A program made the position numbers and the translations under genes. This document shows, in pieces, positions 1-33,239 of a stretch of DNA of 33,239 bases. Numbering within the stretch: position 1 is the first letter of the stretch; each line of letters begins with the position of its first letter. The stretch lies in NCBI RefSeq assembly GCF_000337175.1, contig NZ_AOIJ01000053.1:1-33239 (forward strand), in the 5' to 3' direction. This DNA is from Natrinema gari JCM 14663 (GTDB lineage Archaea > Halobacteriota > Halobacteria > Halobacteriales > Natrialbaceae). The notes beneath the pieces are model-generated. The model was not told the origin of the DNA. It searched no databases and worked only from the letters and a program-made list of their open reading frames with translations.

Positions 1-20
1 GAGATGTGTATAAGAGACAG
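1..20. other. Tn5/Nextera mosaic-end adapter (artefact)
   Basis: Bases 2-20 are the 19-bp Tn5 mosaic end used in tagmentation libraries. It is not genomic. An ORF reading through it begins with the peptide MCIRDR, a familiar artefact in protein databases. Real sequence starts at base 21. Confidence 0.97.
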
Positions 21-197
21 GCCTCGAACCACATCCACGAGGCGTAGCCGTTCGGACGGACGGCCCCTCTCGGCGTCGGTCCGGCGGCTGGTCGGAGTCG
101 AGAGTGTGGGCCGACAGCGCTTGTCGAGTCGCTCAGTCGCTCGGAAAATCGGTCTCGCTCGGAGAAGTGCGGCGTTCGGTCAGAAGAGCGCGCGACG

Positions 198-250
198 CCC
201 GCGAGCGACTACGCTTGCTCGCGGGTCACTGTGTTCCCGCTCGCGTAGTC
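198..250. repeat. Overlapping, mutually exclusive inverted repeats
   Basis: CCCGCGAGC (198-206) pairs perfectly with GCTCGCGGG (217-225). GACTACGC (207-214) pairs with GCGTAGTC (243-250). The two stems share the region around 207-225, so only one can form at a time. They lie just beyond the stop codon of the sulfurtransferase at 281, so a terminator or 3'-end processing element is possible. The rest of 21-280 holds no supportable gene. Confidence 0.5.
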
Positions 251-280
251 ACCCAGCTTCGTCCTGCCCAGGCGCTCGCG

Positions 281-1147
281 TTAGTCGTCGGCGCTGCCAG
301 TCTCGATCGGTGCACTGACGAGATTGCCCCACTCGGTCCAGGACCCGTCGTAGTTGACGGCGTCCTCGTAGCCGAGCAGTTCGTGGAGCGCGAACCACGC
401 GACCGAGGAGCGCTCGCCGATGCGGCAGTAGGCGACGGTCGTCTCGTCGCCGGTGATGCCCTCCTCGGCGTAGAGGTCCTCGAGTTCCGCGCGGTCCTTG
501 AACGTGCCGTCGGCGTTGGTCACGGCCGCCCAGGAGATGTTCTTCGCGCCGGGGATGTGGCCGCCGCGCTGGGCGGTCTCTTGCAGGCCGGAGGGCGCGA
601 GGATCTCGCCGGAGAACTCCTCGGGCGAGCGAACGTCGACCAGCGGGACGCCACGCTCGATCGCGTTTTCGACGTCCTCTCGGTAGGCGCGGATGCTCTC
701 GCGCGGCCCGGCGGCGTCGTACTCGGTCGCCGAGAAGTCGGGCTCTTCGTCCGTGGTCGGATAGTCGTTCTCGAGCCAGTATTCGCGGCCGCCGTCGAGC
801 AGGTACACCTCGTCGTGACCGTAGTATTTGAACTGCCAGTAGGTGTAGGCGGCGAACCAGTTTGAGTTGTCACCGTAGAGGACGACCGTATCGTCCTCGC
901 TGATGCCGTGGCTGCCGAGGAGGTCCTCGAAGTCCGCCTTCTCGAGGATGTCGCGCTGTGTCTGGTCCTGCAGTTGGGTTTCCCAGTTGAATCCGATCGC
1001 GCCGGGCGCGTGTTCGTCTTCGTAGGCTTCCGTGTCGACGTCGACTTCGACCAGTCGGTGGTCGGAATCGTCGTCCTGGAAGTCGTCAAGTCGGTCAGCG
1101 ACCCAGTCGGCCGTGACGAGTACGTCGTTGGCGTAGTCGGTTGCCAT
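281..1147 (-). CDS. Thiosulfate/3-mercaptopyruvate sulfurtransferase (tandem rhodanese)
   Basis: The 288-residue protein has two rhodanese domains, about residues 8-135 (inactive) and 150-283 (catalytic). The active-site loop is C241-R-I-G-E-R-S-S, the classic CRxGxR(S) persulfide loop, preceded by the typical HIPGAKNI segment near residue 197. Such enzymes move sulfane sulfur from thiosulfate or mercaptopyruvate to cyanide or thiol acceptors in the cytoplasm. The ATG at 1147 was chosen over an in-frame ATG at 1174. It gives the family N-terminus (MATDYANDVLVTADWVADRL) and sits just downstream of a TATA-like element at 1181-1190. It is divergent from a second sulfurtransferase. The exact sulfur donor cannot be read from the sequence. 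Confidence 0.93.
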   Translation of the reverse strand: MATDYANDVLVTADWVADRLDDFQDDDSDHRLVEVDVDTEAYEDEHAPGAIGFNWETQLQDQTQRDILEKADFEDLLGSHGISEDDTVVLYGDNSNWFAAYTYWQFKYYGHDEVYLLDGGREYWLENDYPTTDEEPDFSATEYDAAGPRESIRAYREDVENAIERGVPLVDVRSPEEFSGEILAPSGLQETAQRGGHIPGAKNISWAAVTNADGTFKDRAELEDLYAEEGITGDETTVAYCRIGERSSVAWFALHELLGYEDAVNYDGSWTEWGNLVSAPIETGSADD

Positions 1148-1180
1148 ACCCGTCCCTACAATGGCATCACACAAATGAAC

Positions 1181-1190
1181 TTCTTAACCG
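1181..1190 (-). promoter_or_regulatory. TATA-like element for the 281-1147 sulfurtransferase
   Basis: On the minus strand the sequence reads CGGTTAAGAA. Transcription would start about 26 nt downstream, near 1159, leaving a leader of around 12 nt before the ATG at 1147. This is the common archaeal arrangement. The remainder of the 279-bp divergent region (1148-1426) shows no clear promoter for the rightward gene. Confidence 0.5.
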
Positions 1191-1426
1191 GACAAATCGG
1201 ACACCGGTCGACCCTGCCGGAAAGAATTGCCGATTCGATCGGAGCCGATCGTAATAGCCGTTCGTACAGCGACTGTATTCGACGCAGTCGCGACGAATCG
1301 GCGATCCGTCGAGCGAGACGGGGCGGGACCCCCACCAAGAATCAGCAAGCATTGCCACCGTCCCGGTAGCCGCGAATCCGGCCGAAACCGGTGCGTACTC
1401 GAGTCTCCGCTCCGAACGGCGGGGTA

Positions 1427-2236
1427 ATGGACGACTCTGTCGTCGTGTCCCCCGACTGGCTCGCATCGCATCTGGACGATCCCGCCGTGCGCATCGTCGA
1501 CGTCAGGGACGCCTGGGAATTCGACGGGATCGGGCACCTCCCCGGTGCGGTGAACGTCCCGTTCGACAGCTACCGCGACGAGAGCGACGTCGACCGCGGG
1601 ACCCTGCCGGGTGCCGACGCCTTCGCCGACCTGCTCGGCAACGCGGGTCTCAGCCCTGACGACACGATCGTCGCCTACGACGACACCCACGGCGTCTTCG
1701 CCGCCCGGTTCGTGCTCACCGCGCTCGAGTACGGCCACGAGGACGTCCGCCTGCTCGATGGTGACTACAGCGCCTGGAACCGGGCGTACGAAACCACGTC
1801 CGAGACTACCGTCCTCGAGCCGACCGACTACGAGCCCGATCCGCTCGCGCCCGACGAAAGTCCGCTGGTCGGCTTCGACGCCGTCGCCGACGCCCTCGAG
1901 CGCGACGCCGTCGTCGTCGACACGCGCGAACGTGAGGAGTTCGAGGAGGCGCGTCTGCCGGGTGCCGTGCGGTTCGACTGGCGCGAGGTCGTCGACGACG
2001 AGACCCGCCGGTTGAAACCCGAGGCCGAACTCGAGGCCGTGCTGGCCGCACACGGCATCACGCCGGACTGCGAGATCGTCCTCTACTGCAACACCGCGCG
2101 GCGGATCAGTCACACCTACGTCGTGCTCACGGCGTTGGGGTACGAGGACGTCCGCTTCTACGAGGGCAGTCTCACCGAGTGGCTCGCCAACGACGGCGAG
2201 GTCGAAACCGGACCGGTGTCGGCGTCCGAGAAGTAA
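1427..2236 (+). CDS. Sulfurtransferase, tandem rhodanese, second paralogue
   Basis: The 269-residue protein has two rhodanese domains, about residues 6-125 and 145-260. The N-terminal copy keeps the VDVRDAWEF and GHLPGAVNVP motifs but lacks a catalytic Cys. The C-terminal copy has C221-N-T-A-R-R-I-S as its active-site loop. That loop differs from the CRIGERSS loop of the neighbour, so donor preference may differ. The ATG at 1427 was chosen because the domain begins at once (MDDSVVVSPDWLASHL); the in-frame GTG at 1391 would add 12 unlikely residues. The gene is divergent from the paralogue at 281-1147, and the two are only distantly similar overall. Assignment to thiosulfate versus mercaptopyruvate is not possible from sequence alone. 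Confidence 0.92.
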   Translation: MDDSVVVSPDWLASHLDDPAVRIVDVRDAWEFDGIGHLPGAVNVPFDSYRDESDVDRGTLPGADAFADLLGNAGLSPDDTIVAYDDTHGVFAARFVLTALEYGHEDVRLLDGDYSAWNRAYETTSETTVLEPTDYEPDPLAPDESPLVGFDAVADALERDAVVVDTREREEFEEARLPGAVRFDWREVVDDETRRLKPEAELEAVLAAHGITPDCEIVLYCNTARRISHTYVVLTALGYEDVRFYEGSLTEWLANDGEVETGPVSASEK

Positions 2237-2303
2237 CCGACGGACAGCGACCCGCTGTGTCTCCGACCGGAGTGTCGGGCTCGGACAGTCGCGTGGCTCG
2301 CGC

Positions 2304-2525
2304 CTAGAGCCAGTCGTCGTCGGACTCGTCCGATGTGGCTTCCCTGTAGGTCTCGACCGCCTCCGCGAGGTTCTCGAGGGCTTCTGCCGGCGTCTGTCCC
2401 TGACTCGAGACGCCGGTTGCCTCGTCGTCGGCGATGTGGAGGCCGTGGTCGTTGACTCGCATGGTCACGTCCGCGTCCTCGAGCCCCTCGTACTCCGAAG
2501 GGTCGACGTCTGCGTCGGAACTCAT
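2304..2525 (-). CDS. HicB-like small protein, no HicA partner
   Basis: The 73-residue acidic protein has one HicB-type half-fold. Short beta strands (VTMRVNDHGLHIADDEATGV) are followed by the helix QTPAEALENLAEAVETYRE at residues 44-62, the hallmark of HicB antitoxins (GxTxEEALxNxxEAIxxY). No DNA-binding domain and no HicA toxin ORF are visible on either side, so it is an orphan. The start at 2525 (MSSDADVDPS) was preferred over 2552, which lacks any family-like sequence. A TATA-like GTATTTGA (about 2549-2556, minus strand) would make the mRNA nearly leaderless. It is divergent from SRP54 across 176 bp. In haloarchaea such proteins may be stand-alone regulators; toxin control is not supported here. 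Confidence 0.75.
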   Translation of the reverse strand: MSSDADVDPSEYEGLEDADVTMRVNDHGLHIADDEATGVSSQGQTPAEALENLAEAVETYREATSDESDDDWL

Positions 2526-2660
2526 AGGCGAGGATTGGCGCGCTCGAGTCAAATACGCATCGACGCCGCCGCGCCCGCTCGATCGCCCGAGGACTACGAG
2601 GTCTCGGGGTGGCGACGGACACGGGCCGCCACCGATCGGGAGCCGCGGGAACGTGTACAG

Positions 2661-2676
2661 TAGAAAAAGCCTTTAA
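2661..2676 (+). promoter_or_regulatory. SRP54 promoter (TATA region)
   Basis: The A-rich TAGAAAAAGCCTTTAA block sits 26-40 nt before the ATG at 2702. With archaeal TATA-to-start spacing of about 26 nt from the TTTAA part (2672-2676), the transcript would begin at about 2700, essentially leaderless. Confidence 0.55.
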
Positions 2677-2701
2677 CGCCATCGCCCCGTAGACTGGGCA
2701 A

Positions 2702-4096
2702 ATGGTACTCGACGATCTCGGGAGTTCTCTGCGGGGCACCTTGGACAAGCTCCGCGGGAAGTCGCGACTCAGCGAGGAAGACATCGAGGAGATCGTCAAG
2801 GAGATCCAGCGATCGCTGCTCTCCGCCGACGTCGACGTCTCGCTCGTGATGGAGCTGTCGGACAACATCAAAGACCGGGCCCTCGAGGAGGAACCCCCCG
2901 CCGGCACGCCGGCGCGGGACTTCGTCCTCCGGATCGTCTACGAGGAGTTGGTCGATCTCATCGGTGACTCGACCGAACTGCCGCTCGAGGAACAGACGAT
3001 CCTGCTGGCGGGCCTGCAAGGGTCGGGGAAGACGACCTCCGCCGCGAAGATGGCGTGGTGGTTCTCGACGAAGGGGTTGCGTCCGGCGGTCATCCAGACC
3101 GACACCTTCCGGCCCGGTGCCTACCAGCAGGCCGAGGAAATGGCCGGCCGCGCCGAGGTCGACTTCTACGGCAACCCGGACAACGACGATCCGGTCGAGA
3201 TCGCCCGGAAAGGCCTCGAGGAGACCAGCGATGCCGACGTTCACATCGTGGACACGGCGGGTCGCCACGCGTTGGAGGAGGACCTGATCGACGAGATCGA
3301 GCAGATCGAGGGCGTCGTCGAGCCCGACACGTCCCTGCTCGTCTTGGACGCCGCGATCGGGCAGGGGGCGAAAGACCAGGCCCAGCAGTTCGACGAGTCG
3401 ATCGGTATCGACGGCGTCGTCATCACGAAACTCGACGGGACGGCGAAAGGTGGCGGTGCGTTGACCGCCGTCGACCAGACCGACTCCTCGATCGCCTTCC
3501 TCGGGACCGGCGAGGAGGTCCAGGACATCGAGCGCTTCGAACCCGACGGCTTCATTTCGCGGCTGCTCGGCATGGGCGATCTCAGCCAGCTCGCCGAGCG
3601 CGTCGAGCGGGCGATGGAGGAGACCGATATCGAGGAGGACGACTGGGACCCCGAGGACATGTTGCAGGGCCAGTTCACCCTGAACGACATGCAAAAGCAG
3701 ATGGAGGCGATGAACAACATGGGGCCGCTCGATCAGGTGATGGACATGATCCCCGGGCTCGGTGGCGGGATCAAAGATCAACTCCCCGACGACGCGATGG
3801 ACGTCACTCAGGAGCGAATGCGAACCTTTACCGTCATCATGGACTCGATGACGGAGGCCGAAAAGGAGTACCCCAAGGCGATCGGCGCGAGTCAGATCGA
3901 GCGCATCGCCCGCGGTTCGGGGACCGACGAGGAACAGGTCCGGGAACTGCTCCAGCAGTACAAGATGATGGAGCGCACGATGAAGCAGTTCCAGGGCATG
4001 GGCTCCGAACAGGAGATGCAGCGCATGATGAAACAGATGCAACAGGGCGGCGGTGGCGGTGGCGGCGGCATGGGCGGCATGGGACCGTTCGGATAA
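2702..4096 (+). CDS. srp54: Signal recognition particle protein SRP54 (Ffh)
   Basis: The 464-residue GTPase of the signal recognition particle binds 7S RNA and hydrophobic signal sequences and delivers ribosomes to FtsY at the membrane. The helical N domain spans residues 1-95. The G domain carries G1 GLQGSGKTT (104-112), [10 protein letters not shown] (134-143), G3 DTAGR (184-188), G4 TKLD (242-245) and the closing loop GTGE (268-271). The methionine-rich M domain spans about 325-435. The C-terminus is an unusual Gly/Met tail with eight consecutive glycines (about 449-464). The acidic character is strong, as in halophiles. Neighbours are unrelated in function and the gene appears to have its own promoter. 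Confidence 0.98.
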
Positions 4097-4255
4097 CGCC
4101 GCGGATCGCCGCAGCCACTCTGGTCCGGTCGGCCGACCGCTCTCGGGCGGCCGCTGCACCCGACCTCGTCGCTCGTTCTCCATTGGACCTATCTGTTCTG
4201 TTATCGTTCTCCCTGCCAGTACGTTCATACACCCCTAGACCCATTCTCGAGTCGG

Positions 4256-5266
4256 ATGAACCGCCGACAGTATCTCGCACGAACCGGCACGGCCGGCGCT
4301 AGTGTCGGATTTCTCACCGGACTTGCGGGTTGTCTCGACGACCTGGGTGGGGCCGGCGACACGACCGACGACACGACTGACGCCGATGACGGCGCTGCCG
4401 ACAGTCGCGCCGGCGTCCGCGCGCTCGACCGCGCCGCCGGCGATCTGAACACCGCCGCGCTGGCACTGGACGAACTCGACGATCTCGAGGACCCCAGCGC
4501 GGTCGAGTTCGATCCCTCGGAACCGCGGGCTCGGCTCGCCGACGGTCGGGACCACCTCGAAACGGCCGCGGCCGAACTGGGGGATGACCGTGCGGCCGAC
4601 ATCGACACGCTGCGGTCGTACGCCGACGCGCTCGAGGGGCTGGTCGCGGTCACTGTGACCGTCACCGACGAGGGGCTTTCCAAGGACGTCGATACCGTCA
4701 CCACGGCGCTCGAAACGGAGCGCGGGATCGAGGAAGCGAGCACGACGGTCGGCGACCGTCACGCCGACATCGCCGCCGCCGGCGAGCGGTTGGCCGAGGT
4801 GGACGCGACGATTCAGGGGATCGACGCCGACAGGCTCGACGCGCTGGCCGACGTACCGCGGACCGATCTCGAGGAGGGAGCGACCGCCCTCGACGAGGTC
4901 GTGACGCCCCTCGAGACGCTGGCCGCGGCGTACGACACGACACTGGGCGACGCGGGATACGGCGCGCTCGACCGCGGTCGGGACCACCTGGACGAGGCGG
5001 CGTACGAGGATGCTCGGGACGAATTCTCGACCGCCGAATCGACGGTTTCGGACGCGCACCAGCGCCTCGAGAACGGAACGGCGGACGCGCCCGACGGACT
5101 CGTCGGCCACTTCGAGACGGCCACGTGTCAGACGGGCCATCTGACGGACGCGGCGGCGGCATTTGCCGACGCGGCGACCGCTTCGGCGGAGCGGGACCCG
5201 GCGGCGAGCGACCACCGGAGCGAGGCCGAAGCCGCCCTCGACCGGATCGGGGACTGTTCGGACTGA
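4256..5266 (+). CDS. Tat-exported lipoprotein of unknown function
   Basis: The 336-residue protein begins NRRQYLARTGTAGASVGF, a twin-arginine signal. A lipobox LAGC follows with Cys26 as the likely lipid-modified residue, so the mature protein is probably anchored to the outer face of the membrane. After a Thr/Asp-rich linker (27-55), the remainder is Ala/Asp/Glu-rich and predicted to be mostly long helices. It has repeated patterns such as LDDLEDP, RLADGRDHLETAAAEL and RGRDHLDEAAYEDARDEF that suggest a helical bundle. Two further cysteines lie near the C-terminus (in TATCQTGH and the last residues GDCSD) and could form a disulfide. No catalytic motif is seen. The ATG at 4256 is fixed by the Tat motif. 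It is convergent with the CBS-MaoC gene, with only 4 bp between stop codons. Confidence 0.85.
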   Translation: MNRRQYLARTGTAGASVGFLTGLAGCLDDLGGAGDTTDDTTDADDGAADSRAGVRALDRAAGDLNTAALALDELDDLEDPSAVEFDPSEPRARLADGRDHLETAAAELGDDRAADIDTLRSYADALEGLVAVTVTVTDEGLSKDVDTVTTALETERGIEEASTTVGDRHADIAAAGERLAEVDATIQGIDADRLDALADVPRTDLEEGATALDEVVTPLETLAAAYDTTLGDAGYGALDRGRDHLDEAAYEDARDEFSTAESTVSDAHQRLENGTADAPDGLVGHFETATCQTGHLTDAAAAFADAATASAERDPAASDHRSEAEAALDRIGDCSD

Positions 5267-5270
5267 CTCC

Positions 5271-6206
5271 CTACTGGGCCGGCGTCGCGTCGTCCTCGCG
5301 GACCGCCATCGGTGGGAGGTCGTCGACGAGAACCACCGCACTGCCGTCGAGAACGACGGTTCCGTCGCCGTCGGTCACGGTCGTCTCGATCCGGTACTTC
5401 GCGTGGCCGAGGTCCTCGACGATCTCGCACACGGCGGTCGCGTCCGCCCCGATCGAGAGCGGTGCGCGGAAGCTACTCTCCTGTGAGAGATAGATCGTCA
5501 GTCCCGGGAGCCGGGCGAGGGCCGCGCTGATCAGCCCGGTCGCGAGGACGCCGTGCACGATTCGCTCCCCGAAACGGGTCTCGGCCGCGTAGGCCGCGTC
5601 GAGATGCACCCGGTTCGTATCGCCCGTCACTTCCGCGAAGGCCTCGACCTCGGCGTCGGAGATCGTTTTCGAGAACCGGGCGATGTCGCCCACCGAGACG
5701 GTCGTCTCGTCCGCACCGTGGTATTCGAACGTCCAGTCGTCTCGCTCGTAGAGGGTGTCGGTCCGCACCCGCTGTCGAGGCGGCTGCTCGCGCGTGTCCG
5801 TGGCGCGGCGGACGAGCTGGGGCACGTAGTAGGAGAGTTCGATCGTCGTGACGATCCCCACCAGCTCGGTCGCGTCGTCGTCGCCCGAGACGACCGGTAA
5901 GTGTTCGATGTCCGTCGTGCGACACCGCTCGACGGCGTCGACGATCGAGGCGGTCGCTTCGATCGTCGTCAGCGGCGTCGACATGATCTCACGGAGCTCG
6001 AGCCCGCCGAGGTCCGTCCGGTCACAGAGGTGCGCGACGAAATCACCCTCGGTGACGATGCCGACCGGTTCGCCGTCCCGGACGACGACCACGGAACTGA
6101 CGCCCTCGTCGCACACCAGCGTCGCCGCCTCGGTCGCTGTTGCGTCGGGCGAAGCGGTGACGACGTCCTCGAGCATGACCTCCGCGATGGGTATCGTGTC
6201 GTGCAT
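5271..6206 (-). CDS. CBS-pair / MaoC-like hot-dog dehydratase fusion
   Basis: The 311-residue protein joins two families. Residues 5-130 form a CBS pair (AEVMLEDVVTASPDATATEA, then REIMSTPLTTIEATASIVDA), which in other proteins binds adenosyl ligands. Residues 165-298 form a MaoC/R-hydratase domain with the catalytic pattern D196-TNRV-H201, followed by FGERIVHGVLATGLISAAL, as in (R)-specific enoyl-CoA hydratases (D-x4-H). The most direct inference is a 3-hydroxyacyl-CoA dehydratase or hydratase whose activity is sensed or gated by adenine nucleotides. Residues 131-165 are the linker. A TATA-like element at 6229-6234 would give a leaderless mRNA. The substrate is unknown and no fatty-acid or PHA genes are nearby. 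Confidence 0.9.
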   Translation of the reverse strand: MHDTIPIAEVMLEDVVTASPDATATEAATLVCDEGVSSVVVVRDGEPVGIVTEGDFVAHLCDRTDLGGLELREIMSTPLTTIEATASIVDAVERCRTTDIEHLPVVSGDDDATELVGIVTTIELSYYVPQLVRRATDTREQPPRQRVRTDTLYERDDWTFEYHGADETTVSVGDIARFSKTISDAEVEAFAEVTGDTNRVHLDAAYAAETRFGERIVHGVLATGLISAALARLPGLTIYLSQESSFRAPLSIGADATAVCEIVEDLGHAKYRIETTVTDGDGTVVLDGSAVVLVDDLPPMAVREDDATPAQ

Positions 6207-6228
6207 TTGACGCCACTACGTGCGCGAG

Positions 6229-6234
6229 ATATAT
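6229..6234 (-). promoter_or_regulatory. TATA element for the CBS-MaoC gene
   Basis: GATATATCTC on the minus strand is centred about 26 nt upstream of the ATG at 6206. This predicts transcription starting at or next to the start codon. Confidence 0.55.
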
Positions 6235-6303
6235 CGTTCCTCGCCCCCGTCACGACTCGTGTCCCATTCGAGAGCCGCAATGATCGCAGTACGCGTCGGG
6301 TTT

Positions 6304-6717
6304 TCAGGCGTCGACCGGCCGCCCGTCTTCGGTCGGCGGTGCGATGTGATCGACGTACGCCTCGAGGCTGGGTTCCTCGACGCGGACTCGAACGGCGATC
6401 TCGCCGAGTTCGTCCGGTTTACCCACGGAGAAGTTGACGTACTCCTCGAAGGCCGCCTGCTTTTTGAGCGCAAACGAGAAGGTGTCGCCCTCGCGATTGG
6501 CGAAGAACTCGCCGCGGGCGGTATCGAGGATCTCCTGTCGGTGGAGCAACTCCGAGAAGTGATCGAGCGCGTGGGCCTCGGCCCTGATCTCGCCGAACTC
6601 CTCCTCGATGTCGGCGGTGGGAAAGACGTTGGCCACGGCGTCGAGCACGCGACTCGTGACCTCGGTATCATAGACCGGTGCCGTGATCTCGACGTCGACG
6701 CGGTAGATTTCGCTCAT
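6304..6717 (-). CDS. UPF0201 family RNA-binding-like protein
   Basis: The 137-residue protein starts MSEIYRVDVEITAPVYDTEV and contains the conserved SFALKKQAAFEEYVNF segment of UPF0201 (COG1325-type, archaeal RNA-binding/exosome-associated fold related to ribosomal L5). Its start codon overlaps the stop of the upstream UPF0200 gene in an ATGA arrangement (6714-6717), so the two are co-translated. In some archaea the same two families are fused into one protein, which supports a joint role. The biochemical function is unproved. Confidence 0.85.
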   Translation of the reverse strand: MSEIYRVDVEITAPVYDTEVTSRVLDAVANVFPTADIEEEFGEIRAEAHALDHFSELLHRQEILDTARGEFFANREGDTFSFALKKQAAFEEYVNFSVGKPDELGEIAVRVRVEEPSLEAYVDHIAPPTEDGRPVDA

Positions 6718-7298
6718 GGTTCCGATTCCGCTTCCGCTCGTTTCCGTCCGTCGGTTCCCGTCCGGATGACCGACCGGATCGCCTCGTGGAACGCTTCGAG
6801 CGAGTCGGTGTTCTCGACGACGACGTCCGCGCGGTCCATGGCCTCGTCCATCCCGAAGCCGCGTTCGCGCTCGTCGCGCGCCGCCAGTCCCTCGCCGCCG
6901 TCGCCCTCGCCCGCGTCCCGACCGCGCTCGTCGATCCGTTCGGCGCGGACCGCGAAGGGGGCCTCGATACTGACCAGCGTGAACGCGTCGCCGAACGCGT
7001 CCTCGAAGACATCGACCTCGACGCCGGAGCGGATCCCGTCGACCAGTACCGTCTCGTGTTGCTCGAGGCGGTCCTCGAGCATCGGCAGCGACCGCTCGGC
7101 GATCGCCGCCGGGCCGTCCTCCTCGCGCAGCGCCTGCGCGACCGTCCCGTGATCCTTCGCGGGATCGAGTCCGCGGTCGGCCGTTTCCTGGCGGACGACG
7201 TCGCCCATCGTCACCACCGGGATCCCGTCCTCGCGTGCGACGGTGGCGGCCTCTCCCTTGCCGCTCCCGGGGAGTCCCACCGTTCCGATGACGTGCAT
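6714..7298 (-). CDS. UPF0200 family P-loop kinase (dephospho-CoA kinase-like)
   Basis: The 194-residue protein opens with MHVIGTVGLPGSGKGEAA. Its Walker A GLPGSGKG is at residues 8-15, then TMGDVVRQE (31-39) and VLVDGIRSGVEVDVF (about 84-98), typical of nucleoside-monophosphate or CoaE-like kinases. UPF0200 members lack assigned substrates; similarity to dephospho-CoA kinase is weak. A DER/GxDGG-rich insertion near residues 120-140 (RGRDAGEGDGGEGLAARDER) is very hydrophilic. A TATA-like GTTTATGC about 26 nt upstream (7323-7330, minus strand) predicts a leaderless transcript that also carries the UPF0201 gene. Confidence 0.88.
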   Translation of the reverse strand: MHVIGTVGLPGSGKGEAATVAREDGIPVVTMGDVVRQETADRGLDPAKDHGTVAQALREEDGPAAIAERSLPMLEDRLEQHETVLVDGIRSGVEVDVFEDAFGDAFTLVSIEAPFAVRAERIDERGRDAGEGDGGEGLAARDERERGFGMDEAMDRADVVVENTDSLEAFHEAIRSVIRTGTDGRKRAEAESEP

Positions 7299-7459
7299 TG
7301 GCTCAACGTACCGGCGAGGCGTGCATAAACGCTGTGTTCGTCACACGGGGTAGACTGCACTGTCGTCCCATTCGCCGTTCGATCCTTCCCCGCTGTTTCC
7401 CTGCAACGGTTTTTACGTCATGGTCGATATTCGTTAGACAACACGGTGTCCGGACGGGA

Positions 7460-7738
7460 ATGAACGACGGTATTGTGGTCGGGCTTAGCATCGCCGTTCC
7501 ATTGCTGGTTATTCCAGCACGATCCGTCGTAGGGATCACGCCTTCGGACTATCACCTCCTCAATTGGTTTGGAATCACAACTCTCACACAGTGTCACGCC
7601 TTTGTCTCGCTGTCAGCCACTGTGACGACAGTGCTCGTCTCGGTCGGTCTCGGAGCGACAGTGCTTCTCCTCCACGATCTAGCTTTTCTTTTACTTCGTA
7701 CAACGGACGAAGACTCCGTGACCGTTTCCGCGCCGTAA
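7460..7738 (+). CDS. Possible small membrane protein, unknown
   Basis: The 92-residue ORF starts MNDGIVVGLSIAVPLLVIPA. It has hydrophobic stretches at about residues 5-24 and 52-78 (VTTVLVSVGLGATVLLLHDLAFLLL), consistent with two membrane helices, and a short acidic C-terminus. I do not recognise a family. It lies in a lower-GC stretch with less typical haloarchaeal codon use (more Ser, Thr and Cys, fewer Asp and Glu). A TTTTTACG element at about 7409-7416 could be its promoter. It could be a real accessory gene or a chance ORF. Confidence 0.4.
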   Translation: MNDGIVVGLSIAVPLLVIPARSVVGITPSDYHLLNWFGITTLTQCHAFVSLSATVTTVLVSVGLGATVLLLHDLAFLLLRTTDEDSVTVSAP

Positions 7739-8092
7739 ACGACGTTGCTTCCAGGCGATGGAGGGCGTTTTACCGTTGTGTCTGTGGGAAGATCACTGCT
7801 AGCCCGCTTTGGGAATCCCCAGTGTCTCGTCCTTATCCGTCCGCTATCGGTCCGGGTTCCCGTATCGAAACGACGCACGCGACGGTAGCAGTTCCGATCC
7901 GGAGGTCGAGTTCTAACGGCGGGCGATACCGGTCTCGATGGGAGCTGTCGTTTCAGGATGGAGCTCCGTTTCGGACGACACATCGGATCGCGTCGGGTAC
8001 TGATTCTCGGTCGACCATGGCCGCGAGAAGACGGTCGATCGCGATCGGAAATCCCAACCGCTTATACCGTTCCGTCGTGGAGTCGGACTCGA
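7739..8092. other. Gene-free stretch before tRNA-Arg
   Basis: No ORF here has haloarchaeal character. Those that exist are Ser/Arg-rich and non-acidic. Apart from a probable tRNA promoter at its right end, I see no repeat, RNA gene or terminator. Confidence 0.5.
8061..8066 (+). promoter_or_regulatory. TATA element of the tRNA-Arg gene
   Basis: CTTATA lies about 28 nt upstream of the mature tRNA 5' end at 8093, the usual position for an archaeal box A. Confidence 0.5.
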
Positions 8093-8167
8093 GGGCACGT
8101 AGCTCAGTCCGGAAAGAGCGTCGGACTTCTAATCCGACGGTCGTGGGTTCAAATCCCATCGTGCCCG
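8093..8167 (+). tRNA. tRNA-Arg (anticodon TCT)
   Basis: A full cloverleaf is visible. The acceptor GGGCACG (8093-8099) pairs with CGTGCCC (8160-8166) and the discriminator is G8167. The D stem is GCTC/GAGC (8102-8105, 8116-8119). The anticodon stem is TCGGA/TCCGA around loop CTTCTAA with anticodon TCT at 8128-8130. The T arm is GTGGG-TTCAAAT-CCCAT. It decodes AGA. No intron is present and the 3' CCA is not encoded, so it is added after transcription, as is common in archaea. Confidence 0.97.
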
Positions 8168-8320
8168 TTATCTGCGAACGACGTGACCAGTACGGTACCG
8201 GGAGTTCGAATCGGGGAAGAGTTTTGCTCCGACCGTGATTCAACTGTCTGTGGCACTCGTTCGAGCGTCTCCGAACGGTCAACCCCGGAGCCCCGTCTCG
8301 TGAAAATGCTACATACTTCG

Positions 8321-8330
8321 ATATATTACT
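8321..8330 (+). promoter_or_regulatory. Probable promoter of the exported nuclease gene
   Basis: ATATATTACT is the most A/T-rich element upstream of the ATG at 8370. A start of transcription near 8351 would leave a leader of about 19 nt, containing AGGAG at 8364-8368 next to the start codon. Confidence 0.45.
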
Positions 8331-8369
8331 ATTAGGAACACTCACGTACGAAAGAATACCAGCAGGAGC

Positions 8370-11300
8370 ATGGTCTCGTTTCGAGCCAGCGGTGAGAGCG
8401 GTATCGATCGTCGAGCGTTCGTCTCGTTGCTCGGGACGACGACGGGTGCGTTCGCGCTGTCCCAGTCGTCCGACGCGTTCACGACTACTGACTCGGCCTC
8501 CGGCGACGGGCTCGAGTCCCTTTCGTTTTACTCGACGGCGTCACAGGTGAGCGCGACGTATGCGCCGCTCACCGACGCGGAACACGTCGTCGCGTGGGCG
8601 TCCGAGAACGCGTCCGTGACGAGGACGGACGACGGAACGGACGACGCCGACGTCGTCTCCTACGAGACTGCGCGCATCCCGCTGATCTCGCAGGACGGAC
8701 GCGTGATGGGGATCGGCAGCGCCGGCTTTCTCAGTGACGAGCGCGGCGGCTTCACTGCCGGCAACGAGGAGTTCATCCTGAATGCCTGGGATCAACTGCT
8801 GGGGCCGGGGAGTACGGTGCTGTGGGACGAGAGCCACGACCAGTATTGGGACCTCTCGAGGCACGAGACCTTCCGGCGCTACGCCGACGATAACGGCTAC
8901 GACCTCCGAGCGCTCGCGGCGTTCGACTCCGACGGGACGACGCTCGAATTCTATTCGACGGCGAGTCAGATCGCAGCCGATGGCGGCGTACTGACCGAGG
9001 CGCATCTGGCCGCGGACGACGATCTCGAGGTTCTGGCGTGGGCGGAGTCGACGGCGACGAACGGGGATCAAACCGGGTCCGACGCCGTCGAGTACGGCGA
9101 CGACGAGCGGATTCCGCTGATCACCCGCGACGATCGGGTGGTCGGGTTCGGTGCGCCCCTCGTCGAGGACGATAGCGATCATGAGGAGAATCGGGCGTTC
9201 GTGCGGGGCGTCTGGGATGCGGTGATCGACGGCGAAACCGTCTACTGGGACGAGAGCCACGACCAGTACTACGATACCGACCGGTTCGAGACGTTCATCG
9301 CCGCCGCCGAGAGCGACGGCTACACCGTCACCGCCGCCGACGATCTACTGGCGGTTCTCGAGGGCGCGAGCGACGGCGCGGCCGACACGACGGCTCCCGA
9401 CGCCGATGCAGTCGTGATCACGACGCCTGCAGCGGCGGTTACCGACGCCGAACTCGCGGCCCTCGAGTCGTTCGTCGCCGACGGCGGGACCGTCTTGCTC
9501 CACGACCAGTCCGATTACGACGGCCACGACGAAACGGGGGCCCTCAACGAGATCGCCAAGCGGCTCGACCTCGGGTTCAGATTCAACGCGGATCAGGTCG
9601 CCGACGACGCGTCGGGCCGGGACGAGCACGTGTTCACGACGGCGGCCGTCGACGAGACGTATCTCGCGGCCGAGTCGGGGTCGGTCGGGGTGGCGGACGC
9701 CGACGGACTCGTGATCACGACACCCCAGTCGGCGTTCGACGAGTCGGAGCTCGCGGTCCTCGAGTCGTTCGTCGCCGACGGGGGCGCGCTGTTCCTGTTC
9801 GATCAGTCGGACTTCGGCGGGAACGATCGAACGGGGACTCTGAACGAGATCGCCGAGCGACTCGATCTCGCCTTCCGGTTTAACGGGGGGCAGGTCGAAG
9901 ACGAGGTCTGTAACGCCGGCCCGGCCTACGAGCCGGTCGCGACGGAGTTTTCGCCCGCGTTCGAGTACGCCGACGCACGGCCCGGGATCGGGATCGAGTT
10001 CGATCGCGACGGGGAGTACGACGGCCGGATCACTCGCGTGGTCGACGGTGACACCGTCGAGGTCGAATTCGACACCGAGTACGGCCACCGCGAAATCGTT
10101 CGCAACGTCGGCGTCGATACCCCGGAGACGCCGCCGACGGAGGCCAGCCCCAGGGAGTGGGTCGGCGTTCCCGACGATGCGACCGCTCACCTCCACGACT
10201 GGGGCGAGCGCGCGGCGGCGGTCGCCCTCGAGCGGCTGGCACCCGACGGCGCGGCGGTCGACGAGGGCGACCTCGAGGGTCGCCACGTCAAACTCACCTT
10301 CGACGAGGCGGAGCCGATACGCGGGCACTACGGGCGACTGCTGGGGTATCTCCACTACGATCCCGACGATTTCACGGCCGACTTCGATGCCGGCTCGTTC
10401 ACCGTGAACTACAACCGGCGGCTCGTCGCGGACGGGTATGCTCGCGTCTACTCGTCGGGCTTTGCGGCCCACGACGAGTTCGCCGCGCTCGAGGAGGATG
10501 CCCTCGCAGCGGGCCGGGGCGTCTGGTCGGTAGCCGATGTCGACGCGCGCACCGCCATTCGCAACGAGCCCGTCGAGGACCTCTTCGTGCCGTCGGCCCG
10601 GAGCATTCGCAGCGCTCGGGGCCGGTCCGGCGGTCGTGTTCGGGACGAGCGGGTCGCCGTGTCGGCGTCCCCGAGCGCCGAGCAGCGCCTCGAGGGCGAT
10701 GGCGTCGCGTACGACGACGACGTTCCGCTGGTCGGCGTCGACGAACGGCGGCGGGTCGCGCTCGTCGGCGGGCTGCTGATCGACGAACGCTACGAGGCGG
10801 ACGAGGGCTTCGGCGCGGACACGAGCGGCTACGGCAATTTCCCGTTCCTGACGAACCTGATCGATTACCTCTCCGAGACCGACGGCGACGTGATACTCGC
10901 CGGCGGACAGGGCCAGTTCAACGCCGCGGGCTCGCTCTCCCTCGAGGACTGTAAGTACTACCGCCGGTACCTCGAGGGGGTCGACGAACGACTCCGCCAA
11001 ATAAACGATCTCGAGCGGACGCTGCCCGACGAATCGGAGCCGCCGCGTGCCGTCTTGCTCTCCGCACCCGCGCACGAACTCCCGGTCGGCGACCGCCTCG
11101 CGTTGCGCGAGTATCGGAACGCGGGCGGCGCGGTCGTCTTGTTGGGCAGCGCGGCGGCCGACGCCGATCACACGCGACACCTGAATCGACTCGCCGCCCG
11201 GCTCGGGACGGCCCTCCGGTTCAACGCGGACCGGATCGTCGATACGGACCGGAACCTCGCAGACGATCCCGCGATCCTCGAGACGCGCGCGCTTAATAAC

Positions 11301-11492
11301 TCCTTGCCGCTGTTTGACGCCTACGAGCCGTCGACCCGGACGGACGAGCCCGACGCGGCACCTGGAAACAGCGGTCACGCCGGAGGCCACCGCGGCAACG
11401 GGCCCGGCAATAGCGGCCATACAACGGGCCACGGCGGTAGCCCGCTGGGCAACAGCGGCCACGCACCCGGTCATCGCGGTAGCGGGAAATAG
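8370..11492 (+). CDS. Tat-exported modular protein with thermonuclease (SNase) domain
   Basis: This 1040-residue protein starts with a Tat signal (DRRAFVSLLGTTTGAFAL, residues 13-30). Module A is duplicated at about 48-185 and 191-327 (FYSTASQ, RIPLI, WDESHDQY). Module B (ITTP, ALESFVADGG, LNEIAxRLDL, FRFN) occurs at 347-410, 446-509 and in diverged form at 894-956. A staphylococcal-nuclease-like domain at about 549-722 has DGDT (559-562), R578, VDTPE with D583 and E586, and HYGR with R656. These match the Ca-binding and catalytic Asp, Arg, Glu and Arg residues of micrococcal nuclease, so it should cleave DNA or RNA outside the cell. The tail is His-rich (999-1040). Modules A and B resemble GldG/DUF4350-type sugar-binding or amidotransferase-like folds, but their role is unknown. 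Confidence 0.88.
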   Translation: MVSFRASGESGIDRRAFVSLLGTTTGAFALSQSSDAFTTTDSASGDGLESLSFYSTASQVSATYAPLTDAEHVVAWASENASVTRTDDGTDDADVVSYETARIPLISQDGRVMGIGSAGFLSDERGGFTAGNEEFILNAWDQLLGPGSTVLWDESHDQYWDLSRHETFRRYADDNGYDLRALAAFDSDGTTLEFYSTASQIAADGGVLTEAHLAADDDLEVLAWAESTATNGDQTGSDAVEYGDDERIPLITRDDRVVGFGAPLVEDDSDHEENRAFVRGVWDAVIDGETVYWDESHDQYYDTDRFETFIAAAESDGYTVTAADDLLAVLEGASDGAADTTAPDADAVVITTPAAAVTDAELAALESFVADGGTVLLHDQSDYDGHDETGALNEIAKRLDLGFRFNADQVADDASGRDEHVFTTAAVDETYLAAESGSVGVADADGLVITTPQSAFDESELAVLESFVADGGALFLFDQSDFGGNDRTGTLNEIAERLDLAFRFNGGQVEDEVCNAGPAYEPVATEFSPAFEYADARPGIGIEFDRDGEYDGRITRVVDGDTVEVEFDTEYGHREIVRNVGVDTPETPPTEASPREWVGVPDDATAHLHDWGERAAAVALERLAPDGAAVDEGDLEGRHVKLTFDEAEPIRGHYGRLLGYLHYDPDDFTADFDAGSFTVNYNRRLVADGYARVYSSGFAAHDEFAALEEDALAAGRGVWSVADVDARTAIRNEPVEDLFVPSARSIRSARGRSGGRVRDERVAVSASPSAEQRLEGDGVAYDDDVPLVGVDERRRVALVGGLLIDERYEADEGFGADTSGYGNFPFLTNLIDYLSETDGDVILAGGQGQFNAAGSLSLEDCKYYRRYLEGVDERLRQINDLERTLPDESEPPRAVLLSAPAHELPVGDRLALREYRNAGGAVVLLGSAAADADHTRHLNRLAARLGTALRFNADRIVDTDRNLADDPAILETRALNNSLPLFDAYEPSTRTDEPDAAPGNSGHAGGHRGNGPGNSGHTTGHGGSPLGNSGHAPGHRGSGK
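11364..11489 (+). repeat. Three 42-bp units encoding GNSGHxxGHxG repeats
   Basis: Units at 11364-11405, 11406-11447 and 11448-11489 each encode 14 residues with the pattern GNSGHxxGHxG, and the stop codon follows the last unit directly. Each unit holds one HxxxH pair (H1003/H1007, H1017/H1021, H1031/H1035). A metal-binding or polymer-binding tail is possible. Confidence 0.85.
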
Positions 11493-11552
11493 CGGGCCCA
11501 CGCCCGGTCGGTCGGTGGGAGGCCGGGCCGCAGTCGGGGAGCACCGTGACCG

Positions 11553-11568
11553 GTAACACCAGTGTTAC
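11553..11568. promoter_or_regulatory. Operator-like palindrome upstream of the FAD oxidoreductase
   Basis: GTAACAC-CA-GTGTTAC is a perfect 7-2-7 inverted repeat. It lies 58 bp before the ATG at 11627 and about 30-45 bp upstream of the likely TATA region (about 11591-11602). That is where archaeal activators usually bind. Confidence 0.55.
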
Positions 11569-11626
11569 GAGGTTGTCCCGAGGTAGCTGCTGGATTGATA
11601 CGACTCCAGCCCCATTGTGTACCTAT

Positions 11627-12235
11627 ATGAGCAACGAAGCGACCGGAGACGACGCGTCAGTGATAGTCATCGGCGGCGGCCCCGCAGGCCTGAGTGCGGC
11701 CCTCTTCACCGCGAAGAACGGCCTCGAGACGACGCTGTTCGACACCGATGAGACGTGGATGCACAAGGCACACCTGTTCAACTACCTCGGGATCGGGTCC
11801 GTCGGCGGCAGCGAGTTCATGGCGACGGCCCGCCAGCAGGTCGACGACTTCGGTGCCGACCGCCGACAGGGCGAGGCAGTGACCGCGGTCAGCGAGGCCG
11901 GCGACGGCTTCGCGGTCGAGACCGAGGACGGGGAGTACGAGGCCGACTTCGTGGTCCTCGCGACGGGCGCGAACCGCGACATCGCCGACGACCTCGGCGT
12001 CGACTTCGCCGACGACGGCACCGTCGATGTCGGCGTCGACATGGAGACTAGCCTCGCGGGCGTCTACGCGACCGGTGCGATGGTCCGCGCCGAAGAGTGG
12101 CAGGCCACGATCTCCGTCGGCGACGGGGCCGCCGCGGCGCTCAACATCCTGTCGACGGTCAAGGGCGAACACTACCACGACTTCGACGTTCCCGCCGACG
12201 CCGAGCGCGTCTTCGGCGACCACCTCGCGGAGTAG
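11627..12235 (+). CDS. Small FAD-dependent NAD(P)-like oxidoreductase (TrxR-like)
   Basis: The 202-residue protein has the dinucleotide-binding motif VIVIGGGPAGLSAALFTAK (about residues 12-30), the LATGAN motif (near 112) and the C-terminal GVYATGAM signature of the thioredoxin-reductase-like FAD fold. It is about 100 residues shorter than thioredoxin reductase. It lacks a CxxC redox pair and the separate NAD(P)H domain, so it may be a reduced FAD-only enzyme. The ATG at 11627 was chosen over an upstream in-frame ATG at 11546 because the fold begins at once. It precedes a VOC protein and an esterase on the same strand with 48 bp between, suggesting an operon. The substrate is unknown. Confidence 0.85.
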   Translation: MSNEATGDDASVIVIGGGPAGLSAALFTAKNGLETTLFDTDETWMHKAHLFNYLGIGSVGGSEFMATARQQVDDFGADRRQGEAVTAVSEAGDGFAVETEDGEYEADFVVLATGANRDIADDLGVDFADDGTVDVGVDMETSLAGVYATGAMVRAEEWQATISVGDGAAAALNILSTVKGEHYHDFDVPADAERVFGDHLAE

Positions 12236-12283
12236 CCCGATCGAACCCATTTCGGAACCGATACGAGACCTAATTCAGCCACC

Positions 12284-12907
12284 ATGTCCGACGACCACAG
12301 CACGCCAGTCACCGCCGAACTGCCAGACAGCCCCGTTCACACCACCGGAACCGATCACATCACCATCTGGGGGAGCAACGAGCAGGAGACCGTCGAGTTC
12401 TATCAGGACGTCCTCGGGATGCCGCTGGTGCTTCGCCAGCCGAACCTCGACGACCCCTCTCAGACCCACCTGTTCTTCGACACGGGCGACGGGCGGATCC
12501 TCACCTTCTTCGTCAGCGACGACCGCCCGTCGAACCAGCGAGGACAGCGCGGCGGCGTCGGTGCCGTCCACCACCTCTGTTTCAGCATCGATCCGGACGA
12601 GTACGAGGACACGATGCAGGCGCTGGAGGACGCCGGCCACCAGTACAACGTCTTCGATCGGGGCATCTTCCACTCGATCTACACCACGGACAACAACGGC
12701 CTCGTCATCGAACTCTCGGCCGACAAGTACGAGATTCCCGACGACCGCCGGGGCGACGTGCTGGCGATGGCACAGAAACGCCGCGAGGCAGACGGTGCCG
12801 AGTACGCCAAGGACGAACACCTCCGCGATGCGATCGACGCACTGGGTCTCGAGGTGATCGAATACGACCTTCCCGAAGCCAGTTCGGGCGTCGGTGGCGT
12901 CGAATGA
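12284..12907 (+). CDS. VOC family protein (ring-cleaving dioxygenase-like)
   Basis: The 207-residue protein has a vicinal oxygen chelate fold in two halves. Candidate metal ligands are H25 (TGTDHITIW), H96 or H97 (VHHLCF) and E143 (GLVIELSADKYE), the His-His-Glu set of extradiol dioxygenases and glyoxalases. The helix-linked pattern ETVEFYQDVLGMPLV near residues 35-49 is also typical. The C-terminal extension (150-207) is helical and acidic. It overlaps the following esterase by ATGA (12904-12907). In Bacillus subtilis, related VOC and carboxylesterase partners (MhqO and MhqD) deal with quinones; a similar role here is only an inference. Confidence 0.88.
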   Translation: MSDDHSTPVTAELPDSPVHTTGTDHITIWGSNEQETVEFYQDVLGMPLVLRQPNLDDPSQTHLFFDTGDGRILTFFVSDDRPSNQRGQRGGVGAVHHLCFSIDPDEYEDTMQALEDAGHQYNVFDRGIFHSIYTTDNNGLVIELSADKYEIPDDRRGDVLAMAQKRREADGAEYAKDEHLRDAIDALGLEVIEYDLPEASSGVGGVE

Positions 12908-13554
12908 GCGCGGACCGCGTCGACGGGCCGCATCAAAATCAGTCCCTCGTGACGGGCGGGACCGACCTCATGGACGCCGACGCGGCGCTCGTGTGCATCC
13001 ACGGCCGCGGCGCGAGCGCCCGCGGGATGCTCCGGATAGCCGACGAGGTCCACCGCGAGGGCATCGCGGTTCTCGCCCCGCAGGCCGCGCGACAGACCTG
13101 GTACCCCGACTCGTTTCTGGCACCGGTCGAGCGCAACGAGCCCGGCCGCTCGTCGGGCCTGCAGGCCATCAGCGACGCGATCGAGACGGCCATCGACGAC
13201 GGGATTCCGACCGATCGGGTCATGCTGCTCGGCTTCTCGCAGGGCGGCTGTCTCGCCAGCGAGTACGTTGCGCGCAACCCGCGGCGATACGGTGGGCTAG
13301 CCGCTCTCAGTGGCGGGCTCATCGGCGCGCAACTCGACGACGCGTATCCCGGCGCTCTCGAGGGGACGCCGGTCTTCCTCGGTTGTAGCGACGACGATCC
13401 CCACATTCCCGAACAGCGGATCCACGACACGGCCGCCGTGTTCGAGGCCATGAACGCCGACGTCACCGCACGGCTCTACGAGGGGCTGGGCCACGGCATC
13501 AACGAGGACGAACTGGCGGCCGTCGCCGACCTGATCGCGGCGCTGGTCGACTGA
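12904..13554 (+). CDS. Alpha/beta hydrolase, phospholipase/carboxylesterase family
   Basis: The 216-residue hydrolase has the nucleophile elbow GFSQGG with S112. The acid is in GCSDDDPHIP (D164 or D165) and the base is H197 in LGHGI. The oxyanion segment CIHGRGASA is at 31-39. It matches the esterase/MhqD-like family (COG0400). The start overlaps the VOC gene by four bases, so translation is coupled. With the VOC protein and FAD enzyme it may form a detoxification unit for aromatic or quinone compounds. The substrate is not determinable here. Confidence 0.9.
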   Translation: MSADRVDGPHQNQSLVTGGTDLMDADAALVCIHGRGASARGMLRIADEVHREGIAVLAPQAARQTWYPDSFLAPVERNEPGRSSGLQAISDAIETAIDDGIPTDRVMLLGFSQGGCLASEYVARNPRRYGGLAALSGGLIGAQLDDAYPGALEGTPVFLGCSDDDPHIPEQRIHDTAAVFEAMNADVTARLYEGLGHGINEDELAAVADLIAALVD

Positions 13555-13592
13555 AATGCGGGACCGAGCCGCGGTCACCCTCGCGTGTCCGA

Positions 13593-14009
13593 CTAGCGGA
13601 TGACGGTAACCGGCATGGGGGCGCGCCGGACGATTTTCTCGGCGACGCTGCCGAGCAGGACGCGGGAGAGACCGGATCGGCCGTGGCTTCCGATGATGAT
13701 GTGGTCGATGTCGTGGTCCTCGGCGAACGACACGATTTCGCGCGCGGGCTTCCCGACGGCGGTCTCGCTCCGAAACTCGATGTCGGGGTCGCCGACGATA
13801 TCCGCGATCTCGTCGGGGAGTTCCTCGGAGACCGTCTCCTCTCGCTCCCGAAGCATCTCCTGGACCATATTGATCCCCGCCTCCGTGGACCCACCTGCGG
13901 CCTCGACGACGCGCAGCAGCACGATCTCCGCGTCCGGATACGTCGAAAACGCGTGTTCGACTGCCTTCTGTGCGGGCTTTGACCCATCGTACGCGACGAG
14001 TACTTCCAT
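13593..14009 (-). CDS. Universal stress protein, UspA family
   Basis: The 138-residue protein is a single Usp domain. It begins MEVLVAYDGS and carries the ATP-binding signature G107-SHG110-RSGLSRVLLG120-S (G2xG9xG(S/T)). This indicates the nucleotide-binding subclass, as in MJ0577. The start at 14009 was preferred over an upstream ATG at 14087 because a TATA-like GTTTATACT (minus strand, about 14031-14039) sits 26 nt before it, giving a leaderless mRNA. Usp proteins are general stress or signalling proteins; the specific role is unknown. Confidence 0.93.
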   Translation of the reverse strand: MEVLVAYDGSKPAQKAVEHAFSTYPDAEIVLLRVVEAAGGSTEAGINMVQEMLREREETVSEELPDEIADIVGDPDIEFRSETAVGKPAREIVSFAEDHDIDHIIIGSHGRSGLSRVLLGSVAEKIVRRAPMPVTVIR

Positions 14010-14030
14010 ACGTCTGATAGCTCTTCCGGG

Positions 14031-14039
14031 AGTATAAAC
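14031..14039 (-). promoter_or_regulatory. TATA element of the uspA-like gene
   Basis: GTTTATACT on the minus strand is centred 26 nt upstream of the ATG at 14009. The other bases of 14040-14177 hold no supportable gene. Confidence 0.6.
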
Positions 14040-14177
14040 CCACTCGATGACACCGCCCGGGTCGCTCTCGCCGATGCCGGTCAGCATCCCCGATCGTGTA
14101 CCTGTTATCGCCGGCCTCGATGACGGGTTCGTCCTGGGGTCCTACGCGGTGAGTGCCGCTATCCGCCCGCTCGGAAC

Positions 14178-15272
14178 CTATTCTTCGAAGCCGTCTTCGA
14201 ACCGGAACGTCCCGTTTCGCTGGATCACGTCGCCGTCGACTTCGATGAACGAGTCCTCGCTCATGTCGACGATCATGTCGACGTGGACCGCCGAATCGTT
14301 GGCCTCGTTGCCCTCGGCGACGGTATCGTCGTAGGCCCGACCGACGGCCATGTGGACGGTGTCGCCCATCTTCTCGTCGAAGAGCATGTTGTAGGTAAAC
14401 CGATCGATGTCGCGGTTCATTCCGATGCCGAGTTCGCCCAGTCGGCGCGCGCCGTCGTCCGTGTTGAGCACTTCCGTGAGGACGCCCTCGTTTTTCGCCG
14501 CCGCGTGGTCGACTACTTCGCCGCCCTCGAACTCGAGGTAGACGTCCGTGATCTCCCGTCCCTGATGGTACAGCGGCATGTCGAACAGCACCTCGCCCTC
14601 GACGCTGTCGGGGTGGGGTGCGGTGAAGACCTCGCCACCGGGGAGGTTGTGCTTGCCGTGGTCGTTGATCGTCGGGTTGCCGTCGACGGACATCGTCACG
14701 TCGGTCGTGTCGCCGCTGACGATACGGATCTCCTCGGCGGGGTCCATGATCTCGACCATGTTCGCCTGGTGGTCGCGCTGTTCCGCCCAGTCCTTGTTGA
14801 CGGCGTCCCAGACGAAGTTCTCGTAGCCCTCGGTGCTCATCTCCGCGAGTTGGGCGTTGGCCGGCGCGGGGTACTGCGTGAGACACCAGCGCTTGGAGAG
14901 CCGTTCCTCGAGAATGGGGCGATGGGCCTGCTGGTAGGCCGCGCTGATTTCGGGCTCGACGTCGCTGGTCTGGGTGACGTTGTCCGTCGCGCGAATGGCG
15001 ATGTAGACGTCCGTGTTCTTGATCAGCGCGAGTTCGTGTTCGGGGGTCTCGAACTCGTCGTCGGACGAGCGGAGATACGCACGCTGCTGTCGTTTGCCGG
15101 TTCGCTGGCTCGTCGTGACCGGATTCGCTCCCAGGTCGCCGATCACTTCGTGAAGCGCAACGACCAGGTCCTCGGCGACCGGGTGGGCGTCGATGACGAC
15201 GTTGTCACCTGCCTCAAGATCGACCGAGTGGTTGGCGATGATCTCTGCGTGTTCGCGGATTCGCGGGTCCAT
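14178..15272 (-). CDS. M29-family aminopeptidase (AmpS/AmpT-like)
   Basis: The 364-residue metallopeptidase removes N-terminal residues from peptides. Motifs of the family in order are NLPGGEVFTAPHPDSVEG (E214), GELGIGMN (E280), LFDEKMGDTVHMAVGRAY (H307) and VHVDMIVD (H330, D332). These match the dinuclear-metal ligands of thermophilic M29 enzymes, and the length is close to the family norm of 360-410. It is likely a cytoplasmic enzyme in peptide turnover. A TATA-like run (about 15295-15303, GTTTTTTCC on the minus strand) suggests its own promoter. Nothing unusual is seen. Confidence 0.94.
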   Translation of the reverse strand: MDPRIREHAEIIANHSVDLEAGDNVVIDAHPVAEDLVVALHEVIGDLGANPVTTSQRTGKRQQRAYLRSSDDEFETPEHELALIKNTDVYIAIRATDNVTQTSDVEPEISAAYQQAHRPILEERLSKRWCLTQYPAPANAQLAEMSTEGYENFVWDAVNKDWAEQRDHQANMVEIMDPAEEIRIVSGDTTDVTMSVDGNPTINDHGKHNLPGGEVFTAPHPDSVEGEVLFDMPLYHQGREITDVYLEFEGGEVVDHAAAKNEGVLTEVLNTDDGARRLGELGIGMNRDIDRFTYNMLFDEKMGDTVHMAVGRAYDDTVAEGNEANDSAVHVDMIVDMSEDSFIEVDGDVIQRNGTFRFEDGFEE

Positions 15273-15356
15273 GTTCCAGTGTTGACGGGGGAGGGAAAAA
15301 ACGGTTCGTGATGCGGATGCTATCGAGCCGGCGTTCGACGGACCCGCGTCCGAGTG

Positions 15357-16460
15357 TCAGTCAGCGGTCCATCCATCCGCGTCTCGCTCGGACGCTCCGG
15401 GGTCGCCGTTCGAGGGACCGCTGGTCGAGTTCTCGGCCCCTCCCACGACGTCCTCCCGGAAGAACGACACCGTCGCGGCCGTCAGGACGAGCGAGAGCGG
15501 GGCCGAAGCGAGCAATGCCAGCAGGACGGCCGCGCCGCCGCTGCTGACGAGCAGGGACAAAACCAGCGAGGCGACGGCCGCTGCGCCGAGGTGCCAGAGC
15601 CCGAAGCTGAGAACCGCGCCGCCGGCCATCGTGAGGCCCAGGGACCGGTGAAACGCCTCGAGAAACGGTGCGTCGGCGGCGACGAACAGGAACGGAACGG
15701 GATAGAAGACGTAGCTGAGTGCGACGATCACCGGGACCGCGAGCACGAGGAGGGCAGGTGCGAGCGCGAAAACCGGGAACGCCAGCAGAAACGCGCCGAA
15801 CAGAACGAGGTTGTACAGAACGAACCGCGGCGCGTAGGTTGCGATGCACGAGCCGACGGCGGTCGGCTCACCGCGGAGCCGTCGGTCGAGTCCGCCGACG
15901 TACGCCGCCATGACGATCCCCGAGAGCACTGCGTATGCGGCGAGTGTGAGTGCGATCCAGCCCATCATCTCGGCCGTGAGGGCCTCGAGAGGGACATCGA
16001 CGGCTTCGACTGGCGTTTCGATCGTCACGTCGGTGCCGCCGGAACCGGTGGTCCCGACGGGGGTCGTCGACCCGCCGGCTGGCGTCGTTTCCCCGGGCGC
16101 ATCACCGAAGGCGGGAGCGCCGGACGGCTCCCCATACCGGGACCGCGTGGTCGCCGTGGCTGGGTCCGGGGGGTCGACCAACTGCCACAGGGTCACGAGC
16201 GGCGACGGGAAGGCGAATTCGAGGTTGAGCGAGAACCCTCGACCGGTGGACTCGAGCGCCCGTCGCACCTTTTCGAACTCGAGGAGCGCGGCGATCAGGG
16301 GAACCACGCCGAACAGCTGCAAGTCACCGAATCGGTCACTGACACGGGCGACGTGCCGCTGAAACGGGCGTGAACGTTCGTTATTTACCCCATCGTCCCC
16401 ATCGGTTGTCGTCGATGGGTCGTCGTCGGGAGGGCGTTCCGGATCGGAAGCTGGAGCCAT
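15357..16460 (-). CDS. Multi-spanning membrane protein, unknown function
   Basis: The 367-residue protein has a hydrophilic, Pro/Asp/Thr-rich N-terminus (1-45). One hydrophobic stretch (LFGVVPLIAALLEF) follows, then a Thr/Gly-rich external-like loop (about 105-155). At least five further membrane helices lie between about 160 and 330, including IALTLAAYAVLSGIVMAA, VLYNLVLFGAFLLAF and SLVLSLLVSSGGAAVLLALL. The C-terminus (330-367) is charged and cytoplasmic-like. No transporter or enzyme motif is evident. The repeated small-residue helices are typical of haloarchaeal proteins annotated only as integral membrane proteins. It may be a channel-like or scaffold component, but I do not assign a function. 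Confidence 0.8.
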   Translation of the reverse strand: MAPASDPERPPDDDPSTTTDGDDGVNNERSRPFQRHVARVSDRFGDLQLFGVVPLIAALLEFEKVRRALESTGRGFSLNLEFAFPSPLVTLWQLVDPPDPATATTRSRYGEPSGAPAFGDAPGETTPAGGSTTPVGTTGSGGTDVTIETPVEAVDVPLEALTAEMMGWIALTLAAYAVLSGIVMAAYVGGLDRRLRGEPTAVGSCIATYAPRFVLYNLVLFGAFLLAFPVFALAPALLVLAVPVIVALSYVFYPVPFLFVAADAPFLEAFHRSLGLTMAGGAVLSFGLWHLGAAAVASLVLSLLVSSGGAAVLLALLASAPLSLVLTAATVSFFREDVVGGAENSTSGPSNGDPGASERDADGWTAD

Positions 16461-16625
16461 ACGTCGCCGTACAAATGACGGGACACTGAATCTTTCTCTC
16501 GGCGATCGTCCCCGCTCGAGGACGGCGCTTGCCGGGTTGGCTCCCGTCGACGGACACTGCGGCGTATTGGACCGCCGTCATGGTCTTGGGTCGTCCCACT
16601 CGAGGCCGCGTTCGCCTGCCGACAG

Positions 16626-16772
16626 TCAGCTCTCGCCGCGCATCCCGTCGCGGAACTCGAGGACCGTCCGCCGGAGGAGGAGGTACGCGAAGAAGACCAA
16701 CCCGAGCAGGATCAGGACGACCGCGATGATGACCGGGTCGTCGGGGAGGATGCCGATGATGGTATCCAGCAT
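16626..16772 (-). CDS. 48-residue single-span membrane protein
   Basis: A reverse-strand ATG at 16772 opens a 48-codon frame ending TGA at 16626-16628. The protein has a short N-terminus (MLDTIIGILPDDP), one strong membrane helix (about residues 14-33, VIIAVVLILLGLVFFAYLLL) and a positively charged then acidic end (RRTVLEFRDGMRGES). A perfect GTTAAC element 26 nt upstream (16798-16803), preceded by CGAAACG as BRE-like sequence, predicts a leaderless mRNA. This strongly supports a real gene. Function is unknown; such tiny proteins often modulate larger membrane complexes. Confidence 0.72.
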   Translation of the reverse strand: MLDTIIGILPDDPVIIAVVLILLGLVFFAYLLLRRTVLEFRDGMRGES

Positions 16773-16797
16773 ACGCCGCGGCTACACTGTCAGCGCG

Positions 16798-16803
16798 GTT
16801 AAC
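16798..16803 (-). promoter_or_regulatory. BRE/TATA of the 48-residue membrane protein
   Basis: CGAAACGGTTAACC on the minus strand resembles a combined BRE and TATA. Its GTTAAC core is centred 28 nt before the ATG at 16772. Confidence 0.55.
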
Positions 16804-16833
16804 CGTTTCGACCTCGTTCAGTTGTATCCGTCC

Positions 16834-16903
16834 GACGGGTCGGTAACTAAAACCCGTCTTTCAGCTTGGGCTACCTATAACGTCGGTCGGGTCGTAGCCC
16901 GAC
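16834..16903. repeat. Cluster of three inverted repeats in a gene-free gap
   Basis: GACGGGT (16834-16840) pairs with ACCCGTC (16852-16858) and is followed by TTT. GGGCTAC (16868-16874) pairs with GTAGCCC (16894-16900). GTCGGG (16886-16891) pairs with CCCGAC (16898-16903). The last two stems overlap and cannot form together. Such structure is compatible with a small RNA, a switch-like leader or a terminator, but no consensus class is recognised. Confidence 0.5.
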
Positions 16904-17161
16904 GTGTGCCTCGGTCGTCGGCCCTCACTCTCCCGAATCCGTTCCGGGGGCCGCTCTCGAGATCGAGGCCAGCTCCACACCCCCTTCGATCATCCCGGTG
17001 CCGATCACGGCGGCCCGCCCGCGACTTCGGTCCCGTCTGAGGGCCGGCACGACGGCGGGTCGCCGCCCCCCTGCTAGCGGTCCCCGTCGATTCACCGACG
17101 CCGGTCCCGCACCCGACCCCCCGCTGACGCTGTGGCGATCCACGGCAGACCGCGCTCCGGC

Positions 17162-17737
17162 TCACCGGTCTTCACGCTGCCCGTGTGACTCACTCCTGTC
17201 ATCGTCCTCTGCAGGTGTCCCCGTCTCCCCCAAAATCCGGACCGTTTCGATGACCGTTCCGTCCGGGTCGCGGATCTCGCCGGCGAGGCCGCCGTCCGGT
17301 CGCTCCTCGAGCACGGCGAATCCCGGCCGATTCCCGCGCGGGTCGGCGTGGCTGCCGGGATTGAGCAACTGGACGGTGTCGCTCTCGACGACCGTCGGTC
17401 GATGGCTGTGGCCGAAAACGACCACGTCGGCCCCTCGCGAGCGTCCGAACATCGCGAGTCCCGTCTCGCCGCCGTCCCGTCGGTGCGTGACGGCGAATCG
17501 GACGCCGCCGGCCTCGACGACGCGCGCCGTCGGGAGGCGGTCGCGTACCACCCCGTTGTCGGCGTTCCCGTGGACCGCGTACAGTCGATCACACTCCGTC
17601 CGAAACGCCTCGAGCGCCGCCTCGGTCGTGAAGTCGCCGGCGTGGATGACGGTGTCGGCCTCCCGGGCCGCGGTCAGTGCGTCGCCCTCGAGTTCGTGGC
17701 CGCGGCTGCTGTGCGTGTCGGAGAAAATCGCGATCAT
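17162..17737 (-). CDS. Metallophosphoesterase, YfcE/MJ0936-type phosphodiesterase
   Basis: The 191-residue protein begins MIAIFSDTHSSRGHE. It carries the calcineurin-like metal-binding set D7 and H9 (SDTH), D35 (HAGD), N58 (HGNAD), H85 (VTHRR), and H110 and H112 (FGHSH), followed by LNPGS. This is the standard set for small phosphodiesterases acting on phosphodiester substrates with two divalent metals. The C-terminus (165-191) is hydrophilic and lineage-specific. The start at 17737 is fixed by the catalytic motif. It is divergent from a CDF transporter. The natural substrate is unknown. Confidence 0.92.
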   Translation of the reverse strand: MIAIFSDTHSSRGHELEGDALTAAREADTVIHAGDFTTEAALEAFRTECDRLYAVHGNADNGVVRDRLPTARVVEAGGVRFAVTHRRDGGETGLAMFGRSRGADVVVFGHSHRPTVVESDTVQLLNPGSHADPRGNRPGFAVLEERPDGGLAGEIRDPDGTVIETVRILGETGTPAEDDDRSESHGQREDR

Positions 17738-17853
17738 GATCGGCCTTCGGCCGTCACTGACAGGTCCCTTTCGGATGCGGGCCGCGATGCGTCCGTGAGC
17801 GCGGGTCGGCGGAAAGGCGATCCGTTTCGGTCGGCGGCCGAAGTCGATCTAGA

Positions 17854-17875
17854 GCGGCTTATCCTTTTAGGCCGC
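17854..17875 (+). promoter_or_regulatory. TATA region flanked by an inverted repeat (CDF transporter)
   Basis: CTTTTAG (17864-17870) lies about 28 nt before the ATG at 17895. It is framed by GCGGC (17854-17858) and GCCGC (17871-17875), so a repressor site over the TATA box is possible. The stem is short and GC-rich, so chance remains likely. Confidence 0.35.
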
Positions 17876-17894
17876 CCCTTCGTAGTCGCCGTCG

Positions 17895-18839
17895 ATGGCC
17901 AGTAGTACCTCCGTCGTGCTCGCCGCACTGTTCGCGAACGGCGCGATCGCGGTCCTGAAGTTCGGCGGGTTTCTGTTGACCGGGAGCCCAGCGATGCTGT
18001 CGGAGACGTATCACTCGATCTCGGACACGGGGAACCAGATCTTCCTGCTGATCGGGATCAAGTACGGCGCACAAGAGGCGACCCGCGAGCATCCGTTCGG
18101 TCACGGGAAGGCCCAGTTCTTCTACAGCCTCCTCGTGAGCGTCATGCTCTTCGGCATCGCCGGCTGGGAGAGCGCCCGTCACGGGTACGACGCCCTGACC
18201 CACGGCGGCGTCCACCGGGCGAGCGAGGACGTGACGCTGCTTGGACAGACGTTCGATCCGGTCTTCGTCAACTACGCCGTGTTGCTCGGGGCGATCGCGT
18301 TCGAGTCCTACGCGTTCTGGAAGGCCTACAAGGGGATCAGCCGCCAGATGGACGAGTACGGCTGGACCACCCTCCGCGAGGCGTTCCGCAAGACCAGCGA
18401 CGTGACGACCCTGACCGCGCTCACCGAGGACACCATCGCGCTCGCCGGCGCGGGGATCGCCCTCTTCGGCGTGTACCTCACTCGGACGACCGGGAACCCG
18501 ATGTACGACGCCGCCGCTGCGCTCCTCATCGGACTCATGCTCATGGGATTCGCGATCGCGCTCGCCTGGCAGAACAAGCGGCTCATCCTCGGGGAGAGCC
18601 TGCCGAAAGAGGCCGAGGACGAACTCCGAGCGATCGTCGCCGACTGGGACGGCGTCACCGAACTCGTCGACTTCCGAACCGTCTACTTCGGTACCGAGGA
18701 GTTGCTCGTTACCGCCGACGTGGCGTTCGAGCCCGATCTCGATGCCGAGACGATCTCCGAGCGCATCACGCGGATCGAACTCGCGCTGATGGAGCACGAC
18801 GATCAGATCCAGAAGGTCTACATCGAACCCGAGACGTAG
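17895..18839 (+). CDS. Cation diffusion facilitator (ZnT9-like) transporter
   Basis: The 314-residue protein has the CDF membrane domain with six hydrophobic segments. The metal motif SETYHSISDTGNQ (H40, D44) in helix 2 resembles the HxxxD of zinc transporters. The conserved HPFGHGKAQFF (66-76) follows. In helix 5, ALTEDTIAL (E178, D179) replaces the more usual second HxxxD, as in ZnT9/SLC30A9-like members. The C-terminal cytoplasmic domain (about 235-314) has the ferredoxin-like CDF fold (TVYFGTEELLVTADVAFEPD). It likely exports or exchanges Zn2+ or another divalent metal. It is transcribed away from the phosphodiesterase. Confidence 0.93.
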   Translation: MASSTSVVLAALFANGAIAVLKFGGFLLTGSPAMLSETYHSISDTGNQIFLLIGIKYGAQEATREHPFGHGKAQFFYSLLVSVMLFGIAGWESARHGYDALTHGGVHRASEDVTLLGQTFDPVFVNYAVLLGAIAFESYAFWKAYKGISRQMDEYGWTTLREAFRKTSDVTTLTALTEDTIALAGAGIALFGVYLTRTTGNPMYDAAAALLIGLMLMGFAIALAWQNKRLILGESLPKEAEDELRAIVADWDGVTELVDFRTVYFGTEELLVTADVAFEPDLDAETISERITRIELALMEHDDQIQKVYIEPET

Positions 18840-18857
18840 CCCCGACCTCCGGCCTCG

Positions 18858-19268
18858 CTACTCCGCGCGTTTTGCCGCCGTGTCGTCGTAGCCCGCCACG
18901 ACCGTCGTGCCCGGCGGCCGATCGTTCAACACCGCCGTCACCGTCGTCTCCTCCAGATCGACCGTCGACTCGAGGGGCTCCCAGCCCGCCTCCGTTTCGA
19001 CGGCGATCGCCACGTCGGTCGGGCTCGCGCCGGCCGGCAGCTTCGAGGGGTCGTAGACGAGCGCGATCCGGACGGCCTCGACTGCTTTCAGTTCCTCGCA
19101 TACCACGAGGTCGACGGGGTCGCCCAGCGCGTCGACTGGCGGCTCGCGGCCGCTCTTCCGGAGGCCGAACGCGTCGGGAACGACACCGGCCACGAGTTCG
19201 ACGCGTGCCCCCGCCCGCTCGAGTGTATACTCAGCGACGGTGTTCGAGTCGTATCCGGGAATCGTCAT
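18858..19268 (-). CDS. Hypothetical haloarchaeal protein, beta-rich
   Basis: The 136-residue acidic protein is without membrane helix or signal. The second half contains LVYDPSKLPAGASPTDVAIA, WEPLESTVDLEETTVTAVL and GTTVVAGYD. This pattern is also seen in the beta-sandwich region of haloarchaeal PGF-type surface proteins. Here it stands alone, without an anchor. No catalytic residues are recognised. The start at 19268 gives MTIPGYDSNTVAEY. The gene is divergent from the helicase and convergent with the CDF transporter. Confidence 0.72.
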   Translation of the reverse strand: MTIPGYDSNTVAEYTLERAGARVELVAGVVPDAFGLRKSGREPPVDALGDPVDLVVCEELKAVEAVRIALVYDPSKLPAGASPTDVAIAVETEAGWEPLESTVDLEETTVTAVLNDRPPGTTVVAGYDDTAAKRAE

Positions 19269-19383
19269 ACGGGAGGCAGGTACTCGAGACGGATGACCCT
19301 GTAGCGCGCGTTCGCCGGCCGGGTGTCGGCGGGCATCGCCGCCGTCGGTCGTGCACCCGGCCCGACCGAATCGAGACGAATCC

Positions 19384-19390
19384 TTTTATC
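19384..19390 (+). promoter_or_regulatory. TATA element of the XPD-like helicase gene
   Basis: TTTTATC lies 27 nt before the GTG at 19414. This agrees with a leaderless mRNA starting with that codon. Confidence 0.55.
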
Positions 19391-19413
19391 GCAGCGCGAA
19401 CCTATCGTCTCGT

Positions 19414-21585
19414 GTGTCCGAGACTGCCGGGTACATGCGCTTTTTCCCGTACGACCAGCCGTACGAGAACCAGCGTGAGGCGATGGACCGCATCTATAAC
19501 TCCCTCCACCAGGGACAGGACGTCCTCTTCGAGGGGGCCTGCGGGACCGGCAAGACGCTCTCGTCGCTGGTCCCCGCCCTCGAGATCGCTCGCGAGCAGG
19601 ACAAGACGGTCGTCATCACGACCAACGTCCACCAGCAGATGCGCCAGTTCGTCGCCGAGGCCCGCGCGATCACCCGTGAGGAGTCGATTCGGGCGGTCGT
19701 CTTCAAGGGCAAAGCGTCGATGTGTCACATCGACGTCGGCTACGAGGAGTGTCAGGCGCTCCGGGACAACACCCGCGCCGTCGTCGACGCCGAGCAGGAT
19801 CGCGAGCAACTCGAGCGCCGGCAGCGCGAACTGCTCGCGGAGAGTCAGGACGGCGACGGCGCGGCGGCCGACGCCCGCTCGGCGGTGATGGACGAACTCG
19901 AGACCATCGAGGAGCGACTCGAGGACCTCGAAGACCAGACCGTCTGTGACTACTACCGAAACAATCTCACGCAGGATACGGACGAGTTCTTCGGCTGGCT
20001 CTTCGAGGACGTCCGCACGCCCGACGAGATCTACGAGTACGCCGAGCGCCAGGAACTCTGCGGGTACGAACTCCTCAAGGAGGGGATCGAGGGCGTCGAT
20101 CTGGTCGTCTGTAACTACCACCACCTGCTGGACTCGACCATTCGAGAGCAGTTCTTCCGGTGGCTGGGTCGCGACCCCGAGGACGTGATCGCCGTCTTCG
20201 ATGAGGCTCACAACGTCGAGGACGCCGCCCGCGAACACGCGACCCGGACCTGCTCCGAGCGGACGTTCGAGTCGGCACTCGAGGAGTTGGCCGACAGCGA
20301 CGACCCGCGGGCCGAGGACGCCGCGAACGTCCTCTCGGCGTTTCACCGCGCGCTCGTCGAGACCTACGAGGATTCCTTCGGCTTCGGGGAGCGCGAGGGG
20401 ATCGGCGAGAACTGGGAGGACGTTTCGATCGCCAACGACGACCGCAAGGACGACCTCACCCTCGAGTTCCTCCAGCGGTATTCGGGTCGGGGAATCGACG
20501 ACGATCTCGAGGCGGCGATGAAGCTGGGACAAGAGTTAGACGAGGAGTACGAGGAGGCTTACCGGGAGGGCGAGACGGCCACACGGACGGAGTGTCAGAC
20601 CTTACAGGCCGCGGCCTTCGTCAGCGCGTGGATGACCGAGGGCTCGACGGAGGGACTGTATCCTGTCGTCGCCGTCACGCGAGACGCGGGCACGGACGAA
20701 ATATACGGTCGTGTGGAACTGTACTCCTGTCTCCCGCGACAGGTGACCGGCCAACTCTTCGACGAGATCTACGCGACCGTCCTGATGAGCGCGACGCTCC
20801 AGCCGTTCGAGGTCACCGAGGCCGTGTTGGGTATCGAGGATGCGGTATCGATGGCCTACGGCCTCCAGTTCCCCGAGGACAATCGCCGAACCTTCGCCGT
20901 CGAGACGCCGCCGCTTTTCTCCTCGGATCGCGACGACCCCGGGGTCCAGGCGGACGTGACCGAGACGATCCATGACGCCGTGCGGATGACGCCCGGCAAC
21001 ACGCTCGCCTTCTTCCCGAATTACGGCGAGGCGAACCGGTACGCCGACCGACTCGTCGGTCGGACCGACCGGACGGTATACGTGGACGAGCCGGGCCAGT
21101 CGGCCGAAGACCTCCGACAGCAGTTCGTCGCGGATGACGGGGCGGTCCTGTGCACCTCGCTGTGGGGGACCCTCGCGGAGGGGGTGAGCTTCGACGGCGA
21201 CGACGCCCACACGGTGTTGGTCGTCGGCGTCCCCTACCCCCATCTCGACGACCGGGCCGAGGCGGTCCAGGAGGCCTACGACGCGGCCTTCGACGGCACC
21301 GAGACGGGCTGGCGCTACGCCGTCGAGTTCCCGACGATCCGCAAGACCAGGCAGGCGCTGGGCCGAGTCATCCGCTCGCCCGAGGAGGTCGGCGTCCGCG
21401 CGCTGCTCGACCGACGCTACTCGAGGCGAGCGAAGCCGGACCTCGGCAAGTACAGCGTCAACGGCATCTTCCCCCACGAGGAACGCGAGGAACTGATCGA
21501 TATCGACCCGGCAAAACTCAAGTTCTCGATGCTCAACTTCTACGGCGGTCACGACGCCTACGACGGCGATCCGCCGGCACCGTAA
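19414..21585 (+). CDS. XPD/Rad3-like FeS DNA helicase (DinG/XPD superfamily)
   Basis: The 723-residue superfamily 2 helicase carries Walker A GACGTGKT (41-48), the DEAH box FDEAHN (about 262-267) and motif VI QALGRVIRSPEEVG near the C-terminus. Four cysteines (C104, C113, C178, C216) sit between motifs Ia and II, as in the 4Fe-4S domain of XPD and DinG. It should unwind DNA 5' to 3', in repair or replication restart. I chose GTG 19414 because TTTTATC is 27 nt upstream and residues from VSETAGYMRFFPYD fit the family; ATG 19435 is the alternative. It is divergent from a hypothetical gene and its specific pathway is not deducible. Confidence 0.93.
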   Translation: MSETAGYMRFFPYDQPYENQREAMDRIYNSLHQGQDVLFEGACGTGKTLSSLVPALEIAREQDKTVVITTNVHQQMRQFVAEARAITREESIRAVVFKGKASMCHIDVGYEECQALRDNTRAVVDAEQDREQLERRQRELLAESQDGDGAAADARSAVMDELETIEERLEDLEDQTVCDYYRNNLTQDTDEFFGWLFEDVRTPDEIYEYAERQELCGYELLKEGIEGVDLVVCNYHHLLDSTIREQFFRWLGRDPEDVIAVFDEAHNVEDAAREHATRTCSERTFESALEELADSDDPRAEDAANVLSAFHRALVETYEDSFGFGEREGIGENWEDVSIANDDRKDDLTLEFLQRYSGRGIDDDLEAAMKLGQELDEEYEEAYREGETATRTECQTLQAAAFVSAWMTEGSTEGLYPVVAVTRDAGTDEIYGRVELYSCLPRQVTGQLFDEIYATVLMSATLQPFEVTEAVLGIEDAVSMAYGLQFPEDNRRTFAVETPPLFSSDRDDPGVQADVTETIHDAVRMTPGNTLAFFPNYGEANRYADRLVGRTDRTVYVDEPGQSAEDLRQQFVADDGAVLCTSLWGTLAEGVSFDGDDAHTVLVVGVPYPHLDDRAEAVQEAYDAAFDGTETGWRYAVEFPTIRKTRQALGRVIRSPEEVGVRALLDRRYSRRAKPDLGKYSVNGIFPHEEREELIDIDPAKLKFSMLNFYGGHDAYDGDPPAP

Positions 21586-21597
21586 TCCCAACGCGGG

Positions 21598-22098
21598 TCA
21601 GGACGGCAACGAAACGCGGCTCACCGGCAGCTTGTTCGTTCCGTCCCAGAACTCGAGTTCGCCCACCGTCCATCGAATCGGGTCGATCTCGCGGTCGGCC
21701 AGCCGGCGTGCGGTCGCGAGGTCGCCGCCGCGGGCCAGCGTCACGTGGGGCACGTAGTCGCCGCCTTCGAGTCCGTCGACGGGGTCGAAGGCCTCGGTGA
21801 GAGCGGCGTGAACGTCCTCGAGTCCGGGGCTGTCGACGGCTAAATAGACCACTGGAGCCGACCCGAGCGGCGGGTCTTCGAAGTAGTCGATGCCCGTGAT
21901 CGTGGCCTCGACGGCGGGGGTGCCCTCGAGCGCGCGGTGGGCTCGGTGTTGAAGCTGTGCGACGTGGTCGGCCTCGCCGAGTCGTTTGAGCAGACAGGAG
22001 TGGTCCTCGCGGACGGTCTCGAACCCGATCAGGTCGGGATGGAGCCGGTTCGCGAGCTGCCGGACGCGACCGGGGACCGGAACGTTGACGCTGTACAC
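21598..22098 (-). CDS. LigT-like 2H phosphoesterase / 2'-5' RNA ligase family
   Basis: The 166-residue protein starts at GTG 22098 and has the two-lobed 2H fold. The second catalytic motif is intact, H118-V-T-L in YVPHVTLARGG. The first is H33-S-C-L in REDHSCLLKRL, where the usual Thr or Ser at the third position is Cys. The family includes 2'-5' RNA ligases and cyclic nucleotide phosphodiesterases acting on 2',3'-cyclic or 2'-5' linkages. The altered first motif makes activity uncertain. It is downstream of and convergent with the helicase with only 12 bp between. Confidence 0.82.
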   Translation of the reverse strand: MYSVNVPVPGRVRQLANRLHPDLIGFETVREDHSCLLKRLGEADHVAQLQHRAHRALEGTPAVEATITGIDYFEDPPLGSAPVVYLAVDSPGLEDVHAALTEAFDPVDGLEGGDYVPHVTLARGGDLATARRLADREIDPIRWTVGELEFWDGTNKLPVSRVSLPS

Positions 22099-22165
22099 TT
22101 CGGTCGCTGTTGGGCCGAGGCGGCTATCAGTCTGCTGGTCTCACGGGGGCTGATTCGATGCCGGA

Positions 22166-22360
22166 TTAGAGCCGGTCGAGCAGCCAGAGGCCGATCAACA
22201 CGGCGATCACGAACTGGACGACGAGGGCGAACGGACCGAGCAGGCTCGTGAGACCGTTGATCACCGCGCCGATGATCTCGAGCACGAGCAAGACGGCGAC
22301 CAGCCCGAGGACGAGTTTCAGCAGGGTCTCGATCTCGAGTTCGCCGCGCGTGTCGAACAT
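22166..22360 (-). CDS. Small two-helix membrane protein
   Basis: The 64-residue protein has a short hydrophilic start (MFDTRGELEIETLL). Two hydrophobic helices follow (about residues 15-34, LKLVLGLVAVLLVLEIIGAV, and 41-60, LGPFALVVQFVIAVLIGLWL). Many haloarchaea carry similar tiny membrane proteins without known function. A TATA-like TTTTCAAATAG upstream (minus strand, about 22379-22390) supports expression. It is divergent from the membrane-anchored regulator. Confidence 0.75.
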   Translation of the reverse strand: MFDTRGELEIETLLKLVLGLVAVLLVLEIIGAVINGLTSLLGPFALVVQFVIAVLIGLWLLDRL

Positions 22361-22417
22361 ACGGCCACGCTTGAGAGACTATTTGAAAAACACGTCGGTA
22401 CGGCGGTCGGAAAGACC

Positions 22418-22424
22418 TATTTAG
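22418..22424 (+). promoter_or_regulatory. TATA element of the membrane-anchored regulator
   Basis: TATTTAG is centred 26 nt upstream of the ATG at 22447. This predicts transcription starting at the first codon. Confidence 0.6.
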
Positions 22425-22446
22425 ACGGCTCCGGCATGTCATAGTA

Positions 22447-23571
22447 ATGGAGGCGAGGGGGCTGCGGGCCCTACTGTGTGTGCTCGTGGTGGTTGCGTCT
22501 TCGATCGCGCTCGTCTCGGCGGCGGCCGGTGCCACGGCGGACGTCGGGACACGGCGAGCGGCGCTGCAGGAATCGCCTGAGGGTGATGCGAACGACACGC
22601 CGATGCTTGGCGAGGCGGACCAGACGTATATCGACGTGTTCATCACCGAGAACGGCTCGGCGCGGATGACGGTTGACTACCAGTTCTACCTCGCCGACGA
22701 GAACCGGTCGGCCGAGTGGGAGGCGTTGGAGGCGAACGTCTCGAGCGAGACCGACTGGTACGTCGCCGAGGAACGCCGGAGTTGGAATGAGACGCTCTCC
22801 AAAGGGGAAAACGCGACCGACCGGGAGATGTCGCTCTCGAACGTCTCGATCACCACGGAGACGACGTCCAGACCGGAGGAGATCGGCCACGCGAAGGTCT
22901 CGTTCGAGTGGGCGCACTTCGCACACGTCCAAGTCAACCGGCTCGAGGCGGGCGCTGCGCTCTCCGGCTTTACGCTCACCGACGGGACGACGTTGCAGTT
23001 CCGCTGGCCCGAAGAGTACGCCCTTTACGAGAACGAGGGTGCGCTGCAGGTGAAGCCGTCCCCTGACGAGTCGGCCGCCGGATCGGTCGGCTGGGAGGGC
23101 GAACGGAACTTCCCCGACGACGAGCCCAGAGTCGTGCTGATACGGGACAGCGACGCGGGGACGGACGAGCCACAGTCCGCGGCGGAACCGTCGATGCCGT
23201 GGACGATCGTCACGCTCGCGCTCGCGTTGCTCGCAACCGTCGGCGCAGCCGGCTGGTTGCTCGGTCGCAGACGGTCGGACGGCGAGGCGGCCGTCGCCGA
23301 GGACGAGGCCGTCCACCGACCCGACGGCGCGGTCGCCGCCGAGCGGACCGTCCCCGACGGGCCCCCGCCGGAGTTACTGAGCAACGAGGAACGGGTCCTG
23401 CGACTGCTCGAGGAACGCGGCGGTCGGGTCAAACAACAGCAGGTCGTCTCGGAACTGGACTGGACCGAGGCCAAGACGAGTCAGGTCGTCGGGGACCTGC
23501 GCGAGAACGACGAGATCGAGGTGTTCCGAATCGGTCGGGAGAACGTGCTGACGTTGCCCGACGACGACTAA
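22447..23571 (+). CDS. Membrane-anchored winged-helix regulator (exported sensor domain)
   Basis: The 374-residue protein has a signal-like N-terminus (MEARGLRALLCVLVVVASS). An extracytoplasmic beta-rich domain (about 58-235) is rich in NxS/T sites. A single membrane helix is at about 251-272 (PWTIVTLALALLATVGAAGW). A Pro/Ala/Asp-rich linker leads to a winged-helix domain at about 311-370 (SNEERVLRLLEERGGRVKQ, then SELDWTEAKTSQVVGDL). This is the layout of haloarchaeal one-component regulators that read an outside signal and bind DNA from the membrane. The ligand is unknown. It sits next to a small membrane protein and upstream of the arginine cluster; no functional link is implied. Confidence 0.88.
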   Translation: MEARGLRALLCVLVVVASSIALVSAAAGATADVGTRRAALQESPEGDANDTPMLGEADQTYIDVFITENGSARMTVDYQFYLADENRSAEWEALEANVSSETDWYVAEERRSWNETLSKGENATDREMSLSNVSITTETTSRPEEIGHAKVSFEWAHFAHVQVNRLEAGAALSGFTLTDGTTLQFRWPEEYALYENEGALQVKPSPDESAAGSVGWEGERNFPDDEPRVVLIRDSDAGTDEPQSAAEPSMPWTIVTLALALLATVGAAGWLLGRRRSDGEAAVAEDEAVHRPDGAVAAERTVPDGPPPELLSNEERVLRLLEERGGRVKQQQVVSELDWTEAKTSQVVGDLRENDEIEVFRIGRENVLTLPDDD

Positions 23572-23640
23572 CGGTGTCCCCAGGTGTCGGCCGGCCCTGC
23601 CGATTCCGGCCCGGAACCATCGGGTGCGCGAGGTAGCAGG

Positions 23641-23647
23641 ATTTAAG
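23641..23647 (+). promoter_or_regulatory. Putative distal promoter upstream of argG
   Basis: ATTTAAG, inside AGGATTTAAG (23638-23647), is centred about 29 nt before a short ORF at 23673. The same 10 bases occur at the lysW promoter (26883-26892). This suggests a real promoter, perhaps controlled with the arginine operon. Confidence 0.5.
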
Positions 23648-23672
23648 ACGATGGGTCCGTATCACTGTACCA

Positions 23673-23765
23673 ATGAGCCGTCTCGCCGGTACCGCGTTCG
23701 CCGTTCTCGGTACCGGCGGGTCCGTCGCTCGGCGGCGGCCGCGGCGATTCCGACCGGGCCTTTGA
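23673..23765 (+). CDS. Possible Arg-rich leader peptide upstream of argG
   Basis: ATG 23673 to TGA 23763-23765 encodes 30 residues beginning MSRLAGTAFAVLGTGG and ending VARRRPRRFRPGL. There are seven arginines, six of them in the last 11 residues and three in a row. The ORF follows a TATA-like element at leaderless distance and its stop codon falls in the loop of a hairpin (23755-23770). Arg-rich chance ORFs are frequent in GC-rich haloarchaeal DNA, so coding is uncertain. A role in arginine-responsive control is a hypothesis only. Confidence 0.3.
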   Translation: MSRLAGTAFAVLGTGGSVARRRPRRFRPGL

Positions 23766-23770
23766 GCCCG
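23755..23770 (+). terminator. Hairpin overlapping the leader-ORF stop; possible terminator
   Basis: CGGGC (23755-23759) and GCCCG (23766-23770) form a 5-bp GC stem with loop CTTTGA, followed by TACTATACTACT. It could end the preceding transcript or act as an attenuator. The stem is short. The rest of the 340-bp gap 23572-23911 is noncoding and A/T-rich towards argG. Confidence 0.35.
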
Positions 23771-23875
23771 TACTATACTACTCCCCCTGTTCCGGTCTGT
23801 CTCGCTTCCCCTGAAACTGCAGTATTTCGGGTTAGCAGCATCTCTATCATTAATTTACGGAATTGAAACCAATGA

Positions 23876-23881
23876 ATTTAA
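23876..23881 (+). promoter_or_regulatory. argG proximal promoter
   Basis: ATTTAA (in GAATTTAAGTCC) is centred about 33 nt before ATG 23912. Transcription would start at about 23905, leaving around 7 nt of leader. The upstream 60 bp is markedly A/T-rich. Confidence 0.6.
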
Positions 23882-23911
23882 GTCCGTCCTGTGGGTTTAC
23901 TCGAGTACGAT

Positions 23912-25150
23912 ATGACCCGCGTGGCACTTGCGTTTTCGGGCGGTCTGGACACGACGGTCTGTGTCCCGCTGCTCGAGGAAGAATACGGATACGATGACGT
24001 GATCGGCGTTACCGTCGACGTCGGCCAACCGGCTGAGGAGTTCGACGAAGCCGAAGAAACTGCCGAAGCGCTCGGCCTCGACCACTACGTCGTCGACGCG
24101 CGAGCGGAATTCGCGCAACTCTGTCTCGAGAGCGTTCGTGCGAACGCGACCTATCAGGGCTACCCGCTTGGAACGGCGCTCGCCCGTCCCGTGATCGCGG
24201 AAGCGATCCTGGAGGTCGCAGAGGAACAGGACTGTACCGGCATCGCCCACGGCTGTACGGGCAAGGGCAACGACCAACTGCGCTTCGAGGCCGTCTGGCG
24301 TAGCTCCGACCTCGAAGTCATCGCCCCCGTGCGCGAACTCGGCCTCACCCGCGAGTGGGAGAAAGAGTACGCCGCCGAGAAGGACCTTCCAGTCGAGGGC
24401 GGCAGCGGCGGCGACTGGTCGATCGACACCAACATCTGGAGCCGCTCGGTCGAGGGCGACGACCTCGAGGATCCGAACTACGTCCCCTCGACGGAGATCT
24501 ACGCCTGGACCGAGGACCCCTCCGACGAGACCGAGGAGATCGAGATCACCTTCGAGAACGGCTACCCCGTCGCCGTCGACGGCCAGGAGTACGAGCCGGT
24601 CGCACTCATCGAGCACCTCAATGAACTCGCCGGCAGCTACGGTGTCGGCCGCACCGACATGATGGAAGACCGTATGCTCGGGCTGAAGGTCCGCGAGAAC
24701 TACGAGCACCCCGGCGCGACGACCCTCCTTGCCGCCCACGAGGCCCTCGAGGGGCTCGTCCTCACCCAGGAGGAGCGCCAGTTCAAGCAGCAAATCGACC
24801 AGCAGTGGTCCCAGAAGGGCTACGAGGGGTTGATCGACGCGCCGCTCGTGAGCGCGCTCGAGAGCTTCATCGACGAGACCCAGCAGCGCGTGACCGGCAC
24901 GGTCACGATCCGCTTCGAGGGTGGGCAGGCACGTCCGGTCGCTCGCGACAGCACGTTCGCGGCCTACTCGGCCGAGCACGCCTCATTCGACACCGAGACG
25001 GTCGGCAAGATCAAACAGGAAGACGCCACCGGCGTCGCGAAGTACCACGGCTTCCAGCGCCGCCTCGCGAACGAGGCGATCGCGGCCAACGCCGACGACG
25101 AGACGGTCGAACTCGCGACCGACGGGAGCGGGACGGGAGACGACCAGTAA
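23912..25150 (+). CDS. argG: Argininosuccinate synthase
   Basis: The 412-residue enzyme condenses citrulline and aspartate with ATP to argininosuccinate. The PP-loop SGGLDTT is at residues 9-15, and GIAHGCTGKGNDQLRFE (about 110-126) is the family's second signature. The length is normal. ATG 23912 gives MTRVALAFSGG; the upstream in-frame ATG 23891 would precede the likely transcription start. It is followed after 2 bp by argH, so the two form a transcription unit and probably serve the last two steps of arginine synthesis. Confidence 0.98.
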   Translation: MTRVALAFSGGLDTTVCVPLLEEEYGYDDVIGVTVDVGQPAEEFDEAEETAEALGLDHYVVDARAEFAQLCLESVRANATYQGYPLGTALARPVIAEAILEVAEEQDCTGIAHGCTGKGNDQLRFEAVWRSSDLEVIAPVRELGLTREWEKEYAAEKDLPVEGGSGGDWSIDTNIWSRSVEGDDLEDPNYVPSTEIYAWTEDPSDETEEIEITFENGYPVAVDGQEYEPVALIEHLNELAGSYGVGRTDMMEDRMLGLKVRENYEHPGATTLLAAHEALEGLVLTQEERQFKQQIDQQWSQKGYEGLIDAPLVSALESFIDETQQRVTGTVTIRFEGGQARPVARDSTFAAYSAEHASFDTETVGKIKQEDATGVAKYHGFQRRLANEAIAANADDETVELATDGSGTGDDQ

Positions 25151-25152
25151 TC

Positions 25153-26691
25153 ATGACCGAGGAGAGCGCTCACCACGGCGATGAGGCCACAGCCGATGGC
25201 GGCGGGCAGTCCGACGAACTGCGATCCTCGTCGGCGTATCGCTCTGACGGCGGCGACGAGGGTGTCGTCCGCCGGGACCGCTTCAGCGGCGGCCCCGCCC
25301 GGAGCTTCCTCTCCTCGCTCGCAGCGGACGACCGGATCTTCGAGGCCGACCTCGAGGTCGACCGCGCACACACGGTCATGCTCGCCGAGCAGGGCATCAT
25401 CGACGACGACGTGGCCGGGGAGATCCTGACCGCCCTCGACGCGATCGAAGTCGACGGCCACGGCTCCTTGCCCGACGGCGAGGACGTCCACGAGGCCATC
25501 GAGACCGCAGTCATCCAGCGCAGCGGCGCGGACGGCGGGAAGATGCACACCGCACGGTCGCGCAACGACGAGGTCGCGGCCTGCATCCGCTATCGCCTGC
25601 GCGAGGACGTTCTCGAGGCAATCGAGACCACGCTCGCGCTGCGCGAGTCGCTCGTCGACGTCGCCGACGCCCACACCGAGACGATCATGCCCGGCTACAC
25701 CCACCTCCAGCCCGCCCAGCCGACCACCGTAGCCCACTGGGCGCTGGCCTACGAGGGCGCGGTTCGCCGCGACACCGAACGGCTGCTCGGGTCCTACGGC
25801 CGGATCAACCAGTCGCCGCTGGGCGGCGCGGCGTTCGCGGGCACGACCTTCGACATCGACCGCGAGCGCGTCGCCGACCTGCTGGGCTTCGACGGGCTGG
25901 TGGTAAATTCGATGGACGCCGCCTCGAGCCGGGATTTCCTGCTCGAGGCGACCCAGGCGCTGTCGACCCACGCCACGACGCTGTCGGGGCTGGCGGAGGA
26001 CGTCATCATCTTCGCGAACCGCGGGTTCGTCGATCTCTCGGACGACTACTCCTCGACGTCGTCGATCATGCCCCAGAAGAAGAACCCGGACACGCTGGAA
26101 CTGGTCCGCGCGGTCGCGGGCGATGCAGCCAGCGGCGTTCAGGGGCTGACGACGACGTTGAAGGGGCTGCCCCGCGCGTACAACCGCGACCTCCAGCGGG
26201 CGACGACCCACGCCTGGGAGACCGTCGACGCGGTCACCGAGGCCAGCGAGGTCGCGGCAGGTGCGGTGGCGACGGCCGACTGGAACGAGGCGGCCCTCGC
26301 CGCGGCGGCCGGCGACGGCTTCTCCACGGCGACCGGCGTCGCGGACCTACTGGCGGCCAACGGGGTACCGTTCCGGACGGCGCACGAACTCGTGGCGCTC
26401 GCGGCCGACGACGGTGCCGACTACGACGCCCTCGAGGCCGCCGCTCAGGACGTTCTCGGCGAATCGCTCGCGGCCCACGTCGAACCCGCGGCCGTCGAAA
26501 CGGCGCTCGAACCGGCCGAAAGCGTCGCGAGCCGCGACTCGCAGGGCGGCCCCGCGCCCGACGCGGTCGCGCCCCAGATCGAGTCGGCTCGCGAGTCGCT
26601 CGCGGCCGACGAGGAGTCGCGTGCAGCCGCGATCGACGCGCTCGAGACGGCACGCGAGGCGCTCCGGTCGGAGGTGAACGGCTATGTCTGA
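25153..26691 (+). CDS. argH: Argininosuccinate lyase
   Basis: The 512-residue enzyme splits argininosuccinate into arginine and fumarate. Family motifs are GGKMHTARSRNDEVA (about 128-142), YTHLQPAQPTT (182-192, with H184) and the mobile-loop signature SSIMPQKKNP (303-312). The first 35 residues are a Ser/Gly/Asp-rich extension not needed for the fold. The C-terminal 100 residues include an acidic Ala-rich insertion (around 455-480) typical of halophilic forms. It lies 2 bp after argG. A 228-bp gap with its own promoter separates it from lysW. Confidence 0.97.
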   Translation: MTEESAHHGDEATADGGGQSDELRSSSAYRSDGGDEGVVRRDRFSGGPARSFLSSLAADDRIFEADLEVDRAHTVMLAEQGIIDDDVAGEILTALDAIEVDGHGSLPDGEDVHEAIETAVIQRSGADGGKMHTARSRNDEVAACIRYRLREDVLEAIETTLALRESLVDVADAHTETIMPGYTHLQPAQPTTVAHWALAYEGAVRRDTERLLGSYGRINQSPLGGAAFAGTTFDIDRERVADLLGFDGLVVNSMDAASSRDFLLEATQALSTHATTLSGLAEDVIIFANRGFVDLSDDYSSTSSIMPQKKNPDTLELVRAVAGDAASGVQGLTTTLKGLPRAYNRDLQRATTHAWETVDAVTEASEVAAGAVATADWNEAALAAAAGDGFSTATGVADLLAANGVPFRTAHELVALAADDGADYDALEAAAQDVLGESLAAHVEPAAVETALEPAESVASRDSQGGPAPDAVAPQIESARESLAADEESRAAAIDALETAREALRSEVNGYV

Positions 26692-26882
26692 GGGCGGCTG
26701 TCGCCTGTCCGGTACGGGTCGACGGGCGACGCCACACGCCGCCGTTCGGCCGGGTCGGCGGCGATCCCCGCGGGGGGACAAAATACTGAATACATGATAT
26801 GGGGAACGAAAATCGTGGTCTATTGGGCGTGAGGCTCCATTAGAGTGGCGTGTAGATAGTATAATCTTTCTGGTAGGTTCGA

Positions 26883-26893
26883 AGGATTTAAGG
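26883..26893 (+). promoter_or_regulatory. Promoter of the lysW-argE operon
   Basis: AGGATTTAAGG is centred about 31 nt before the lysW ATG at 26920, with a predicted start near 26915. The 26780-26885 stretch upstream is A/T-rich compared with its surroundings and is the likely regulatory region. Bases 26692-26779 show nothing else. Confidence 0.65.
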
Positions 26894-26919
26894 TATCCCG
26901 GAACACACATGGGAGTACA

Positions 26920-27084
26920 ATGACCGAATGCGTCGAGTGTGGGGCCGAAGTGTCCCTGCACGACGATTTGGAAGTGGGAGAGATCATCGACTGTACGACC
27001 TGTGGAGCCGAGTTGGAGGTCGTCGACACGGAGCCGCCAGTCCTCGATCGAGCCCCCGAGCTCGAAGAGGACTGGGGTGAGTGA
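26920..27084 (+). CDS. lysW: Amino-group carrier protein LysW/ArgW
   Basis: The 54-residue carrier is too short for ordinary gene finders' length limits. It has a zinc ribbon of CVEC (4-7) and CTTC (25-28), an acidic body, and the invariant C-terminus EDWGE. The gamma-carboxyl of the last Glu is the attachment point for the amino group of glutamate (or aminoadipate). Intermediates stay bound until the hydrolase releases ornithine (or lysine). Its stop overlaps the GTG start of the ligase by 4 nt (27081-27084). Being surrounded by argG, argH and argF, it most likely serves arginine synthesis. Confidence 0.96.
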   Translation: MTECVECGAEVSLHDDLEVGEIIDCTTCGAELEVVDTEPPVLDRAPELEEDWGE

Positions 27085-27962
27085 CCTTGCACGTAGGACT
27101 CCTCTACTCACGGATCCGCAAGGACGAGAAGCTCCTCCTCACCGAGCTTCGCGAGCGTGACCACGAGGTCACGAAGATCGACGTCCGCAAACAGACCTTC
27201 GACATCTCGGCGGCTCCCGCGGCGTTCGACGGCCTCGATATCGTCGTCGATCGCTGTCTCGCCACGAGCCGGAGCCTGTACGCCACGCAGTTCTTCGAGG
27301 CCTACGGCATCCCCGTGGTCAACAGCCACGAGACCGCCGATATCTGCGCTGACAAGGTGCAAAACAGCCTCGCCCTCGAGAAGGCGGGCGTGCCCACCCC
27401 CGCAACGAAGGTCGCGTTCACCAAAGAGACCGCGATGGAGGCCATCGAGGAGTTCGGCTATCCGTGCGTGCTCAAACCCGTCGTTGGGTCCTGGGGCCGG
27501 CTGATGGCCAAGATCGACTCCGAGTCGGCCGCGGAGGCCATTCTCGAGCACAAGGCGACGCTTGGCCACTACGAGCACAAGGTGTTCTACGTCCAGGAGT
27601 TCGTGGAGAAGCCCGGGCGTGACATCCGCGTGCTCGCGACCGACGGCGAACCCATCGCCGCGATGGTCCGCTCGTCGGACCACTGGATCACCAACGCCGC
27701 GAAGGGTGCGGAGACGGATGTCTTCGAACTCGATGACGAGGCGCTGGCACTCGTTCGGAAGGCCAGCGACGCCGTCGGCGGCGGCCTGTTGGGCATCGAC
27801 CTGATGGAAATCGGCGATTCGTATACGGTCCACGAGGTCAATCACACCGTCGAGTTCAAGGCCCTCGACGACGCCGTCGAGACGGACATCGCGGCCACCG
27901 TCGTCGACTGGCTCGAGGGGAAAGCCGACGCGGCCGCCGACGAACTCGAGGTGACCGCCTGA
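27081..27962 (+). CDS. argX: LysW-glutamate ligase ArgX/LysX (ATP-grasp)
   Basis: The 293-residue ATP-grasp ligase joins the amino group of glutamate to the C-terminal Glu of LysW. Visible features are RSLYATQFFEAYGIPVVNS (about 63-81), the ATP-binding PCVLKPVVGSWGRLMAKI (about 132-149) and the metal/ATP site HEVNHTVEFKALDDA near 257-271. The family is close to RimK. The start is GTG 27081, overlapping lysW. Sequence alone does not separate glutamate-specific ArgX from aminoadipate-specific LysX; the operon argues for ArgX. Confidence 0.92.
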   Translation: MTLHVGLLYSRIRKDEKLLLTELRERDHEVTKIDVRKQTFDISAAPAAFDGLDIVVDRCLATSRSLYATQFFEAYGIPVVNSHETADICADKVQNSLALEKAGVPTPATKVAFTKETAMEAIEEFGYPCVLKPVVGSWGRLMAKIDSESAAEAILEHKATLGHYEHKVFYVQEFVEKPGRDIRVLATDGEPIAAMVRSSDHWITNAAKGAETDVFELDDEALALVRKASDAVGGGLLGIDLMEIGDSYTVHEVNHTVEFKALDDAVETDIAATVVDWLEGKADAAADELEVTA

Positions 27963-29038
27963 TGGCGGTCGGGACCGAGACCGGTGCGGACGCAAACGCC
28001 GAGACGGTCACCGCGAGCGTCGTCGGCGGCTCCGGCTTCACGGGCGGCGAACTGCTCCGCTTGCTCGCGGGCCACCCGAACGTCGCGATCAGCGAGGTCA
28101 CGAGCCGGTCGAAGGCCGGCAAGAGCGTCGGCTCCGTTCACCCGCCGCTGCGCGGGTCGGACCTGCGCTTTACCGAGCCCGACGACCTCGAGTCCGTCGA
28201 CGTGCTCTTCGCGGCGACGCCACACGGCGTCTCCATGGGCCGGATCGACGAGTTCTTCGAGGTGGCGGACACGGTCGTCGACCTCTCGGCGGACTTCCGC
28301 CTCGAGAGCGAGGCGCAGTACGACGAGTGGTACGACGGCCACGAGGCACCCGAGTACCTCGAAACGGCCGAATATGCCCTTCCCGAGATCAACCGCGACG
28401 GGCTCGAGGGTGCCGAGCTGATCGCCGGCGGCGGCTGTAACGCCACCGCGACGATCCTCGGGCTCTATCCGCTGTTCGAGCACGGGCTTCTGGAGGGCGG
28501 CGAGCGGATCGTCGTCGACGTGAAGGTCGGCTCTTCCGAGGGCGGCGCGGGCGGCGGCGAGGCCTCGAGCCACCCCGAGCGCTCGGGGGTCGTGCGTCCG
28601 TACGCGCCGACGGGCCACCGCCACGAGGCCGAAATCGAACAGTTCCTCGGTACGTCGGTCGCGTTCACCTGCCACGCCGTGGACATGGTCCGCGGTGCCA
28701 GCGCGACGAGCCACGTCTTCCCCTCGAGTCCGGTCTCGAAGGGCGACCTCTGGCAGGCCTATCGGGGCTGCTACGAGGACGAGCCGTTCGTCCGGATGGC
28801 CGCCGGCGGCTCCGGCGTCTACCGCTATCCCGAACCGAAGGCGGTCGCCGGGACGAACCTCGCCGAGGTCGGCTTCGAACTCGACCCGTCGAACGAGCGC
28901 ATCGTCGTCTTCTCGGCGATCGACAACATGATGAAAGGCTCCGCGGGGCAGGCGGTCCACGCCGCCAACGTCGCGCTGGGGCTCGCGGAGACGGCCGGAC
29001 TCGAGTTTACGGGGCTCCACCCCGTGGGGGCACCCTAA
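27962..29038 (+). CDS. argC: [LysW]-glutamyl phosphate reductase (ArgC/LysY)
   Basis: The 358-residue NADPH-dependent reductase makes the semialdehyde from LysW-bound glutamyl phosphate. The Rossmann motif GGSGFTGGE is at 22-30, the catalytic Cys is C159 in GGGCNATA, and the His of PTGHRHEAE follows (around 217-221). The first 16 residues are a hydrophilic extension. It overlaps lysX/argX by one base (TGATG at 27960-27964), so translation is coupled. It is homologous to classical ArgC. Confidence 0.95.
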   Translation: MAVGTETGADANAETVTASVVGGSGFTGGELLRLLAGHPNVAISEVTSRSKAGKSVGSVHPPLRGSDLRFTEPDDLESVDVLFAATPHGVSMGRIDEFFEVADTVVDLSADFRLESEAQYDEWYDGHEAPEYLETAEYALPEINRDGLEGAELIAGGGCNATATILGLYPLFEHGLLEGGERIVVDVKVGSSEGGAGGGEASSHPERSGVVRPYAPTGHRHEAEIEQFLGTSVAFTCHAVDMVRGASATSHVFPSSPVSKGDLWQAYRGCYEDEPFVRMAAGGSGVYRYPEPKAVAGTNLAEVGFELDPSNERIVVFSAIDNMMKGSAGQAVHAANVALGLAETAGLEFTGLHPVGAP

Positions 29039-29039
29039 C

Positions 29040-29897
29040 ATGACGACCGTCGTGAAGATCGGCGGCGCACGCGCCGTCGACCCTGACGGTGCCCTCGCGG
29101 ACGTCGCGCGCCTCGTCGAGGACGGCGAAGACGTGGTCCTCACGCACGGCGGGTCGACCGCCGTCGACGAAACGCTCGCGGAACTCGGCGAGGAGCCGAC
29201 CTACGTCGAAACGCCCGGCGGCGTCGTCGGTCGTTTCACCGACGAGCGCACCATGGAGGTCTTCAAGATGGTGATGCCAGGCAAGCTCAACACCGATCTG
29301 GTCGAGCGCCTGCACAACGAGGGCGTAAACGCCGTCGGCCTCTCCGGCACGGACGGCAAACTGCTCGAGGGCAAACGCAAGTCCGCTGTCCGCGTGAAGG
29401 AGGACGGTAAGAAGAAGATCAAACGCGGCGACCACTCCGGTACGATCGAGTCGGTCAATGCCGACCTGCTCGAGACGACCCTCGCGGGCGGCTACACGCC
29501 CGTCGTCTCCGTTCCGGTTCTCGGAACGGAGCAATCCGGCGGCTACACCGCGGTCAACGCCGATGCCGACCGCGCCGCGGCCGCGATCGCCGGCGCGCTC
29601 GAGGCCGATCTCGTCGTGCTGACGGACGTCTCGGGGATCTACGAGGACCCCGACGACGAATCGACCAAGATCGACGCAGCCGCGACGCCCGAGGAGTTCG
29701 CGGCCGTCGAGGACGCCGCTGAAGGGTTCATGACGAAGAAGGTCATGGCCGCCGCGGAGGCCCTCGAGGGCGGAGCCGCGTCGGTAACCGTCGCAAGCGC
29801 CAACGCCGACGAACCGATCACGAGCGCGCTGGAAGGCGAGGGCACGACGCTCGAGCCCGGTGTGCTCGCGGACGACGGCGAGGAGGTGGCCCAATGA
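29040..29897 (+). CDS. argB: [LysW]-glutamate kinase (ArgB/LysZ)
   Basis: The 285-residue amino-acid kinase begins TTVVKIGGARAVDPDG and has LTHGGSTAVDETL (about 34-46), the substrate-binding YTAVNADADRAAAAIA (about 163-178) and LVVLTDVSGIYEDP (about 185-198). It phosphorylates the gamma-carboxyl of LysW-bound glutamate. A lysine-rich stretch (RVKEDGKKKIKRGD, about 118-131) is unusual in this acidic proteome and could contact the strongly negative LysW carrier. It starts 1 bp after the argC stop and overlaps argD by ATGA. Confidence 0.94.
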   Translation: MTTVVKIGGARAVDPDGALADVARLVEDGEDVVLTHGGSTAVDETLAELGEEPTYVETPGGVVGRFTDERTMEVFKMVMPGKLNTDLVERLHNEGVNAVGLSGTDGKLLEGKRKSAVRVKEDGKKKIKRGDHSGTIESVNADLLETTLAGGYTPVVSVPVLGTEQSGGYTAVNADADRAAAAIAGALEADLVVLTDVSGIYEDPDDESTKIDAAATPEEFAAVEDAAEGFMTKKVMAAAEALEGGAASVTVASANADEPITSALEGEGTTLEPGVLADDGEEVAQ

Positions 29898-31048
29898 GCG
29901 ACCTCGATTTCGTTTCCGGGAGCAAGCCGATCGGTCTCGAGCGCGGTGAGGGGGCGTTCCTCTATACCGCCGACGGTACGGAATATCTGGACGCCGGCGC
30001 GAGCTACGCCTGTACCCCGCTGGGCCACTCTCACCCGGCGGTCGTCGAGGCCGTTCAGGAACAGGTCGGCGACCTAACGTTCGTCGACTCCTCCTATCCC
30101 GTCGCGGCCCGCGAGAACGCCTATGCCTCGCTCGTCGCGGCCGCGCCCGACGGCCTCGAGAGTGCCTGGTTCTGTAACTCCGGGACCGAGGCCAACGAGG
30201 CCGCCCTGAAGTTCGCGCGGTCGGCGACCGGCGAGTCGAAGATCGTCGCCGCGACCCGCTCGTTCCACGGGCGGACGATGGGGTCGCTCGCCGCCACCTG
30301 GAAGGACAAGTACAAGAAGCCCTACGAGCCCCTGGCCGGCGATGTCGAGTTCGTCCCCTACGGCGACGGCCAGGAGCTCGCCGACGCCGTCGACGACGAG
30401 ACCGCGGCCGTGATCCTCGAGCCGATCCAGGGCGAGGGTGGGATCAACGTCCCGTCGACGGGGTATCTCGAAACCGCCCGCGAACTGACCGCGGACGCCG
30501 GCGCGGCGCTCGTCTTGGACGAGGTCCAGACCGGCATGGGTCGTACCGGCGAGATGTGGGCCTGTCAGCACGCGGGCGTCACGCCCGACGTCCTGACGAC
30601 GGCGAAGGGGCTTGGCAACGGCCTGCCCGTCGGCGCGGTCGCGGTCCAAGACTGGATCGCCGACGGCGCGGCCTCGCACAACGCCACGTTCAGCGGCGGC
30701 CCCGTCGTCGCCGCGGCGGTCCACGCGACCGTCTCGACGCTGCTCGAGGAGGCGTGGCCCGCCCACGCCGCCACCCTCGGTGACTTCCTCGTGACCGAAC
30801 TCGAGGCAGCGCTGGGCGATGTGGTCCGCGAGGTCCGCGGCCGCGGTCTCCTCGTCGGCATCGAGTTGAAACGCGGGGCGAACCGGGTCGCCCGCGATCT
30901 GGCGATGAACCAGCAGGTCCTCGCGTTGCCTGCTGGCCGGACCGTGCTGCGGCTGTTGCCGCCGCTCGTGATCGACGAGGCCGACGCGGAGCATCTCGTG
31001 GACGCGCTGACAGCGACCATCGCACCCGAGACCGACTCCGACGCATGA
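29894..31048 (+). CDS. argD: [LysW]-ornithine/lysine aminotransferase (ArgD/LysJ)
   Basis: The 384-residue class III PLP aminotransferase has the PLP phosphate-binding CNSGTEANEAALK (94-106), the pyridine-N Asp D209 in LVLDEVQTGMGRTG and the Schiff-base Lys K238 in TTAKGLGNGLP. It converts LysW-bound glutamate semialdehyde to LysW-ornithine. It overlaps the next gene by ATGA (31045-31048), so four consecutive genes are coupled. Length and motifs are normal. Confidence 0.96.
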   Translation: MSDLDFVSGSKPIGLERGEGAFLYTADGTEYLDAGASYACTPLGHSHPAVVEAVQEQVGDLTFVDSSYPVAARENAYASLVAAAPDGLESAWFCNSGTEANEAALKFARSATGESKIVAATRSFHGRTMGSLAATWKDKYKKPYEPLAGDVEFVPYGDGQELADAVDDETAAVILEPIQGEGGINVPSTGYLETARELTADAGAALVLDEVQTGMGRTGEMWACQHAGVTPDVLTTAKGLGNGLPVGAVAVQDWIADGAASHNATFSGGPVVAAAVHATVSTLLEEAWPAHAATLGDFLVTELEAALGDVVREVRGRGLLVGIELKRGANRVARDLAMNQQVLALPAGRTVLRLLPPLVIDEADAEHLVDALTATIAPETDSDA

Positions 31049-32154
31049 GTGCAACCATGGAAGACACCACCGATGTCTCGCTCGAGGCGGCCCGCGACCT
31101 CCTGATCGATCTCGTCGCCACACCGTCGCCGTCCGGCGAAGAGGAGGCCGCTGCCGAGCGCCTTGTCGAGTTCTTCGACGCCTACGGTCGCGAGGCGTGG
31201 ACCGACGCGGTCGGCAACGTTCGCGCCCCGGCGGACGACGCCGTCCTCCTGACATCACACGTCGATACCGTCCCCGGCGAGATTCCGGTCCGCGTCGACG
31301 CTGCGGACGCCGCGGACGAGGACGCCGGAATCGCCACCGCGGGGGCGGAACTCCTCTGGGGGAGAGGCAGCGTCGACGCGACGGGGCCGCTGGCGGCGAT
31401 GGCCGTCGCGGCCGTCCGGACCGGCGTCTCCTTCGTCGGCGTCGTCCAGGAGGAGACGAGTTCCATGGGTGCCCGCCACCTCGTGGCCGACCGGGAGGCC
31501 GAACCCGACGCCGTCGTCAACGGCGAGCCAAGCGGCGCGACGGGCATCACGCTCGGCTACCGTGGTTTCCTCAACGGGACGTACGTCGCGACCAGCGAAT
31601 CGGGCCACACCTCCCGGCCCGAACCCAACGCCATCCAGCACGCGACGAACTGGTGGACGGGCGTCGAAGCCGCGTTCGAACAGGACGACGACGCGCCCGT
31701 CTTCGAGCGCGTGACCGCCAAACCCGTCGCTATCGACGGCGGGATCACCGAGGACGGCCTTTCCGTGGAAGCGGCCCTCGAGGCCCAGTTGCGGGTTCCC
31801 CCGTCGATGGATATCGAGACGGTCCGCGAGACGGCCGAGGCGGAACTCGAGATCGGGACCGTCTCCTGGGACGAGCCGATCCCGCCGGTGATGGAGAGTC
31901 CCCGTACCGAAGTCGCCCGCGCGTTCCGGGCGGCCATCCGCGCGGAGGACGGCGAGCCGCGCTTGCTTCGCAAGACCGGGACCAGCGACATGAACCTCTA
32001 CGCCGACGCCTGGGACTGTCCCATGGTGACCTACGGCCCCGGCAACTCCGAACTCGACCACGCGCCTGACGAACGCCTCTCGTTGCCGGAGTTCGATCAG
32101 TCGATCGCGGTCTTAGAGCGGGTCGCGACGACGCTTCGCGAGGACGACGAATGA
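31045..32154 (+). CDS. argE: [LysW]-ornithine/lysine hydrolase (ArgE/LysK)
   Basis: The 369-residue M20-type metallopeptidase releases ornithine from LysW. Metal-site features are TSHVDTVPG (H72, D74), GRGSVDATGP (D111), VQEETSSMG (E136/E137) and, near the C-terminus, NSELDHAPDERLS (His ligand). The dimerisation domain lies at about 170-280. Two in-frame Met codons (31045 and 31057) are possible; 31045 overlaps argD by ATGA and is preferred. It is followed by a 52-bp gap before argF. Confidence 0.93.
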   Translation: MSATMEDTTDVSLEAARDLLIDLVATPSPSGEEEAAAERLVEFFDAYGREAWTDAVGNVRAPADDAVLLTSHVDTVPGEIPVRVDAADAADEDAGIATAGAELLWGRGSVDATGPLAAMAVAAVRTGVSFVGVVQEETSSMGARHLVADREAEPDAVVNGEPSGATGITLGYRGFLNGTYVATSESGHTSRPEPNAIQHATNWWTGVEAAFEQDDDAPVFERVTAKPVAIDGGITEDGLSVEAALEAQLRVPPSMDIETVRETAEAELEIGTVSWDEPIPPVMESPRTEVARAFRAAIRAEDGEPRLLRKTGTSDMNLYADAWDCPMVTYGPGNSELDHAPDERLSLPEFDQSIAVLERVATTLREDDE

Positions 32155-32206
32155 CGGCGGCGAAGACACTGACAGCAGCACAACCACAGACACGCAGTGA
32201 TCAGCC

Positions 32207-33127
32207 ATGACGACCGATTCCGATCCGACACACTTCCTCGACATCGACGATGTCTCGCACGACGACCTCCTGACGATCCTCGAGCAGGCCGGCGAGTACA
32301 AGCGCGCCCAGCGGGCGGGCGAGGAGCACGCCGACCTCGACGGGCGGACCCTCGGGATGATCTTCCAAAAACCGAGCACGCGGACTCGCGTCTCCTTCGA
32401 GACGGGCATGACCCAACTCGGCGGCCACGCCGTCTTCCTCGGCGAAGACGACATCCAACTCGGCCGCGGCGAGCCGCTGAAGGACACCGCACGGACCCTC
32501 TCGCGGTACGTCGACGCGGTGATGGCCCGCGTGTTCAAACACGAGAACGCTGAGGTGCTCGCGGAGTACTCGTCAGTACCGATCGTCAACGGCCTCACCG
32601 ACGACGCTCACCCCTGCCAGACGCTCGCGGATCTGCTGACGATTCGGGAACACATGGGTGGGCTCGAGGACGTCTCGGCGGTCTGGATCGGCGACGGCAA
32701 CAACGTCGCGCAGTCGTTCGCGCTCGGCGCGGCGCTGACCGGTATCGACCTGACGGTCGCGACGCCCCCGGGCTACGGGATCGACGACGCTGTCCTCAAT
32801 CGCGCGCGGAACCTGGGTGGCGATCCGACGCTCACGACCGATCCCGTCGCGGCGGTCAGCGACGCCGACATCATCTACACGGACGTCTGGATCAGTATGG
32901 GACAGGAGGACGAACGCGATGTCCGTATGAACGACTTCGAGGGCTTCCAGGTGTGTTCAGACCTGCTCGAGCACGCCCCCGAGGCGTCGGTGATGCACTG
33001 TCTGCCGGCCCATCGCGGCGAGGAGATCACCGATGCGGTCATCGAAGGCGACCGTTCGATCGTCTTCGATCAGGCCGAGAATCGGCTTCACGCCCAGAAG
33101 GCGTTGCTGAGTTGGGTGCTCGAGTGA
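32207..33127 (+). CDS. argF: Ornithine carbamoyltransferase
   Basis: The 306-residue enzyme makes citrulline from ornithine and carbamoyl phosphate. The carbamoyl-phosphate site STRTR is at 57-61, HPCQ at 135-138, and the ornithine/Cys loop HCLPAHRG starts at H264. The SMG loop (VWISMGQE, about 228-235) identifies an ornithine- rather than aspartate-binding transferase. It completes the cluster. Bases 33128-33215 after it are noncoding up to the adapter. Confidence 0.98.
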   Translation: MTTDSDPTHFLDIDDVSHDDLLTILEQAGEYKRAQRAGEEHADLDGRTLGMIFQKPSTRTRVSFETGMTQLGGHAVFLGEDDIQLGRGEPLKDTARTLSRYVDAVMARVFKHENAEVLAEYSSVPIVNGLTDDAHPCQTLADLLTIREHMGGLEDVSAVWIGDGNNVAQSFALGAALTGIDLTVATPPGYGIDDAVLNRARNLGGDPTLTTDPVAAVSDADIIYTDVWISMGQEDERDVRMNDFEGFQVCSDLLEHAPEASVMHCLPAHRGEEITDAVIEGDRSIVFDQAENRLHAQKALLSWVLE

Positions 33128-33215
33128 GCCCGCCGGCCCGACGGGAGCGGGCCACGCTACGGGACGGTTCTACCCGCGATACGTGGACAGTCGCGGGACG
33201 ACGGCGGCGTAGACG

Positions 33216-33239
33216 CTGTCTCTTATACACATCTCTGAT
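33216..33239. other. Tn5/Nextera mosaic-end adapter (artefact)
   Basis: Bases 33216-33234 are the reverse complement of the mosaic end found at the left end. They are followed by CTGAT, which looks like the next part of an early Nextera adapter. A reverse ORF through it starts MYKRQ, another known adapter peptide. The genomic insert ends at about 33215. Confidence 0.97.

Follow-up and report, generated by a model that had tools for sequence, protein, structure and literature searches.

The protein encoded by the ORF at 8370..11492 (+, start ATG, 1040 aa) of the Natrinema gari JCM 14663 DNA analysed here (33,239 nucleotides, henceforth the window) is, with a probability that we put at about 0.78, a Tat-exported SNase-type nuclease that acts on extracellular DNA and carries three GIFT/DUF4350-type units, two of them nested one inside the other. 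Taken together with its relatives, it suggests that in haloarchaeal surface nucleases this unit is probably recursively self-inserting, with a preferred acceptor loop and a resulting A^nB^n order (n = 1–3), and that inner units are gained or lost in place while nested cassettes recombine, including on plasmids.

The chain begins with a Tat-type (twin-arginine) signal region (residues 1–45, RR at 14–15, 8370..8504, sequence MVSFRASGESGIDRRAFVSLLGTTTGAFAL), followed by A1 (48–190, 8511..8939, 144 bits with our A model), A2 (191–338, 8940..9383, 137 bits), B1 (340–441 including a tail segment, 9387..9692, 98 bits with the B model), B2 (442–545, 9693..10004, 101 bits), the SNase (thermonuclease) domain (547–724, 10008..10541, PF00565), A3 (740–888, 10587..11033), B3 (889–1000, 11034..11369) and a Gly/His/Asn-rich tail of PGNSGHxxGHxGN repeats (1001–1040, 11370..11489), all on the + strand. 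We read A1 and B2 as the N- and C-terminal halves of an outer unit, A2 and B1 as those of an inner unit, and A3 and B3 as those of a third, divergent one. The copies are homologous, A1 and A2 being 40% identical (E 8e-28), B1 and B2 66% (E 2e-31) and B3 and B1 36% (E 8e-10), and the PGNSG core of the tail is kept in orthologues. The nearest named relatives, from N. altunense and N. pallidum (Natrinema), share 90–91% identity with the whole protein, and a phmmer search of the whole protein against PDB sequences gave no match. The order given in the original prediction (Tat signal, A, A, B, B, thermonuclease, linker, B', His-rich tail) was confirmed by the profiles and Pfam as far as its repeats and domains go. 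The "linker" (about 724–885) is instead a divergent third A, with residues 745–882 scoring 130 bits against the A model, and a third A-B unit is thus complete at the C-terminus; B' was rightly seen as a B-type copy (B3, 80 bits over 893–976), but it is not a lone one, as it completes this third unit. No match to the A and B profiles was found in 200 shuffled sequences.

Two Pfam families exceed their cut-offs in the repeat region, namely DUF4350 (47.3 bits against 30.4, best stretch 313–417) and ABC_transp_aux, the GldG family (47.5 bits against 34.7, residues 442–479), with matches spread across A2-B1 and B2. IFT52_GIFT (PF23355) reached 26.8 bits on the window protein, just under its cut-off of 27.2, and scored 40.7 on a relative (L044). 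Structure prediction of A and B had been proposed as a check, and the AlphaFold models give a GIFT-type fold for A2+B1 that agrees with a solved GIFT domain: the core of A2+B1 matches that of IFT52 (5fms) with Z 8.4 (137 aligned, 2.6 Å; Z 7.7 in the first model). Structurally, A2+B1 comes closest to the IMPa O-glycopeptidase (5kdv), whose N-terminal domain aligns with it as one contiguous stretch (Z 12.5, 181 aligned, 3.4 Å), and the first model returned it as well (Z 12.4, ~181 residues, 3.3–3.4 Å). This first model covered residues 40–1000 with 13 close rows, and only its GIFT part was used, the SNase region having a pLDDT <50. Since the contiguous A2+B1 match appears in two AlphaFold models, A and B together make up, as modelled, one GIFT/DUF4350-type alpha/beta unit, A being its N-terminal and B its C-terminal part, and the earlier reading of them as separate modules gives way to a single domain, in line with the Pfam and fold matches. 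A search of a viral structure library gave no match at E <= 0.001. Sugar binding is proposed for GIFT domains in general (PMC7226087), and IMPa is a glycoprotein-directed enzyme; the units may act as glycan-binding or surface-spacer modules.

The nuclease domain is matched by PF00565 over residues 577–720 (31.3 bits, cut-off 21). R578, D583, E586 and R656, which had been named as the equivalents of Arg35, Asp40, Glu43 and Arg87, are exactly as stated; the chain also has D561 and T584 as Asp21 and Thr41 equivalents (all equivalences of catalytic and metal residues were set by motif). An alignment of 100 SNase domains from the family shows no variation at D561, R578, D583, E586 and R656, and T584 is a threonine in 98 of them. 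The thermonuclease with intact catalytic residues thus finds support at the level of sequence, and its predicted activity is that of a Ca2+-dependent nuclease. It is the sole SNase of its genome. SNase genes are patchy across the genus, with none in 17 of 29 genomes; some of the genomes carry a short stand-alone SNase (315–327 aa), and one (G015) has both kinds.

Export was likewise part of the original prediction. The window protein displays a twin-arginine motif, IDRRAFVSLLGTTTGAFAL, at residues 12–30, which makes it a predicted Tat substrate by motif, and R14, R15 and F17 are invariant in 9 orthologues. Of 118 family proteins, 95 have an RR-hydrophobic motif ahead of their first domain, as judged by a simple pattern. 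The conserved signal makes export by the Tat route the expected fate of the protein.

The role of the enzyme can be approached through a characterized relative. In Haloferax volcanii, deletion and complementation established that growth with DNA as a source of phosphorus depends on the SNase lipoprotein HVO_1477 (PMC3929857). By analogy, a secreted nuclease acting on extracellular DNA (eDNA) is the most likely role for the window protein: it would be a folded, Tat-exported and presumably Ca2+-dependent nuclease that degrades extracellular DNA, chiefly for phosphate recovery or eDNA remodelling. Extracellular DNA use, biofilm turnover and defence had previously all been left open; of these, DNA use now appears the best supported by this analogy and defence has gained little.

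Turnover of biofilm eDNA, or an EcnA-like processing of DNA for uptake, rather than feeding, is a possible if somewhat doubtful role. EcnA (NF047969) is the top NCBIfam model for the window protein (77.9 bits over 549–721), and the sugar binding proposed for GIFT domains in other systems (PMC7226087) would suit retention in a matrix, but the score lies well below the equivalog cut-off of 180 bits and no competence gene was noticed among the neighbours scanned. It is unlikely that the nuclease works in defence or competition, by cutting the DNA of viruses or competitors outside the cell, instead of providing nutrition. A PADLOC candidate model, 'SNc+LTD', did give a weak match (29 bits, E 1e-7, 36 residues), and several relatives are plasmid-borne. 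The PADLOC match is however confined to the generic SNase core, no adjacent immunity or defence gene was seen, and the neighbours in the window are a tRNA-Arg and metabolic genes: a tRNA-Arg(TCT) lies upstream (8093–8167), and the downstream genes are a FAD-dependent (thioredoxin reductase-like), a glyoxalase-like and an alpha/beta hydrolase gene. Phage records returned a single weak SNase-only match, in an Archaeoglobus provirus. Elsewhere in the window, 5271–6206 (-) encodes an unusual-looking fusion of a CBS-domain pair to a MaoC-like dehydratase domain.

A search for the architecture in other haloarchaea, also suggested at the outset, recovered a family of about 110 homologues, from which profiles for A, B and the two SNase halves were built; matches were found in 108 of 391 sampled genomes of the class and 45 of 125 of the family. 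Ahead of the SNase domain, 64 proteins have AB (n=1), 13 have AABB (n=2, the window protein included) and 12 have AAABBB (n=3), of which 6 are plain and 6 carry in addition a beta-rich domain that we call X. In 11 further proteins A+B lies within the SNase domain, and in 1 of the family (L035) ABAB is found there. Once A copies split by an insert had been rejoined, the proteins sorted by copy number were balanced, at 236 copies of A and 236 of B. For the A-A-B-B order the best reading is one domain enclosed by a copy of itself, A1-[A2-B1]-B2, and the former description as a nuclease inserted among repeats is better replaced by nested self-insertion.

Several members of the family depart from the simple pattern. 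The A+B insertion site within SNase corresponds to about residues 598–603 of the window protein (L038, L039, L079, L080, L154, L155, L158 and others), and in L035 the two units stand there in tandem. The only clearly unbalanced member, L054, has apparently lost, in frame, the stretch between the middle of A2 and the middle of B1, and retains half an A plus a partial B. In several proteins of the n=3 group, domain X (about 120–150 aa, no match in Pfam) sits by or within A copies, close to the acceptor loop, and some other proteins carry it behind their C-terminal unit; examples are residues 336–495 of L095, 323–485 of L103, 661–817 of L109 and about 396–513 of L034. The reading frame of L059/L091 (genome G104) is broken between A3 and B1, by decay or sequencing error. 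Annotations in the family include "PKD domain-containing protein". Weak matches to the GIFT unit also occur in a distant family of the same phylum, outside the class (G507, G523, G614 and G657); one of these matches lies in an open frame of 2000 residues.

Could A and B instead be independent small domains, multiplied separately in tandem and with no nesting, so that their equal counts reflect coincidence or a stoichiometric demand? A1 lies next to A2 and B1 next to B2, tandem duplication does occur elsewhere in the family (L035), and the tree of n=2 and n=3 B copies is poorly resolved, with B1 and B2 of n=2 mapping poorly onto B2 and B3 of n=3. Against this, A2 and B1 jointly match one known domain, the counts are balanced at n=1, 2 and 3 with one exception, each step would require two coordinated events, and A and B are swapped or lost as nested pairs in the natural cases described below (L103/L106 and L109). 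We therefore hold separate multiplication to be quite improbable.

Nested self-insertion makes sense of two natural experiments. The first is L103, an intact CDS (WP_253438362.1) on a complete plasmid of Natronosalvus halobius, which is a mosaic recombinant. Its A1 (66–69% identity), B3 (64–69%), SNase (83–85%) and C-terminal unit (78–83%) are nearest to an n=1 group (L065/L067/L134), while its A2, A3, B1 and B2 are nearest to proteins of the n=3 group, chiefly L009 and L109 (66–80%). Along the chain, identity switches at about residues 121–200 (in A1) and 840–880 (in the last B), so that a balanced inner A-A-B-B block sits between the A and the B of an n=1-type protein. Its sister L106, on a plasmid of Natronosalvus rutilus, agrees with this pattern; the L106 reading frame is broken inside SNase, by decay or sequencing error. 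The second is L109, which falls in the n=3 clade and lacks A3 and B1 jointly, with domain X in their place. Both patterns fit a nested pairing, in which the first A belongs with the last B, and neither fits a crossed one. The AU tests used single modules of 84–136 residues and were weak and mostly not significant: for B3 of L103/L106, a single module, grouping with n=3 was not rejected (p 0.53), and for A1 it was rejected with the n=2 rows included (p 0.008) and not without them (p 0.41). The module-by-module best matches and the mosaic identity profile are clearer than these tests, on which the case for nesting does not depend. At the locus level, most n=2 orthologues checked are flanked by the neighbours of the window gene and the n=3 gene L009 has its downstream neighbours, which indicates that nesting depth changed in place.

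A crossed pairing, i.e. two interleaved copies with A1 belonging to B1 and A2 to B2, is very improbable: MAFFT did place B1 and B2 of n=3 on B1 and B2 of n=2, but the n=1-like pieces of L103 are A1 and the last B, L109 is missing its last A and first B, and the contiguous domain in both AlphaFold models is A2-B1. The alignment joining n=2 with n=3 proteins was left out of the modelling, since this MAFFT pairing of B copies might have biased the outcome.

For the nested pairing, the outer unit was examined in an AlphaFold model of A1-B2 (residues 45–543, 499 aa), which has a pLDDT of 86.3 (about 90 over most of A1) and a pTM of 0.70. In the underlying alignment the n=1 relatives were placed on the inner unit, so A1 was not forced onto B2. 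In a fold search some chains matching the fold type of the inner unit gave further alignments: one spans 13..498 of the model with 158 residues aligned and another 80..491 with about 95, the ranges giving only the first and last aligned residue and the Z scores being middling (5.1–5.5). Such alignments must skip most of the inner unit, which lends support, though not proof, to the predicted three-dimensional pairing of A1 with B2.

The window protein would accordingly be built of two N-terminal GIFT units nested as A1-[A2-B1]-B2, with a third unit, A3-B3, C-terminal of the nuclease. A whole unit would have been inserted into another copy, at the loop that leads from the second core strand to the third and joins A to B. 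In relatives, this loop region would likewise have received a third GIFT unit or domain X, and in others a loop of the SNase has received a GIFT unit.

Domain insertion is usually viewed as a single frozen event, and self-insertion is a rarely seen route of protein growth. If our reading is true, these nucleases offer a natural series for nested-domain evolution and folding, with one domain family at nesting depths of 1, 2 and 3 in related haloarchaea, one of the comparisons being between genes at the same locus. Together with a natural transplant and the natural loss of an inner pair, this opens the question of how nested domains are gained, lost and folded to direct tests. Through this work a widespread group of haloarchaeal nucleases also acquires a domain identity, and it points to a second candidate route to eDNA use beside HVO_1477.

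HVO_1477 resembles the window protein in being a haloarchaeal surface SNase-type nuclease and differs in being a predicted lipoprotein of 327 aa with a thermonuclease domain, whereas no lipobox is evident in the window protein, which carries three GIFT units. EcnA is the best NCBIfam likeness of our SNase domain, although its model covers the nuclease only and the window score is far under the equivalog level. The GIFT domains of IFT52, GldG and Wbp1 and the N-terminal domain of IMPa share a Pfam family or fold with the window units, but none of the cases found is fused to SNase or self-nested. In a literature search we found no report of GIFT self-insertion and no paper on an SNase-GIFT fusion, an absence that is no proof. 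Recursive self-insertion as such is known: HABAS domains are inserted in one another at several levels in Si3 of the cyanobacterial RNA polymerase beta' subunit (PMC11515920, PMC13114784), and there, too, a family has been inserted repeatedly into its own copies. HABAS is however a small motif in an essential intracellular enzyme, while the GIFT unit is an alpha/beta unit of roughly 240 residues in an exported accessory enzyme and is found with n=1, 2 and 3 across related species.
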